Assembly: GCA_029243025.1 (NCBI GenBank)
Contig: JAQWSU010000005.1
Location: 31,286-95,285 of the forward strand
Direction: 5' to 3'
DNA: 64,000 nucleotides
From: Pirellulaceae bacterium
GTDB taxonomy: Bacteria; Planctomycetota; Planctomycetia; Pirellulales; Pirellulaceae
The position numbers and the translations under genes were made by a program. Below the pieces are notes generated by a model that worked only from the letters and a program-made list of their open reading frames with translations, searched no databases and was not told where the DNA came from. The stretch's first letter is position 1; each line of letters starts with the position of its first letter. Below, in pieces: positions 1 through 64,000 of the stretch.

Positions 1-93
1 GGAGTTGTGACGGTGGCGATCAATGAGCAAGAAACGTCTTTGGGACGTGAAACGGCAGAAAAACTTCTCGTGGCACCCCTCCCAACCGAGTAG
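1..93 (+). CDS. C-terminal end of an unidentified protein (partial)
   Basis: The frame starting at base 1 is open to a TAG at 91-93, giving 30 C-terminal residues that end in LLVAPLPTE. It converges on the next gene with a 1-base gap, which fits tight packing of two real genes. Too little is present to assign a family. It could be a chance open frame, because 30 codons is not significant alone. Confidence 0.4.
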   Translation, partial: GVVTVAINEQETSLGRETAEKLLVAPLPTE

Positions 94-94
94 A

Positions 95-1627
95 TCAAGG
101 GGTTTGGACACCGAGCAATTCCCGGTCGTCCAGGACTTCCATTAAATCGCCCAAGTCCACACCTTCGCTGGCTGCATCCGACCACATTTGTTTGACCGTT
201 GCCACCTCGTAACGCGGTGTGACCGCCATATAGGCCCCCTTGAAAACCTTCGTCGAAACAGCTCGCTGGTTAAACCACCGGTCCGCAAGTGCCAAAGCGA
301 GACCACTTGGTATCTGCCCACGATCGATCCGACGATTCTTACCCAACACCCGCAAGACGATGGTTCGGGGATTAACTTCGACGACGAAGACGGTCGTTTG
401 TTTCAACGTCAACTCTGTACCTTCCACAAATTCCGTCCCATCATCGACAGCTTTCCAGAACTCACTCACATAGTCTTGGAGCATCGCGAATCGATCAACC
501 ATCGCCTCCTCTTTCGCACCCAAAGGAATTGAACGTAACTGCTGCAACAAATCTTCGCCCCGTTCGGTTCCTTGCTCGCTGAGTGCGCGATGTGCCTCAA
601 TAAGTAAGCGACGAGCTACTGCAACCTGCCCTGGAGTCAGTTCGATCACGTTCGCTGGATCGGCTGCCATCTCGAGCGAATTCGGTCGGTTCATTTCAGT
701 ATCAAGCGATTCCACCGCACTGGATAAAGAAGAACGCTCCTGCCGATCGGCCATTTTTGGTTCGGCCATTTCTTGCCGGGGCTTCGCACTGACTCCAGTC
801 GACGTCCGGATAGATGACTCGATCTTCATTCGAGACTCTTCCGAATCGGATACGGCGGCCGCTGCTTCGCTGCTGTCGGAAACCGGGGTGCTCTCTTCAT
901 AACGATCGGACGACTCGGCTACCGGCAACGGTGAATTCAGTCCAACTCGCAACGACGTAGGATCCAGCTGCAGTATGAACCAACAAGCAGACAACATCCC
1001 TACGAAGCAAATACCGATCAAAATGAATGCCAATCGAGCGCTGACTTTCTGCTTTCGCCAGACTCGTTGGCGCGTGATTTCCCGCACCGCGGGAGAAGCA
1101 CTCGAACGGCAAATCGTCGTCAACTCTTTTGACGACTCAACCGAACGCTGTCTGACCGCAGCCGAGTTGGTAATCGGCGGCGTCTGTGTTGGCGGCGTCT
1201 GTGTTGGCGGCGCTGGAACTGCCAGAGGCTCGGCAGCCAATGCAGCTTGTCGCGGCGGCGAATTCACATCCGCAAGAGGTGCCATCGGATCCAAACGGGC
1301 CCCCAAATCAGGTTCCGCGATCCCGACTTGGATTGCATCAAACTGCGATGTCTGATCTGAGACGAGACTCGCATCATACTGCGCCTTCAACTGCGGGTCA
1401 GCAAGAGAACTTCGACCTCGTTCGATTTGATCAAGCAACTGTTTCCACGCCTGGATGTGGGGCCCAGGCTTGACGTTTCGGACAGTTAACTTGGCGCGAT
1501 GTGCCGCCTTTTGAATGACATCCAGATCCGCTTCAAACAAATTCAAACTTAGCAGACCGTAAAAACTGGTAGGTGCACCGGGCAACCCCAGCCAATCTCG
1601 ATATGGATCAAACTGCAAATGCGGCAT
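95..1627 (-). CDS. J-domain-like N-terminus, single-pass membrane protein, hypothetical
   Basis: A 510-residue protein. The first ~90 residues (FDPYRDWLGLP, a leucine-rich stretch, then SLADPQLKAQYDASL) resemble the degenerate J-domain-like region seen at the start of many planctomycete proteins, without a clear HPD motif. A Pro/Ala/Thr-rich linker with two TQTPP copies follows, then basic residues and one hydrophobic segment (about residues 198-220, ARLAFILIGICFVGMLSACW). The rest is Ser/Glu-rich linker and a soluble C-terminal domain. This suggests a cytoplasmic N-terminus and a C-terminal part across the membrane. The ATG at 1627 has only a weak purine stretch upstream. The specific function is unknown; the J-like assignment is by pattern only. 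Confidence 0.72.
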   Translation of the reverse strand: MPHLQFDPYRDWLGLPGAPTSFYGLLSLNLFEADLDVIQKAAHRAKLTVRNVKPGPHIQAWKQLLDQIERGRSSLADPQLKAQYDASLVSDQTSQFDAIQVGIAEPDLGARLDPMAPLADVNSPPRQAALAAEPLAVPAPPTQTPPTQTPPITNSAAVRQRSVESSKELTTICRSSASPAVREITRQRVWRKQKVSARLAFILIGICFVGMLSACWFILQLDPTSLRVGLNSPLPVAESSDRYEESTPVSDSSEAAAAVSDSEESRMKIESSIRTSTGVSAKPRQEMAEPKMADRQERSSLSSAVESLDTEMNRPNSLEMAADPANVIELTPGQVAVARRLLIEAHRALSEQGTERGEDLLQQLRSIPLGAKEEAMVDRFAMLQDYVSEFWKAVDDGTEFVEGTELTLKQTTVFVVEVNPRTIVLRVLGKNRRIDRGQIPSGLALALADRWFNQRAVSTKVFKGAYMAVTPRYEVATVKQMWSDAASEGVDLGDLMEVLDDRELLGVQTP

Positions 1628-1936
1628 GGTTTTTCTTTGATCGAAAATGAAGGCGACTGCTTCAATCTTAATTTCCCGCTCCTAACAAAGCGAACAATGA
1701 AAGCTCATGGCTCCACAGAAACAGTTTTTTTGGCTCCTGACAACCAATGCAGCCGGCCAAAACGACAGCATTTTCCCCCAGAAAAACGAAGCGAAAACCG
1801 CCAAGTCGTTTCAAAATCGATTCCACTGATAAGATGATCGGTTCGAGTTGCCGATTTGGGATCCAATGCAGAAAACCTGGATGTTCGACCGACTCGTAAC
1901 TCCGCATTCGGGCCACTCCCACCATCAAGAGAACAC
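1628..1936. other. Intergenic, no gene seen
   Basis: About 310 bp between two minus-strand genes. Short open frames exist on both strands but none has a convincing start or protein-like composition. It presumably holds the promoter of the J-like gene; I could not pick defined -35/-10 boxes. Confidence 0.5.
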
Positions 1937-3688
1937 TTACTTGAAGATCTCAAGTAGCTTTTTCCCTTGCCCGATAAGTTGATCGGGTGACCCCGCTTCC
2001 GCCATCAACTGCTGCTTGATCAAGTCCAGTTGCTCATCACCGATTTCAAGCGATTCGAGTAACTCCCGCTGGTCCTCCATCAGATTCCTCTGCAAGGATC
2101 CCAACTCACGTTCGATCACTCGATTTCCTCGTTCGATTAATTCCCGTTGCCGCTCGACCAATTCAGCCTTAATCGCGGCATTCAGCGACGAAGCGATTTG
2201 GGTCCCCAAATCAGATTTCAGATTCCAGCGAGGCTGCTGGAGTTTTCCGGAGATAGAAAGCACCGCGGAAAACTGGTTGATCTCGCGCAAACTTTGCAGA
2301 CGATCACCCGAAAGATATTTCGAATACTTCGGGCCAAGATGTGGCCGAAGATCTAATTCGCGCTGGCTCAGCTTGACCCAGCCTTGCAGCTCTTGGTCAA
2401 CGACTTGAATTTCAGCACGAATGGCCAGCGTACCGGGAGCAATCTCCACTGCAAACTGTTGCCGATTGCCCAACACACGACCAGTTTGCTGGAGTGCCGG
2501 AATATCGATCACATAACGATCAATAGGGAGTTGGTGTCGACGATCGATGGTTGCGGTACCCACCAGATCGATCGCTCCCCGGGCTCTGACTTGCACGATC
2601 GTCGGCCTGCTGTGTCGCTTGGACTGGGGAGTCAATTCGGCAATTTGGCCAACAAAGTAAAAAGGATCGTTGCCAACTGTCCCACGACCGTCGAGCAGTA
2701 ACTTTCGCACCAAGAAATCCGGAGTTGCATGATACCCCTGGAACAGCACGCTTAACCCGCGAGTCGCTTCATCTTGGTCCGCGGCCGCTTCCCCAACATC
2801 ACCGGTCAATTCTCGCGTCAATTGTATCCATTGAAACGCCTTGACCAGACGCTCTGACCAGACTGGCCCCAGTAAATAGTCATTGATCGATTCCGCATCC
2901 AATGCATCAACATGGAGCTTTTCTCGCACGTAGGCAACATCATGTGCCTTCGCTTCCACCAAGGCCTCCCTATCCAGTTGCACTTGTCGGTGAAGAGCCT
3001 CCAATTGTTGTCTTGTTTCTGAGGTCTCGCGTCGCAACTGATGAATCCGTTCCACGGCAGGTTGGACAAGCTGTAGATTTTCAAGAGGACGTTCAACAAT
3101 TCGTTCTACGTCGTCTTTTAGCTTCTGTCCCTCCGACTCAATCTGCTTACCCCGCAGTCGAAGTCGCTCATATTCGATTGGCCAGCGTTGCCTCAGTTCG
3201 CGGGACAATCGAATCGTGTGCAAATCACTTTCGAGATCTTGCTTAAAGGCACCTAATGATGAATCAAACCATGCTTCACCTCGCTGCTTGACTCGGTCAA
3301 TGACGGACTCTCCACCTTTTCGATCGGAAGCCTCAAGCGCCCCGCTTTCATCTCGCCCCGTCTGCAAACGAAGCCCACTCACACGTCCCTCTCGAACAAT
3401 CAGCTTTCGACGCAAAGCCGCATCGGTCTCCAAATCCAAAACAATCTCATCTGCCTCGAAAAGATTCTGCTGATCATTTCCAGGATCAGCGAACAGCAAT
3501 CCTTGTAAGCTAATCTGCGCCGCCCCAAGATCAACCTTCACCACAGAGACGTCCACTCGCGAACCCGTGGCTGACTGACCACCGTACTTGATTACGAGAT
3601 AGAGCAACGGTCCCAAGGAAAAGTAAAGGGCGGCCGTAATCGTCAACAAGATCACAACGCGAGGAATAATATATTGCCAACGTATCAT
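1937..3688 (-). CDS. TIGR03545-like (AsmA-type) membrane-anchored protein
   Basis: A 583-residue protein starting MIRWQYIIPRVVILL, a membrane anchor typical of the TIGR03545 family. Next comes a region (about 40-115) of the type 'shared beta-strand plus DADEIVLDLE-like' segments found in AsmA-like envelope proteins, then long charged coiled-coil stretches (about 150-250), beta-rich domains, and a Glu/Arg/Leu-rich C-terminal coiled coil (about 500-580). It begins 3 bp after the stop of the TIGR03546-like gene, so the two are co-transcribed, which is the known pairing for these families. The likely location is the inner membrane with a periplasmic domain; a role in envelope or lipid handling is inference from AsmA relatives. 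Confidence 0.8.
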   Translation of the reverse strand: MIRWQYIIPRVVILLTITAALYFSLGPLLYLVIKYGGQSATGSRVDVSVVKVDLGAAQISLQGLLFADPGNDQQNLFEADEIVLDLETDAALRRKLIVREGRVSGLRLQTGRDESGALEASDRKGGESVIDRVKQRGEAWFDSSLGAFKQDLESDLHTIRLSRELRQRWPIEYERLRLRGKQIESEGQKLKDDVERIVERPLENLQLVQPAVERIHQLRRETSETRQQLEALHRQVQLDREALVEAKAHDVAYVREKLHVDALDAESINDYLLGPVWSERLVKAFQWIQLTRELTGDVGEAAADQDEATRGLSVLFQGYHATPDFLVRKLLLDGRGTVGNDPFYFVGQIAELTPQSKRHSRPTIVQVRARGAIDLVGTATIDRRHQLPIDRYVIDIPALQQTGRVLGNRQQFAVEIAPGTLAIRAEIQVVDQELQGWVKLSQRELDLRPHLGPKYSKYLSGDRLQSLREINQFSAVLSISGKLQQPRWNLKSDLGTQIASSLNAAIKAELVERQRELIERGNRVIERELGSLQRNLMEDQRELLESLEIGDEQLDLIKQQLMAEAGSPDQLIGQGKKLLEIFK

Positions 3689-3691
3689 CGG

Positions 3692-4165
3692 TCACTCCCC
3701 AGCGGTCTCAACAGGTTGGTGGACCGCTGCGCGTCGCTTTGCGAGATAATCGAACAGCGTCTCTCCCAAATGATAGACGGGATAAAACAAAGCAATTCCC
3801 AGTAAAAGACCACCGATCACCACGGTATTGTTCAAAGAGGTCCAAGGCACGATTGGCAGCTGGTGCCAAGCAGCTAAACGAACGTAGGAAGCCGGGTGGC
3901 CCAACACACGAAGCCCAATTGCGTGAGTTAGTGGATCGAGACTTGTAGCGACCAGGGAGACCAGAAATGTTGTTGTCAGCCCCACTCCCAGATTCACCCG
4001 CAGCGTGAACATCAAGATGGTGAGCGAGACGGCAATCAGGTTACCCTTTGGCAACAAGCCAATCATCAGCCCCAAAGCGATCCCCAACGCCATTTGTCGG
4101 GGCGAATTCTCGTGCGAAAAAATTCGTAACAGATCTCGAATCGGCTTGAAGTAACGCAGAATCAT
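3692..4165 (-). CDS. TIGR03546 / DUF2062-like inner-membrane protein
   Basis: About 157 residues from the ATG at 4165 (MILRYFKPIRDLLRIF). I prefer this start to one 40 codons upstream because the family begins at this motif and the extra residues are not hydrophobic or family-like. The ENSPRQMALGIALGLMIG motif and three or more hydrophobic segments match the DUF2062-like TIGR03546 family. The stop lies 3 bp before the next gene's start, forming a two-gene operon with the TIGR03545-like protein. Function unknown; probably a membrane partner of that protein. Confidence 0.8.
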   Translation of the reverse strand: MILRYFKPIRDLLRIFSHENSPRQMALGIALGLMIGLLPKGNLIAVSLTILMFTLRVNLGVGLTTTFLVSLVATSLDPLTHAIGLRVLGHPASYVRLAAWHQLPIVPWTSLNNTVVIGGLLLGIALFYPVYHLGETLFDYLAKRRAAVHQPVETAGE

Positions 4166-4867
4166 TAGGGAACTCCGATCATTTTCGGCGAACTGTAGTC
4201 GATTGTCGGGTCTGAGTTGTAGCCCAAGTTTTTTCATGTCCCTCGCTTCGACCAACCGAGCAGGGCCAAATCGGGCTCCGTGCACGGCTTAAAACAGCGA
4301 AAAAATCGCCCAAGCGAGCATTTATTAACTGGATTGAGCTGCCAGTTGAGCGACCAAGGGAAGAATTTGCCATCAAAACCGGATTCAGCCCATCATCCGG
4401 CAGCTGGACACCCCTAAATCACTCTTTCGCCCCATTCCACCTCAATAAACAGCTCGGGGACGACGGACAGATCGTAGGCTTTCCCTAAACAGCAGGCGCT
4501 TTTGACATCGCAACGGCCAACGAAAACAAGATTGCATTCTGACCCCCCCCCCCGTGTGAGGTGGGTTCGGACACTCGTCCGAGCCCGCCTTTTTTTGTGC
4601 GCCGACCATTGGCTGCCGCAAATTAAGAAGAGAGCTGGGTTCTACCGACTTCTCGTCGCGTCGCCCATTCGTTAAATTCTTGCTGTCGGCGGTCTGCCCA
4701 CCACCCATAATTCACGGCTTCAAGACCACTGGCGGAACAAATCGAGAAGTTGCATGCCTACCAAACGCAAGCCAACGGGCTGCATCATTTCTTGACACAA
4801 CGGTATATCTTAGGTACGAACACCGAACCGCTGTTCATTTGAGAAAACATCAGTCGTCCGCCCCAAG
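4166..4867. other. Intergenic with poly-C tract and orphan terminator
   Basis: About 700 bp between divergent genes. It contains a run of 11 C at 4543-4553 followed directly by a strong plus-strand intrinsic terminator. No plus-strand protein gene lies upstream of that terminator, so a small untranslated transcript between roughly 4300 and 4600 is possible. No convincing ORF was found on either strand. Confidence 0.5.
4560..4596 (+). terminator. Strong intrinsic terminator, orphan
   Basis: A 13-bp stem (4560-4572 with 4577-4589, two G-T wobbles) closes a 4-base loop ACTC and is followed by seven T. The orientation is plus. It does not follow any plus-strand gene, so it probably ends an unannotated small RNA or stops antisense reading into the next operon. 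Confidence 0.75.
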
Positions 4868-5146
4868 GTGAATGAGATGCTCGTTACTTTTGAACCAAAT
4901 CAAGTGGAATGGCCGCAAGACCCTCCCCTGGCAATCGTTAATGCCGAATTCGAAGACTTCGATGACGACGGCGAAGACGACGAAGATTTCCACGATGACG
5001 ACTTTGATGACGACTTTGATGACGACTTCGAAGAGGAAGAAGAAGAGAAATTCGATTACGGCGAGCACGAGTTTGATGCGAATCCGAATGATCCATCAAA
5101 AGACAAAAGCAAAGATAAGAGCGGGGGATTTGAAGAGGACGAATAA
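4868..5146 (+). CDS. Small, very acidic low-complexity protein
   Basis: A 92-residue protein. Residues 1-30 have normal composition (VTFEPNQVEWPQDPPLAI); residues 31-75 are almost wholly Asp, Glu and Phe (DDDFDDDFDDDFEEEEEE), and the tail is a Lys/Asp stretch. A purine-rich AAGG precedes the ATG. The normal N-terminal part, a proper start and a position 50 bp ahead of a TPR gene argue for a real gene. Function unknown; such acidic tails can bind basic proteins or cations, which is inference only. Confidence 0.6.
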   Translation: MNEMLVTFEPNQVEWPQDPPLAIVNAEFEDFDDDGEDDEDFHDDDFDDDFDDDFEEEEEEKFDYGEHEFDANPNDPSKDKSKDKSGGFEEDE

Positions 5147-5196
5147 CTCTTCCGCGGAATCACTGAAATACCATCCACCATCGAGATCCAACAGAC

Positions 5197-5631
5197 ATGA
5201 GTTCGTCGCAAGACCCAACGAAGCGTCCCGCCAAAGAGGCGCCAACGGGCTTTCATGCCGACCAGTCTCAAGATGAATTCGATTTCGAATTCTTCCGAGA
5301 TGTGTTGAAACGCAGCGATGCCAACTCGGATGTCATGCGTCGCCAGGCGGAACTATTGGCACGTCGGGGTGAGTTCCAAGAGGCTTTGCAACTCGACCTG
5401 AAACTCGTGGAACGTTTCCCAAAAGATTATTTAGTGCGTTACAACTTGGCTTGCAGTCTGGCCATGGCCGGGGAGACACAACAATCCATTGCAGCGCTCA
5501 CACAGGCGATCGACTTGGGCTATGACGACTTCGCTCATATCGAAGCGGATTCGGATCTCGACGCCCTTCGAGACGAATCCAGCTTTCAAGAACTGCTACG
5601 GCGGCACGGTATCAGTGACCTCGAGGCATGA
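5197..5631 (+). CDS. TPR-repeat protein
   Basis: A 144-residue protein with an N-terminal disordered stretch (1-30) and two tetratricopeptide-like units (about 48-115: LLARRGEFQEALQLDLKLVE; LACSLAMAGETQQSIAALTQ). It ends with the segment found after TPRs in many planctomycete proteins, where GYDDFAHIEADSDLDALR marks the last helix pair. It is cytosolic, with no signal peptide. Its partner is unknown. It lies 50 bp after the acidic-protein gene in the same direction and may be co-transcribed with it. Confidence 0.8.
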   Translation: MSSSQDPTKRPAKEAPTGFHADQSQDEFDFEFFRDVLKRSDANSDVMRRQAELLARRGEFQEALQLDLKLVERFPKDYLVRYNLACSLAMAGETQQSIAALTQAIDLGYDDFAHIEADSDLDALRDESSFQELLRRHGISDLEA

Positions 5632-5854
5632 TTGGCATTGCGGATTTTCATGCCGTAGCGTGGCACGAGCACGCTTTTTCGATGTAGGGATCAGCAGCAA
5701 CCGTGCGACTCAGTTCTGTCGATGAAACCGGCTAGACAATCCGCGTTCTTCGAACTCAATCTTTGATTAACAATGCAGGCAATAAGTCGACAGCCATGTT
5801 TTCAACCGACACGTGATCGGCTTGCAAACCGGGCGCAGCTCCAAGTAGAAGCTC

Positions 5855-8800
5855 ATGTTTGAACCGGCTCCCAACAACGTCAGCTTTCCAAAACTCGAAC
5901 TCGATATCTTGGAGTATTGGAAAGAGAATTCGATCTACCAGCAGTCGCTCAAGCAACGTCAAGACGCCCCGGCATTTGTCTTCTATGAGGGCCCCCCCAC
6001 GGCCAATGGCATGCCGCATCCGGGACATTGCCTGACACGAGCGATCAAGGACCTCTTCCCACGTTATCGAACCATGCGGGGCTACCGATGCGAACGCAAA
6101 GCGGGTTGGGACACGCACGGCCTGCCGGTGGAAGTTGAAGTTTGCAAGGAATTAGGGATTCATTCCAAAGAAGAGATTGAAGAGTACGGAATTGAGCCAT
6201 TCATTCAAAAATGCCAGCAAAGCGTCTGGCGTTACATGCAACAATGGGAAAAACTGACGGATCGCCTCGGCTTTTGGGTCGATCTTGACGACGCCTACGT
6301 CACCTACCATCAAAGCTACGTTGAAAGCGTTTGGTGGTGTCTCAAGCACCTCTTTGATCGAGGTCTGCTTTACCAGGGTCATAAGATTGTTTGGTGGTGG
6401 GCACAAGGTGGCACAGCATTGAGCAGCGGTGAAGTCGGGCAAGGCTATCGCGAGGTAGCAGACCCGAGTGTGTTCATCCGATTTCCCCTTCTGGATGAGA
6501 CGGGACAACCGTCGGACACAAGTCTGTTGGTTTGGACGACCACCCCATGGACCTTACCGAGTAATCAATTCGCAGCCGTTCATCCAGATTTGGAATATGT
6601 GACGGTCATCGACAACGAGAGCCAGCAACAGCTGATCGTTGCAAAAGCGTTAGCTGAGACCATCGGTGAGAAGGTGAAGCATGAATTGGAAGTTGTCGCC
6701 ACATGCAGCGGCCGAGATCTGATCGGACGTCGTTACCTGCCCCCCTTCGACTACTACCACGCGGAACAGGGAGAGTCAGTCGGACAACGCAAGGATGGAA
6801 CGACAGGAGTTAAATCGTGGCATGTCATCGGCGCTGACTTCGTCACCATCGATAGCGGGACCGGCATTGTCCATCAGGCACCCGCGTTTGGTGAAGTCGA
6901 CTATGAGGTCCTCATTGAGCAACAAGAGCGTTACGCCGAGGGTGAAGGGCCAGAGTTAATTTGTGCGGTCGGCCCCGACGGTAAATTCACGGCTGATGCG
7001 CCCAAGTATGAAGGACGATGGGTCAAAGAATGCGACAAGGACATTTCGCGTGAGCTCCGGGAACGAGGCTTGTTATTCCACCAAGAACAGTACCTGCACG
7101 ATTACCCGTTTTGCTGGCGTGCTGAAGAAGATCCTCTAATTCAGTATCCGCGACGCAGTTGGTTCGTCCGAACGACACAGTACAAAGACCAACTTCTCGC
7201 AAACAACCAACAGATCAATTGGCTACCCGATCACATTCAAGAAGGACGATTCGGTAATTTCCTGGAGTCCAACGTTGATTGGGCTCTATCTCGCGAACGT
7301 TATTGGGGCACCCCTTTACCCATCTGGGTCTGTGAACAGACCGGCAAGATGGAAGCATTTGGAAGTTATGACGAGCTTTTGGAGAAGCCCGGAGTGTCAG
7401 GCACCGAAGTTTGGCAGGCAGCCAAGGCCAAGAACAACGATCTACCGGATGATTTGCGTGTTCACAAGCCTTACATCGACGAAGTCACTTACGATTCGCC
7501 CTTCGCCTCAGGGGCGAAGATGCGTCGGGTCACAGAAGTGATCGACTGCTGGTTCGACTCAGGCGCCATGCCTTTTGCTCAATGGGGCTACCCTCACCAA
7601 AACCGCGAGGCATTTGAAAACCAATTCCCGGCAGACTTTATCAGTGAAGCGATCGATCAAACACGGGGCTGGTTCTACAGCCTACTGGCGATCAGCACTC
7701 TGATGTTCGGGCCCGACGAACAGCATGAAGACAATGCCACGCCACATGCTTTTCCGCATCCCTATCGAAACTGCATCGTGCTCGGTCTGATGCTCGGCGA
7801 AGACGGTGCGAAAATGTCGAAAAGCAAGCGTAACTATCTCGCACCGGATGAGATCTTTGATCAATATGGTGCCGACGCACTGCGTTGGTACTTCTTTGCC
7901 AATCAGGCACCTTGGACGTCCATCCGCTATAGCGAACGATCTATCAAAGACAGTATCCCCGAATTCTTACTACGACTTTGGCACGTTTACAGTTTCTTTG
8001 TAATTTACGCCAACATCGACGGCTTTGATCCGGGGGAGCGACTGAACGGCCAAGTCGACCAAGTCGACCCCGACGAACTCGTGGAAGCTCAAGGCTTTCA
8101 ACCAATCGCACAACGGGCTGAACTCGACCGCTGGATCCTCAGTGAACTCAATAAGACCTGCACTGACGTGACCGAAAAGATGGATGCCTACGACAGTTTC
8201 AACGCGTGTGCCAGTATCACCGCTTTTGTCGATGCATTAAGCAACTGGTATGTGCGCCGCAGCCGTGATCGTTTCTGGAGCAGTGACAAGGAGTCCCAAG
8301 AAAAACTAGACGCATACTGGACGCTTTACGAATGCTTGATCACAACCAGCAAAATCATCGCACCGTTCGTCCCTTTCCTGGCAGAACATCTTTGGCGAAA
8401 TCTGACGAACGTGTTTTCTGATGGAGCAAGGGAAAGCGTCCACCTGTGTGACTTCCCGGCCGCCAACACAGACGCAGTTGACGAAAAGCTTTCGCACCAA
8501 ATGCAATTAGCTCGTGAAATCTCCTCGCTCGGTCGCAGCGCGAGAATGAACGCGAAACTCAAGGTGCGACAGCCACTCGCGAAAGTTGAAGTCATCTTAG
8601 CGAATGACGACTACCTGGATTGGCTACAGAATCATGTCAGTTTGATTAAGACAGAATTGAACGTGAAGGAAGTCGAGTTCACTCGCGATGCAGAAACGTA
8701 CATCAGCTACCAGATACAGCCGAATTTCAAGCGATTAGGGCCGCGTATCGGCAAGCTGATGCCCGCCGTCAAGAAACTGCTTGGCGACTCCGACGGCGGA

Positions 8801-9229
8801 GTTTTGATGCAAGAACTGGAGCAACACGGCAAAATCACTTTATCATGCGAAGGCCAGGAAATTGCTCTCGACAACGAAGACATTCAAATCCGGCTACAAG
8901 CCAGAGAAGGCTGGGCGGCCGCCCAGGGAACCGAATGCGTCGTGGTGCTCTCTACAGAACTGTCTGATGAGCTCCTGCGAGAAGGCTTGGCAAGAGACGT
9001 CGTGCGTCTGATACAGGATCAACGCAAACAGGCCGACTGCCAGTATACAGATCGAATTCGAGTTGAAGTGGCAACAGAATCGGACGAAGTTGGCACAGCC
9101 ATCGTCGAGAATCTGGAGTACATCCAGAACGAAACTCTCGCCAGTCAGCTCGATGTCGTGACAAGCGGAGAGGGCGAGGAGCTGGAGATTGGCTCCCATC
9201 AATTAAGAATCCAGATTGTTGTGGAGTAA
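5855..9229 (+). CDS. ileS: Isoleucyl-tRNA synthetase, eukaryote-like type
   Basis: A 1124-residue class Ia synthetase that charges tRNA-Ile with isoleucine. The HIGH-type motif is in [13 protein letters not shown] (about residues 46-58) and the KMSKS loop in [13 protein letters not shown] (about 650). A CP1 editing insertion ([26 protein letters not shown]) lies between them, and the anticodon-binding domain occupies about 750-950. The length and motif wording match the longer eukaryote-like IleS2 type rather than the ~930-residue bacterial type with a C-terminal zinc site. IleS2-type enzymes are often less sensitive to mupirocin; for this one that is inference. It overlaps nothing and ends 4 bp before purN. 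Confidence 0.97.
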
Positions 9230-9233
9230 TCGG

Positions 9234-9866
9234 GTGAGCAATGAATCTGGCTGCCGCCTCGCGGTACTCATCTCCGGTGGCGGCACCACGCTACAGAATC
9301 TAATCCAGAAGGTTCAGGCCGGAGAACTCGCAAACATCGAGATCGCGAAAATCATTTCTAGCAGCGAGAAAGCGGGCGGATTGGAGTTTGCCAAGCAAGC
9401 AGGCATTCCTTTCCAAGTGGTGCGGGCAGGACGGCAGCCCGACGCCGAGAATTTCAGTCGCCAGATCTTTCAGCCGCTACGCGAAGACAAAATCGATCTG
9501 GTCATGATGGCTGGCTTTTTGAAACACGTCTTAATCCCCCCCGAGTTCGAGGGACGCGTGCTCAACATTCACCCATCATTGATCCCCGCATTCTGCGGCC
9601 AAGGCTATTATGGCCAACGCGTACACACAGCGGTGCTAGAACACGGAGCCAAAGTAACTGGCTGTACGGTACACTTTGTCGACAACCAATACGATCATGG
9701 CCCGATCGTTTTGCAACGTGCTGTCGAAGTCAAAGAGGACGACACGCCATCCAGCTTGGCCGCCCGAGTCTTTGAGGAAGAATGTCAAGCCTACCCCGAA
9801 GCAATCCGACTCTTCGCCCAGGGGCGACTTCGGATTGACGGCTCACGCGTCGTCGTGGACTCGTGA
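9234..9866 (+). CDS. purN: Phosphoribosylglycinamide formyltransferase
   Basis: About 210 residues; transfers a formyl group from 10-formyl-THF to GAR in purine synthesis. GTG at 9234 is chosen because GGAG (9222-9225) sits at correct spacing and the family N-terminus (RLAVLISGGGTTLQNLI) follows directly. The catalytic Asn and His are in LNIHPSLIPAF and the active-site Asp is in VHFVDNQYDHGPIVLQ. The start lies 4 bp after the ileS stop, and the Shine-Dalgarno is inside ileS, so the two are probably translationally coupled. Confidence 0.95.
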   Translation: MSNESGCRLAVLISGGGTTLQNLIQKVQAGELANIEIAKIISSSEKAGGLEFAKQAGIPFQVVRAGRQPDAENFSRQIFQPLREDKIDLVMMAGFLKHVLIPPEFEGRVLNIHPSLIPAFCGQGYYGQRVHTAVLEHGAKVTGCTVHFVDNQYDHGPIVLQRAVEVKEDDTPSSLAARVFEEECQAYPEAIRLFAQGRLRIDGSRVVVDS

Positions 9867-9885
9867 AAAAAATTTGAGTCACTGG

Positions 9886-10638
9886 TTACCGCAGTTGCTC
9901 AACATCAACCAGAGCATTCACGAGTCGGCTTCCGCCCGAGCTTCCTGAATAAGCTTGAATGCCCTGTTTCAAAACGCGAATCCCAAGCTCACGATTTCCG
10001 CGGACTACTAATTCCTCGGCCACTAATTGATATAAAGCCACACTTGCCTGCTCACTGTGCGTCGCCGAGAATTCGGTCAGAGCAGGCAAGACCAAAGACA
10101 AGTCGGCCTGACCCAAATCGATCTCGTGATAAAATCGCAACGCTTGAACCTGATCTAAATCGTCCAACGAACGACTCTGAACCACCTCGGTGCAGATTTC
10201 CAGAAAACTGTCCGAATGAATTGCTGGCTGCATCTGAGCCGCCATGAAATGAATAATCAAATGAGAGAGTCGTGTACGATGCTGGTCCGCAGGCGTCAGA
10301 GCCTCGTTTTGTGAAAGCAACTCAAAAACATGATCTGTTTCCATCACGACTGCTGTTAGCTTTGCCGAGTTGATCGGGTGACGATGCTTTTGCCAGGTGG
10401 CAAATTCCTTCGACACAATCTCATTCAGTGACTCGAAAGTCGATTGCTGCATGGCAAGCGGTGAGACCGGCTTCGCAGCGACTTTCTTCAGCCCAACCAG
10501 ATGTTGTTGCAACGACGCAAGTGAGTCACTGAAGGAATGGGGCGTCATCTTCGAGTACTGATTTGCAGCGAGTGCGACCAGCCCGACCATAACGGCCGGC
10601 ATCAAGCTGCGGAGGTGCGAGTTTTTATTACGACCCAT
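9886..10638 (-). CDS. Hypothetical exported or membrane-anchored protein
   Basis: About 250 residues from the ATG at 10638, which has AGGAG at good spacing. The N-terminus (GRNKNSHLRSLMPAVMVGLVALA) is basic then hydrophobic: a signal anchor or signal peptide. The remainder is helical and Leu/Glu-rich without a recognised domain; the pattern of helix pairs in the second half is vaguely TPR/HEAT-like. It converges on purN with about 20 bp between stops. No function assigned. Confidence 0.65.
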   Translation of the reverse strand: MGRNKNSHLRSLMPAVMVGLVALAANQYSKMTPHSFSDSLASLQQHLVGLKKVAAKPVSPLAMQQSTFESLNEIVSKEFATWQKHRHPINSAKLTAVVMETDHVFELLSQNEALTPADQHRTRLSHLIIHFMAAQMQPAIHSDSFLEICTEVVQSRSLDDLDQVQALRFYHEIDLGQADLSLVLPALTEFSATHSEQASVALYQLVAEELVVRGNRELGIRVLKQGIQAYSGSSGGSRLVNALVDVEQLR

Positions 10639-11137
10639 TTCAAATCTCCTCAACTACTTTCTGATTCATTACAGGACGACCTACAGTCAGTAAAACTGTA
10701 GCTTATCGCTGAAATCAGGACGGCCTCCATTGCCAATCGCCAAGGCCCCGCAAGCCCGTTCCACACGGCCAGGGCTCGGCCGCACTCAGGATGTTTGGCA
10801 AGATGATGCGGCCTCGGGGCCCACCTACTGCTTAATCTTTTGACTGCCCGAACTTGGACATTTTTCAATGTGCGACGCACTTGGACGGATAATGCGGATA
10901 GTAACGTGAGATCGGTGGCAATCGGAGGGCCAGATGGCTCCCAATCCGGCCAGCATCGAAGCGTCCAGCGGTTGGTATCGCAACTCGTCGGCCAGGCTGC
11001 GGAAGGCGTGGAATTCTGCGACAGTTACGCGTCTAGCTCCCCTTTACTTTTGCCCGCACTTTGCCAATCTCCTTAGGGATCCGAGAAAGCTTCCCACCGT
11101 CGCACTCACCAGATTCAAGTGACCGAAGAAACGGTTT
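10639..11137. other. Non-coding or decayed DNA upstream of island
   Basis: About 500 bp with no supportable gene on either strand. The frames present are short and composition is unlike protein. It presumably holds the promoter of the hypothetical gene ending at 9886 and the left junction of the island. Confidence 0.4.
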
Positions 11138-11180
11138 TTGGCGGAGTAGCTCAGTTGGTGAGAGCAGCGGAATCATCATC
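11138..11180 (+). repeat. 5'-half copy of tRNA-Met (candidate attachment site)
   Basis: This 43-base stretch repeats 14121-14163 with two mismatches. It covers the acceptor 5' strand, D arm and anticodon arm through CAT of the intact tRNA-Met at 14123. The match stops just after the anticodon loop and the T arm is missing, so it is not a functional tRNA. Such half-tRNA repeats mark integration sites of mobile elements whose crossover lies in or near the anticodon loop. No integrase gene remains in the interval. Confidence 0.75.
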
Positions 11181-11664
11181 TTGGTAGTCGCAAGTCAAGG
11201 TCCGCAGTTTTCTCTTGTTTCCCCGCACTTTGTGACTCATCCAGCGCACCAAAGAGCACCCGTCATCTCTGGTTGTACCATCGCGATGGTTTATCCCACC
11301 AACATCGCGATGCACGTCCAACAGTCATCCAGGGCACACTGACCAAGGGTTCAGTTTTATCCATGGGGATCGATCAAGTTGGCAGTAGTTTTGGCGTCGC
11401 TCGCCAACGCTGAATTGGCAGATGTCCATGTACCAGTTGCCTCCTGCTCACCAGTGCGGGTCCGTAGCGCGGCCGGGATGGCCTCCATTCCACGAAGGAC
11501 GAAGATCTTGACCGCTCTACCATCGCACGACATAGTCGAGTCTTTGCTTATGACGCCTTTCGTGCACGGAAAACTGGCTTCACATTCCTCAGCGCGACAA
11601 TTTCCGTTTTTGCCGGACTCACACGGCAAGAACACACACACAACCTTTTTCGCGTACTCAACTC
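11181..11664. other. Island DNA without a recognisable gene
   Basis: About 480 bp. A minus-strand open frame of 94 codons (11357-11641) exists, with Cys- and Thr-rich composition, but I recognise nothing in it and see no good ribosome site. Probably decayed sequence. Confidence 0.35.
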
Positions 11665-11832
11665 ATGTCGGATGAAAGACTCCCTGCTGGTATATCTGTG
11701 GTCGTACCTATTTCCAACAGTCGGGACACAATTAAGCTGCTAGTTGACGGGTTGGCAGAAGTGCTGCCGCGGCAAGCACAAACCTTTAAGTAAATTCTGG
11801 TTAACGACGGCTAAAGACTCTTCCATAGAAAA
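11665..11832 (+). pseudogene. Remnant of a family-2 glycosyltransferase, N-terminal end
   Basis: From ATG 11665 the frame reads as the start of a GT2-type glycosyltransferase: GISVVVPISNSRDTIKLLVD, then a stop at 11791 and, still in frame, ILVNDG, followed by another stop at 11812. VVVP-N near the start and a later ILVNDG-S are the first two conserved strands of GT2 GT-A folds. The rest of the enzyme is absent, as the WbqC-like gene follows immediately. It is thus a truncated fragment with two nonsense codons and no catalytic function. Confidence 0.6.
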
Positions 11833-11847
11833 GTGAGGGGTGCCCTG

Positions 11848-12540
11848 ATGAAGTGTGTAATTCACCAACCTTCATATATTCCCTGGCGGGAATATTTCGA
11901 CCAAATTCAGCAAGCGGATGTCTTTGTATTCTACGACGACGTACAGTACGACAAATATGGATGGAGAAACCGGATCAAGACAAACGACGGTTCAAAGTGG
12001 TTGACTATCCCCATCCACAGCAAGAGAGCAACCGATGGGGTCCCCACCATCAATCAGATTCGAATCGACTGGGACAAGCATTGGTCACGTTCTCATTACA
12101 AGACCATTCGCCAGTCTTAGAGTAAGGCACCTTACCGGGTAGAATACCAGGCGTTCTTGGAAGAGTTCTACCAGCATCGTACAGAGCTACTAGCCGATTT
12201 CATCATCGACTTGACAGTAACAGTTGCGGAGTGGCTGGGAATCAAAGGAACTAGCTTCATGCGATCCTCGTCTCTCCCAGCTGAGGGGCAGAAGTCTGAC
12301 CGATTGCTCAGCATCTTGCAACATCTGGGTGCCGACCACTACATCTCCGGTCCCTCCGCGAAATCCTACATGGAAATGCAGAAGTCCGAGGGTATCAAAG
12401 TCGAGTACATGGCCTACGATTATCCGGCGTACCCTCAACTGCACGGGGATTACGAACCGCAGGTCTCGGTCTTAGATTTGTTGTTCATGGTCGGTCCGAA
12501 CGCGGACAGGTACATATGGAGCAAAGAGGTACCGCGATGA
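11848..12540 (+). pseudogene. WbqC-family protein interrupted by one in-frame TAG
   Basis: One frame from ATG 11848 to TGA 12538-12540 encodes a full-length (~230 codon) WbqC-like protein: CVIHQPSYIPWREYFDQI at the N-terminus, then VFYDDVQYDKYGWRNR and WLTIPI, typical of the family. The only lesion is TAG at 12118-12120, where a Tyr (TAT/TAC) is likely ancestral, judging by the one-base change needed. The frame resumes cleanly as SKAPYR...EFYQHRTELLADF. WbqC proteins occur in surface-polysaccharide loci and are thought to act in amino-sugar or glycine transfer steps. The TGA overlaps the next gene's ATG. Either it is a recent pseudogene or amber suppression occurs; the first is more likely. 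Confidence 0.72.
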
Positions 12541-13154
12541 GAAAGATCGGTTATGTTGGATTTGGAGATGTGGGCCGACAAATTCAGGCCTTTGTGCCTG
12601 TGGCGTGGAGCGATGAAATTCATGAGCTCTTCTTCGATGACGAATTGTGGGAGAAAAGGGCTTCAAACAGTTTCGCTTTTTCTTCGTACTCAGACGATGA
12701 GTTTGGCGATTGCGAGTTTTTTGTGTGCCTGGGCTACAAGCATTTGCCGAGACGGGCTGAGATCTGCTCGTATCTTAAAAACTCAGGTAGAAGCCTGCCA
12801 AACCTAATTCATCCAACGAGCTATATCCACCCCCGGGCAAATCTTAGTGAAGGGGTTGTCGTTTATCCCCACTGCATAGTTGACAAAGGAGTAAGCATCG
12901 AAGACGGCGTTGTTGTATCTCACGATTCGGTAATCGAGAAGTGCTGTTTCCTCGCTCCTCGTGTGTGCATTTCTGGATTCTGCAACATAGGATCGTGCTC
13001 ATTCCTCGGCACGGGAACGGTTACTGCGAACGGGATGCATGTGGGTAAGGAATGCACGATCGGCATTGGGACGGTGGTAACGAAAAACGTTCCACACGGC
13101 ACCAGCTGCATTGGCAATCCGATGCGGTTGTTATCACGTCATCTGTCTTTGTGA
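12537..13154 (+). CDS. NeuD-like sugar O-acyltransferase
   Basis: About 205 residues from ATG 12537 (AGAGG 8 bp upstream; ATGA overlap with the WbqC-like stop, so coupled). The N-terminal ~85 residues form a Rossmann-like PglD/NeuD domain (IGYVGFGDVGRQIQAF). The C-terminal part has left-handed beta-helix hexapeptide repeats (PRANLSEGVVVYPHCIVDKG, SIEDGVVVSHDSVI). The His in SHDSVI is at the place of the catalytic base. It would acetylate a sugar nucleotide or surface glycan, with acetyl-CoA as donor. It is the only apparently intact gene of the island. Confidence 0.82.
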   Translation: MRKIGYVGFGDVGRQIQAFVPVAWSDEIHELFFDDELWEKRASNSFAFSSYSDDEFGDCEFFVCLGYKHLPRRAEICSYLKNSGRSLPNLIHPTSYIHPRANLSEGVVVYPHCIVDKGVSIEDGVVVSHDSVIEKCCFLAPRVCISGFCNIGSCSFLGTGTVTANGMHVGKECTIGIGTVVTKNVPHGTSCIGNPMRLLSRHLSL

Positions 13155-13173
13155 CCAAAGGACTCAAGCGACA

Positions 13174-13371
13174 TTAAAACGCTTTCGATGGGGATGGCGA
13201 TGTCAAATTTTCTGTGGAGCGTGCGGGCAGACCGCCTGCGGTCCATTGGTTGTCGTAGAACGGATTCGTTCGATGGGCTGACTCAACAATTCGCATGACG
13301 GCTTGTCGATGTGCTTCACGTTTCCAATCGTGCGTGTCTTGTTGCGGTTGATCTTTCTTTTCTTCACTCAT
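13174..13371 (-). CDS. Small hypothetical protein
   Basis: 65 residues from ATG 13371, with a purine-rich GAGAG stretch upstream. It is charged and hydrophilic (SEEKKDQPQQDTHDWKREAH, then AVMRIVESAHRTNPFYDNQW). No family recognised. A longer in-frame start exists upstream but would add Ser/Thr/Pro-rich, unlikely sequence. It lies inside the tRNA-bounded island and could be an element cargo or phage-type gene. Low confidence. Confidence 0.35.
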   Translation of the reverse strand: MSEEKKDQPQQDTHDWKREAHRQAVMRIVESAHRTNPFYDNQWTAGGLPARSTENLTSPSPSKAF

Positions 13372-14120
13372 GGTAATATTCTCTTCTCGTACAAGAAATA
13401 AGCCCACAGAGGGCGGTGGTAATGAAGCGGGCACCTGGACAACAGGTAATTCCGCGCGACATCGACGCACACGCGTGCCGGTTGTTGACGTAGTAGATGG
13501 CACCGCCACCCGAGGCCGCGAATTATCGCAGCGTGATGTCTGAGGTTATTCGTGCCCTGGCCTTGCAGCAGGGCAAGAATCATCCTCCTTGATACGAGAT
13601 GAGAGTTGTTTTCGGATTGCGACTTGTTCGGCAGCGGTCAACTCGACCGGCTTGATCCAGCCGTCGCTGGTAACCATGAACATTCGATTCACTTCGGGGA
13701 AGCGAATCCTCCCGGACCCCTCATGTTAGCGACAGCGGTACACTTACCGCTGAAGCCGATTTCAAATCCAAGATTGTTCAATTCGCGACGGATGCGCTTG
13801 TCGTCTGAAGACATTTGTTTGATGGCATCCACCAATCACCGGATAAAGTTCCTGATGAAGACTACGATCGGAACAAAGAATCCTGCAACTTGTCTGTACG
13901 GCCCGCGTTTCAAATAATCTTTCAGGTCACTCACAGGCCCGCATCCCCAGTAGATCATCCATGATGTTGCGCTGTGAGGTACGATTACCGAGAACGCGGT
14001 TGTACCATCGGATTGCATCTGCGGTTGCACCATCGCATTCACCATCTCATAATGTAAAATCTGTACTGGTTACTTCGAGCACAGCTCGACAACTACCTGT
14101 TTTCAAATGATTTTCTAAAC
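13372..14120 (-). other. Island DNA with several short minus-strand frames
   Basis: A chain of short minus-strand frames: about 69 codons ending at 13836 (with hydrophobic C-terminus GFFVPIVVFIRNFIR), 41 codons from ATG 13814 (MSSDDKRIRRELNNLGFEIG), and a frame at about 13560-13700 containing MVTSDGWIKPVELTAAEQ. The first and second are in the same frame, separated by TGA and nine codons. They look like real coding DNA (amphipathic, Lys/Arg/Glu-rich), perhaps small phage or element genes or one decayed gene. I cannot assign families. Confidence 0.35.
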
Positions 14121-14122
14121 TT

Positions 14123-14196
14123 GGCGGAGTAGCTCAGTTGGTTAGAGCAGCGGAATCATAATCCGCGTGTCGGGGGTTCGAATCCCTCCTCCGCTA
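14123..14196 (+). tRNA. tRNA-Met (anticodon CAT)
   Basis: A 74-base cloverleaf: acceptor GGCGGAG paired with CTCCGCT (first pair G-T), D arm AGCTCAGTTGGTTAGAGC, anticodon stem GCGGA/TCCGC with loop ATCATAA (CAT), T arm GGGGG-TTCGAAT-CCCTC, discriminator A, no encoded CCA. The paired first position means it is not the initiator. tRNA-Ile2, which is also CAT and modified to lysidine, cannot be excluded. It bounds the island on the right. Confidence 0.95.
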
Positions 14197-14533
14197 CTAC
14201 CCCCGTTTTCTGCTCATCCCTTAAAACAAGTGGTCAAAGTGCCGCCATCGCCTTAAGTCCTTTCGTGCTGTTACCTTTATGAGACAGTTATGAGACACTT
14301 GCAGGGTGCGAATGAGGGTGCGGATTTTAAGCCGCTTGCGAGATCCGCACCCTAACGGTCAAAATGCGCACCCTCATGGTGTTTTGAACTCGCAAAATAA
14401 GTGGTTAAAATATTGGGTACTCCGCATTGATATGCCGAACACCTGATATTCGAGAAACCCGCCGATTATCGTCATCAGGTTCTCTTTAAGGGACGTCTAC
14501 ACTCACTCTACTGGCTACAGGAGCAGAACTTGC
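14197..14533. other. Intergenic between tRNA and membrane protein
   Basis: About 340 bp without a gene. Apart from the inverted-repeat cluster described separately, it holds two similar 16-base stretches, one at about 14223 (AAAACAAGTGGTCAAA) and one near 14395 (CAAAATAAGTGGTTAA). These may be another repeat pair flanking the cluster. Confidence 0.45.
14303..14377. repeat. Inverted-repeat cluster downstream of tRNA
   Basis: Four copies of a core GGGTGCG: 14303-14310 and 14312-14325 forward; 14343-14353 and 14367-14377 reversed. ATGAGGGTGCG (14312) is an 11-bp perfect inverted partner of CGCACCCTCAT (14367), and AGGGTGCGGAT is an 11-bp partner of ATCCGCACCCT (14343). No T tail follows, so it is not a simple terminator. 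Because it lies about 107 bp past the tRNA boundary, protein-binding sites of an integrative element are possible. Confidence 0.6.
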
Positions 14534-15235
14534 ATGGCCACTCTCGGGGGAATTGTTGGACTACTGGCTATCCTTGGCCTGATCGCCGCCATCATCCTCC
14601 GCACACGCTACTACGAAAGAAAGCGAACTGAGGCCATGGCCGCGGCAGCCGCAGAAATCGGGCTCGAATTCTCTGCTGATCAGGAGGACGCCCTGGTCGA
14701 AACGCTCCAAGTCTTCGCCCTCTTCACCAAGGGGCATAGACGTAAGATGCGCAACCTGATGACCGCCGAGACCGAGTTGGTAACCCTCACCATCTTCGAC
14801 TACCGGTTTACCACCAGTGGCGGCGAGCATTCAACGACCCACCATCAAACTGTCATCTTGATGCAGTCGGATTCGCTTGACTTGCCAAGGTTCCGGCTCA
14901 AGCCAGAACGATTTTTCGATAAAGTCGGAGCAGCGATCGGATTCCAGGACATCGACTTTGATGAGAACCCGGAGTTCTCTCAGGCATTCACTCTGAAGGG
15001 GGATGACGAACCGGCCATTCGAACTTTCTTCGACCAAGAGATGCTGGCGGAATTCGTCAAACACCAGGGAGTCGCCGTGGAAAGTGATCGCGGTCTCTTT
15101 ATCTATTACCAGACCGGGCGAAAAAAACCGGAGGAAATCCGCCAATTCATGACCGATGGCTACGCAATCTATTCCGCTTTCGCGGAACGCCTGGAACGCT
15201 CGGCGGCTGATTTTTTCACAGCCTTCTCCGCGTAA
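14534..15235 (+). CDS. Hypothetical single-pass membrane protein
   Basis: 233 residues. ATG 14534 has AGGAG upstream. The N-terminus is a membrane anchor (GLLAILGLIAAIILRTRYYE) followed by a basic stop-transfer. The soluble part contains strands around LVTLTIFDYRFTTSGGEHST and RLKPERFFDKVGAAIGF, resembling the many bacterial 'DUF3137-like' proteins with a short anchor and a globular cytoplasmic domain. No catalytic motif seen. It converges with the next gene and overlaps it by about 20 bp. Confidence 0.8.
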   Translation: MATLGGIVGLLAILGLIAAIILRTRYYERKRTEAMAAAAAEIGLEFSADQEDALVETLQVFALFTKGHRRKMRNLMTAETELVTLTIFDYRFTTSGGEHSTTHHQTVILMQSDSLDLPRFRLKPERFFDKVGAAIGFQDIDFDENPEFSQAFTLKGDDEPAIRTFFDQEMLAEFVKHQGVAVESDRGLFIYYQTGRKKPEEIRQFMTDGYAIYSAFAERLERSAADFFTAFSA

Positions 15236-16442
15236 GGGCCCACAACATGGTCAACCAAACCGCACACGCAAATGTAGGTTCGGGAACAGCAGCGGCCATT
15301 GGCCGTTCGCCGGCCTCGTAGCCGCCATCCGCAAAGGCCAAAACCATGTCACCGCTGCCGAACATGCGATCACCATTCCAGTCGCCTTCGCCCCAATCGG
15401 CATTTCCACCATTTTCATATTTTCCCGCGCTGAAAACGGTAACTAAGTCGCCCGAATTAAAAAGCCCGTCCAAGTTAGCGTCGCCGAACCACGTCCCCTT
15501 GAGGACCGTAACCCAGACCGTTCGGTCCTGGTCATTTACAAAATTGTCAGAGTTGACGTCAAACTCAGGCACATTGTTTCCGGCGCGCACCTCCGCTGAA
15601 AGTGCATCGATATCGTCCGTGTCCAGCATTTCATTTCCGTTAAAATCGCCCGAGGGTCGCACCGGCCTCATGGCGATGGCAATGTGGTTGTTGATCTGCT
15701 CTTCGCTCAATCCATGCGGATAGATCGCGATTTCATCGAGCACGCCGTCCCAAGCAAAACCGCTATCGGGACCACGCGTCCGGGCTAGGTACCACAGTCC
15801 GTCGTCGCCACCAGCATCCCCAAGCACGCCGCTGAGGGCAATCGAATTCCCAGGCACACCATCGAGGTAAACGGTGCCCATTTCATCCGCATAGACTCCG
15901 ACAACGTGGTGCCATTCTCCTCGTGACATGGTTTGATCGCTGTTCGGCCCAGCAAAACCATTAACATCGTTGCGAAGTGGAAATTGAAGAAAGTCGTTTA
16001 ACTCCGCAGTCACGTCCAGCTCGTAGCTGCCGTCCCACCGAGCAATAACGGGAGCAAAGCTGCTGGACGAGTCCACGTCCAGATTAACCCAAGCTTCGAC
16101 CGTAATCTCATCACCAGGATGTTGAGGTGTGCCGAGGGCTACGTGAGTCCCGTTGGCTCCGTCAAAACGTGATGCTTTGCCGAGGCCGGGAAACGCGCTA
16201 GGTACACCTAGCGTGACACCCCCTTCGTACAGGCCTGGATTGTTGGTTTGAGCCGGAACGCTACCGTTGGCTGGTTGATCAGGAATCTCATCTTTGGCTA
16301 GCTGATCGGTCGCCGTTTCCTCAAATCGCCAGTAGTGAATCGCGCCATCGGAGATCACCTGCTCGGCATACGTCTGAGCAAATGCATCCAGACACATTAG
16401 CATCAAGATTGCAAGGCTGGCACAGCAAGATCGAATCATCAT
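15216..16442 (-). CDS. Exported LamG-domain protein with dockerin-like repeats and PEP-CTERM tail
   Basis: About 408 residues from ATG 16442 (GGAG at 7-bp spacing; an upstream in-frame start lacks a ribosome site). A signal peptide (IRSCCASLAILMLMCLDAFA) is followed by a LamG/concanavalin-like domain (about 35-265; AIHYWRFEET, ITVEAWVNLD, WHHVVGVYAD). Then come two EF-hand-like dockerin segments (GDFNGNEMLDTDDIDAL and GDANLDGLFNSGDLVTVF with partner EGDWNGDRMFGSGDMVLAF). The end is VPEPTFACAVWLTMLWALTR, a PEP-CTERM sorting signal. It would be secreted and processed by an exosortase. LamG domains bind carbohydrates; the ligand is unknown. Confidence 0.85.
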   Translation of the reverse strand: MMIRSCCASLAILMLMCLDAFAQTYAEQVISDGAIHYWRFEETATDQLAKDEIPDQPANGSVPAQTNNPGLYEGGVTLGVPSAFPGLGKASRFDGANGTHVALGTPQHPGDEITVEAWVNLDVDSSSSFAPVIARWDGSYELDVTAELNDFLQFPLRNDVNGFAGPNSDQTMSRGEWHHVVGVYADEMGTVYLDGVPGNSIALSGVLGDAGGDDGLWYLARTRGPDSGFAWDGVLDEIAIYPHGLSEEQINNHIAIAMRPVRPSGDFNGNEMLDTDDIDALSAEVRAGNNVPEFDVNSDNFVNDQDRTVWVTVLKGTWFGDANLDGLFNSGDLVTVFSAGKYENGGNADWGEGDWNGDRMFGSGDMVLAFADGGYEAGERPMAAAVPEPTFACAVWLTMLWALTRRRL

Positions 16443-16888
16443 TGCATCGCTCCAAATTCTTCGGGCCATCGCATGTCCATTTCAAACAGTTGCGTGAAAG
16501 ACGGCACGAAAGCTGCTGTAAAAAGGACCGGAAAACTTTCTTGTCTTGGACTAGCGCTACCCCTTAAGATATCAGGCTATCAAGGCAAATGTCGATTGAA
16601 AATCTGAAGGCGAACTCAAGTTGGGCCGCACCGATGATAGTCGCCATCTTTGAGTAAAGCATCGCTTCGATGCCTGCAGTAAACGTTCGTTAGTCGCGAC
16701 CGTGCCGCCACACCCTGGGAAAAGGCGGTAACCTACACGGAGCTGTCGCAAATCCCCATCTCGTCAATCAAAACCCCGAGAACTCATGCGAGATGCCGAG
16801 TAGACCACCCAGCTGTGCCTGGGCGAGCCGCTTGAGCGATGACACCTTGGAAGCTGCCCTTGCGTGCAAATGGTCACCGCCTACCTAT
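16443..16888. other. No gene seen
   Basis: About 445 bp with no protein-like frame. It probably contains the promoter of the LamG gene on the minus strand and decayed sequence toward the VOC fragment. Confidence 0.4.
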
Positions 16889-17455
16889 TCAGCTGGTGCT
16901 GATGAGCGTGGCCTTCTGGATGTTGGTAATTGGAATTCCAAAGAGCGTCGCGAGTCGTTCCGCATGCTCGCGGCGGATGTCCATTTTTCGGTCACCAATC
17001 GAGTCAGTGGTACCTTCCCCGTTCGTGATGGTGCTTTCATGGTTGAAGTCGGTCACGGCTGTCGTCTTTTCGGTAAGTCGCTTGAGCAGGAACGGAACGA
17101 AAACGTACGGTAGACAAATGCATCGTGGCACACGTTGGCTATACAGCTCTACTAAACGCCCATCGGGACCGGCAACGACAGCCATGTATCCCCATTTTGT
17201 TTGCTTGGGTGATTTGATTACGCGACAACCGGTCGACTTAAGAGACGCGACCGTTTTGTCAACATCGCCAATCCCGAAGCCGAGACGAGTGGTGTGATCA
17301 GCCGACCTTTCTGCGGGTAAAGGATAGATTTCCACAACAGTTCCTCCGATTTTTTGCCGCGCGATCCGCATGCATAACCCACTGCGGCTAATCCGAAATT
17401 TAAACCGCGGTAGACTGTAAACGTCGATCCTCATGCTAAGACAAGGTGATATCAA
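16889..17455 (-). pseudogene. Fragment of a VOC/glyoxalase-family protein
   Basis: The 188-codon frame contains a VOC-family C-terminal half only (roughly residues 37-107, about 17135-17347): GGTVVEIYPLPAERSADHTT, then LGFGIGDVDKTVASLK, then DPDGR-like GPDGRLVELYSQ. The N-terminal half with the first metal ligand is absent, and the last ~80 residues are unlike the family. It is therefore a remnant rather than an active dioxygenase or glyoxalase. Confidence 0.6.
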
Positions 17456-17781
17456 AAAAGCATCTTCACTCCGAGCGACGGCAGTTTCTCAAGCTGAGCG
17501 CCAAGGCGACTGTCGTGGCAGGAGCTTCTGGTGAGGCTGACAATGTTCAAAACACCGACCCCGTCTGGGCACCTAAATCGACGGCGCTGGCCGGTGAAAA
17601 CCTGATGCTTGCCCTGCGAGCTTTGGGGTTCGACAGTTGTCCGCTAAAAGGGATCGATACAACCCGCATTCGAAAGCTGCTGCCTCTGCCACGTGCGGCG
17701 GAAGTCTGCCTGGCTGTCTCCGCAGCTAACATTTTTCTGGAAAAAGGTCCGTGGCGGGGTGAAAGATTGAACCGTTCATAG
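17446..17781 (+). pseudogene. Fragment: Tat-like leader joined to nitroreductase C-terminus
   Basis: 111 codons. Residues 10-28 (ERRQFLKLSAKATVVAGA) look like a Tat leader with RRQFLK. Residues about 39-95 (PKSTALAGENLMLALRALGF, then TTRIRKLLPLPRAAEVCLAV) match the C-terminal FMN-binding part of nitroreductase-family proteins. The catalytic N-terminal part is missing, so two unrelated pieces are joined: a chimeric remnant. It overlaps the VOC remnant by 10 bp on the opposite strand. Confidence 0.55.
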
Positions 17782-17915
17782 AATGAAACAATCTTCCTCT
17801 TGGAAGACGAGTTTCCGACGAGCACAAATGGTTATTTGTTTTTAAAAAATTGACACTTGCGGTTGGCCTTCTTAAGATGGTCTCGCTATGGCTTTCGCAA
17901 CTGAGGACAAATGCA

Positions 17916-18878
17916 ATGAAGTATCCCTGTCTATTATTGGTTCTATGTGTAACCGGCACGCTTCTTTCTCAGCCTCCTCAAGTCAGCGCTCAGGTCGGCG
18001 CGAGAGTGGTCGGTTTATGGCAATTTAATGAAGCTGCACCCGGCACTGCAAACGATTCGTCCGGTTTCGGAAATCACGGCGTCGACATAGGCGTGGATAC
18101 AGGACAGACGGGGCGCGTCCCAAGTATGCCCGATTTTGGCAATGCGCTCTCAGTGCGCCATAAGCCGATCGAAAAGACGGAGGGTGGTATACCGCAAAAC
18201 GCAGCCCTTTCATACGTCGACGTCGACGGAAGCAGCTCCCTTCGCATCGGCCAGAGCGCGGATGATTCCTGGAGCATTACACTGTGGGCCCATCAGATTT
18301 CCAATGGCGGGGAATACATCGATCTCTACGGAAGATATATCGCTCTGGAGGAAGGGTTTCCCTTTTACTTTGATTCGGGAACTACCGGGGATGACCAGTA
18401 CTACTTTTGGTCGCAAGACGTGCCGCCAGTTCGGGCCTGGATGAAAGGTGTCGGCGGGGAGCTGCCGCCCTCTGACGTGTTCGATCAATGGGCCCATTAT
18501 GCGATCGTCTATGACGGCTCGGCGGCAGAAGACAACTTCAAGTTATACCGAGACGGAGATCAGGGGCCCAATGGAGGGCTACGGACCTGGACCGTGGATT
18601 CGGCACTGGAAGGCTTTGATGCCGAAGATGGAGTCCCTGGAGCCGTCCAGATCGGTGCGCAAACCCATCCTACGCTTCCCCCCAAAGACATGTCTCTACC
18701 TCGCAACTTCCATGGCAATTTTGATGACGTGGCAATCTTCAACGGGGCCCTCACGAAGGATGAGATCGCCACAATCATGGACGGCGACTTCAGGGCTCAT
18801 GTTCCCGAGCCGTCCAGTCTCAGCCTGTTCGCGGTGGCGGTGACGGTGACAGGGCTTTTGTTCCGAAGGCGGCGCTAG
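17916..18878 (+). CDS. Exported LamG-domain protein with PEP-CTERM tail
   Basis: About 320 residues. ATG 17916 is chosen because it begins a signal peptide (KYPCLLLVLCVTGTLLSQPP) and has TGAGGA upstream; the 22 upstream codons are not signal-like. A LamG-type domain follows (about 30-290; VVGLWQFNEAAPGTANDSSG, WSITLWAH, WAHYAIVYDGS). The C-terminus is VPEPSSLSLFAVAVTVTGLL then RRRR, a canonical PEP-CTERM. Unlike the neighbouring paralogs it lacks dockerin-like repeats. Secreted and exosortase-processed by inference. Confidence 0.85.
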   Translation: MKYPCLLLVLCVTGTLLSQPPQVSAQVGARVVGLWQFNEAAPGTANDSSGFGNHGVDIGVDTGQTGRVPSMPDFGNALSVRHKPIEKTEGGIPQNAALSYVDVDGSSSLRIGQSADDSWSITLWAHQISNGGEYIDLYGRYIALEEGFPFYFDSGTTGDDQYYFWSQDVPPVRAWMKGVGGELPPSDVFDQWAHYAIVYDGSAAEDNFKLYRDGDQGPNGGLRTWTVDSALEGFDAEDGVPGAVQIGAQTHPTLPPKDMSLPRNFHGNFDDVAIFNGALTKDEIATIMDGDFRAHVPEPSSLSLFAVAVTVTGLLFRRRR

Positions 18879-19006
18879 CTCCTTGGCCTGTAACAAATAT
18901 CGGGAGCCTGTCTAAGCTTGCAACTTATTTTCTAGCGTGACGACGTGGTAGCTTGGTGACTTATTCAGATATTCACCGAAAGTGAACTCGGATAAAAGCG
19001 CGTTTT

Positions 19007-20188
19007 TGGAATTGCCTGGCCATTGGTATCGTCGCGGCTTCGTTTCTAATGCGTCAAGAAGTATTGGCCCAACCGCTTGGACCGGAGGGGTTGCGCGGTG
19101 TGAATCAAATGCCAAATCCTAGCTTCGAAGAAGAGGGACCGGGCGGAGAAGAACATGCGTTGGGTTGGGTGGGTCGTCCGCCAGCGGAAAACCGGGGTTG
19201 GGTCACTCGCATTCAGGGTGAGGCCCGTAAGGGTGACTGGTCGATGGAGTACGATAACACAGCACCCAGCGATTTTGGTCAGTGGAAAGAGTTCAAGAAT
19301 AATGATCGGTCGGAGCACATCGGCGGCACACTCATACTTCCTGATACTGGGCTGGATTTTACGTATGGGCCTCCGGATAACTGCCTTGCGTGCTATCCCG
19401 TCCTACCAAGTGAATCGTACACACAATCGGCGTGGGTCATGATGACTGACCCGTTCGTTCCGTCAGACGGTGCATCTATTTTAAGACTCGGAAGCCGACT
19501 TAACTTTGGCGGCGGTGCCGGCGGCGAGCCTTTGGATGATGATGGTAATTACGTATCCAATCTTCTTACCCCTCTTGACGACCTGACACTTAACGAATGG
19601 GTATTCTTTAAAAAAAACGTACATCCTGCCCAAACTTACTGCGAACGGTAGCGAAATATGGGCTGCCCAACCGGGGTGGAACATCGATCTGGGTGCCGGC
19701 AATTAAGAGAATCTTGACGGTAGGCTTATCGTCGACGATGTGTTTTGGGGGCTGACGCCTGAGCCGACGGGACTCTGTGATATCAACCGAGACGGCGTTT
19801 GCAACGTTGCCGACATCGACGCGATGACGCAGATGGTGCGTGCCGGCACTGCAACGCCCGACCAGCTTACCGGATTGATCCAGCGTCCGTCCCTCGACGG
19901 ATTCAACACCTACTTGGGCGACGCCAACCTGGATGGCGAATTCAACAGCTGCGATTTGACGACGGTTTTTCAGGCGGCCAAGTATGAGCTTGACGAAGAC
20001 GCTGGGTGGGCAGAAGGCGACTGGACGGGCGATGGCCAATTCGACACGGCCGACCTAGTTGCGCATTCCAAGACGGCGGCTACGAAATGGGGCCGCGAGC
20101 TGCAGTTGCGGCCGTCCCGGAACCATCATCCACAATCTTGCTGGCCATGGGGATCATCGGTGCATGTCAATTTCAAACGTCTCGATAG
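19007..20188 (+). pseudogene. Broken dockerin-like/PEP-CTERM exported protein
   Basis: The coding remnant begins with a signal-peptide-like stretch (CLAIGIVAASFLMRQEVLAQ) that has no start codon in frame. A carbohydrate-binding-like domain (PNPSFEEEGPGGEEHALGWV; SYTQSAWVMM) follows. Its frame is lost at a run of A around 19610-19617 (stop at about 19649). It continues in another frame as LTANGSEIWAAQPGWNIDLG, with a TAA around 19702-19704, then the dockerin-like block (GDANLDGEFNSCDLTTVFQA), a one-base loss near 20067, and a PEP-CTERM tail (VPEPSSTILLAMGIIGACQF). At least three lesions make it a pseudogene. Confidence 0.75.
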
Positions 20189-20925
20189 AGTTGAGCGTCA
20201 AGTCAGAAGTACCTATGGCGAAGAACCCCCGCAATTGAGTTCGGGCTTGTTGCTGTTGGGTGGATTTCATTAACCCATACGTATTACGGGACACGTCATC
20301 AATCGACCCTGTTTTTGGGACACGTTAAACGGGGCAAACTTTGTGCCCCGTTTGCTCATGAGAAGGGCCGCTCAGATTGCTGAACACCAGACTTCGCTGA
20401 AATCTGCCCCATCAATGGAAGCTGCCTGGGGCAAAGCAATCGGGATCGGACGTGAGCAGCGGTGACCACTCGGAAATCCCCTGCACCCCCACCAGAAATC
20501 AGCCTATCTGCAGACGTGGATAGAACCTATTCCGAGTCACATGCGCCGCGGAGTCTATATGTGACATGTTGCCGCCGGCTCGGCAACAAACGACATGTGG
20601 CGAGCGACTGCAAGAAGCACGTACAGATGCTGACGCGTCGGGAAGCGAGCCACGTGCTTAGCATGACCTCTTTTGGCGATCCCGATGGGAATGGAGTGTA
20701 GGCCAAACATCTTTGGGGCTCCGGGATCGACCGACGACAGCTGATGGCGATTCTTCAGATGAGGCGTTGAATGAAGAACGGGCAGAAGGTTCTTCAGTAT
20801 CCGGTCACCGGTATTCACGAGAGGTCAACGCAGAGCCGTGGAAGAAGTCGACGAACCGGCTTCCTGCACGATTCTGCGTTTCATTTCACATCCTATTTCT
20901 GCAAGGAGAATACCCGATGGCCAAT
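20189..20925. other. Gene-poor accessory DNA
   Basis: About 740 bp without an intact gene. It contains a direct repeat GGGACACGT (20289-20297 and 20318-20326) next to the hairpin listed below, of the kind seen at ends of small mobile elements, and otherwise no protein-like frames. Confidence 0.4.
20328..20354. repeat. Perfect hairpin with flanking direct repeat
   Basis: AAACGGGGCA (20328-20337) and TGCCCCGTTT (20345-20354) form a 10-bp perfect stem around a 7-base loop. The absence of a T tail beyond the stem makes a terminator less likely; an element end or protein site is possible. The pseudogene ends 140 bp upstream. Confidence 0.6.
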
Positions 20926-21213
20926 TTAGACAAGGCGAGCCGCCAACTGTTCCAACGCCAACCCGATGAGTGCTTCCCGTCCATTCCCTCTCTCTGGCAG
21001 CACTGTTTTCGGCAGAAGTCCAACCAGAGCGTCTACGTCCGTTTGACAATAATCGAGAAGAGATATCTTTTCAGCGAACGTGAACGGTCCACCCCGCATC
21101 GCCAGTTCTTGCAGTTCGGTCTTCTCGACGGCTGCGATGGAGTCCAAACCGTAGAACGCCAACGTATCAAGCAGGCCACGTCTTACATCGGAGCGCCCAT
21201 TTGTGCGTACGCG
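20926..21213 (-). pseudogene. Fragment of a plasmid/element-type DNA polymerase (exonuclease part)
   Basis: The minus-strand frame reads RRGLLDTLAFYGLDSIAA, then ELAMRGGPFTFAEKISLLDY and CQTDVDALVGLLPK. This is the order of motifs in the 3'-5'-exonuclease part of polymerase-I-like proteins carried on proteobacterial plasmids and elements (CxxDVDAL with the catalytic Asp). A frame change follows, and an adjacent frame continues with EREWTGSTH. Only about 90 residues remain; it is a decayed piece. Confidence 0.4.
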
Positions 21214-21218
21214 TTGTT

Positions 21219-21347
21219 CGGCCCGAGTGTGGCGGCCAGATGAAGGTCGTGTCGTTCATCGAACCGCCTCAGGCAGACGTGATTGAAGAGATCCTCAACC
21301 ACTGCGGTTTGTGGCAGTCTGCTACGCCGAGGGCACCACTAGACTGA
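21219..21347 (+). pseudogene. C-terminal fragment of an IS91-like transposase
   Basis: About 40 codons ending TGA at 21345-21347: ECGGQMKVVSFIEPPQADVI, then EEILNHCGLW. This matches the C-terminal zinc-finger and tail (C-xx-CGG-M-V-FIE...IL-HLGLW) of IS91-family-type transposases. The rest is absent. It sits 5 bp from the polymerase fragment, so two decayed mobile pieces abut. Confidence 0.5.
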
Positions 21348-21535
21348 GGCGTTCTTCCTGGGTAGGCTGCCGGAAATTAAATTTCCTATCAGTGCATAAT
21401 AATATTGCCCCCTGATAAGTGAGGTAGCGGCAGCTTTAACCGCCTTGACGATATCGTGCTCTTGAGGATTAAGTAGGCGTGACATTATGGGCGTATGCTA
21501 AGGTCTCATCGATTTCAAACAAACAGGAGAACGAC

Positions 21536-23029
21536 ATGTCAGAGATAGATCCCTTATCGATGGCGGCAAGTCCTCAATCTGTTGCCGAGGGACATGCCGG
21601 TGTTGCGAGTGCTCATCCTTTAGCTACACAAGCAGGCATGGACTGTTTGCAAGCAGGCGGTAATGCATTTGATGCATTAATTGCAACCGCGATCACGCTG
21701 GTTGTAGTCGAACCTATGATGAGCGGTATTTTGGGTGTTGGCTTGGCCATGCTGCATTCTAAGAAAGAAGGCTCCAGCGTTTGTAACTTTTCCGGTCGAG
21801 TGCCGAAAAACTTTACTGCACCGGAGTGGAGTGAGAATAAAGCTGATGCTCTATCTATTGTATCGCCACAGGCGCTAGCAGGCTGGTTAGCTATTCATGA
21901 GAAATATGGAGTACTGCCTTCCAACAGACTTTTTGCAAGCGCTATTCAACATAGTGAGCGAGGATTTACATTAACTCAGGCAAACTGTTACTTTCTTAAT
22001 TTGGCTAAAAAATCAGTCCCCAGAAATATGCAGTTTGACTATTACCAGTCGAAGAACTTTGAGGTGGGTGACAGCTTAATTCAGGTCAAAACGGCCGACG
22101 TGCTGCGTGCGCTTGCTGGAAATCCTCAGGCCCTTGCGCGCGGCAAAATAGCTGACGCCATTCAAAAGACGGTGAACGAGCATCATGGAGCACTTACGCT
22201 GGCGGATATCGAAAGCGCTCCCGTGTTATGGCAGTCCGCATTAGCTGAGGACGTGTTTGGTCGGCGGGTAGCGGTGCCGCCACCAAACAGCGACGCGTTT
22301 ATCATATTACGAGCAGCGAAGTTGCTTGAGGCGACTTCGATTGATGCGCTGCAACACAATAGCGCGGAATATATCGACGCCGTTGCAGGCGTGCTTAAGC
22401 GAGTGATGAAGGAAGGGCGCAGCCTAGGCGGAGATCCGACAAAAATCGGACAAGAGTTTTCACCTGAAAAGCAACATACTACAACGCTGGTTGCTCGAGA
22501 TGTGCAAGGCAATTGTGCGATTATGACTCAAACGCTCGGCGGTTTTTTTGGTTCAGGCATTTGGGTTGAGGAGTATGGATTACCGTTGAATGGGGTAGGC
22601 AGTTACTTCTTCGATGTTGACCAGAAAATACCTGCCAGTCGTCGAGTTGCGGCGGGGTCTCAGGTGCCCTGGAGTGTCTCGTTAGTACAAATTTTTGATG
22701 GTGATGATTTAGAATACGCATTTGGTACGCCGGGCGGCTTCACGATTCAGCAGGCAGAATTACAGGTGTTATTAAATCTGCTGGTATTTAAGATGTCATT
22801 GGCTGAGGCAATTGATACACCTCGATTTTTTCTTGATGAGCGCGAAGATATTACGTTAGAGGGGCGGTTTAGCGCTGAAGTCCTGTCTGGACTATCCGAT
22901 AGAGGCTATGACCCAAAATGCTTAGGAGATTACTCATGGATGCTAGGCTGCATGCAAGGCCTCGCCTGTGGTGAAATGACTACGTTCGTTGGTGACGCCA
23001 GACGACATGCCGTAGCAATGGCTGTTTAG
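21536..23029 (+). CDS. Gamma-glutamyltransferase family protein
   Basis: About 497 residues from ATG 21536 (AGGAGA 8 bp upstream). It belongs to the Ntn-hydrolase gamma-glutamyltranspeptidase family. The N-terminal motif is HPLATQAGMDCLQAGGNAFD. The small subunit would begin at the Thr in EKQHTTTLVARD, the autocleavage and nucleophile position, followed by TQTLGGFFGSG and the oxyanion Gly-Gly in FGTPGGFTIQQAE. No signal peptide is present, so it is cytosolic, unlike classic periplasmic Ggt. Codon use is visibly more A/T-rich (many TTA) than its neighbours, which suggests horizontal transfer. Substrate unknown. Confidence 0.88.
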   Translation: MSEIDPLSMAASPQSVAEGHAGVASAHPLATQAGMDCLQAGGNAFDALIATAITLVVVEPMMSGILGVGLAMLHSKKEGSSVCNFSGRVPKNFTAPEWSENKADALSIVSPQALAGWLAIHEKYGVLPSNRLFASAIQHSERGFTLTQANCYFLNLAKKSVPRNMQFDYYQSKNFEVGDSLIQVKTADVLRALAGNPQALARGKIADAIQKTVNEHHGALTLADIESAPVLWQSALAEDVFGRRVAVPPPNSDAFIILRAAKLLEATSIDALQHNSAEYIDAVAGVLKRVMKEGRSLGGDPTKIGQEFSPEKQHTTTLVARDVQGNCAIMTQTLGGFFGSGIWVEEYGLPLNGVGSYFFDVDQKIPASRRVAAGSQVPWSVSLVQIFDGDDLEYAFGTPGGFTIQQAELQVLLNLLVFKMSLAEAIDTPRFFLDEREDITLEGRFSAEVLSGLSDRGYDPKCLGDYSWMLGCMQGLACGEMTTFVGDARRHAVAMAV

Positions 23030-23756
23030 TTGTGCCTGTCGTACGCGATCTGTTTGAACAAACACGTTCGAATTTCACAAAAGATCTACCGTCCGGAGGC
23101 CCGACTTAGAGACCTGTATTTCTAGCGAGTCAAATTATGAGAATCTTGAGGTAGGATGGTAACCGTCGAAGCCTAAGATTGGTTCATGTCTGTGGGCCGG
23201 AACCGTGAACAGCGTCACGTCGTTGCGATCACCCGTGCCTTACGCGCCGATGGCTCCACAGTCCGGCCAATTTCTCTGTGACTCCTTGAGTCACGAATAT
23301 CCCGAAAGTTCATCAGTCGGGAGCTCATTCTGCGTCGGCAGCTGCCGAAGAAATCGCCGGATACATCCCTCAATGGCTCTTTCCTCATCAGCAAAAACGT
23401 TTCCCGATCTGCAGTCCCCCCTGCCCTGACTTGGCACAACCTTCTACAAGTCAACTACCTCACTTGAAGACCTTTGTCCGCAGGAGAGCAAATCACGCGT
23501 TTCGAGAGCAGACACTTCGAGAGCAGACACTTCGAGAGGCTGTGCAAGCTGTCACAGCTTCCCCCGCATCAACGCCAAATCACGAACTGAGAGAGCAAAG
23601 GCCTCAACAGGCCTGCTTCAACTGTGCAGACCCTTGGTACTTTGATTTTGTCGTGCGTCACGGACGCCGGCTGTCCCCTGACAACCGGCTTGTTCTGAAC
23701 GGTTACTGAAACGTCCTAGGTCAAGTTGATTAAGACGTTTCGTTGATGACGTTCAA
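23030..23756. other. Gene-poor stretch with short tandem repeat
   Basis: About 730 bp. No protein family was recognised; short frames on both strands are unconvincing. It holds a tandem repeat of unit TTCGAGAGCAGACAC (23501-23515, 23516-23530, partial 23531-23538). Confidence 0.4.
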
Positions 23757-24995
23757 TTAACGTCGCTTCCGACGAATCGCACAAAGCGCGAGAGCACCAA
23801 GCAACAAAACGGCCGAACTCGGTTCGGGAACGACCTGAGCCGCGTTATACGGACCTTTTTCATAACCGCCATCGGAAAACGCGGTGACAAAGTCGGCCGA
23901 ATTGAAGCGTGAGTCACCGTTCCAATCGCCTTCGCTCCAAACCGCTGCCTCATCAACTTCGTACTTAGCGGCACCAAAAACTTGAACGAAGTCACCACTA
24001 TTGAATTGGCCGTCCAGGTCTGAATCGCCCATCCAAGTACCAAGCACGTCGTGCACGTAATTGACACGTTCCGCCGGATCGGTGAGCGAGCCGTCGTCGA
24101 GGCGAATCGTCGGATCAGGCGACACACCCAAGGCATAGTCAAGTGCACCTCTGAGAAGGGCCGTACCTGCATCGGTCAGGATTGTCGCTTCCCAACCAGG
24201 ACCTGTGCCGTCGGCACCACCGGTTGGATCGTCTTCAGGCGCAGGACCACGATTGGTGTTGCTCAAGAACATACTAATGCGCATTCCTGGGGCCTCTCGA
24301 CCATCACCCATCTCTTCGCCCGATTCGTAGACTGAGAGAACCGAAGCTTCAGGATGGCTTTCTTTGAACTCAGGCATGACAGCGAGGTTAGCACCCGTAC
24401 CTTCTTGAGGGCTACACCAGCTCATGCGTCCGCCACCTTCTTCGCCCAAATCCTGATCATCGTAGATCGTGTAGACACCGTTCTGCAATCCTGACAACTG
24501 AATGATCGGATGAGAATCATCGATGATTTCGATGTCAGTCCCAAAGTGCGTTCCGGCAATAATCTCCTCGCCGTCTTCCACATTGTCTCGAATCGTTCCC
24601 GGCGATCCGTGTCCTTCGCCCTCACGACCAAAATCGCCCCAACCGAGCGTGTCGCAGGCAAAATTCTCGTTATTGATCATCGGCGTTGTCGTTTCCTCAA
24701 TGTAACCAACGCGGCTTGAGCTAACTGATTCATTGATCCAAACGACATCCGCGTCGTCGGCTGCCTCAAGCGCCGCTTCCGGATCAGCAGCCGCGGAATC
24801 GTTGCTCCAGACGTCGAGCGAATGCCCGAGCCCCTCGAGGAAATCAATCTGAGCTTCGTCACCTTCGTCGACTGGCTCATCTGCTCGCTGAATGTAGAAA
24901 ATTTCCGCCGCCTTTGCGTCAGCGACGATACCAGTCGCCAAGAAGATCGTCGCCAATCCCATGGCCAAAAACTTCAACTCAACTAAAATTTTCAT
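23757..24995 (-). CDS. Exported protein with dockerin-like repeats and PEP-CTERM tail
   Basis: 412 residues. A signal peptide (LKFLAMGLATIFLATGIVAD) is followed by an uncharacterised domain (about 30-310) with a repeated pattern of Asp/Glu-rich turns (EIFYIQRADEPVDEGDEAQI) and DDSHPII-like segments. Then come paired EF-hand-like dockerin segments (GDSDLDGQFNSGDFVQVF; EGDWNGDSRFNSADFVTAF) and a PEP-CTERM tail (VPEPSSAVLLLGALALCAIR + KRR). The ATG has GGGGAT upstream. Its repeat block is closely similar to those of the LamG and pseudogene copies at 15.2 and 20 kb, so these genes are paralogs. Role unknown; secreted by inference. Confidence 0.85.
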   Translation of the reverse strand: MKILVELKFLAMGLATIFLATGIVADAKAAEIFYIQRADEPVDEGDEAQIDFLEGLGHSLDVWSNDSAAADPEAALEAADDADVVWINESVSSSRVGYIEETTTPMINNENFACDTLGWGDFGREGEGHGSPGTIRDNVEDGEEIIAGTHFGTDIEIIDDSHPIIQLSGLQNGVYTIYDDQDLGEEGGGRMSWCSPQEGTGANLAVMPEFKESHPEASVLSVYESGEEMGDGREAPGMRISMFLSNTNRGPAPEDDPTGGADGTGPGWEATILTDAGTALLRGALDYALGVSPDPTIRLDDGSLTDPAERVNYVHDVLGTWMGDSDLDGQFNSGDFVQVFGAAKYEVDEAAVWSEGDWNGDSRFNSADFVTAFSDGGYEKGPYNAAQVVPEPSSAVLLLGALALCAIRRKRR

Positions 24996-25380
24996 AAATC
25001 CCCGTCCAAATTAAAATGTCCGTTTCGTCAGTGACTTGGGGCATACTCTAAGGTGCCTCCGATTAGCAATCAATCAACAAATCGAGAAGTTCCACAATTT
25101 GTTCAAAATGAACTTCGATTTCCAAATTTCCAACAAGAGGTTGAACCCATCTGGCAAGCCACCGAGGGAAAAATGTCTTCGTCACGGCAACGCATTGGCA
25201 GCTGCCCATGTTCAACAAATGAAACACCCAGGCGATCTCGTGACGATGGGCAACGAGCAACGAAGCGAACGCAACGGGAGATCGATGGGAGTGAGTGGAA
25301 GGGCGCCAGACAGCAAGCGTTAAATGAGATCGGAGCCGCGATGCGGCGATGAGTTCTTATCTTCCGAACAATTCCTATCT
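24996..25380. other. Intergenic, no gene seen
   Basis: About 385 bp between two minus-strand genes. It should hold the promoter of the PEP-CTERM gene; I see no strong terminator for the large gene ending at 25381. Confidence 0.4.
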
Positions 25381-28098
25381 CTATTTCGATGAATTATCGC
25401 CAGCTGGATTATTTATTTGAGAACGCCGTTCGTGGATGGGGCTTCCCGCTTGATAACGTTTTAGTTGGGATCGACCTACCGCTTTGCGATTACTTGGCGA
25501 CAATTCGATAGCTCTGCTCTGCCAGCGGGTCGCTTTTTCAAAATCTCCCACTTCCGCGTAGGCAGCGGCAAGCGTATCAAGCACCAGCGGATTCTCGTTG
25601 TTCGTTAGGCGAGCGGCCCGCTCGGCGTACACAACCGCTTGCTGGCCATCACGTAGACGATCATCTTCGCAGGTGGCCAAAACCCAAGCTAGATTGTTGA
25701 GCGTCTGCAAATCGCTGGCGTTCAGCTGAAGGCTTTTGCGATATTGGCCAATCCCCTCGTCGAAACTCCCCAAGCCGATAAGCGCGCGACCGAATTCACG
25801 GTGAGCAGAGGCGTTATTCGGCATCAGCCGAACAGCATTTCCGAGATTCGCAACAGCCTGTTGGTCCCGCTGCAAGAGCAGTTGCGTGGTTCCCAGATCG
25901 TAATACGCTTGTGAGAAGTCCGGATTAATTTCCAGGGCGGCTTGAAAATGCTTGATTGCTTCTTCGAGTGCACCTTGTGCTTGCAGAGCCCGCCCCCAAT
26001 TTCGATGGGCTGCTGCTAATTGGGGATCAATTTCCAACGCAGCCTGATAATGCGTTATGGCTTCGTCGAAACGATCTTGAGCCTGTAAGACCGCACCCAA
26101 ATTATTGCGAGTCTCCGCGGAATTCGCATCGATTCGCAACGCAACTCCATACTCCTTGGCAGCTTCCCGGTAGCGACCTGTAATTTTCAGTACGTTGCCC
26201 AGATTGATGTGTGCTGCGGCAGAATCAGAACGTAATCTGACAACCAATTCAAAATGAGGCAAAGCCTCAACGTAACGTTTCCGCCGGACTAACAATTTTC
26301 CTATTTCACGACAAGCATCAACATTGTCCGGTGCAATTCGCAAAGCCTGTTCGAAATGTTTCTGTGCCAACTCAAAGCGATTCAAGGTTAGCAGGACCCT
26401 ACCAAGATCCTGTTGCGTTTGCGCAGAATTCGGTTCAATTCTAGCGGCCTCTTCGTAATGCGTAAGCGCCTCTTCGACGCGATTTAAATCATTCAAAAGA
26501 ATGGCACAATTGATATGCGCCTCGAAGTAATCAGCTTCAATTCTTATCGCTTGTTCGTAGTGCTCGAATGCTTCATCGGCTTGCTCCAATTCTTGGAGAG
26601 TATTCGCCAGCTTGAAGTGCACGTCGGCAAGCTCAGGACTCATCGCTAAAGCTATTTGGTACTCTGTCGCTGCTTCTTGGTAGCGTTTTGCTTCCTTGAG
26701 CGCATCGCCCAGATAGCGATGTGCCATCACCGAATCAGGCGTTACGACAACGGCATCGGAGAAATAGCTAATCGCTGCTTGAACTCGATCCGCATTGCGC
26801 ATGGCAAAACCGGCTTGAAAAAGCGTATGAGCATGAGAACGACGAGCAACATTTTCCAGCAGATCATCTTGGATTACCGTGCCATCGATCATAGCCGCAT
26901 TCTCCTTGCGTTCGACAAAAGTTGCCTTGGAACGATTGATGTCGATGAAAACCTGATCCAAGGGAAGCGCACCTTTGTAGATGGCGACCAAACGACCATC
27001 GCCATTTAAAAGAATTGTTGTGGGGATCGGTAGTGTCTGGCGGGAATGAATGACAAGATCGTGCAAAAGCTGAATGGTGTCGACAAGTTGTTTTGTCGCT
27101 CGGCCCCTAACGAAAGGCAAGTCCATATCCGTGGAAATTTGTTCATCAGCATTCGAAAGAATCGGCTTGCCTCCGCTTTTCTGGCCAATGCTCAAACGGT
27201 CGACGCTTAAGGCAATCACGTCCATTCCCACATCATCAAATTCTTGCTGGCGTTCTTTAAGTTCCTGCAGTTCCTCGATGCAAGGAAGACACCAGCTCGC
27301 CCAAAGATTGATCAAAATAGGACGTTTGCCGATCGGTAGCTCGCGATCCTGACCATCAAAGTCATGATAAGATATGCTTGGAACTCGTAAAGGGAACAGA
27401 AGAGGGACTCGCGCCGTTGCTGACCGAGCAGGCAGCGAGGATTTTCCCGGCGCAATCGCCAGACTTCGTTCGGGCGATTCCCAACTTTCGACTTGCCCCA
27501 CAGATTGTCTGATTCGGTAACGTTGATTTGAGCTAATTGACCCGAACTCGTCGCTAGAACCGTCGGGCCAAAGTACGCGAATCGATTTGATAGCGCCATG
27601 CTTACCAAGCCCAAAATGCAACCACTTACTAGACTGAGCTAGAAACGCGTCACCGGCACGCAGCGTCTTCGCGTGTATCGTGTTCGACTCACCGAGTGTG
27701 ATGATCTCCACGCGAGCGCCGATCGCGTCACGGTTGACGCTGGTCCCATTGCCAATCAACTGGAAGGCGACGTATTGATTCTGATGCTCGGTATCGTTTC
27801 TCATCAGTCGCAATCGCGGAGCGTTACGATTTGTGATCCAAACATCTAAGTCGCCGTCCAGATCCCAATCCAGACTCGCGACCGCGCGTCCGTCGTCCGG
27901 AAAATCGAGCCCGGATGCGGCGGAAATATCCGCAAAGCGTCCCTGAGCGTCGGGCTGAGACAAGGTGTTTAGAAAACAACAATTTTTCTCGCGTCCGCTA
28001 AATGACCTACCTTGTCGCATCATCGACGTCAGATCGACCGTGCTACGCGTTCTCTGATTGGAAATTCCGTCGCTTGCCTCGTTTCTAGATTGCGACAC
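25381..28098 (-). CDS. ASPIC/UnbV-thioredoxin-TPR part of candidate selenoprotein
   Basis: 905 codons in the same frame as the preceding ORF. Order (local residues): FG-GAP tail (54-92, RFADISAASGLDFPDDGRAV), ASPIC/UnbV region (about 125-180, ending SIRVLWPDGS), a TlpA-like thioredoxin domain with CxxC in NLWASWCLPCIEEL (Cys 270 and 273; 937 and 940 in the whole), then about twelve TPR units (430-870). The GTG at 28098 lies inside the SECIS-like hairpin, has no Shine-Dalgarno and is followed by no signal peptide although the domains are of exported types. It is therefore unlikely to be a true start. Confidence 0.85.
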   Translation of the reverse strand: MSQSRNEASDGISNQRTRSTVDLTSMMRQGRSFSGREKNCCFLNTLSQPDAQGRFADISAASGLDFPDDGRAVASLDWDLDGDLDVWITNRNAPRLRLMRNDTEHQNQYVAFQLIGNGTSVNRDAIGARVEIITLGESNTIHAKTLRAGDAFLAQSSKWLHFGLGKHGAIKSIRVLWPDGSSDEFGSISSNQRYRIRQSVGQVESWESPERSLAIAPGKSSLPARSATARVPLLFPLRVPSISYHDFDGQDRELPIGKRPILINLWASWCLPCIEELQELKERQQEFDDVGMDVIALSVDRLSIGQKSGGKPILSNADEQISTDMDLPFVRGRATKQLVDTIQLLHDLVIHSRQTLPIPTTILLNGDGRLVAIYKGALPLDQVFIDINRSKATFVERKENAAMIDGTVIQDDLLENVARRSHAHTLFQAGFAMRNADRVQAAISYFSDAVVVTPDSVMAHRYLGDALKEAKRYQEAATEYQIALAMSPELADVHFKLANTLQELEQADEAFEHYEQAIRIEADYFEAHINCAILLNDLNRVEEALTHYEEAARIEPNSAQTQQDLGRVLLTLNRFELAQKHFEQALRIAPDNVDACREIGKLLVRRKRYVEALPHFELVVRLRSDSAAAHINLGNVLKITGRYREAAKEYGVALRIDANSAETRNNLGAVLQAQDRFDEAITHYQAALEIDPQLAAAHRNWGRALQAQGALEEAIKHFQAALEINPDFSQAYYDLGTTQLLLQRDQQAVANLGNAVRLMPNNASAHREFGRALIGLGSFDEGIGQYRKSLQLNASDLQTLNNLAWVLATCEDDRLRDGQQAVVYAERAARLTNNENPLVLDTLAAAYAEVGDFEKATRWQSRAIELSPSNRKAVGRSQLKRYQAGSPIHERRSQINNPAGDNSSK

Positions 28099-28118
28099 GA
28101 CCTGCCGCCAAAAGAAAC
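28081..28118 (-). promoter_or_regulatory. Candidate bacterial SECIS element
   Basis: Directly after the TGA, on the minus strand: lower stem GTTTCT/AGAAAC (6 bp), a 3-bp UUG/CAA stem, one bulged G, a 5-bp stem CGGCA/TGTCG (one G-U) and apical loop GGTCG. The loop begins 18 bases after the TGA, within the 16-37 window known for bacterial SECIS, and GCAGGUC equals the apex of the E. coli fdhF element. The bulge 5' of the upper stem is in the place of the fdhF bulged U. A search with a SECIS program and SelB-binding tests would settle it. Confidence 0.75.
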
Positions 28119-28119
28119 T

Positions 28120-30099
28120 TCACAAATCGCTCGTATCGTCGGTTGTGATATAGCCATTGGCAACCACCAGGTCGTCACGACCGTCGTTATTGATGTCAAC
28201 AAACTGCGAACCCCATGCCCAGCGACCCAGCGTGACGCCTGCTTCGAGACTTACATCGGAAAACGTGCCGTCCCCCCGATTTCGCAACAGCGTGTTCCCC
28301 CGCGCAAATCGTTGAAGTCGCTGTTTAACATTCGACGGAGCATGCGGCTTAAAGTGGTCTTGATAGGCAATCCGATTGCCAGCCGCGGAATACATATTGC
28401 TCACATAGATATCCGGCCAGCCATCTTGATCGTAATCCGACCAACTCACCGACATTCCCGATGCGCTGTCTTCGACACCGGACATTGCTGCCACGTCGAC
28501 GAAATGTCTTTGGCCGCCAGCTTCTTGATCGTTTCGATAAAGATTGTTTCTTCCGTAGTCGTTCGCCACGTAAAGGTCTTGATCGCCATCGTTGTCAAAA
28601 TCTTCCCAAGATGCAGCAAGGCTCCAACGCCGATTATTTTCATTCAAACCGACCTCATTGGTTACGTCGCGAAAGCTCCAACCATTGTCGGGAGTGATCT
28701 CGTTACGAAAAAAATGATTTCTCGCACCATTGTTGGCATCGTGGTAGACAAAATTCTCGGCCTCAGCCGCAATCGACAGATTGACCGATTGTTCTAAGAA
28801 ACTGCTAGGCGCGTACGCACAAACGTATAAATCGAGGCGCCCATCCTGGTCAAAATCGGCGGCCGAAAGAGACATCAAATCGTCCACGGTTGGCAGCACA
28901 TCATGGATCGAAAACTTACCGTGTCCGTCTCCAATGGCGATGACGATGCCCCCCAAGACAGCAACAGCCAAATCTTGATCACCGTCGTTGTCGAAATCGA
29001 CGAGGAGTGCTGACCGAGAGTTTTCCAGCCAATCGACACCTGCAGCTTCGGAAATATCGAGTAGAGTTCCATCCATCTGTTGAAGAAACAGACGATTGGG
29101 AAGTCCTGCCTCCTGGCACAAATAAAAATCATCCAAGCCATTACCATCGACGTCACCAATTGCGATGCCAGGCGTCGACAGAATGAAATAATGATGATCA
29201 TCTTGGCCACGTTCCAGCCAGTGATTCCAGCCGAGTTTTAACTGCTGTTCATAGCTATCATTCCCGGCCAATGCCGAATCAGTACAATCCGAAAAGAGCT
29301 TACTTCGTTGTGCCCCGTGTGTGCTAACCTGCTCAGCATCTTCCACCGTGATCGAAAGCAGGCGGGGAGGCTGGTTATTCTTGCCCGGCTCCCATCGGGC
29401 CGACCATGTCGCGTTCTGCTGGATCGTTCGCTGTGGGTCGTGCCCCGAAAACGAAAAGTATTGTCGCGTTGTGATTTCCTCAACAGACGGATCCACTCGA
29501 ATAACTTTGAATTTACAATACGTTTCGTCCGTGTCTGCCAACAGTGCCTTTAAAGCCGATAAGGCCTTGATCATTCCTGCTAATCCTTGGAAGGACTGCG
29601 GAGCCGAGTCACCGCTGGCGACCGGTGAATCGGCGGCCATTCTTTCCACAATGAAGGTCTCATCGCGGTAGCACTCGGACAACCTCGGAAGCAAAGCTTC
29701 ACATCGAAAGTTCGGAGCCAGCAACGACTCTAAATCTTGCTTGTCAATCGACTTGGCACGGGCTAACAACTTGGCGATCTGATTGAGTTGCTTGTTCGCC
29801 CGAGCACTAAATGCTTCGCTGTCCCAGCCATCGACAGTAGGATTGTCGATCCCGCTCCATAATTCAGTGGAAGCCACAACCGGTTCACCTGAAGCTGAAG
29901 CGTCGGAAGTTGGGTTAGCTGCTTGAAGTGAAACCGTTTCATTTGAATCCACGCGGGAATTGTCACGGGCGTTGCAACTCATCAGTCCGGTCGTTAGAAA
30001 GGCGACGAGTATTATTCGACTAAGCAAGCGGAACCGAAGCGCATGGCAACCTTTTTGTCGGCGTGATTTCTTCAAAAGGTTTCGTTTCCGGCGAGCCAT
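28120..30099 (-). CDS. FG-GAP repeat lipoprotein, N-terminal part of candidate selenoprotein
   Basis: 659 residues before the TGA. A basic N-terminus and hydrophobic segment end in a lipobox-like LMSC (Cys42). Residues 90-300 are an uncharacterised domain. From about 310 to 655 run FG-GAP/VCBS-type repeats with DxDxDGxxD calcium loops (GDVDGNGLDDFYLC, DFDNDGDQDLAVAV, DINNDGRDDLVVAN). The end, TTDDTSDL, leads into the TGA. No Shine-Dalgarno is obvious at the ATG. Alone it would lack the ASPIC/UnbV region that normally completes this protein type (CRTAC1-like). I read it as the first part of the recoded gene. Confidence 0.85.
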   Translation of the reverse strand: MARRKRNLLKKSRRQKGCHALRFRLLSRIILVAFLTTGLMSCNARDNSRVDSNETVSLQAANPTSDASASGEPVVASTELWSGIDNPTVDGWDSEAFSARANKQLNQIAKLLARAKSIDKQDLESLLAPNFRCEALLPRLSECYRDETFIVERMAADSPVASGDSAPQSFQGLAGMIKALSALKALLADTDETYCKFKVIRVDPSVEEITTRQYFSFSGHDPQRTIQQNATWSARWEPGKNNQPPRLLSITVEDAEQVSTHGAQRSKLFSDCTDSALAGNDSYEQQLKLGWNHWLERGQDDHHYFILSTPGIAIGDVDGNGLDDFYLCQEAGLPNRLFLQQMDGTLLDISEAAGVDWLENSRSALLVDFDNDGDQDLAVAVLGGIVIAIGDGHGKFSIHDVLPTVDDLMSLSAADFDQDGRLDLYVCAYAPSSFLEQSVNLSIAAEAENFVYHDANNGARNHFFRNEITPDNGWSFRDVTNEVGLNENNRRWSLAASWEDFDNDGDQDLYVANDYGRNNLYRNDQEAGGQRHFVDVAAMSGVEDSASGMSVSWSDYDQDGWPDIYVSNMYSAAGNRIAYQDHFKPHAPSNVKQRLQRFARGNTLLRNRGDGTFSDVSLEAGVTLGRWAWGSQFVDINNDGRDDLVVANGYITTDDTSDL

Positions 30100-30586
30100 A
30101 TTGGTTCAGCGTTAAGCAGCGGATTCGTAGTTAACATACGAGAAAACTTGGGAGCATCTCGGTTTCCCCACATCGCAACCCAGCATCGCAACTGGAATGA
30201 GCCCCCAGGAAAAGTCAATCCTGCTATTATCCCTCGTTTTGGCAATCGAAGCAAATAAACCAAGCAAATCAGGACAGCTGCTTGGCTCGGCCAGCCCTAC
30301 GCGTCAGACCGCCTCATGCATGCGGAAGCCGCTGGAGCTGCTGCTTGCATAAAATGCGTTACGGTCAGTCGCTCGGCGTTTGCAGGACAAACCGGCCAGT
30401 TGGTCGAGACCATTCCAGCCACGAATGGAACTCCAAAACAAAAAGGAATCGAGGCCGAAGAATCCGACGTCCCTCCAGACACTTACTGGACATCTTGCGG
30501 CAAATCGTCATCGCATTTTTCTTTGCCCAAAACTAGTTTTGTTCCATCCTTATCATGGAAGGAACCTGTTCTTACTGGGACAACTT
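30100..30586. other. Intergenic, no gene seen
   Basis: About 490 bp between minus-strand genes. Short frames on both strands lack protein character. A hairpin at about 30540-30566 (GTTCC...GGAAC) lies just past the end of the hydroxyacid-dehydrogenase gene and may act as a weak terminator for that operon; on the minus strand it is followed by an A/T-rich stretch. Confidence 0.4.
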
Positions 30587-31555
30587 TCATTTGCCTGCCA
30601 GTCGGACGGGATAGGCCGGTTCTCTGCCAGCAAGGACGTCGAGCACGCCCGTGGCAGCATCAACCGCCATTCGATCGAGCGATTCTTTGGTGGATGAAGA
30701 GATGTGGGGTGTCAGCAGAATATTGGGAGCGTGACAAAGTGGGTGCGTTTCAGGCAACGGCTCCTGTTCAAAAACATCCAAAGCTGCCCCCGCTATGCTG
30801 CCCCGTTCCAACGCATCTCGCAACGCGTTCTCATCAACGACACCTCCTCGCGACGTATTGATGATTCGACAAGATGGTTTGACCAACGCCAGATTTTCTT
30901 GATTCACCAGATGCCGAGTATTGTCGTTGAGCGGAACATGGAATGTGAGAAAATCGGATTTTTCAAACAGATCTTCAATACGACCGGTTCTTTCGATTGG
31001 CAAATCCGATTGCGATTCTTCCGAATACGGATCATAGCCAATCGCATTCATCGAAAATCCCGCAGTTGCCATGCGGGCAACCTTTGACCCAATGCGACCA
31101 AGCCCAACGATGCCGAGCGTCTTCCCGGCGAGCTCAACACCCTGAAATCGATTACGTTCAGCGAATCGCCCGTCTCGCACGGCCTGAAACGCGGGGCCAA
31201 TGTTTCGGGATAAAGCCAACAATAGCGACATCGCATGTTCCGCAACCGCGTTAGAATTGGCGATCGGCGTGTACACCACTCGAATGTTCCGTTCGTGTGC
31301 CGCTTGAAGATCGATATTGTCGACACCGACGCCATGTTTCGCGATCACCTTGAGTCGACTGCAACGCTCCAGATCTTCAGCCGAAATCTTGAACAGGCGT
31401 ACGATCACCGCATCCGAGTCATTGAGTTCAGCGCGATGTTTTTCCGGGTCATCGTTATTTTTTTCTCGCCAAGGCGAAATACAGTCGACGGCGGTTTCGA
31501 GCAGGTCAATCCCAGATCGCGAGATCGGTTCCGGGATAAAGAGCTTTGGTTTCAT
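30587..31555 (-). CDS. D-2-hydroxyacid dehydrogenase (phosphoglycerate dehydrogenase-like)
   Basis: 322 residues. The Rossmann motif GLGRIGSKVA (about 150) binds NAD. The catalytic Arg is in NTSRGGVVDE, the Glu in LDVFEQEPLP and the His in TPHISSSTKESLDRM. All key residues of the D-2-hydroxyacid dehydrogenase superfamily are present, and the C-terminal ACT or ASB domain of true SerA enzymes is absent. It would interconvert a 2-keto acid and a D-2-hydroxy acid. Last gene of the operon; its ATG overlaps the preceding stop (TGATG). Confidence 0.9.
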   Translation of the reverse strand: MKPKLFIPEPISRSGIDLLETAVDCISPWREKNNDDPEKHRAELNDSDAVIVRLFKISAEDLERCSRLKVIAKHGVGVDNIDLQAAHERNIRVVYTPIANSNAVAEHAMSLLLALSRNIGPAFQAVRDGRFAERNRFQGVELAGKTLGIVGLGRIGSKVARMATAGFSMNAIGYDPYSEESQSDLPIERTGRIEDLFEKSDFLTFHVPLNDNTRHLVNQENLALVKPSCRIINTSRGGVVDENALRDALERGSIAGAALDVFEQEPLPETHPLCHAPNILLTPHISSSTKESLDRMAVDAATGVLDVLAGREPAYPVRLAGK

Positions 31556-32538
31556 CAGTCGTCTCCGCCGGATCGTACAACAGGGCTTTGTGAGGTATCC
31601 CCAAGCTCCCTTAAGAACTCAAGCTGATGGACGATCTGTCGATCTCGTTTTTCAAGAAGCCTTTGTGCATCCTGTTCGTTCCATGCATAAAAGCCTTGGC
31701 CGGTTTTCATTCCCAACTGGCCTTGCTTTGTTTTTTCAACCAAAACGGGAAGAGGTGCAGAATCAGCATTCAAATCTTTGAGAAGGTAGGTGTGAATTTT
31801 TTCAATCAGATCGAGCCCGACGAGATCCATGTTTTCCAGTGGTCCGACCGCGGGCATGCGGAGCCCGAAAGTCAATCGTGCCACCAAGTCAATATCCTCC
31901 GGCGTTGCAATCCCCTCCTGCACGAGCGCCAGGGATTCTCGCCACAATGCATGAAGTAATCGGTTGCCAATAAAACCAGGAACATCGCGTTCTACTCGGA
32001 CGGGTATCTTTCCGATTGCAGTCATCAGTTGAGTGACCCGTTCCAAAACCACATCTTTTGTTTGGCTGCCGCGCACGACCTCCACCAACGGCATGAGATG
32101 AGGAGGATTCCAAAAATGGGTACCGGCCAACAGCGGTCCGGTTCCACTTTTTTCTCCCATTTCGCTGATACTGAGTCCACTCGTCGTGGTAATCAGAATC
32201 GCCTCGCGTTGTCTGGCAGCCTTGAGACTCGCCAGCAACGCAATCTTCTCGCTCATGTCCTCAATGATACAGTCCATGATCAGATCGGCCGCTTCATCCA
32301 CCTCATCGAAATGGCGGGCGACCACAAAGCTGCCATCATCCGAGGAAGCCGGGCCAAGATTTCTGTCCATCCATTCCTCAATCTGTGTTAATCGTTCTTG
32401 CACAGAATCGAGCTGATTTGGATTGTTATCCCAAAGAATCGTTTCATAGCCAGACCGACGGTAACAAACCGCCGCGGCAGCTCCCATCTGCCCGACCCCG
32501 ACAATCGCGACTCGGTTGATTAAATTTTCATGAGACAT
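31555..32538 (-). CDS. 3-hydroxyacyl-CoA dehydrogenase-family protein
   Basis: 327 residues. N-terminal NAD-binding VAIVGVGQMGAA, catalytic-His motif HFWNPPHLMPLVEVV, substrate-domain motif GFIGNRLLHALWRES and the C-terminal LGMKTGQGFYAW. These fit the 3-hydroxyacyl-CoA dehydrogenase superfamily. Sugar-acid members (L-gulonate 3-dehydrogenase, lambda-crystallin) share the same fold, and the sugar-operon context points that way. The exact substrate cannot be seen. It lies 18 bp after the SDR gene. Confidence 0.88.
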   Translation of the reverse strand: MSHENLINRVAIVGVGQMGAAAAVCYRRSGYETILWDNNPNQLDSVQERLTQIEEWMDRNLGPASSDDGSFVVARHFDEVDEAADLIMDCIIEDMSEKIALLASLKAARQREAILITTTSGLSISEMGEKSGTGPLLAGTHFWNPPHLMPLVEVVRGSQTKDVVLERVTQLMTAIGKIPVRVERDVPGFIGNRLLHALWRESLALVQEGIATPEDIDLVARLTFGLRMPAVGPLENMDLVGLDLIEKIHTYLLKDLNADSAPLPVLVEKTKQGQLGMKTGQGFYAWNEQDAQRLLEKRDRQIVHQLEFLRELGDTSQSPVVRSGGDD

Positions 32539-32556
32539 AAGTGTCGCATCCTGAAA

Positions 32557-33375
32557 TCAGGTTGTTGACCTTTTGGGTGGCGCCGCAGAGACTCCCTCTA
32601 ATCCACCACTGACACGAATCACATCCCCGGTCATCCAGGAATTTTTCGGGCTACACAAAAAGGCGACCGCATTGGCAATATCGCTGAACTGCCCCCACCT
32701 GCCGAGCGGAATCGCGTTCTGCACCTTGTCGACCATTTCTTGCTCAGAGATACCTAGACTGGCACAACGTTGTGCCATCACCGTTCGATTGAAATCCGTA
32801 TAGACGGGGCCCGGACAAACGGCATTCACCTGAACTCCGTAAACGGCTAACTCGAGCGCCAAAGTTTTTGTGAGCGATATCACGCCAGCTTTTGCTACGT
32901 TGTAAGCAGCCACTAACGCAGCTGGATTTTGCCCGTTGATCGAAGCAATGTTAACGATCCGCCCCGATTCTTGTTGTTCCATCCTTCGGCCAGCCGCGCG
33001 ACAGCAATAAAACGCACCGGTCAGCGTGATTCCGATCACTCGATCCCATTCACTATTTTCGAGTTCAACAACCGGAGTGACGGTCTGGCCTACCCCCGCA
33101 TTATTGACCAGGATATCAAGTTTCCCATGGTCCTCGACGACCTTTTCAAATAGGCGATCGACTTGTTGACTATCAGAGACATCCAGGAACTTTGCTTCGA
33201 CCTTCAAACCTTTCGCCATCAACCGATCGGCCTCTTCTTTCGCTTTCTCAACTTGAAGATCGGCGATAACTGCGTGGGCCCCTAATTCGGCTAAGGCTTC
33301 GACCATCCCGAGGCCAAGCCCTTGAGCAGCCCCGGTCACAACGGCGACCAAGCCTTGAAGTTCTTTCGAGCTCAT
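32557..33375 (-). CDS. SDR-family oxidoreductase
   Basis: 272 residues. NAD(P)-binding TGAAQGLG, structural NNAG, catalytic Ser in NIASINGQN and YNVAK are all present, so it is an active classical short-chain dehydrogenase/reductase. The product likely oxidises a sugar or hydroxyacid. GGAG lies upstream of the ATG, whose ATGA overlaps the end of the aldolase gene, suggesting coupling. Confidence 0.92.
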   Translation of the reverse strand: MSSKELQGLVAVVTGAAQGLGLGMVEALAELGAHAVIADLQVEKAKEEADRLMAKGLKVEAKFLDVSDSQQVDRLFEKVVEDHGKLDILVNNAGVGQTVTPVVELENSEWDRVIGITLTGAFYCCRAAGRRMEQQESGRIVNIASINGQNPAALVAAYNVAKAGVISLTKTLALELAVYGVQVNAVCPGPVYTDFNRTVMAQRCASLGISEQEMVDKVQNAIPLGRWGQFSDIANAVAFLCSPKNSWMTGDVIRVSGGLEGVSAAPPKRSTT

Positions 33376-34133
33376 TTCGATATCTCCTGGATGAACCGCT
33401 GCGACTGGTCGACCATGTGACGAATCGCGTGAGTGGCGATGTAGCGCGCGCCCAGATCGATGTACCGGCGCGCGACTTTCGGATCAGTGGCAATGCACCC
33501 CGCAGTCCGACCGGCCGCCGCAATGCGTTGAATGGAAGATTCCACCAGATCGACAACCCGTGAATCTTTCCCCTGGCCAGGGATTCCCAAACTGTTGGAA
33601 AGATCTTGTGGGCCAAGGTAGTAAACATCGATTCCATCTACCGAAAGCAGCTCGTCAAGATTGTTGACCGCATCGATGTGTTCGATGTGGGCAATCACCA
33701 TCGTCTGATCATTCGCGTCGGAAGCGTACTGGGGCAATGGCTGACAAAGTCCGTAATCGTTTGCGCGCACTCCCGCCAATCCACGAGTTCCTACCGGACC
33801 ATACTTGCTGTTCGCCACCGCGTTAATCGCGTCTGATCGGGTGTGGACATTCGGAACATGGATGGCTTGAGCACCAATGTCCAGCGATCTGAGAACGGCC
33901 GAGGGATCGTTATGCGTAACGCGAATGATGGGTGTCGTATTCGCAATTTCCGCCGCACGAACCATATCTTCCGCGACCGCCGTATCGACTGGACCATGTT
34001 CCATGTCGATCACCACAAAATCGAAACCGGCAAGCCCTACAATTTCGGTCAATTTGGACGAGGGAACGTAGACAAAACTTCCGACAACCACGTCGCCGTT
34101 ATCAAGTTTTTTCTTCAGCTGGTTTTCTCGCAT
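33372..34133 (-). CDS. HpcH/HpaI-family aldolase
   Basis: About 253 residues. Class II pyruvate-dependent aldolase motifs: FDFVVIDMEHGPVD, AQAIHVPNVHTRSDA, GPVGTRGLAGVR, and GIDVYYLGPQDLSNSLGI. It likely cleaves a 2-keto-3-deoxy sugar acid to pyruvate plus an aldehyde, with a divalent metal. I prefer the second ATG (34133), which has better spacing from GAGG; the first ATG is adjacent. Confidence 0.9.
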   Translation of the reverse strand: MRENQLKKKLDNGDVVVGSFVYVPSSKLTEIVGLAGFDFVVIDMEHGPVDTAVAEDMVRAAEIANTTPIIRVTHNDPSAVLRSLDIGAQAIHVPNVHTRSDAINAVANSKYGPVGTRGLAGVRANDYGLCQPLPQYASDANDQTMVIAHIEHIDAVNNLDELLSVDGIDVYYLGPQDLSNSLGIPGQGKDSRVVDLVESSIQRIAAAGRTAGCIATDPKVARRYIDLGARYIATHAIRHMVDQSQRFIQEISK

Positions 34134-34157
34134 CATATCCTCGAGTAACTAAGACAC

Positions 34158-35321
34158 TTATTCCATTGAAACCCATGCACTTCCCTGATCACACGACTCC
34201 ACGGCGCGTGTGATAAAACGCATTCCGCGAACGCCGTCGTAAACGGTTGGAAAGTTATACTCCTCCGTCTTCAGCGGGGCTCCATCAAGATAGGCACGAA
34301 TCGCTTCGGCCACACCGCAGTAGATCGTTGCAAATGCCTCCAAATAGCCTTCCGGATGGCCGACTGGAATTCGACAACAGTCTTGGGCGGCATCGGAAAG
34401 ATAAGCCTGTCCGCGCGTTAACGTCTGGCGTGGCTCACCATAGCGATAAAGCTGCAAATAATTCGGATTCTCTTGTTCCCAGAGTATGGCCCCTTTGGAA
34501 CCATAAACCCGAAGCTTCAGTCCATTCTCTTCTCCGGTAGCCACTTGGCTAATCGTCAACACCCCTTTCCCCCCACCTTGAAAACGAAGAAGCGCATTGA
34601 CATCCTCGTCCAACTGACGATCCGGTAGAAAGGTACTTTTGTCAGCACAGAGTTCGCTGATCGGATCGCCGGTGACATATTCGAGCAAGTTGACGCAGTG
34701 CGTACCCACATCGCCAAGCGTGCCGCCGATACCCGATTGGGCTGGATCGACGCGCCAAAGCGCCTGCTTCTGCCCTAGTTTCTCATGGGAAACCATCAGA
34801 AAGTCTTGTAGATATTCGACAACGACTTTTCGAACGGTTCCCAACTCGCCCGACTTGAATAGTTGGCGAGCATGGCGAATCAGAGGATGTCCCGTGTAAT
34901 TATGCGTCAGTGCAAACACTTGTCCCGATTGCTCAACGAGTTTGGCCAGCTGCTCAGCTTCCGCAAGGTCATAGGTCATCGGTTTATCGCAAACCACATG
35001 GAAACCGGCTTCCAAAAAGGTTTTGGCGATTGGGAAGTGAGAGTTATTGGGAGTCACAATGCTCACAAAATCGATTCGTTGATCCTCTGGGAGAGCGATT
35101 TCCGCGGCGGCCATCTCCTCGTAACTCGAGTAACAGCGGGCGGGGTCAAGATAAAGTTGTTCCCCCGTGATCCTCGTATTCTCTGGATCTCGAGAAAAGC
35201 ATCCGGCGACAAGTTCGATCTGTTGATCGAGCGCAGCGACAACACGGTGAACGCCTCCAATAAAGGCACCCTGCCCTCCACCGACCATCCCCATCCGCAA
35301 CTTTCGTTTCCACGAATCCAC
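34158..35321 (-). CDS. Gfo/Idh/MocA-family oxidoreductase
   Basis: 387 residues starting with GTG 35321, supported by GGAGG six bases upstream. N-terminal Rossmann motif MGMVGGGQGAFIGGVHR, the family motif CDKPMTYDLAEAEQLA (Lys in DKP) and a substrate domain with GGTLGDVGTHCVNL, whose His is at the catalytic position. The protein probably oxidises or reduces a sugar or inositol with NAD(P). No signal peptide. Confidence 0.92.
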   Translation of the reverse strand: MDSWKRKLRMGMVGGGQGAFIGGVHRVVAALDQQIELVAGCFSRDPENTRITGEQLYLDPARCYSSYEEMAAAEIALPEDQRIDFVSIVTPNNSHFPIAKTFLEAGFHVVCDKPMTYDLAEAEQLAKLVEQSGQVFALTHNYTGHPLIRHARQLFKSGELGTVRKVVVEYLQDFLMVSHEKLGQKQALWRVDPAQSGIGGTLGDVGTHCVNLLEYVTGDPISELCADKSTFLPDRQLDEDVNALLRFQGGGKGVLTISQVATGEENGLKLRVYGSKGAILWEQENPNYLQLYRYGEPRQTLTRGQAYLSDAAQDCCRIPVGHPEGYLEAFATIYCGVAEAIRAYLDGAPLKTEEYNFPTVYDGVRGMRFITRAVESCDQGSAWVSME

Positions 35322-35346
35322 TTTTTCACCTCCACGAGTTGAAATG

Positions 35347-36396
35347 TCAGTCGAGTCCTAAAATCCTGCGATTGCTCGCCGTATCGGTCTCGGTGCCGGC
35401 AAAATCATCAAAAGCAACCTGGGTGGTCTCGATGATGTGTTGCTGAATAAAGGGAGCTCCTTCCGCAGCGCCTTGCTCGGGACTCTTCACACAGCACTCC
35501 CATTCCAGAACCGCCCAACCGTCGTAGCCTGCTTCGGCAAGCAGCGTAAAGACTCGTTTGAAGTCAACTTGGCCGTCACCCAGCGAACGGAAACGTCCGG
35601 CACGTCCGGCCCATGATTGATAACCTCCATAGACCCCAACTCGTCCCGTCGGCCGAAACTCAGCATCCTTCACGTGAAATCCGGATATCCGGTCACCATA
35701 TAGTCGAATAAATTCCAAATAATCCAATTGCTGGAGAAGAAAATGGCTCGGATCGTAGTTGATACAAGCGGCCGGATGGTTGCCCACATGCTCCAGGAAC
35801 ATTTCAAAGGTCGCTCCGTCGTAAATGTCCGACCCCGGATGAAGTTCATAACCGAAAACGCAACCGTGCTCATCGGCTAAATCCAACAAAGGTTTCCAGC
35901 GACTGGCCAATTCCTTAAAGGCCTCGTCGATGATTCCTTCGGGACGCTGAGGCCAGGGATAAGCGAGGTGCCAAGCGAATCCGCCCGACAGAGTCGGGAT
36001 ATTTCGGATTCCCAAATTGGCAGCGGCCCGAACGCTTTTCTCAAGTTCCTGCGTGGCCCATTGGGTTCGATCGTTGCCTCGCAAGCCTTCGGGATGGAAG
36101 GCTTCGAACATCGTCTCGTAGGCAGGATGAACGGCCAAAACCTGACCTTGCAGATAGGGTGCGACCTCCGTCGGCTCAAGCCCTAACTCTCGCAGACCTC
36201 CCAGATAATCATCACAGTAAGTTTTCGACTGACTGGCCTGGTCGAGATCGATCACCCGTGAATCCCACGCGGGAATCTGGATGCCCTGATAACCTAGGCT
36301 GGCAACCCACTTTCCAATGTTTTGCAGGTTATCAAAGGGTGGTTCATCTCGCAGGAATTGGGCAAGAAATACGGCTGGTCCCCTCATTTGCGCCAT
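35347..36396 (-). CDS. Sugar phosphate isomerase/epimerase-family protein
   Basis: 349 residues, TIM barrel of the xylose-isomerase-like AP2Ec family. Metal-ligand motifs: ELHPG, CINYDPSHFLLQQLDY, FHVKDAEF and AVLEWECC. AAGGAG lies upstream of the ATG. It is the first gene of the six-gene minus-strand operon and shares a 128-bp divergent promoter region with the SMP-30 gene. The likely role is isomerisation or epimerisation of a sugar or keto-sugar. Confidence 0.9.
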   Translation of the reverse strand: MAQMRGPAVFLAQFLRDEPPFDNLQNIGKWVASLGYQGIQIPAWDSRVIDLDQASQSKTYCDDYLGGLRELGLEPTEVAPYLQGQVLAVHPAYETMFEAFHPEGLRGNDRTQWATQELEKSVRAAANLGIRNIPTLSGGFAWHLAYPWPQRPEGIIDEAFKELASRWKPLLDLADEHGCVFGYELHPGSDIYDGATFEMFLEHVGNHPAACINYDPSHFLLQQLDYLEFIRLYGDRISGFHVKDAEFRPTGRVGVYGGYQSWAGRAGRFRSLGDGQVDFKRVFTLLAEAGYDGWAVLEWECCVKSPEQGAAEGAPFIQQHIIETTQVAFDDFAGTETDTASNRRILGLD

Positions 36397-36524
36397 CGAA
36401 TCATCGCTCCTTGCATTTCACGTTTGAGCCCGTTCAACTTCACCAACAGAGTTCGTATTATATTTGCGGCTTCATCCCCACCGCAACCTACGGGAACGGG
36501 GCAGTTCGACCTTAAGAGAACAAC

Positions 36525-37484
36525 ATGATGGACGACCGATTCACGAACCTCGGCTTTCCCCCTGGCATGAACCGAGGCTTGGAAGTCGCCGACTTCCTTG
36601 CTTTTACCGAGGGGCCTGCGGTCCACGCAGACGGAACGGTCTATTTTTCGGACATCAAAAACAATCGCATCATGATGCTTTCTCCGAACGGAATCTGTTC
36701 GGTCTTTCGAGAACCATCCGGGCGAACCAACGGACAAACCTTTGACCAGGCTGGACGACTGTACCACTGTGAGGGTTCTGAATTCGGTCCCGGAGGCATG
36801 CGCCGAGTCACTCGTACCGATCTGAAAACGGGCAAAGTGGAAGTCCTGACGGACTGTTATGACAACAAGCGATACAATTCTCCCAATGACATCTGCATTG
36901 ATGGTCAGGGGCGGATCTATTTTACCGACCCCCGTTACGGTGATCGATCTGATATGGAAATGGACATCGAAGGCGTTTATCGGATTGATCTCGACGGGTC
37001 CGTCATTCGCATTCTTGACCAGTCGCACATACAACGGCCGAATGGAATTGCGGTCTCTCAGGATTCTCAGTTGATGTATGTGATTGACAGTTGTCCAACG
37101 GTCGGAGGCAATCGTAAGGTGTGGGCGTTTGAGTTGGACGAACATGGAAATCCGAACAATCAGCGAATGGTCTACGACTTTGCACCCGGCCGAGGTGGCG
37201 ATGGCATGCGACTGGACATCGAAGGTAACCTCTACGTGGCAGCGGGAATTTCGGTGCCGCGAGGCGACCACGAAACAGACGTCGTTCCGCCAGGGGTCTA
37301 TCTGATCGAGCCCGATGGCGAGCTCAAGGGCCGCATTCCAGTTTATGAAGACGTGATTACCAATCTGGCCTTTGGAGGTCCGGATGGAAAAACCTTGTAT
37401 GTGACAGCAGGAAAGACTTTGTTGAAAACTCGGGTGACCGTTCCAGGTCAAGTGGCCTATCCAGAATGGAGCCACTCTAGTTGA
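36525..37484 (+). CDS. SMP-30/gluconolactonase-family protein
   Basis: 319 residues, six-bladed beta-propeller of the SMP-30/gluconolaconase/LRE family. Metal-site motifs: FTEGPAVHADGTVYFSDI (Glu), YNSPNDICIDGQGRIYF (Asn), RPNGIAVSQD and NLAFGGPDGKTLYVTAG. It would hydrolyse a sugar lactone. It is divergent from the sugar operon and likely belongs to the same pathway. Confidence 0.92.
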   Translation: MMDDRFTNLGFPPGMNRGLEVADFLAFTEGPAVHADGTVYFSDIKNNRIMMLSPNGICSVFREPSGRTNGQTFDQAGRLYHCEGSEFGPGGMRRVTRTDLKTGKVEVLTDCYDNKRYNSPNDICIDGQGRIYFTDPRYGDRSDMEMDIEGVYRIDLDGSVIRILDQSHIQRPNGIAVSQDSQLMYVIDSCPTVGGNRKVWAFELDEHGNPNNQRMVYDFAPGRGGDGMRLDIEGNLYVAAGISVPRGDHETDVVPPGVYLIEPDGELKGRIPVYEDVITNLAFGGPDGKTLYVTAGKTLLKTRVTVPGQVAYPEWSHSS

Positions 37485-37876
37485 GCGGTACAGGCGATCC
37501 AGTCATCGAATGAGCTCTCCTGCTCACTGTTGTGGATTCGGCGGAAGTCCGCAGCAAGAGTTCGCAGCAATTGGCCCACGAGCGATCTCGGCAACGAGCC
37601 TTCCCGAGCCAGAAATCGATCTTTTTGCTCCGAAATGACAGCTGTCTCCAGATCAGTTGCGGCTCATGCTATCCTTTCCCATCGAAGCAGTCTCCACACG
37701 CTTTTGATCTTGACTCAATCGGCATGATCCAAGAAACCGCAACAGCGAAGGCTACCTGGCTCGCAGGTAGAGCTAACCGTCAGCAAATCGGTCAACACGA
37801 CCTAGAAAAAAACACGAGAGACTTCTAACATCAGGAATTATTCGGTACAAATCGCGGCAAGAGAAGAGAAATCGCT
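37485..37876. other. Intergenic, no gene seen
   Basis: About 390 bp between two plus-strand genes. No recognisable ORF or structure; it probably contains the YebC promoter. Confidence 0.4.
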
Positions 37877-38599
37877 ATGGGAAGAAGTTTCGAAAATCGC
37901 AAGGCTTCCATCTTCAAGACAGCAGGTCAGAAGTCGAAGCTTTATTCCAAATATGGCAAACAACTGTACGTTGCTGCGAAGAATGGCGTCGCCGACCCGG
38001 AAGCCAATCCCGCATTACGTACGTTGATTGAAAAGGCCAAGCGAGACCAGGTTCCTGCTCACGTCATCGACAAAGCGATCGAAAAAGCAAGCGGTGCGGG
38101 CGGCGAGGACTTTTCAGTGGCCCGTTACGAAGGCTTTGGCCCAGGAAACTGTATCGTCATCGTTGACTGTTTAACCGACAATCCCAATCGAACGATTACC
38201 GACGTCCGCAACTGCTTCACCAAGACAGGATCGAAACTAGGAACGACCGGTTCGGTTTCACATTTGTTTGATCATTTAGCGGTCCTCTCCTTTCAGGGCA
38301 ACGATGAGGACAAAATCCTGGAGATTATGCTGGAGGCTGATGTCGACGTCGACGAGATTGAATGCAAAGGCGAATACGTCACTATCTTCGCTCCCCCTGC
38401 CGAATTCTACAAAGCGAAGACGGCTTTGTTGGCAGCCTTTCCCGAAACGGAATTCGAAGCTCAAGAAATCACGTTTTTGCCTCAAGCAAATACGACCATC
38501 AACGCCACGGAGGTGCCAATGTTTGAGAAGTTCATGCAAATGCTCAACGACTGCGAAGATGTGCAGGATGTTTACCACAACGCAACATTGCCAGAATAG
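37877..38599 (+). CDS. YebC/PmpR-family protein
   Basis: 240 residues, MGRSFENRKASIFKTAG at the start, then YSKYGKQLYVAAKNG, NPALRTLIEKAKRDQVPAHV, and IDKAIEKASG. This is the YebC/PmpR family, in the variant with the shorter MGRS N-terminus rather than the standard MAGHSKW form. Members act as DNA-binding regulators, and some act as translation factors at proline stretches; which role applies here is unknown. GAGAAGAGAA precedes the ATG. Confidence 0.92.
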   Translation: MGRSFENRKASIFKTAGQKSKLYSKYGKQLYVAAKNGVADPEANPALRTLIEKAKRDQVPAHVIDKAIEKASGAGGEDFSVARYEGFGPGNCIVIVDCLTDNPNRTITDVRNCFTKTGSKLGTTGSVSHLFDHLAVLSFQGNDEDKILEIMLEADVDVDEIECKGEYVTIFAPPAEFYKAKTALLAAFPETEFEAQEITFLPQANTTINATEVPMFEKFMQMLNDCEDVQDVYHNATLPE

Positions 38600-39328
38600 T
38601 CTGTCCACGCCTCTCGCTGGTGCAGATCATTTGCGGCCTTCCCGCGGACAGTGCCAGCTTGTCTGTAACGGCAACAGCCAGAGCCCCAGACTTGAGTGCT
38701 GAACGGGGCATCGAGCAATCCCAAGGGCATTGCAACGGAACCCTGGCTTCGCCCAACGCATTCAGTTAAGACGCTTCGCGCAACACCAACAACCCGTCTC
38801 TCGCTGTGCATCCGCGTGCACTAAGTTTCCGCCCCATTCGGCAACGCGATTGCGTTTTATTTGCGGTCGGCCGCTCGGCTTCGGAACTCTGCTATTCGGA
38901 GCCTCCTTTGCCGAATTCAGCTTCCTGGGCCACTCTGACTGATCCTCTCGCTGAATCCATGCGGCGAAACGTACTGAATCGCTGGCTTAGCGACACTCCG
39001 TAAGCGATTACTCGCCTGCAATCGGGAGAAACTTTCCGCAGACGGGATGCGGCGAGCGTGGAGAAAGACGAATCCGTTGATCAAAGCGACTCAACCGGGT
39101 CACGCTGTTCGTCGCCAAGGCCCCCCTTGCAATCGTTAAAGAACGCGCAAACCGATTTCAGATCACAGCAGCTTTGCCGCAACGTAAACTTACCCAGCTT
39201 ATGTCGAAAACCGGACGGACAAATTGCATTGGCCAGTGACTGGCTAACAAGGGTTTGACCAACGAACACGGAAATAATTTATCACGGATGGCTTACCTCC
39301 CGACCGTCCATTATTTGGAGACAAACTA
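38600..39328. other. Intergenic, no gene seen
   Basis: About 730 bp. Short frames on both strands have atypical composition and no ribosome sites. No RNA gene, repeat or strong terminator was recognised. Confidence 0.4.
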
Positions 39329-39853
39329 ATGATCAAGCGTCGCCGTCGTTACATCGTTGATCAATTCCAAAAATCATTTATCGGACGAATGGTTGGATAT
39401 TGGACGCTTTACCAGTTTGCACTTTGGAACAGCGTATTTTGTTGGCAGCTGATCCAGAACGGAACGGATAATCCGATAGCCCAGTACAAACAATTCTGCT
39501 ATCAGTTTTGGCCAATGTGGGCCTGCTTCGTGCTGATCGTGCCAGCCTTAATCTGGGATGCCAACAAGCTTTACCATCGGGTTGCGGGGCCTATTTTCCA
39601 GCTTCGGAAAGCGGTCCGAAAAATCACGTTTCAACAACCGGTCGAACGAATTACGCTTCGCAAGGGTGATGAGCTGATGGACTTCCAAAACGAGTTCAAC
39701 TCGATGCTCGATTCGCTCGAAAAATCGGGAGCTGTAAACTCCCCCGAGGAAACACGTGAAAAGTCCAGTCCGGGAGGTTCACAAAAAACGAGAGTCTCTG
39801 TAGTCTCCTATGATTCGAAATCAGGGGAGGCAACCCATGCGGCAAGAGGATAG
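39329..39853 (+). CDS. HAMP-like two-pass membrane protein
   Basis: 174 residues. Two hydrophobic segments (about 20-42, VGYWTLYQFALWNSVFCWQL, and about 62-80, FWPMWACFVLIVPALIW) are followed by a HAMP-like region: VAGPIFQLRKAVRKITF, then a coiled part with EFNSMLDSLEKSG. The Pro in 'GPIFQL' and the second DE-motif are typical of HAMP. There is no kinase or methyl-acceptor domain. GGAG is 8 bp before ATG. It is the first gene of a two-gene unit. Confidence 0.8.
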   Translation: MIKRRRRYIVDQFQKSFIGRMVGYWTLYQFALWNSVFCWQLIQNGTDNPIAQYKQFCYQFWPMWACFVLIVPALIWDANKLYHRVAGPIFQLRKAVRKITFQQPVERITLRKGDELMDFQNEFNSMLDSLEKSGAVNSPEETREKSSPGGSQKTRVSVVSYDSKSGEATHAARG

Positions 39854-40118
39854 CGTTCCTGTCTCGGCAACCGCGAGTTCTTCCAGAATCCGGCACCTAT
39901 GGAAAAGACTTAGCAATTATCTTCCAGGCAGCAAACGACGACATGCAGCAACAGCAATCGAATATTGCGTTATTGCCTCGCTGATTTCTGTCATCGCGAT
40001 TCTGGGAGCACAGCAAGTCGGTTCAGTCGTTTCTTCAGTCTTTTCAGAAAGTGCCGGGAACCTTGAAGAAGTGGTGGGCGAACAGGACGACGAAAACGAA
40101 AGCAATGAAGAAGGTTAA
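39837..40118 (+). CDS. Flp-type (type IVb) pilin-like protein
   Basis: 93 residues from ATG 39837, chosen for AGGGGAGG immediately upstream. A basic leader ending KRRHA is followed by ATAIEYCVIASLISVIAILG, the Flp-pilin signature (E at position 5 of the mature N-terminus after Ala cleavage, then a long hydrophobic helix). The C-terminal tail is acidic. The start overlaps the HAMP-like gene by 17 bp, so the two are translationally linked. No tad assembly genes lie in the window, so it is an orphan pilin gene. Confidence 0.8.
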   Translation: MRQEDSVPVSATASSSRIRHLWKRLSNYLPGSKRRHAATAIEYCVIASLISVIAILGAQQVGSVVSSVFSESAGNLEEVVGEQDDENESNEEG

Positions 40119-40285
40119 TCTCGTTTGAAACTGACTCAGTCAGTCATCTTTCCGCAGGCTTATTGCGGCCAGTCCCCAGAAAACGCAACAGCCTGTGAGT
40201 CCAGCCGGCCCCCGCAAGCAATAGCGTTTGCTGCCTCTTTCGAATCAGCTGCCACTTCGTCGCAACGGCTCGTACGTTGCCAAGA

Positions 40286-43200
40286 TCAACTACCAAAAGA
40301 ATGCAGCGGATCCTCCAATGCATCCAACGAGTCCGTTTTTAAAGCACTGGCCAATTGCTCGGGATCGGCAAACAAGTCATCCAGTTCGCCTTGATGTGAG
40401 GGCAGATCATCAAAAATCCTGTCAAAGCGAGTCAGGACCGATTCAGCGACCGCATTTTGCGAATGGCTGGATCGGGTCTGGAAATTGATCGACTCAATCC
40501 CTCTAGCTTCCGACGCGTTGTTCAAGGGCTGTCGGACTGAATCATCCGACAAGATGGAAATTCGCTGCTTCGCTGCAAAAGCATTCCCATCCGCTTCCCC
40601 TTCTCCATTGGATACAAGTGATCGCGAATTTAATTTATTCAAGACGAGTAACACATCCAGCGGCACGACATGATTGTCATCGGTTACGTCCAAGAAGCCG
40701 AAATGCCTGACTTCCAATTCACTCAAGGCATGATCGATTCCGCCAAACAGTAATTCGCCCGTCGGAAGCGTAAAGCGTCGACTGTTTAATTCATTGACAA
40801 TAAAAAGCGCATCAAGCGGGGTGACCACACCGTCACCCGATACATCTAAAGCATCGGCAGGGTTGTGCCATTCGATGGGGCCCATCATCTCGACGACCGC
40901 AGAGTCAGTCTGGTACTTGCGACGATAGATTCCATCGGTCGTGGAAAAGCCTGCCAGCTTCCAATCCGAATCGAGTTCTACTGTGGAATAATCGTCAATC
41001 GTCAGGAGTAGGTGATTTTTCGAATCCGTACTCACGAGTACTGAGGGAACATCAAGCTTCAATTTCGCTCCGTCGACACCACGCAGATTGATCGATTCAA
41101 TGGACTCCAACACGGGCCCTGCTACGTTGGTCAGATCCACGATACCGGCATCTGCGTTTAAGACGAGTTGATCCATCCCAGGGTCATCACCACCAGAGAC
41201 AAAGTCAGGCTCACCTCCTGAAATGATCTGATCTTGCCCCAAGCCGGCAAACATCCGGTCGACGTCCGGACCTCCGTCCAGATAGTCATTTCCTTCTTTC
41301 GCAACGATCCAATCTTGACCGGGCCCTCCCCGGAGCGAATCATCCCTGGGGCTTCCCTGGAGAAAATCGTCGCCTTCACCGCCGATAAAGTTTACGGCCC
41401 CGCCGCCAGCGGACAGATAGTCGTCATCGGCGCCGCCATTTGCCTCAATCAGTTGCTCAACATTCGCAGCGACAAATAGTCGATCGATTCCATCGCTCAA
41501 CATCACCGTTAACGATGCAACCTCCGCATTGAAAAACATTTCCCGTAACAGATCGACTTGGGAATTGGCTGAATCGTTAGCTGCGTTCCCGGAAAATTCC
41601 GCATGAACCACCAACTGTTGATCCTGTTGCTCAACGACAACAAGATCATCACCAAGAGTACCCACAATCTGGAGTTCATTCCCATGCAAGGAAACGCCAT
41701 TAACATACTGAACGGTCGAAGAAGCGATCGATTGGCCGGTCAACGAATTCACCAACGTGACCGTAGTCGAGTAATGGCCCGCTTGAGAATAGGTATGAGA
41801 ACTGGAGAACGCCTGCTCGGCAGGCTCAAGCGACACCACCGTGGCGGGAGAATCGTCCCCCCATTCGATAACCGCCACATGAGCGTCATTGCCACCTCGA
41901 TCAACAAAGCCTCCGGACAATTCGACCGGCAAATTAGCTGGCGCCAGCTCGCTAATCTGCTCCACGATCAAATCTTTGGCTGGCTGATCACCAACCTCAA
42001 ATGTTCGCTGATAATCGGTGTAGGCTCCATCACCATCGAGAACTCGGACGTAGACCGTTTGTAGACCGCCGTTGTCGATAAGAAGCGAGGCCTTGCCGAG
42101 CAGTGTTCCGTCATCATAGGTCGCGGCGTCGCGCTGTGCCTCATCAAGTGAAAAGTAGAAGCGTTGTGGTTGATCACGCCCCTCGCCCTCGAGGCCCCGT
42201 AACGCATGCCAAGGCTGAGTTGCGTCAGTCGCTGCGAAGGCTAGATCCTGAGCGCACTGGGAAACGGAGAACTGCAAATCCGCCCCCTCGACGAAATCGC
42301 CTTGGGCATCGAGTCGATGATAGATCTGACAAGTTTCCGTAGGGATCGGAATCGCAATCGGCAATGATTGATAGCCTTCGAACAAATAGATTTCATTCGT
42401 GCCCCCCGCCGTAAAGATCGGAGAATGAATCTCCAAGTTGGTGGTCGGCGGCCGCTCCAGCAGGTAACTCATGCTTTGAGTTCCGTTCAAATCATCCCAC
42501 TTCTGCGTGCTGCCGATTAAGTAAGCGTAGTGCTCACCGGTCCCGGCATTATTAGGTCCACTCGAATCCCAATTCGTAAAATCAAAGTTATCAAGCGAGG
42601 CTTTTCGACTTTGACCATCGCGTTCATCGACCCAATACCATTGCCCCTCACTTCCAACATCCGAGGCTCCAATCCAGACATTTTGATCGCCCAAAGCGGC
42701 AACGAAATCGGCGGCCTCCTGAGTTGTCAAATTCGCCATCCAGCCATCACGATCGGTCGCATTTCCGCGTGCCTGATCCCAGGTAAAGTTCCCTTTGACA
42801 ACTTCGAACACGGCGGAAGGTGCTTCATCGCTTAGCGCTGAAAGGAGCACGGGTCCTGCAGAAAGATTGATTACTGGCGTGTCAGGAAGCACGGTTAAAC
42901 TTTGCCCGGAGTTTACGGAGAGATGGTAGCGGTCATCGAGAATTCCACCCGCGTTCAGGATCGCTAATCCAGAGATACTAAAGACGCCATCCGAGTTATT
43001 GTATTCGGGAGCTTCCTGATCCTGATCCAGTTCACTAATCCGTTCGGGAATCGTCTTCATCGGCACAACGCTGCGAGCGTCGAAGGCATCTTTCAAAACA
43101 CCCTTCATTGGGATATCGATTCGACCAATCTGCAAATCACCGACATTTTCGATAGCCACATCGCCAAAGTCCGTAAGCGCCGCCAATCGGGAGACTTGTG

Positions 43201-46200
43201 TGCGAAGGGGATCAACCTCGCGCCCGATTCCCCAACCTTGTAAATCATGCCGACCCTCCGCGACAAACACCACCCGATCAGCGATCACATGAGTTGCCAT
43301 CCCGACACCACGAATCGTCCCTTCACCGTCAGCTCGTTGCCCGGTAACCCCATCGTAATCAGCCACCACTAAGACGGCTCCTTCGTTTCCGTCTGGATGG
43401 GCGTTCGTACTGATTTGACTGAGGAACAAATCGCTGGCGGCCATCAGGATGACATTCCCAAATTCATTGGCAATGCGACTACCTGGTTCCATTAAAATCT
43501 CAGCGGCAGCGTCGCCCTCTTGCAGCCGTCCCTGTTTAAATTGGGTTCCGGCTGCCAAGACGATCTGGCCGTTTCCGCTACTCGACACGAGTGTGTTCGG
43601 CTCAGCGACGGAAACGTCAATCCATTTCCAGATCCCTTCTTGCGTTGCATCATTCGCTCCTAACCAGACGTCAACCCCCTTGGCAGCGACCTGGGCAGCA
43701 ACCTGTTCGTCATGGCTAAGAATCGTGGCCAAATGACCGCCACGAGAACGAGCGTCCGCATCAGCTTCACTCCAAGTAAAACTTCCCTGCACCAGTTGGA
43801 AATCACCGTCAGTTTCCAACAAATAACTACGCGGATCCGAACCAAGCACATCATCCCACTCGCCATTCGCATACATATGCAGATGATCCTGCATATCGCT
43901 ACCGTTGTTGGGTTCACCGACAGCCCAGTTTTCAAAATTCTTCGGAACAACCCAAGTCCATTTACCTTCATGACCTTCATCTGTAGCTCCAATCCAGACG
44001 TTCTTGCCATTGGTATGTTGAGCAGCTCGCGCCTGTTCCTCTTCGCTTTCGATCACCGCCAAGTGACCGCCGCGAGATTGGGCATCATGAGCTGCCGCCC
44101 ACCAGTCGAAGCTACCGTCTACAAACAAGAATTCACCTTCGACTTCAAGGAGGTAGCCATCGAGTACGGTGCTCCCTCCCGCATCATCCCATTTACCCCA
44201 GGAGTACATCTGTACGTAGTTTTGGCCTCCGCAACAATTGTTTGGCTCACCTAACTGCCAATTCGAATATCCGCCTGAGTCCGGCCAGAAGGGTTTTTCA
44301 AACCGCATGACTTCATCGTTGTTTTTCAGCACAATCCCTGAGCTACCCAGTAGGTTGATGTTTCCGTTGCCTCCGCGGGTGATCACCGGCTGTTTAATGA
44401 CGAGGCTTTCCTGGCCGACCCATTTCCAGTTGCCAGGATCATCGATATCCGTAGCACCGATCCAGGCGCTGATCCCCCCAGCTGCTGTTTCAGCCTGGGC
44501 CTGCTCCGTTTGATTTCGAATCGTCGCCAGCTGACCGCCGTTTGCTAGTGCATCACGGTAGGCCTGAAACCAGTTGAAATCACCCGAAACCAAACGAAAA
44601 CCTTGCTCATTTTCGAGTAGATAAGCATCCAGTCGATAATCACCAGGGAGATCATTCCAGACTCCATCGGTACGCAGATGGGCGAAGTGTTCTGTCCCCT
44701 GCCAATTGTCAGGCTGTGACAGATTCCAGTTTTGATATCCGTCCTCGACCACCCATTTCCAATCGTCAGCATGTGCAGGCTTGGTGGCCCCAATCCAAAC
44801 GCTCGTTCCTCCGGTATGCTTGGCTGCCAAAAGTTGCTCGGCTTCGTTTTGAATCGTCGCCAACTGCCCGTTCTTCGTGCGAGCGTCGACGGCTGCTTGA
44901 GCCCAAGTAAAGCTGCCGCCCACGAAGGAATAATCACCATTGACTTCGAGGATGTAACCTCCTTTGACATCGGTCCCGTCAGTATCATCCCAGGTTCCAT
45001 TGGCGTACATCTGTACATAATCCGCGCCACCGCAGCAGCCATTGGGTTCACCGCTCGCCCAATTCGTATACGTCAAATCCGTTTCGGATCGAAAATATTC
45101 CAGCGAAACTCCCGTAGACGGATCCTGGCCCAAACCATTCGATACCAGCGTAAGGTTACCACCGCCTTCCACGGCGATAGGCGCATCCACCACCAAGCTT
45201 TGATCCGTAACAACATGCAGATTGCCTTCGAAGACGACGAGATCACCAAGGCTCAAAGGTGCACCTGAATTAGCCGCATAAAGCGAATGGATCGGCTGGT
45301 TTTCAATCTTGCTTCGCAGTTTCTGAACAGCGATCGGCAGGGGTTGCTCGATCTGTCCTAATCCTCCCATCGAACCAAGCTGCAACAGCCGAGTCTTAAC
45401 CCGCGGCTGCTGTTCTTCCCCAGGGTTGGCGTCCAACAATTGCCCCGCACCGTACCACGTAAAGGTACCGTTTTCGCGTGTTTCAATCTGACCACTCAGG
45501 TAGGTATCTCCTGCTGCATCCAACTCGATATCACCGTGGGTCGAAACGATGTCTCCAATTCTTGTTTCAGGGCTGCTGCTGCGGACATGGGTTTCGACAA
45601 CGAGATACGGTAGCGGAGTACCCCAGTTATCGGCAGGAAGATCATTCCACAAACCATTAGAAAGACGTTGTAAGAAATCCTCACGATCAGCCACATTATT
45701 GGGTTCACCGTTGTTCCAATTGGAATAGGCGTTGTCGACCGGTTTCCCGTCGCTTCCCCCCTTCCAGAAGTTTGAGTCCGCATAAAACGGCGTTAACCAT
45801 TCCCACAATCCCTCGCTTTTCGCATCCGTCGCTCCCAACCAAATGGATTGACCGGCGGCTAACTTTTGAATCTCTTGATTCCGTTGGACGGTATCGGCTG
45901 CGGCAATCCAGCCGCCCCGTTGATAGGCGTCTAGCCAGGCGTCGGCGAACGAGACTTCGCTCGCGACAAATTGCAAATCATTTTCCGTCTCTAGGACATA
46001 GGCGTGAAGTTGTTCGCCATTTTCATCAATCCAATTTCCATCGTCATCCATCGCAAGGAAATCTTCATTGCTTTGTCGATCGTCAGGCTCAACTTGCCCT
46101 TCCGAGTCCGCCTCATCAGTGGCTGTCGACAACGAAGCGTGTTTCCATTGCTCGAACCGACCGTCAATGGGCGATCCGGTTTGATAGTTTCCGAGATAAA

Positions 46201-49200
46201 ACGGCGTGCGGAAAATCTCTCCTGTCAACCAAGCCCACGATCCTTCCTGGCGTACATCGGTGCCCCCATACCAGGCGGCACGCCCATCCATCGCCTCATT
46301 GACGAGATATTCCTCATTCGCATTTCGAATGGTTGCCAGCCACGCGTCATTCACAGCCGCTTCTGCCATCGCTTGAGCAAAGGTAAACATCGTCACGGAA
46401 ACCGCAACGTTATCAATGACAAGCGTTGAATCGCCGCCTGCACTCGGCATGGATTCGATGCGAATTGTGACTTCTTCCGCATCAGCTCGAAAAACAAGAT
46501 CCGAATGGTACCAGGGTTCACTACCGCCGACAGGTTGCACGCTTGCAGTACCGCTTGTGCTGCTGGAAAGATTTCCAATCAAGGCGCCGTTGGCGTAAAC
46601 CTTGGCAACGGGAAAATCTCCACAGCAATTGCGAGAATTGAAATCAATACCCAATTGATAAAGTGTGCCCACTTCGAAATCGCTGACTGATTGCTCGAGG
46701 TAGCTGCTGCCCTGTAGAAAGGCAACATGGGTACTGTTGCTACCGTTATCGCGGAAAGGTACGTTGCCATCGGAGATGGGATTGAGGCCGTGGCCACCGC
46801 TTCCCATCCACCCACTGATATCACTTGGATTTCCACCTCCCGTGTAGCCGGGCCATTCGGTAAAACTCGCCGAACTTGCTTCAAAGTTACCATTGGTCAC
46901 CTTTGGCGTGGAGACTTGAACTAACTGCCAAGTATGATCCACACCGTCACGGATCTTGATCGGGCCATTCGTATAAACGGACAGTTGCCCGGAGTCCCCC
47001 GCAATGGTTGCATTCGCGTCAATGCTCAGCAATCGAGCTTCATCTTCGGCCTGAAGCGTGGTGCCATCTGAGCGAAGACCGTGCACTAGAATGTCGCCAT
47101 TGGCATAGATTTCTTGATGATTGGCCGCAAATTGACTTTCCGAATTGAACCCACTGATGAAATAGTGAGTCGCGAGATCATCCGACGGATCCGGAGGCGT
47201 GCCGATCGTTTCGAGAGTATCGTTCCAGCGACGCAAACCAACATCAATCGTTTCGCCCTCCAGTCGCTCGATACCACGAAATCGCCCACCTGAATCAGGC
47301 TCACCACTGATATCAAGTGACACGTGGCCTCCGCTCACGACGGATAAGATGGCGTCGGTCGAGCTACCCAACGTCGTTGCGGACACGGCAACATTATCGA
47401 TAACCAGCGTTGCGTCACCGCCCGCACTCGGTATGGCTTCAATACGAATCGTGACTTCTCGGGAGTCAGCCCGAAAGAGCAGATCGGCATGATACCAGGG
47501 TTCACTTCCGCCCACCGGTTGCACCTGAGCGGCTCCGGTCGAGCTACCCGAAAGGTCGCCAATTAAGACACCATTCGCGTACACATTCCCAATCGGAAAA
47601 TCGCCACAACAGTTTCGAGAATTGAAATCAATCCCCAGACTATAAATCTTGCCGGATTTAAAACCACGCACTGTTTGTTCGAGATAGCTGGTCGCTTGCA
47701 AGAAAGCCACGTGCGTGCTGTTACCACCGTTGTCGCGGAACGGCGCATTACCATCGGCAATAGGATTAATTCCGTGTCCCCCACTGCCCGTCCACCCACT
47801 GATATCGCCCGGATTTCCTCCTCCGGTGTAGCCAGGCCAGACAGTAAAACTACCCGCGCTCGTTTCAAAATCACCATTGGTCACCGTCGGATCGGTGGGC
47901 CTGGTCGATTCAGAAACCACGATCAGTAAATCACCTGCGATATCCCCCTGAGCGGCTTCCAATTGCAGGTTTCGACCATTCAACCGTAGTTCGTCTCTAC
48001 GAGGTCTCAGCCACGTGCCTTCCATCAGGGAATCAGAGCCGTCAATCCAAACGACCGAATCACCGGCCAGAGATGAGATCGCATCGTTCTCTGCCTGGGT
48101 GGTCGGCCAAGCGACCCGACCACCCCGCGAAGCCGCATCCGCTTTGGCCGCATCAAAGGTCAATTCTTGGTTGATCAATTGGTAGCCGGATTCTGTTTCA
48201 AGCACATACCGATATTTGTTGTCACCTCGAATGTCGTTCCATTTCCCGTTGCCGTACATGACAGCATGATCTTCAATTCCCCCAAAATCATTCGGCTCAC
48301 CCGGATTCCAATTGGTGTAGGCACCGTTGGCGGCCGTTCCATCCATGTTGCCCGACCATACCAGCTGTTCAGACGCCGTCAGAATGTTTCCCGACTGGCT
48401 ACTGATATCAATCCGACCATTGGGATTGTGAATGTCGCCGGCGAGCAGGATATCGGCTGTTGATTGCTCGTCACCGGGAAAGAGGTTGCGAGCGTGGAAG
48501 GCTCCCGGCACTGATTCACCGGGGTTTAATGAATGTCGAGCATTCAAAGAATTGGTTGCTGCATCCACCACCACCACGCTCGGACGTTCCGGACGAGTCC
48601 AGATTCCTTCCTGCTGTGCGTCCGAGCCATTGAGCCAAACATCATTCCCTTTGGCCAGTCCCCAGATGAGAGAATTTTCAGACGCGGATGTCACTGCCGC
48701 AACCGTGCCGCCTTTTGACCGGGCATCCGCGACCGCCTCATCGAAGGTGAAAGTCGTGGCAGATAATTCGTAGCCGCTGTCGGAAGCCAGAATGTACTTA
48801 TGTTGGTTCGTGCCTACGCTGTCGACCCACTTGCCATCTTGTGCGCGGAGAATGACGTAATCCTCGCTTCCGTTGGCATCCGTTGGTTCGCCAAACAGCC
48901 AATTCGCATAAGCGCCATTGACCGGGAGACCGTTACTGCCGCCTTGCCAGAAGATTTTTGTTTCAACCCGATCATCAATGGCTGCATCGAGGTCCACGTC
49001 GCGAATCACGAGATCACGGTTCGATTCATTTTCTAGATCGGCAAAGAAAACGGCATAGAAGAGCGCGTCGCCGGTAACGGCCGAATCCCCGCTCAGCGAC
49101 GTATCCGAAGGCCGTGCGGTAAACATTGTCAACTGTTCCTGGAAATCGAACGGTACGTCCGTGACGAATATGGGCTGATCGACGGGGACAACGTCGCCCA

Positions 49201-52200
49201 CTTGCAAGTTGCCGCCGTTCAAGACGACGCCTTCAATTTCAACGACTTTTCCTTGCGAGTCGACTTCGAGATTCGCCTTGGCCTTGCCGAGCACGGTTGC
49301 ATTCCAATCAATGGATTGATCGCCGGTGATATCCTCCCTTTCCGTCGAATTTGAGCCACGATGGTTAAAGGCGTGGTACTTGAGATTATTGGCTTGATCG
49401 ACATCCTGGTGAGCATCTACCCAGATCACGTCCGCATGGATGATCGCACCCTTTTCAGCACTCACCTTCACATCCGTGTCATAGTTGAGGTTTGCCAGCG
49501 CTTCCGAGGAGATACGGCCACGGTAGGTATAACCTTCGATGTCAACATCCAAAAGTTCAACCGTTGCATCGATGTCGAGGGCTTCAGCCACGAGCAGAGC
49601 CGATCCACCGATTTCCACGTTGATGTCACTTTGAATATCGACTTGGCCAATCGCTCGCTGTTTGTTCTGCATTCCCTTACCAGTCGCATGAGCATACGAC
49701 TGGCCCGTGTCGACTCCGCTGAGCTGAGAGATGATGGAAATGTTGTCAGCGATCAGCATCGCGTCATCAATGCGGATTTTTGTCGCGTTTCGTCGATCCG
49801 AACTGTCGGCGATCGCAAAGCTCATCCCATCGGTCTCGTTGGCTTTGGAATTACCGAAGACACCGTTCGATTCGGTGTCAGACGTCAGCTTTCCATCGAA
49901 AGTAGTGGAAGCCGTCAAATCAATCGCGTCACCCGCCGTAATTCGAGCATTCGAGAGCAAATGCAAAAGGTTCTGGTACTTGCCGGAAATATCGGCATTG
50001 GAAACCTGCGTTGAGACGATACCGCCTCCTTGCGTGGTGGCACTCGCTTTACCGTTGTCGCTGTTTTCCGAAACGATTTTGACGGTTCGATTCGCGTGGA
50101 TCAGTCCTTCAATCTGAATCAGGCTGGTTGAATCGATCGAGGATTTTGCGAGTGATCGAGAGTCGGAAGCAGCTGCCCCCGTGTGACTATTGACGTGAGA
50201 GTAAACATTCCCTGCCGAGAGAGCGACCAGCTCGACCTCATTGCCTCTCAGTTCAGCCCCGGGTGCAACTTTCAAACCGGCTGAAGCAAAGGAGTTGCTG
50301 TAGCCTTTGGGGTCACCTGTCACATCGATCACCGAGCCCCCGGCGGTGCTCACGGAACTGCTGGCGGTTCCCGTACCGTCGTTCTGAGGTTTGGAAGCTG
50401 CGCGCACCAATTGCAGGCTTTGCACGTTCAGCGGCCCTGCAGCAATGATGTCGACCACGAGCTTCTGATCGCCCTCGCCAATCGAAGTCATATCGGCACT
50501 CGTGGTACCGACTTGACTCAAGAATCCCTTCGTCGTTTGAAGCAACGATTGCGAGTCGACGTCGATTGGACTGATTTCTAAATGATTACCCGTTTGAGCG
50601 TCTTGAGGCGAAGCAGCGAGACCGAAGTGATCGGGACCATCGGTGACGACATAATAGGTCACATCGGGTTCGAGACCTTCGACAGGCAGCTGTTCAACAG
50701 GGACGAGGGAGTGGGTGATCGTTTCGACTTTGCCGTTTCGATCCAGCGATATCTCAGCTCCCGGAGTTCCTGCATCGGTAACTTCGTTGAGCCGAACGCT
50801 ATTGGGATGATCGCTGTCATTCTGAACAAATTCGACGAAATATCGATCGCCGCTCTTCAATCCAGTAATCGCCTGATCGCGTGTGCCGCCAATCCACGCA
50901 GAACTCACGTTTTCAGAGACCAACAAATCCTGAGCAAGTTCGTTCGAATCCTGGTCTGGGATTCTGGCAATCCAGCCCCCACGTTCAATCGCATCAAGCC
51001 TTGCCTCGGAAAACGTACCCGTAAAAGGTATCAACTTGTAGGCTGGAAACTCAACGAGAGCGTATCGACGGTGCGAATCATCCAAGTCATTCCATTCCCC
51101 AGCCGAGTTCATTTCAAGTAGTTGTTCTCGATTGTGGTGTTTTGTGTGCCGACCTTGATCATTCGGTTCGCCATTGGCCCAGAGGGCAAAATCCGTTCCG
51201 TTGGGAACGTATCCATCGGAAGAACCTTGCCAAAAATAGTCGCCATTGTTCGGATCAAGTGCCCCCGTGCTCCAATGCCAGGCGTCTTCGAGATCCCAAT
51301 CCGACCCACCCAGCCAGACTGCGTTTCCTGCAGCGGCTTTGACGGCCGCATCGTACTCATCCTCGGTCTGAATGGAGGGCAACCATCCCCCTTTGGACGC
51401 CGCGACAACCGCGGCGCTAGCGTGACTCATCTCCCCAAAATTTCGCATCAGCACAAACTGAGGCTGCCCCAACAGATAATGTGTTTGTGAGCTATCGAGC
51501 TGAATGTCATTCCATTCGCCGTTGGAACCCATCACCGTCGCCACCTCAACGCCGCCTGAGTTATTCGGTTCGTTGGCTGACCAATTTGTATAAACGTCTC
51601 CGACTGCGGATCCTCCGACCGTGCCCTGCCAGAATTGTTCCCCCAAGAGTGGATCTGAGTGAGGGTCCGCTTCATTTCCGGTAACCCAAAACCATTGGTC
51701 GCTTGTTGCCTCAACACGGTATTCAACCAGCTGACCATCGCTAAATCGCGAGATGTCGTCACCCAAATAGATCGTGCTGCTGATGTTGGAATCCTCTTCC
51801 GTCAGCAAAGGCTCTCCCGTATCAGGATCAGGCGACACGTCGGCATTTACATAATCGACGGAAAAACCCACGCGGTCGGGTGCCAGATAGGACACTGCTT
51901 GTCCTGTTTGAAAACCATGACCGGAAATGTGAAATTGATTGTTCGCGATGATTTGGCCGTCCACCGCGTGAGGGGCAATAGGATAAAGGGGATTGCCAGC
52001 CGCATCTTCACTGTATTCATACAGCCGCAACGTATTATCCGTTTGTTGATTGACCCAATATTTCCCACCATCGACCAAGCCTCCGATCGGCTCAGGACCA
52101 TGCTGTCGATAAACAATTACATCCCACTGTTCGGGCAGCCAGTCCTGAAAAGGACCGTTGAATAGATTGTTCTCACTAAACGTCAGGGTATCCGTTTTCA

Positions 52201-55200
52201 GGTCAACCGTATTGATCGAACTATCAACCACTTCCCCCAGCTGAACCATCGTTTCATCGAGTCCAATGGTTCGATATTCTCGCCCCACCTCCAATCCCGC
52301 CACGGGCGCGACCTGGCTGCTGGTGGTCTTGCCATCATCCTTAAAGTTTTCATACCGCAGCACGTCGCCCGTTTGATGTCCTTGCGGAAGGTCGAAGGTA
52401 ATCGTGTCTGCTTCTGGATCAACACCCAAAGCCGCGTTAAAGTTGCCCGGATGGGCATTCTCATCGACTCCCGCATGCACATCGACGGCAATCACGCCAC
52501 CGGCCGTCAACTTTGCATCCTCCCCAAGCACCACTTCGGTGATTGGATCCACGATGGCAGTTACCTGAGGCGTCATAATGGTGGCAATCAGGCTGCCACC
52601 GATCATATGTGCGGTACCGGAAGCATCCGTCATCGCTTCCGTCAGAATGTGTATATCACCACCCGCATTCACCTTCGTGACGGGATTCACCTGCCATTGA
52701 CTGGATTCATCGCCCCCCGAGGAATCTTCGTCGTCAACTTCTCCAACGGAAGCCTTGACCACAGGAGTCGCAATCACGTTTTGAAGCAACGCTCCGACTG
52801 GGAAACCTAGGGAGAAATCATCCTGCTGACTTTCCGTTGTCGTTTCGCCTTCGGCGATGGCTCGAAGATTCACATTCCACACATCGACGGAAGCATCCCC
52901 CGAGATCTGACTCGTGACCGTGGGCGAGTGCAGCGAAGTCAGTTTCACAAAATCAAATGCGGCTAGTCCAACACTGACGTTGCCTGAAGTCACCGTATTC
53001 TTACTGTGATCATCATTAACAGCGACAACCGAAAGGTCGCCTTGCAAGGCTTCGACCTTGAGAAGTTGACTGCCTTCTTCGTTTTGAACGTTGGCACTAG
53101 TTTGATTGGCCACAACCGACTCGGCAAACACAATGTCCGTTGAAAACCCGATACCCACTTGGCCGGTAATCACCAGTGTGGCAATCTCGCTTGAGGTTTT
53201 CGATGTTGAATCGACGGTAATGTGACCGCTTTCGGAACGAACCTCGATCGGATCCGATGCGGTCGCTTGATTCGTCGACAGGATCTCTGCGGAGACCACG
53301 TTCTTCATCTTTCCATCAGCGACAGGCGTGGCTGCGGCCACCGATACCACACTGAGCGAAAACGACATATCGCGTGTTTCACTCAAGGCTGTCGTCTGGT
53401 CACTTGCGTCCAGGTCGATGTTCCCCTTTGCGTCAACATGGCTGTCTTTGACCAGAGCACGAACGGTACTTGCCGATTCGTAGTTCAAATAACTGCCGGC
53501 TTCCGATCCGGCAAAGCTAACACCATCAGCACTAATTGAAACGGCTGCGCTCACCGTTTCACCCCGCAAGTAAAGGCTTTGCTGAGGATCGTCTTCGGTT
53601 GACTCTTTGCTGAGCAACTCTGCCTTGACAATGAGATCATCGGCGGTGGTAACCACGTTGGCCTCGGCCTCGACAATCGCCTCGACCTGGTCGGCGAGCG
53701 TCGCGTCAATTGTCGACACACCGGCAACAAGTGCCAGCGTTCCGCCAGCTCCAAACGCTCCTTGAGCGTCGACCGTTTCAACCCATGCTTGCAACTGAGG
53801 CGTTGACTGCGACTTCACTTCAACCTGGCTTGCGGTTACCGAAGCGCGGGTAATCCTAGCAATAGTGGAAGAATCGTATTCCGAGTCGTCCGTTTTTTCG
53901 AGTCGATTAACAACCGAAGTATCAGATCCTCCGACCGCAAAGGCCGCGCCAGAAGAAGCGGACACATCGATGGCGATCGTGTAGAGCTTGGCGTGAACCA
54001 AGGCAGTCTTGTCTGCTGAGATAGAAACCTTCCCAACACTGTCAATCACCGTGGCATCTGAATTCGTCGCCTCGATCCCGGCATCGACCTCACGGGTCAC
54101 ATCATTGGTCGCCCATTGCACGAATGCGTTGAGCTCGACCGCCGTTCCCGAGGCGAACGCAAACGCCAACTGGCCTCCATATCCAGAGGCCGTGACCGTT
54201 GAATGATCCGTGCTGCGAACGGCAACCTCCCCCTCGGACTCAACTCGACTGTCTGAGATCACGGCCTGGGTCGCACCATCAACCGTATTGAGAGTTACCA
54301 TGCCAATCAAACCAACATCGATCGATGCGCCTTTCAAGGAAATCGCGATTGCGACGGATGCATTGGACCCGATCGCCTCAATCGTTTCCGTCGATGTGGC
54401 GTTCACGTTCAGCTGCTCGATCGTGTTGATTGTCGACTGTTGGACTCCTGCCCGCACATCAACGGTGAGATTATTTTCCGCCAACGTCAAGCCAACCCCG
54501 ACATTCACAACGCTCAGAGAAACCGAAAGCGATATATCGATAATCTCACAGGTTATCTCTGAGCTCGATTCGGCCCACACGTCAACGGTCCCACTACTGT
54601 GAATCACAGTTTGGTCACTAATTTCCGCGAGTACGGCTCCGCCGACGTCGTTGAAGGCCATCGCGCCATTGATATCACTGGTGAAAATCCCCTCCTCCAT
54701 ATTGAAGGCGAGCACGACTCCCACCTGGACTGCCCAAGATTCAACCGTCGCTTGAGACGATGCAGAAACCTTCACATCGGCAGTCGGTGCTTGGATTTCC
54801 GCATTCGCGATGACCGCCTGCACCGAACTGTCATCGGTAATTCGATTGGTTGCCCAACTCGCCCCAACGGATCCGCTAAATGTCCCCTTGGGCCTCAGAC
54901 TCAGATCAAATGCGAGGCCCGTCCCGATGGCCTTGATCTGGGCCTGATCAGTCGCGGCCACCGTCAAGCCCTGGGAAACATTCACCATCGTCGACGCGAA
55001 ATTGTCTTCGTCATCTTCTCGCCCAACCCGAGCGTCGAGCTTCCGAGTGATCTGATTGGTCGCACCGGCAAACGTAAAGGCCGCCCCATTCTTGCTGAAG
55101 CCAGCGTCAACCGCTCCTGCAATCGTGACATTGACGATGGATGAACCGTCGACTGCGGACACATCCAATGAATTTGCATCCACGGTTGTTCCGCTGCCAA

Positions 55201-58200
55201 CACGCGCATCGATCGTTGCGTCGATCAAGTTGTAGGCGTAGGAACCTCCGAAAGCCACCGAGAGTGAACCGCCACCCTCCGGATCCTCGTCCAACGCCGC
55301 CTGGCCGTAAGCAATCGCAAATCCGCCGCCGTCTCCCGTGATCGTATGATTGCTAACCGCTTGGATCTCGACCTGACCCGAATCGGGGACTGCGGTCGTT
55401 CCCGCGTTGAGTGCCACATACTCAACAACCGCATCGGTGTGACTGTCTAGGTCGTTGATCGAAGCAGAAAATGCGATCGAAATCGTGAAGTCACCTGAGA
55501 TTGCAACGCCCAACGCGCCCGACACGGCCCAGATTGCGGCTTCCGTGTCATCAATATCGTGCCCTGTCTCGGGTTCACCAGTGGAGGCAAAAACTAAAAT
55601 ATCTCCAGCAACCGTGATCGGGACCTGCGTTGCTGATGGCTGAGAGTCGGTAATCTTTGCATCGGTTTCCAAATTCAAACCATTCCAGGCCACCGAACCG
55701 GCGACCGCAACGGCAGTTCCATCCCGTTTTCCTTTACTGATCGCCCCCGCACCCGACGCGACCACGTAATGGGTTGGATTGTGGGCTTGAATCGAGAGTG
55801 CTTCATCACCCGTCGATTCAACATCAATTCTTTGAAAGCCATCAGCATCAATCTGCGCCCGCGTCGCGTCATTCACGGCGTTAATGGCGGTGTCGCCAGC
55901 CAACGATAAGTCGAAGCTACCTCCCTCCAATTCTTCTTCAAGCGGTACGGCATTCAAATAGTTGTCATCGGCGTCGAAAATGCCGACAAACTTTTCCTCC
56001 TTTGGCTTCTTTGCAATTCGAAACGTCGGAATGGCCGAGACCACCGAAAAGGAATAGACGTCTCCGCTGTTTTCCGCATCCACGGAGATACTTTCGGCAT
56101 CGATCAGGCCGGGTTCCGCGTCATCGGTAGAAGCAGTTGAATCACTCGCGATCTGATAAGCTTCGGCCCAATCCGCCGGAACTAGCCCGATGAAGCTACC
56201 TGTTTTTCGATCCAGCGTCGTCCAAGACCCACTGGCACCGATCCCGGCACCGCCCCCCGACACTAAGCTTCCGGATACCACGACCGGTCGAACCTGCGAG
56301 TTCGAATCGAGTTGCAGTTCGCCACCTTCGTAAACAACCCCCGCATCGACTTGCGACAGTGTGACGCTGTTATGGTTTGAACGCGTTCCACTTAACCCAA
56401 GTCCAACTCCGTCCGACTCACTTCCGGTCTCGGCAATGAGAGTGGTTTCGATGTCTTCATCGGATTTCACACTCAACCCCGCAGCACCAGTGTGAATCAG
56501 GGCCGCCGGCTCTACCAAGGCCAGAGTCGTGTTTTCCGTCTTCACATCCAACACGGAAAGGCCCATCGCGAATTTCTTGGCCTTCGATCCAAAAGCGGAA
56601 AAAGCCGTACCCAAATTCCAACTCACCAGACCTCTGAGGATGTTTACCTTGATGCTACCCGACAAACCAATGAGGGTCATCGTGGTCGATGCGTCGACAG
56701 CAACTTCCTGCTCGGGAGCGCGCAGTGTCTCCTTTTGGTTGATACGGGCCTGATCACGAATGATCGCCTGAGATGAGTTTTTATAGTCAATGTAAGCAGC
56801 CGATCCTGTCATCGAAGTCGTTGCTCGTTTGTCGTACGCATCCGTCTTATCGCCGTCTGGATTTTCACTCACCTTGTCTGGATAAAAAACAACACTGTTC
56901 GACCAAACATTGAGATAACTATCGACTCCCAACGTCGGGCTGATCCACTTCGCAATGTTAGGAGGCCAATTAGCCGGATTACTTCGATTCGTATTTCCTG
57001 AGGTCGCCACACCATCCTTGACCGTCGGATACTTTAACCTCGGATACGCTAAGGTCGCCTCAATTTCGATGGTACCGGATGCATCCAACTGAGCTTGGCT
57101 TCCAACCTCAGCCACCACATCGTTGTCAAAGAACCCAACGCCAACCCCGGCCGCCAAGGCAAAGGTTTTCCCGCCGCCGGCGCTACCCGAGCCTTTGGCA
57201 AAGACCTTCGAATTCTGGGAATGCGAGGCCTCAATCGAGATATCACCGGTCGTCTCTAACACACCGTTGACGGACGATTTGATGGTATGTTTGACGTCCG
57301 TGAACGCCACAGCAGCTGCCAGTGCGAGTGGAACGTCACCCTTCGCTGCACCATCGAATCGACCACGAGTAAATGAATCTTTCCAAGCGGATGAACTCCA
57401 GAGCAATTCTGGTTTTGTCAGAAAATCGTTGAAATTGGGTTTTCCACCGAGCCCAGCCCCAGCAAGCGATTGATTCTTGTTGGTGCTGGTGCCGGCCGAG
57501 ATTTCAATCCCCGCAATCGCAGGATCGGTTGCCGACAAACTCGGTTGTGACGAGCCGTTAAAGTTTGTTGTGTCGTAGTCGATCACCGCCGCAAGTTCCG
57601 CTTCGACCTGTGTTTCAGCAAGTCGCAGAGCCCGGGGTCCATCCACCACCGCGAAATATGCTTGGCCTGCCAACAAACCTTTGATCGGTGGATCGTTCGC
57701 CGTAAATACCTGTTGCCATTCAAATGCATGATGATCACCCACCGCGCCGTTTTGCAATGGCAGTGCCTGCCCGGATCCAGCATCATTCGCCGATGCGGCC
57801 AAACGGAAATGATCGTCATCAATCTTGATCACGAAATAGCGATCGCCGTTGACGAGTCCAGGAATGGCAGTACCGTCCCCGGTAAGGTAAGTCAGCTGAT
57901 GTCCTGTCTCCCATCCATGTTGTGAAATGCGAATCGTTGAATCCGACTCGGTAATGGGAGGCACTTCCGTCGGATCGAAAACGATCGCCGGTGAGGCTTC
58001 ACCAAGAATCGTCTCATCGCGCAGCAGGTTGAACAAATGCAAGCCGCTGCCGAGACTGCCTCTCGAGGTAAGATCAAGGGTCACGGCCGCCTGAGCGTTT
58101 TCCGCGGAGTCTGCCAAGCGGACTGAGTTTTCGCCTGCAACGACAACGTAATAGTTGTAGGTATCCTGCAATCCACCGACGGGATCTCCACCGCTCGTTT

Positions 58201-61200
58201 GATAATTGACGCGTTGGCCTGTGACCCAGGGGTAAGCAAGCTGAAGTGTGTTATCGTCAACATCAACAATTGCCTGGGATAAACCGGCATCAAACGTTCG
58301 AGCAAACGTTGTGGATTCGAGCGTTTGCTGAAGAGAACTGCCAACCGACCCAAGTGACAAATATCGAATTGGTGAATCACCACGACTGGCTGCAGTTGCA
58401 TCTTCGACCGTGGCCGCCAAACGAACGATGTCGGGGGTAATTCGCACAACGTAGTATTGGCTGCCATCTGTGAGTCCCTCGATCGCATCCTCGCCTTGGG
58501 CGTTGTAGGTCACAGACTGGCCTGTCTCAAGCCCATGGTTTGGCGTGACGATCCAATCTTCCAATGCGTCGACCTGAAACGCCTGAAAATTGTGGAGTTC
58601 TCCGGATATGGCGGTAGCCCCTTCCGAAAGGTCAATCATCTCACCTGCAGCTAACCGTTCTCGCGAATCCGCTAACTGAATGCCGGAACGATTGATCACG
58701 GAAACATAATAATCTCGCCCCGAAACCAAGCCGCCAACCTCGGCATTTCCATTGCCAGCCTGATAGGTCACACGTTGCCCTGAAACCAGACCATGCGGCG
58801 TCGGAAAAAAAATATTGTTTTGAGTCGCATCAAGGACATCTAAGCTGACTTCAGCGGTAGGATCGAAAACAATCGTGCGATTTTGGCTCGCCTGCAAATG
58901 ATGCACGCCCGATTCAGGGGGCTGAAACACGATGGCCTGCGCGTTTGACGCGTCATCGGATGTCAGCGCTAATTGGAAGCGATCTTCATCAATGACGATG
59001 GCATACAATGTTTGTCCATCATGCAACGCCTCGCTTTTGGTGGGCTGCAAAACGGCACCGGACTCCAACTGGTAGATGAGTGCTTCTCCCATCTCCAGCC
59101 CATGATTTGGGACCACCAACAAATTACTTGACAGTTCAAAGACGAGTTGACTGAGCTGAAGGGTCCCTGTTGGATCGAACTTGATCGAACTCGGCGGAGG
59201 TGTCAACAAATGATTCTTCACCGTTGTCATCGGTTGTTTCACCGACGCATCGGTGTTGTAGATTAGCCGTGTTCCGGTCGCGATTCCCGCCGTGTCGATC
59301 GCTAGCGTATTGGAAGACGGATCGAGAGCCGAACGAGGATCAAAGGCAATCGTCTTGGTAACATACCCCAATCCTTGCTGATCTCCCTTGCCTTGATCCG
59401 TAAACACAATCGCATTCCCATTGATGGCATCCGCCGGAGACGTGGCCAATTCAATCGTGTTGGCATCAACTCGAATAACATAGTACGCCTGCTGATCATA
59501 CAATCCGCCGATCGGCTCAAACTCTTGAGACTCCTCGCTCGTGGAAGCCATCGCGAGGTACTGTACTTCTTCGGCCGTTTCCAGCCCATGATTCTCGATC
59601 TGAATCTGGTTGCCACGAACCGCCTCGGCTGGAGAGAATGTCAACAGATCGAGCACATCGATCTGTTGTTGAGAGTTAAAATCTCCGGGAGGAAGATCCA
59701 AATCCAACTCTCGGGTATGTGCTAACTTAATGGCATCCTCCAACACCTCAACGATGTAGTAGGGCTGCCCATGCTCAAGCCCCGTGATCGGCTCGAGGCC
59801 GTCGAAGCTCGCCACTTCATAAACCAATTCATCGCCGCGATTCCAACCGTGACTGGAGTCATAGGGCAGCGTATTCGCGGTAATCTGTTGTCTGGAAAGC
59901 GAAATTGAATCGTCTGAGCTCTCGATTTGATTGGCGGTAATCTGAGCATTCACCGTTGAAGTGATATTCGATGTGTCGGTCCCCACAGCAACCGTCACAC
60001 CTCCCATGCCATCCCCGTAAGCCCTCGTGGACGCATTCGGTATTGACTGAGGAGTTCCCGTTGCCTCAATTTTGACAGTGCCATCTGACTCGATCAGAAC
60101 GTTTTTTTGGATATCGTTGAGCACTGTAAGTTCTGCATCGGTGATCGCCACGGCGACCATCTTAACCGAGGCCGGCGATTTCAGATCGTAGTCACCTCCC
60201 TCCTTTTCCGGATACTGAGCCATCGTCCTGACGTTCGCCAGTGCCTTCGCCGTTCCTTCGGACTCAATCGTGATATCACCACCCGCGATGAGTACGGTTG
60301 GCGTGTCACCCAATGGTTTAAGTCTGGTCACACTTTTGCTCGTAGCACGCGCGTACCCGACAGCAATCTCAACTCCAGACGCACCGCCGAAATGACGATC
60401 TTGAACCGCCTCTGCCTGTGACTCAACGGTACCTTCGCTCGTGATTGTGATGCTATTCTCTGCATCGAGCGTAGAGCCTTCAATGGTGACCGCTGACGAA
60501 GCTTCACGGAGAAACACGGACGCGGTCGGCCACTGGACCAAGCTACCCAAGCGACCGTGAAAAAAGTGCTCAAGCCCCTTTCCTACAAGACCATCAAACA
60601 GAGCACCCGACACCATGGTCCCGAACCATTTGTACTCTCCGTCAAAAAAGCCGATTGCATCTTCGGCAACGGCTTCAAGCTGAATGGACTCCGCAGAGAT
60701 ATCCGATTCAGATACGGTGATTTTTACTGTATTGGTGTCGACCCCAACAACTTGTTTTGCAAATTTACGAAACTTATTTTCCACGGAGACTTCGAATTCC
60801 CCAGCCTCTATCTTCGATCCTTTAATCTCGACGCTCAGTTCATCCGAATCCGAATGGATAAGACTCGAGTCGCTGACCTCAAAAGTAATGTCGCCAGACT
60901 TAAAAGCGCTTCGCTCTTCCACCTGAGAAAAAAGATCGCCTTCGATCAAAATGGAATCGGTCGTCGAAAACACAATTGAACCGGAGTCGCCCTGCGAATC
61001 AGCATTGGCTGCCAAACCTCCCGCAGTCACGTCGCGCGTAGAAATAACCGCACCTGAAGCGAGGGAAATCTTCCCCTCCGCATCGACAGAAATATTCTGA
61101 CCTCGCGTATTCAAGGAGCCGATTTGAATTTCCTGATCGTCGCTGACACCAAAATCAAGATGCCGATCGAGTTGATCAAGAACGATCTGTTGATCACCCT

Positions 61201-61498
61201 CTTCGCCTGTATCGAAGTCCGTCGTGTAAGTTCCGTCGCCAATGCGATATTGAAGCACGTGATCGCCTGACGTGGTGGCAACTTCGCTGAGATGAATACG
61301 GGCATCAGCATGGCTGAATTCGACCGACCATTTATCGGGGGATTCTTCTAACGACACCGTTGTCAACAGAATCCGTTCTTCAAGACGATCAAATACCAAG
61401 CAATTTCGAAGCTGTTTTTTTCGCGAACGAACTCCATGTCGCCGTATTGAACGTTGTTGATAACTCATCACAGAAAGCACTTCATGGAGGCTGTTCAT
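40286..61498 (-). CDS. Giant LEPR-XLL surface protein with lectin, DUF642-like, PKD, RTX and dockerin modules
   Basis: 7070 residues in one uninterrupted frame. N-terminus: LEPR-XLL-type motif (residues 36-45, FDRLEERILL), which planctomycetes use on giant exported proteins. In order: FHA-like beta-helix repeats with alternating Val/Ile; 8 or so 'H-G-L' repeats of about 90-110 residues (DNA about 57580-59950; PNHGLETGQSVTYNAQGE); a long block of beta-helix-like repeats; mixed C-type-lectin-like segments; two DUF642-like modules (46396-47886); more lectin half-domains (to about 42450); a PKD-like domain (41.7-41.95 kb); RTX calcium repeats (41.2-41.4 kb); and dockerin repeats (40.6-40.85 kb). 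It probably acts as a cell-surface adhesin or colony/attachment matrix protein, by inference. Confidence 0.9.
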   Translation of the reverse strand: MNSLHEVLSVMSYQQRSIRRHGVRSRKKQLRNCLVFDRLEERILLTTVSLEESPDKWSVEFSHADARIHLSEVATTSGDHVLQYRIGDGTYTTDFDTGEEGDQQIVLDQLDRHLDFGVSDDQEIQIGSLNTRGQNISVDAEGKISLASGAVISTRDVTAGGLAANADSQGDSGSIVFSTTDSILIEGDLFSQVEERSAFKSGDITFEVSDSSLIHSDSDELSVEIKGSKIEAGEFEVSVENKFRKFAKQVVGVDTNTVKITVSESDISAESIQLEAVAEDAIGFFDGEYKWFGTMVSGALFDGLVGKGLEHFFHGRLGSLVQWPTASVFLREASSAVTIEGSTLDAENSITITSEGTVESQAEAVQDRHFGGASGVEIAVGYARATSKSVTRLKPLGDTPTVLIAGGDITIESEGTAKALANVRTMAQYPEKEGGDYDLKSPASVKMVAVAITDAELTVLNDIQKNVLIESDGTVKIEATGTPQSIPNASTRAYGDGMGGVTVAVGTDTSNITSTVNAQITANQIESSDDSISLSRQQITANTLPYDSSHGWNRGDELVYEVASFDGLEPITGLEHGQPYYIVEVLEDAIKLAHTRELDLDLPPGDFNSQQQIDVLDLLTFSPAEAVRGNQIQIENHGLETAEEVQYLAMASTSEESQEFEPIGGLYDQQAYYVIRVDANTIELATSPADAINGNAIVFTDQGKGDQQGLGYVTKTIAFDPRSALDPSSNTLAIDTAGIATGTRLIYNTDASVKQPMTTVKNHLLTPPPSSIKFDPTGTLQLSQLVFELSSNLLVVPNHGLEMGEALIYQLESGAVLQPTKSEALHDGQTLYAIVIDEDRFQLALTSDDASNAQAIVFQPPESGVHHLQASQNRTIVFDPTAEVSLDVLDATQNNIFFPTPHGLVSGQRVTYQAGNGNAEVGGLVSGRDYYVSVINRSGIQLADSRERLAAGEMIDLSEGATAISGELHNFQAFQVDALEDWIVTPNHGLETGQSVTYNAQGEDAIEGLTDGSQYYVVRITPDIVRLAATVEDATAASRGDSPIRYLSLGSVGSSLQQTLESTTFARTFDAGLSQAIVDVDDNTLQLAYPWVTGQRVNYQTSGGDPVGGLQDTYNYYVVVAGENSVRLADSAENAQAAVTLDLTSRGSLGSGLHLFNLLRDETILGEASPAIVFDPTEVPPITESDSTIRISQHGWETGHQLTYLTGDGTAIPGLVNGDRYFVIKIDDDHFRLAASANDAGSGQALPLQNGAVGDHHAFEWQQVFTANDPPIKGLLAGQAYFAVVDGPRALRLAETQVEAELAAVIDYDTTNFNGSSQPSLSATDPAIAGIEISAGTSTNKNQSLAGAGLGGKPNFNDFLTKPELLWSSSAWKDSFTRGRFDGAAKGDVPLALAAAVAFTDVKHTIKSSVNGVLETTGDISIEASHSQNSKVFAKGSGSAGGGKTFALAAGVGVGFFDNDVVAEVGSQAQLDASGTIEIEATLAYPRLKYPTVKDGVATSGNTNRSNPANWPPNIAKWISPTLGVDSYLNVWSNSVVFYPDKVSENPDGDKTDAYDKRATTSMTGSAAYIDYKNSSQAIIRDQARINQKETLRAPEQEVAVDASTTMTLIGLSGSIKVNILRGLVSWNLGTAFSAFGSKAKKFAMGLSVLDVKTENTTLALVEPAALIHTGAAGLSVKSDEDIETTLIAETGSESDGVGLGLSGTRSNHNSVTLSQVDAGVVYEGGELQLDSNSQVRPVVVSGSLVSGGGAGIGASGSWTTLDRKTGSFIGLVPADWAEAYQIASDSTASTDDAEPGLIDAESISVDAENSGDVYSFSVVSAIPTFRIAKKPKEEKFVGIFDADDNYLNAVPLEEELEGGSFDLSLAGDTAINAVNDATRAQIDADGFQRIDVESTGDEALSIQAHNPTHYVVASGAGAISKGKRDGTAVAVAGSVAWNGLNLETDAKITDSQPSATQVPITVAGDILVFASTGEPETGHDIDDTEAAIWAVSGALGVAISGDFTISIAFSASINDLDSHTDAVVEYVALNAGTTAVPDSGQVEIQAVSNHTITGDGGGFAIAYGQAALDEDPEGGGSLSVAFGGSYAYNLIDATIDARVGSGTTVDANSLDVSAVDGSSIVNVTIAGAVDAGFSKNGAAFTFAGATNQITRKLDARVGREDDEDNFASTMVNVSQGLTVAATDQAQIKAIGTGLAFDLSLRPKGTFSGSVGASWATNRITDDSSVQAVIANAEIQAPTADVKVSASSQATVESWAVQVGVVLAFNMEEGIFTSDINGAMAFNDVGGAVLAEISDQTVIHSSGTVDVWAESSSEITCEIIDISLSVSLSVVNVGVGLTLAENNLTVDVRAGVQQSTINTIEQLNVNATSTETIEAIGSNASVAIAISLKGASIDVGLIGMVTLNTVDGATQAVISDSRVESEGEVAVRSTDHSTVTASGYGGQLAFAFASGTAVELNAFVQWATNDVTREVDAGIEATNSDATVIDSVGKVSISADKTALVHAKLYTIAIDVSASSGAAFAVGGSDTSVVNRLEKTDDSEYDSSTIARITRASVTASQVEVKSQSTPQLQAWVETVDAQGAFGAGGTLALVAGVSTIDATLADQVEAIVEAEANVVTTADDLIVKAELLSKESTEDDPQQSLYLRGETVSAAVSISADGVSFAGSEAGSYLNYESASTVRALVKDSHVDAKGNIDLDASDQTTALSETRDMSFSLSVVSVAAATPVADGKMKNVVSAEILSTNQATASDPIEVRSESGHITVDSTSKTSSEIATLVITGQVGIGFSTDIVFAESVVANQTSANVQNEEGSQLLKVEALQGDLSVVAVNDDHSKNTVTSGNVSVGLAAFDFVKLTSLHSPTVTSQISGDASVDVWNVNLRAIAEGETTTESQQDDFSLGFPVGALLQNVIATPVVKASVGEVDDEDSSGGDESSQWQVNPVTKVNAGGDIHILTEAMTDASGTAHMIGGSLIATIMTPQVTAIVDPITEVVLGEDAKLTAGGVIAVDVHAGVDENAHPGNFNAALGVDPEADTITFDLPQGHQTGDVLRYENFKDDGKTTSSQVAPVAGLEVGREYRTIGLDETMVQLGEVVDSSINTVDLKTDTLTFSENNLFNGPFQDWLPEQWDVIVYRQHGPEPIGGLVDGGKYWVNQQTDNTLRLYEYSEDAAGNPLYPIAPHAVDGQIIANNQFHISGHGFQTGQAVSYLAPDRVGFSVDYVNADVSPDPDTGEPLLTEEDSNISSTIYLGDDISRFSDGQLVEYRVEATSDQWFWVTGNEADPHSDPLLGEQFWQGTVGGSAVGDVYTNWSANEPNNSGGVEVATVMGSNGEWNDIQLDSSQTHYLLGQPQFVLMRNFGEMSHASAAVVAASKGGWLPSIQTEDEYDAAVKAAAGNAVWLGGSDWDLEDAWHWSTGALDPNNGDYFWQGSSDGYVPNGTDFALWANGEPNDQGRHTKHHNREQLLEMNSAGEWNDLDDSHRRYALVEFPAYKLIPFTGTFSEARLDAIERGGWIARIPDQDSNELAQDLLVSENVSSAWIGGTRDQAITGLKSGDRYFVEFVQNDSDHPNSVRLNEVTDAGTPGAEISLDRNGKVETITHSLVPVEQLPVEGLEPDVTYYVVTDGPDHFGLAASPQDAQTGNHLEISPIDVDSQSLLQTTKGFLSQVGTTSADMTSIGEGDQKLVVDIIAAGPLNVQSLQLVRAASKPQNDGTGTASSSVSTAGGSVIDVTGDPKGYSNSFASAGLKVAPGAELRGNEVELVALSAGNVYSHVNSHTGAAASDSRSLAKSSIDSTSLIQIEGLIHANRTVKIVSENSDNGKASATTQGGGIVSTQVSNADISGKYQNLLHLLSNARITAGDAIDLTASTTFDGKLTSDTESNGVFGNSKANETDGMSFAIADSSDRRNATKIRIDDAMLIADNISIISQLSGVDTGQSYAHATGKGMQNKQRAIGQVDIQSDINVEIGGSALLVAEALDIDATVELLDVDIEGYTYRGRISSEALANLNYDTDVKVSAEKGAIIHADVIWVDAHQDVDQANNLKYHAFNHRGSNSTEREDITGDQSIDWNATVLGKAKANLEVDSQGKVVEIEGVVLNGGNLQVGDVVPVDQPIFVTDVPFDFQEQLTMFTARPSDTSLSGDSAVTGDALFYAVFFADLENESNRDLVIRDVDLDAAIDDRVETKIFWQGGSNGLPVNGAYANWLFGEPTDANGSEDYVILRAQDGKWVDSVGTNQHKYILASDSGYELSATTFTFDEAVADARSKGGTVAAVTSASENSLIWGLAKGNDVWLNGSDAQQEGIWTRPERPSVVVVDAATNSLNARHSLNPGESVPGAFHARNLFPGDEQSTADILLAGDIHNPNGRIDISSQSGNILTASEQLVWSGNMDGTAANGAYTNWNPGEPNDFGGIEDHAVMYGNGKWNDIRGDNKYRYVLETESGYQLINQELTFDAAKADAASRGGRVAWPTTQAENDAISSLAGDSVVWIDGSDSLMEGTWLRPRRDELRLNGRNLQLEAAQGDIAGDLLIVVSESTRPTDPTVTNGDFETSAGSFTVWPGYTGGGNPGDISGWTGSGGHGINPIADGNAPFRDNGGNSTHVAFLQATSYLEQTVRGFKSGKIYSLGIDFNSRNCCGDFPIGNVYANGVLIGDLSGSSTGAAQVQPVGGSEPWYHADLLFRADSREVTIRIEAIPSAGGDATLVIDNVAVSATTLGSSTDAILSVVSGGHVSLDISGEPDSGGRFRGIERLEGETIDVGLRRWNDTLETIGTPPDPSDDLATHYFISGFNSESQFAANHQEIYANGDILVHGLRSDGTTLQAEDEARLLSIDANATIAGDSGQLSVYTNGPIKIRDGVDHTWQLVQVSTPKVTNGNFEASSASFTEWPGYTGGGNPSDISGWMGSGGHGLNPISDGNVPFRDNGSNSTHVAFLQGSSYLEQSVSDFEVGTLYQLGIDFNSRNCCGDFPVAKVYANGALIGNLSSSTSGTASVQPVGGSEPWYHSDLVFRADAEEVTIRIESMPSAGGDSTLVIDNVAVSVTMFTFAQAMAEAAVNDAWLATIRNANEEYLVNEAMDGRAAWYGGTDVRQEGSWAWLTGEIFRTPFYLGNYQTGSPIDGRFEQWKHASLSTATDEADSEGQVEPDDRQSNEDFLAMDDDGNWIDENGEQLHAYVLETENDLQFVASEVSFADAWLDAYQRGGWIAAADTVQRNQEIQKLAAGQSIWLGATDAKSEGLWEWLTPFYADSNFWKGGSDGKPVDNAYSNWNNGEPNNVADREDFLQRLSNGLWNDLPADNWGTPLPYLVVETHVRSSSPETRIGDIVSTHGDIELDAAGDTYLSGQIETRENGTFTWYGAGQLLDANPGEEQQPRVKTRLLQLGSMGGLGQIEQPLPIAVQKLRSKIENQPIHSLYAANSGAPLSLGDLVVFEGNLHVVTDQSLVVDAPIAVEGGGNLTLVSNGLGQDPSTGVSLEYFRSETDLTYTNWASGEPNGCCGGADYVQMYANGTWDDTDGTDVKGGYILEVNGDYSFVGGSFTWAQAAVDARTKNGQLATIQNEAEQLLAAKHTGGTSVWIGATKPAHADDWKWVVEDGYQNWNLSQPDNWQGTEHFAHLRTDGVWNDLPGDYRLDAYLLENEQGFRLVSGDFNWFQAYRDALANGGQLATIRNQTEQAQAETAAGGISAWIGATDIDDPGNWKWVGQESLVIKQPVITRGGNGNINLLGSSGIVLKNNDEVMRFEKPFWPDSGGYSNWQLGEPNNCCGGQNYVQMYSWGKWDDAGGSTVLDGYLLEVEGEFLFVDGSFDWWAAAHDAQSRGGHLAVIESEEEQARAAQHTNGKNVWIGATDEGHEGKWTWVVPKNFENWAVGEPNNGSDMQDHLHMYANGEWDDVLGSDPRSYLLETDGDFQLVQGSFTWSEADADARSRGGHLATILSHDEQVAAQVAAKGVDVWLGANDATQEGIWKWIDVSVAEPNTLVSSSGNGQIVLAAGTQFKQGRLQEGDAAAEILMEPGSRIANEFGNVILMAASDLFLSQISTNAHPDGNEGAVLVVADYDGVTGQRADGEGTIRGVGMATHVIADRVVFVAEGRHDLQGWGIGREVDPLRTQVSRLAALTDFGDVAIENVGDLQIGRIDIPMKGVLKDAFDARSVVPMKTIPERISELDQDQEAPEYNNSDGVFSISGLAILNAGGILDDRYHLSVNSGQSLTVLPDTPVINLSAGPVLLSALSDEAPSAVFEVVKGNFTWDQARGNATDRDGWMANLTTQEAADFVAALGDQNVWIGASDVGSEGQWYWVDERDGQSRKASLDNFDFTNWDSSGPNNAGTGEHYAYLIGSTQKWDDLNGTQSMSYLLERPPTTNLEIHSPIFTAGGTNEIYLFEGYQSLPIAIPIPTETCQIYHRLDAQGDFVEGADLQFSVSQCAQDLAFAATDATQPWHALRGLEGEGRDQPQRFYFSLDEAQRDAATYDDGTLLGKASLLIDNGGLQTVYVRVLDGDGAYTDYQRTFEVGDQPAKDLIVEQISELAPANLPVELSGGFVDRGGNDAHVAVIEWGDDSPATVVSLEPAEQAFSSSHTYSQAGHYSTTVTLVNSLTGQSIASSTVQYVNGVSLHGNELQIVGTLGDDLVVVEQQDQQLVVHAEFSGNAANDSANSQVDLLREMFFNAEVASLTVMLSDGIDRLFVAANVEQLIEANGGADDDYLSAGGGAVNFIGGEGDDFLQGSPRDDSLRGGPGQDWIVAKEGNDYLDGGPDVDRMFAGLGQDQIISGGEPDFVSGGDDPGMDQLVLNADAGIVDLTNVAGPVLESIESINLRGVDGAKLKLDVPSVLVSTDSKNHLLLTIDDYSTVELDSDWKLAGFSTTDGIYRRKYQTDSAVVEMMGPIEWHNPADALDVSGDGVVTPLDALFIVNELNSRRFTLPTGELLFGGIDHALSELEVRHFGFLDVTDDNHVVPLDVLLVLNKLNSRSLVSNGEGEADGNAFAAKQRISILSDDSVRQPLNNASEARGIESINFQTRSSHSQNAVAESVLTRFDRIFDDLPSHQGELDDLFADPEQLASALKTDSLDALEDPLHSFGS
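46396..46904 (-). repeat. DUF642-like module, second copy
   Basis: About 170 residues, from TNGNFEASSASFTEWPGYTG to VIDNVAVSV, with NSRNCCGDFPVAKVYANG and WYHSDLVFRADAEEVTIRI. Galactose-binding-like beta sandwich type with a GNF-E opening typical of DUF642. It is about three quarters identical at DNA level to the copy at 47380-47886. Confidence 0.65.
47380..47886 (-). repeat. DUF642-like module, first copy
   Basis: Opens TNGDFETSAGSFTVWPGYTG and ends LVIDNVAVS. It has paired Cys in NSRNCCGDFPIGNVYANG and the strand WYHADLLFRADSREVTIRI. The close copy 980 bp away shows a duplication of the module. Confidence 0.65.
57580..59950 (-). repeat. Array of H-G-L repeats inside the giant protein
   Basis: About eight units, each 90-110 residues, that share the frame N-H-G-L-x-x-G-x-x-V-x-Y, then I-x-G-L-x-x-G-x-x-Y-Y-V, then R-L-A-x-S. 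Examples: PNHGLETGQSVTYNAQGEDA, QHGWETGHQLTYLTGDGTAI. Two further units appear near 52-52.4 kb. Beta-strand-rich modules are suggested by the alternating hydrophobic pattern. Confidence 0.7.
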
Positions 61499-62415
61499 AT
61501 CTTTTTTTGGCTGCAGAATTTTTGGACAAGTGGAAGCGAATCGAATGGGCGAAGAAACACCAGAGATTTACGAAAGGCCAAACCACGCGCACCGAGGAAA
61601 CTAAATAAAATAAACCACATCGAACTACGATGCGAGGTTAAACGCAGTGGCACATTCTAATGTGAAGGTTCCGGCAATAGGTAAACGAATCGAGTGAATT
61701 TTGTTTTCATTGACCTCACCGCCTTCCGGACGAAAACCTGTTGCAGGCCGATTATTTTTCAAAATTCTCTTTCATCCGAACAGCCCCCTCAAATGAAGTA
61801 ATCGCTTACTAACAATCATCCTCAGCGGACTCGTAGCGTTGACGTTGTCAGCACGATTGCAAGATTGACTCAAGCAGCACGAGGATCGACTCCCGTATTG
61901 TCATTCGGCTCCCTGAAAAGCTGTACCTGTCACTTTCCCTAACGCTCTTCGCGTATCACCGGCTTTACAGACAATCGCCACAACGAAAACTATTTCCGAT
62001 TTCCGGCAACATCACTGCAAAGAAATTCGACGGGCGTAACGTTTTCATGCAGCGTCTTTCTCATGGCGCCGAAGACTAGTGAACAAAAATCAGCCTCTGC
62101 ACAGATTTCCTGGATTTCGATGACAGAAGCAGGAAAAGCTTCTTCTTACTGGATCGTCGATCAGCATGCGCCGCCCGTTGAGTAGAGTCAATCGAGACGA
62201 AAAATCTGGGGCGTCACGACACGCGCCAGGTAATCGAGACAAGAAAAAGGAGGTAAGTAAAGAGTTCGCGACTTGCCATTCGGCAATTCGCGTTTGGCAA
62301 ATGGCATTGCTACCGCAGCGACGGAGGCAACCTTTGGTCAAGCCTGGGTAGAATGAACGCCAGGAACAAGAAAGCTCACCAAGATGAGCAAGAGTGCGCG
62401 AGTGTCAAGTTCTTC
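61499..62415. other. Intergenic between two surface-protein genes
   Basis: About 920 bp without a supportable gene. It should include the promoter and leader of the giant gene. A 7-bp inverted repeat (TGCCATT...AATGGCA, near 62275-62305) is present but has no T tail. Confidence 0.4.
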
Positions 62416-64000
62416 TCAATAGCTGAAGTCGGCAATTTGCAAATCCATCCAAGATTCATCGGCGAACTGCCCCCACATTTCGTTGATCAGCCCTTCAGCT
62501 GTTGATCGACCAAGCCACCAACGGTTTCGATGGCGGCCAATGACGTCATCTCGACCATCACCATCGAAATCACCAACTGAAACATCAAACCAAGTCACCG
62601 AATCCGACCAAGCACCCCAGTGCTGGTTTTCGAATTTCGTTCCATTCGATCGAGCTAACCACCACTCACCTCCGTTTGTTCTGCCGAGTAGATCGGCGAG
62701 TCCATCACCATCGAAGTCGCCCACTTGTACATCGTTCCAAGTGTGATTAGCCCAGGCGCCCCATTTCTCATTGGCAAAAGCGTTGCCCGTTGACTTACTA
62801 ACCCACCACTTTCCGTTCGCGCGTCCCAAAACATCGTCTTTTCCATCGCCATTCACGTCGGCGACAGAAACATCCATCCACGAGACTTTCGTCGACCACA
62901 CACCCCAACTTTCGTTCACAAACTCGGTACCTGTAGATCTGCCGACCCACCAAGTGCCGCCGTCAACCAAACGACCAACTAAATCCGACATACCGTCGCC
63001 GTTTACATCGGCAACTTGGACGTCGGTCCACTCACGATTAGCGGCCCACCTACCCCATTTTTGATTAACAAATTCAGTACCATTTGATTTGGCCACCCAC
63101 CAATTGCCACCTGCTTCAGTGCGTCCAACAACGTCGGTATTTCCATCGCCGTCAACATCTGCCAACTGCACATCAATCCAGTTAACGGCAGTCGACCATT
63201 GCCCCCAGATCTCCGCTTGAATCGTCGAGCCATCGGCAATCCCAACCCACCAGGTTCCATTCTGGCGTCCCACGACATCGATCAATCCATCCCCGTTAAA
63301 ATCCGCCGCATGGAAGTCCTGCCAATCTTCACTATCCGCCCAAGCGCCGAGATCCTGCGTACTGAAGGCGTTACCCTGGGAAACGGCAACAAGTAGCCGG
63401 TCGCCCGATCGGACCAGCAAATCATCGCGTGGCGGATCGTCATTAGAACCGTGCACGGTGATTGCAAGTACCCCTGTAGACGCCACGTCACCATCGGTAA
63501 CGGTATAAACAAACGATTCGATCAGTGTTTCACCATCATCCAGTTCGTTAACAATTGCATTTGCATTGTCCAAGGTGTAGATATAATCTCCATCCTGATC
63601 TAGCATCAACGCCCCATAGACGCCAGAAATTGTCACTCCGACGTCAGCTGCATGACCATCCAAATGGCTGATACTAAGGACAGCTTCTTCTGGATCATGG
63701 TCATTTTCGAGTACATTGCCTGCAACGAAATCTGGATCTGAATCCTCATCCAGGTGTTCGCTTTCATTGGCTACGATCGGAGATAAGTTGCCGCCGTTCG
63801 CTGATGCCACAGCAATCCAGGATGCCGCCGGTTCCGAGTCTACCGATCCATCATTGACGAGATACCGAAATCGGAAGATACCCTCAAAGTCAGTTTGTGG
63901 AATGAAATTGAAGACGCCTGTCTGCGGATCGAGCGAAATGGCGCCCGTGTCGGAATGCTCGAGCAACGAATAAGTCAGGGAGTCTTCGTCGCTGTCACTA
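62416..64000 (-). CDS. VCBS/FG-GAP-repeat surface protein (5' end outside window)
   Basis: The frame is open from base 64000 down to the stop at 62416; no start is needed within the window, as the N-terminal part lies beyond it. Visible parts: a cadherin-like region (FNFIPQTDFEGIFRFRYLVN), a VCBS domain (GVYGALMLDQDGDYIYTLDN; FVYTVTDGDVASTGVLAITV), then six and a half FG-GAP units of ~47 residues (W-x-D-V-x-V-A-D-x-N-G-D-G-x-x-D-x-x-G-R; GKWWVSKSTG). The last unit ends abruptly at LQIADFSY. Exported surface protein by family; ligand unknown. Confidence 0.85.
   Translation of the reverse strand, partial: SDSDEDSLTYSLLEHSDTGAISLDPQTGVFNFIPQTDFEGIFRFRYLVNDGSVDSEPAASWIAVASANGGNLSPIVANESEHLDEDSDPDFVAGNVLENDHDPEEAVLSISHLDGHAADVGVTISGVYGALMLDQDGDYIYTLDNANAIVNELDDGETLIESFVYTVTDGDVASTGVLAITVHGSNDDPPRDDLLVRSGDRLLVAVSQGNAFSTQDLGAWADSEDWQDFHAADFNGDGLIDVVGRQNGTWWVGIADGSTIQAEIWGQWSTAVNWIDVQLADVDGDGNTDVVGRTEAGGNWWVAKSNGTEFVNQKWGRWAANREWTDVQVADVNGDGMSDLVGRLVDGGTWWVGRSTGTEFVNESWGVWSTKVSWMDVSVADVNGDGKDDVLGRANGKWWVSKSTGNAFANEKWGAWANHTWNDVQVGDFDGDGLADLLGRTNGGEWWLARSNGTKFENQHWGAWSDSVTWFDVSVGDFDGDGRDDVIGRHRNRWWLGRSTAEGLINEMWGQFADESWMDLQIADFSY

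Follow-up and report, generated by a model that had tools for sequence, protein, structure and literature searches.

Two groups of described proteins come closest to the product of the gene analyzed here. One comprises CRTAC1 and the bacterial "CRTAC1 family" of FG-GAP/UnbV_ASPIC proteins. CRTAC1 (cartilage acidic protein 1) is not known to be fused to a thioredoxin domain or to TPRs, and the CRTAC1-type relatives without an in-frame stop that we examined have no Sec, unlike the family described below. CRTAC1-family genes have been found beside hydrazine-synthase-like genes (PMC12758564), and the word selenocysteine is absent from the available text of that paper. The other group is the TlpA/ResA thiol-disulfide oxidoreductases, whose thioredoxin fold and CxxC motif are shared by residues 908-1038 of the present protein; however, here they belong to a single domain within a predicted chain of 1572 residues, with the predicted Sec outside this domain. 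A TlpA-type selenoprotein with the motif UGC is listed in Table 1 of a 2026 inventory (PMC13188914); with this motif, its Sec would sit within the active site of the thioredoxin.

Families are the unit in which bacterial selenoproteins are counted. The 119 families and subfamilies of this inventory have a decoding logic in common with our gene, that is, a UGA codon, a SECIS hairpin after it, and selA, selB, selD and tRNA-Sec (PMC13188914). When a 2016 survey was written, the largest selenoprotein gene set on record for a single bacterium numbered at least 39, according to its available text (PMC5029168). Among planctomycetes, strains P1 and P2 likewise have a complete set of Sec genes, and several selenoproteins have been predicted in them; those named in the available text include fdhA and fmdB, which are unlike the family described here (PMC4807772).

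The locus and its predicted product

The window, that is, the whole 64,000-nt stretch analyzed, contains two minus-strand ORFs, 28120-30099 (659 aa) and 25381-28098 (905 aa), which share one frame with a single TGA break. The TGA (28120-28122) is separated from the GTG of the second ORF (28096-28098) by seven sense codons, all as the first-pass annotation had described. Reading the TGA as a residue reproduced the claimed 1572-aa product with the odd residue, probably Sec, at position 660; 912 codons follow without a stop, and the complete read-through gene (25381-30099, minus strand) ends at a TAG (25381-25383). The order of parts deduced from sequence is propeller, Sec, UnbV, thioredoxin CxxC and TPR. 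Pfam assigned FG-GAP repeats to the first ORF and a UnbV_ASPIC domain, an AhpC-TSA/redoxin-type domain and numerous TPRs to the second. By Pfam, model and structural match, residues 258-867 (27499-29328) form a CRTAC1-like FG-GAP beta-propeller that contains the predicted Sec, and the UnbV_ASPIC domain covers residues 792-861 (27517-27726; Pfam). The AhpC-TSA/TlpA-like thioredoxin domain (residues 908-1038, 26986-27378), with the motif C937-L-P-C940, was identified by Pfam, structural match and profile search, and the TPR region spans residues about 1092-1540 (25480-26826; Pfam). Read by eye, a hydrophobic stretch ends in a lipobox-like LMSC at Cys42 (29974-29976), and several paralogs have a hydrophobic anchor with no evident lipobox. 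The product is probably exported, and the exported lipoprotein of the first-pass annotation is a putative reading of this N-terminus as judged by eye.

Table 1 of the inventory was compared by name, its entries marked "-" giving no motif, and none of its 119 families is named FG-GAP, CRTAC1, UnbV or TPR. NCBIfam gave no model above cut-off for residues 560-890 (best 12.4 bits, cut-off 35), and WAxxUGC_long matched the thioredoxin domain only, with 38.6 bits of 300. Word searches found neither ASPIC nor FG-GAP in the main texts of PMC12013277, PMC13188914, PMC9312934 and PMC2398784 or in the available main text of PMC4807772, and a word search of the main texts of five selenoprotein surveys found no mention of Planctomycetes. 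A literature search for FG-GAP together with selenocysteine returned nothing. In the literature covered, chiefly openly available main texts on selenoproteins, CRTAC1 and planctomycetes, no description of the family was found. Because the inventory, NCBIfam and the word searches name no such family, the present description is likely the first; it would add a large family with a domain set unnamed among the inventory's 119 (PMC13188914).

Conservation of the TGA and residues found in its place

A 219-residue query gave at least 59 matches in the source genome (an 8.35-Mb draft, 96% complete) when 150 of 179 candidates were scored. In each of the best 23, a single TGA was found, and its position was shared by all of them, within the motif D-[LM]-U-S-x-x-W-R. 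Of the other 36 matches, the two that cross the site carry Cys at this position (DHCTHFWC and DYCTTYWR; 30 and 28% identity). The nucleotide pattern TGAAGY-N6-TGGCGNC occurred at 27 places in the genome, namely the 23 paralogs and 4 elsewhere, and the reversed pattern occurred once.

Other genomes gave the same result, which favors the reading of the first-pass annotation. In six relatives, 21 of 21 loci had TGA at the site, which with the source genome's own 23 makes 44/44 in seven genomes. Among the source genome and 29 relatives, the family was found in 7 genomes, with 49 matches containing one TGA apiece. In a phylum sample of 392 genomes, the source genome included, it was found in 55 genomes with at least 94 matches (83 with one TGA, 11 with no stop); since at most 7 candidates were scored per genome, the copy numbers are lower bounds. 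A further 29 of 29 phylum-sample loci had TGA at the motif. In named genomes, at least 519 of 569 candidate stretches encode a relative; the 79 best loci were retained, and each of them carries TGA at the site. The query words excluded the site itself, and the list is biased to close relatives. According to record titles, which may be wrong and belong mostly to metagenome bins, these loci come mainly from Planctomycetota and Verrucomicrobiota (Roseibacillus, Akkermansiaceae), with two from Acidobacteriota, one from Thermodesulfobacteriota and one from Candidatus Tharpella. A script found the TGA in 123/123 loci checked (44 plus 79, five of the latter repeating places among the 44), a recurrence beyond chance.

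We then compared homologs that cross the site with no stop. Among the best 120 of 3896 protein hits, 109 align across the site and 11 fall short. Cys occupies the site in nine of the 109, and the other 100 have A, S, N, E, D, H, Q, G or R. Cys was absent from the 11 no-stop matches found in the phylum sample, where the residue is E (5), A (4), D (1) or S (1). The suggested comparison of orthologs for Sec or Cys came out in favor of the first-pass reading, with TGA kept in relatives and Cys in nine no-stop proteins, though the other 100 have a different residue. Sec with Cys counterparts is a classic sign of a selenoprotein, yet this superfamily often has neither, and because most no-stop homologs have neither, the site residue appears dispensable in much of the superfamily. 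These homologs are single ORFs, so the splitting of orthologs into two genes, which had been raised as possible counter-evidence, did not occur. Nine of the best 120 hits, 869-887 aa long, represent just the C-terminal half, called as a protein of its own, and because protein databases hold such halves, planctomycete and verrucomicrobial annotations would need correction.

The claim that the codons after the TGA continue the protein was also upheld, in that S1, W4, R5 and V7 are invariant in 44 loci. Compared with the locus closest to the query among the best 79 named loci (L068), dN was 0.115 and dS 1.11 before the TGA, and 0.189 and 1.02 after it. The resulting dN/dS of about 0.10 upstream and about 0.19 downstream indicates that constraint continues past the TGA.

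Predicted SECIS hairpin and selenocysteine machinery

As had been claimed, a SECIS-like stem-loop follows the TGA. The predicted 6-bp hairpin (28092-28108, minus strand), supported by folding and covariation analysis, starts 11 bases past the TGA and has its 5' arm at 28108-28103, a loop GGUCG at 28102-28098, reached after 17 nt, and its 3' arm at 28097-28092. The GTG of the second ORF sits in the loop and 3' arm, again as previously noted. Published limits for bacterial SECIS elements are a loop of 3-9 nt with G in the first two places, a stem of 4-16 bp, a loop position 16-37 nt past the UGA and an energy of at most -7.5 kcal/mol (PMC13188914). The geometry of the hairpin, including its spacing of 17 nt, lies within these limits, and over 45 bases from the TGA the energy is within the limit in 117/123 loci and in all 23 own genes. 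Rfam at gathering thresholds yielded only a tRNA in the window.

Synonymous codon identity in the 44 loci was raised at codons -1 (0.78 versus 0.20 expected) and +1 (0.59 versus 0.18), and again from +5 to +9 with its peak at +8 (1.00 versus 0.29), more weakly at +10 and +11. It was near expectation at -12 to -2, +2, +3, +12 and +13. Synonymous constraint thus acts on the predicted hairpin. Covariation was analyzed in 118 loci (the 5 repeat named loci being excluded), corresponding to 112 distinct rows, in which 98.2% of stem cells are paired. Paired cells and covariation score exceeded all 500 shuffles; pair-counting and pair-type measures did not rise above the shuffles, 450 and 134 of 500 being as high. 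Changes on both sides were confined to a single pair of the six, which appears as AU 63, GU 39, CG 6, GC 3 and other 1. In 123/123 loci the loop is 5 nt long and has G as its second and U as its third base. Six pairs are possible in 109 and five in 14 of the 123 Sec loci, compared with 0 and 2 of the 11 no-stop homologs. The hairpin was part of the best fold in 109/123 Sec loci, 20/23 own genes and 0/11 no-stop homologs; when the 23 own genes were resampled synonymously, it was in the best fold of 196 out of 4600 sequences. The E. coli fdhF SECIS element has a bulged U, to which the family hairpin shows no evident counterpart.

The source genome contains selA, selB, selD and tRNA-Sec, so the absence of selB/selC that the first-pass annotation had named as a danger to its reading does not apply. 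The genes lie on contigs C2 and C60, outside the window as it had stated. SelB scored 365 bits (cut-off 242), with selA (570 bits) adjoining it; selD, which itself carries one in-frame TGA, scored 352 bits; and tRNA-Sec scored 64.7 bits, with the anticodon UCA by ARAGORN. A second tRNA-Sec candidate (C21:127693-127778, 49.2 bits) was rejected, being a tRNA-Ser according to ARAGORN. The selB model was above cut-off in 2/14 control genomes (in the stricter run, E. coli and M. jannaschii). Within the window, TGA terminates 11 of 18 open stretches longer than 300 codons, the first ORF of the gene itself included; therefore, TGA functions as a stop here.

The family also tracks selB. In the phylum sample, selB was found in 51 of 55 family-bearing genomes versus 236 of 392 overall (Fisher p 1e-8), and among the source genome and 29 relatives in 7/7 genomes with the family versus 11/23 without it (p 0.024). 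The other four, G253, G296, G309 and G377, have the TGA form with selB matches below cut-off only, and all are less than 90% complete.

Candidate redox partners and interpretation

The predicted structure combines a CRTAC1-type propeller with a TlpA/ResA thioredoxin domain, and in the model Sec660 opens a helix. The profile search left the stretch containing Sec660 and Cys707 unaligned to CRTAC1. Sequence comparison led us to propose Cys707 (27979-27981), in the motif SGxExNC, as the partner of Sec660. Of 122 Sec loci (one of the 123 is too short), 117 have this Cys at precisely the same position, five of them recognized by eye, and four of the five exceptions have Cys one residue later. Among no-stop proteins, Cys707 is present in 7/9 with Cys at the site versus 14/100 with another residue, of which 18 more have Cys one residue later. 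A quick tree under a simpler model, for which roughly every second named locus was retained and the no-stop proteins were randomly thinned (201 rows reduced to 150), requires at least 9 Sec/non-Sec changes among the 150 rows. The kinship-controlled test of Sec/Cys against Cys707 gave 10 independent pairs on all branches and 2 on supported ones, and because there are only these 2, shared descent can explain the link.

The thioredoxin CxxC lies about 265-290 residues past Sec in 22/23 own genes, the 23rd ending earlier, and is present in 72/74 named loci with at least 330 codons past the TGA (one by eye), being lost in L073 and L082. By pattern it is found in 21 of the 109 no-stop proteins from the best 120 of 3896 hits. 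Many no-stop homologs likewise retain the thioredoxin domain or the second of its two Cys. In a 56-row alignment, C937 is present in 22/22 Sec rows, 3/8 Cys-site rows and 10/26 others, and C940 in 22/22, 4/8 and 21/26, respectively.

Several other readings of the TGA were weighed against these results. ORF callers and protein databases treat the locus as a two-gene operon, as the nine C-terminal halves illustrate, with UGA as a true stop and the second ORF beginning at the GTG seven codons later, 21 bases past the stop codon. However, the codons between the stop and the GTG are conserved as protein, the GTG falls inside the hairpin, the 109 no-stop homologs cross the site as single proteins, and the second product would have no N-terminal signal-like stretch (by eye) and would lack part of the propeller, which makes such an operon very improbable. 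The open codons past the TGA would also follow if UGA were read as another amino acid with no selenium, through a reassigned code or near-cognate read-through. This is hardly credible in a genome where TGA works as a stop and the whole Sec machinery is present, for a family that tracks selB and a hairpin that fits bacterial SECIS limits. Among the 23 copies, C11:81341-81832 goes out of frame 188 codons past the TGA, as a decaying pseudogene would; but the TGA is shared by all 23 copies and by independent assemblies, and downstream constraint persists, so that decay or a sequencing error has a negligible probability. These three explanations were rejected on the evidence counted against each. 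Because each of the 23 genes has one UGA followed by a conserved predicted hairpin, read-through with selenocysteine is likely. Judged from sequence, the machinery, the retained TGA and the agreement with SECIS limits support the original claim of a single selenoprotein gene, and we are highly confident that the two ORFs are one gene whose UGA would be decoded as Sec.

A further alternative accepts the selenoprotein and makes Sec a metal or substrate ligand in the propeller, not the redox partner of Cys707. FG-GAP blades are of calcium-binding types, and the E, D, H, N, C or S held at the site by homologs would suit a ligand position. On the other side, Ala is among the commonest substitutes there, Sec is accompanied by Cys707 and a CxxC domain, and the start of a helix, where the model places Sec, is a usual place for a redox selenol; we consider a ligand role unlikely. 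Sec insertion with some redox role, its detail left open, appears very probable from the sequence data, and a thiol/selenol role of the predicted product is favored with modest confidence.

For the preferred reading of a redox-active Sec, we propose the following scheme. SelB carrying Sec-tRNA (UCA) would bind the hairpin and decode UGA. The propeller module bearing Sec660 may then act as a selenol oxidoreductase outside the cytoplasm, where Sec660 would form a selenenylsulfide with Cys707. The TlpA/ResA-like C937-x-x-C940 domain of the same chain would recharge the propeller, and the TPR part may hold partners or serve in docking. As a guess, the activity could be extracytoplasmic reduction of peroxides or disulfides. 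The exact relay from Sec660 through Cys707 to CxxC is tentative. The broader view of an exported, self-recharging chain, in which a Sec-containing CRTAC1 propeller, a thioredoxin reductant and a TPR dock form an unseen class of selenoenzyme in 23 copies, falls slightly short of an even chance; under it, the class would have been overlooked because gene callers split the gene in two. If true, this class would be spread over Planctomycetota, Verrucomicrobiota and other phyla, and marine planctomycetes would be among the richest bacterial users of selenocysteine, with 23 copies plus a Sec-type selD in one genome. Since Sec marks a likely reactive spot, the family offers a test of the function of CRTAC1-type propellers.

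The surroundings of the paralogs comprise 68 neighboring ORFs, of which 20 were included in the family scan. No partner gene was common to the paralogs among these 20. One each was sulfatase-like, peptidase M32, kinase-like, 3HCDH and GDSL/TPR, and five were without a family. The recurring types were LamG, dockerin, PEP-CTERM and two non-Sec FG-GAP/UnbV proteins.

Frame integrity and TGA codons in the window's own genome

The genome has 23 paralogs that each carry a single in-frame TGA, a likely selenocysteine (Sec) codon, and a predicted SECIS hairpin. In one of the 23 copies (L208/L039, contig C11:81341-81832), the frame was lost 188 codons past the Sec codon, and an additional family match followed at C11:81196-81330. 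The loss of frame together with this second match argues that the C11 copy is either a pseudogene or an assembly error.

An in-frame TGA was also observed within selD of the same genome (L189, G000:C60:108592-109518), in the context SCAG-U-AGK, indicating that SelD is likely a selenoprotein as well. The pattern covering the TGA and the first part of the hairpin, TGAAGY-N6-TGGCGNC, matched four further sites outside the family in this genome, at C33:217685, C35:19651, C54:27931, and C55:100713.

Related loci in other genomes

The TGA form was present in G253, G296, G309, and G377, all four of which are incomplete genomes, and none showed selB, the Sec-decoding factor gene, over the profile cut-off. 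The CxxC of the thioredoxin domain was lost in Sec loci L073 and L082, which belong to Tharpella and Thermodesulfobacteriota records. Among the homologs without a stop at the site (P0072-P0120), many had Ala, Ser, or Asn where Sec would stand and, in the same protein, Val in the position of Cys707. A few of these bear the titles Sulfotelmatobacter or Terriglobia.

Gene surroundings of the Sec copies

Several Sec copies were arranged as tandem or divergent pairs lying no more than a few kb from each other (L193, L196, L197, L199, and L201), and non-Sec FG-GAP/UnbV genes adjoined Sec copies in L196 and L200. LamG, dockerin, and PEP-CTERM proteins recurred beside the paralogs. In the window, the 412-aa product of a neighbouring minus-strand gene (23757-24995) has a C-terminus that, by eye, resembles a PEP-CTERM sorting signal.
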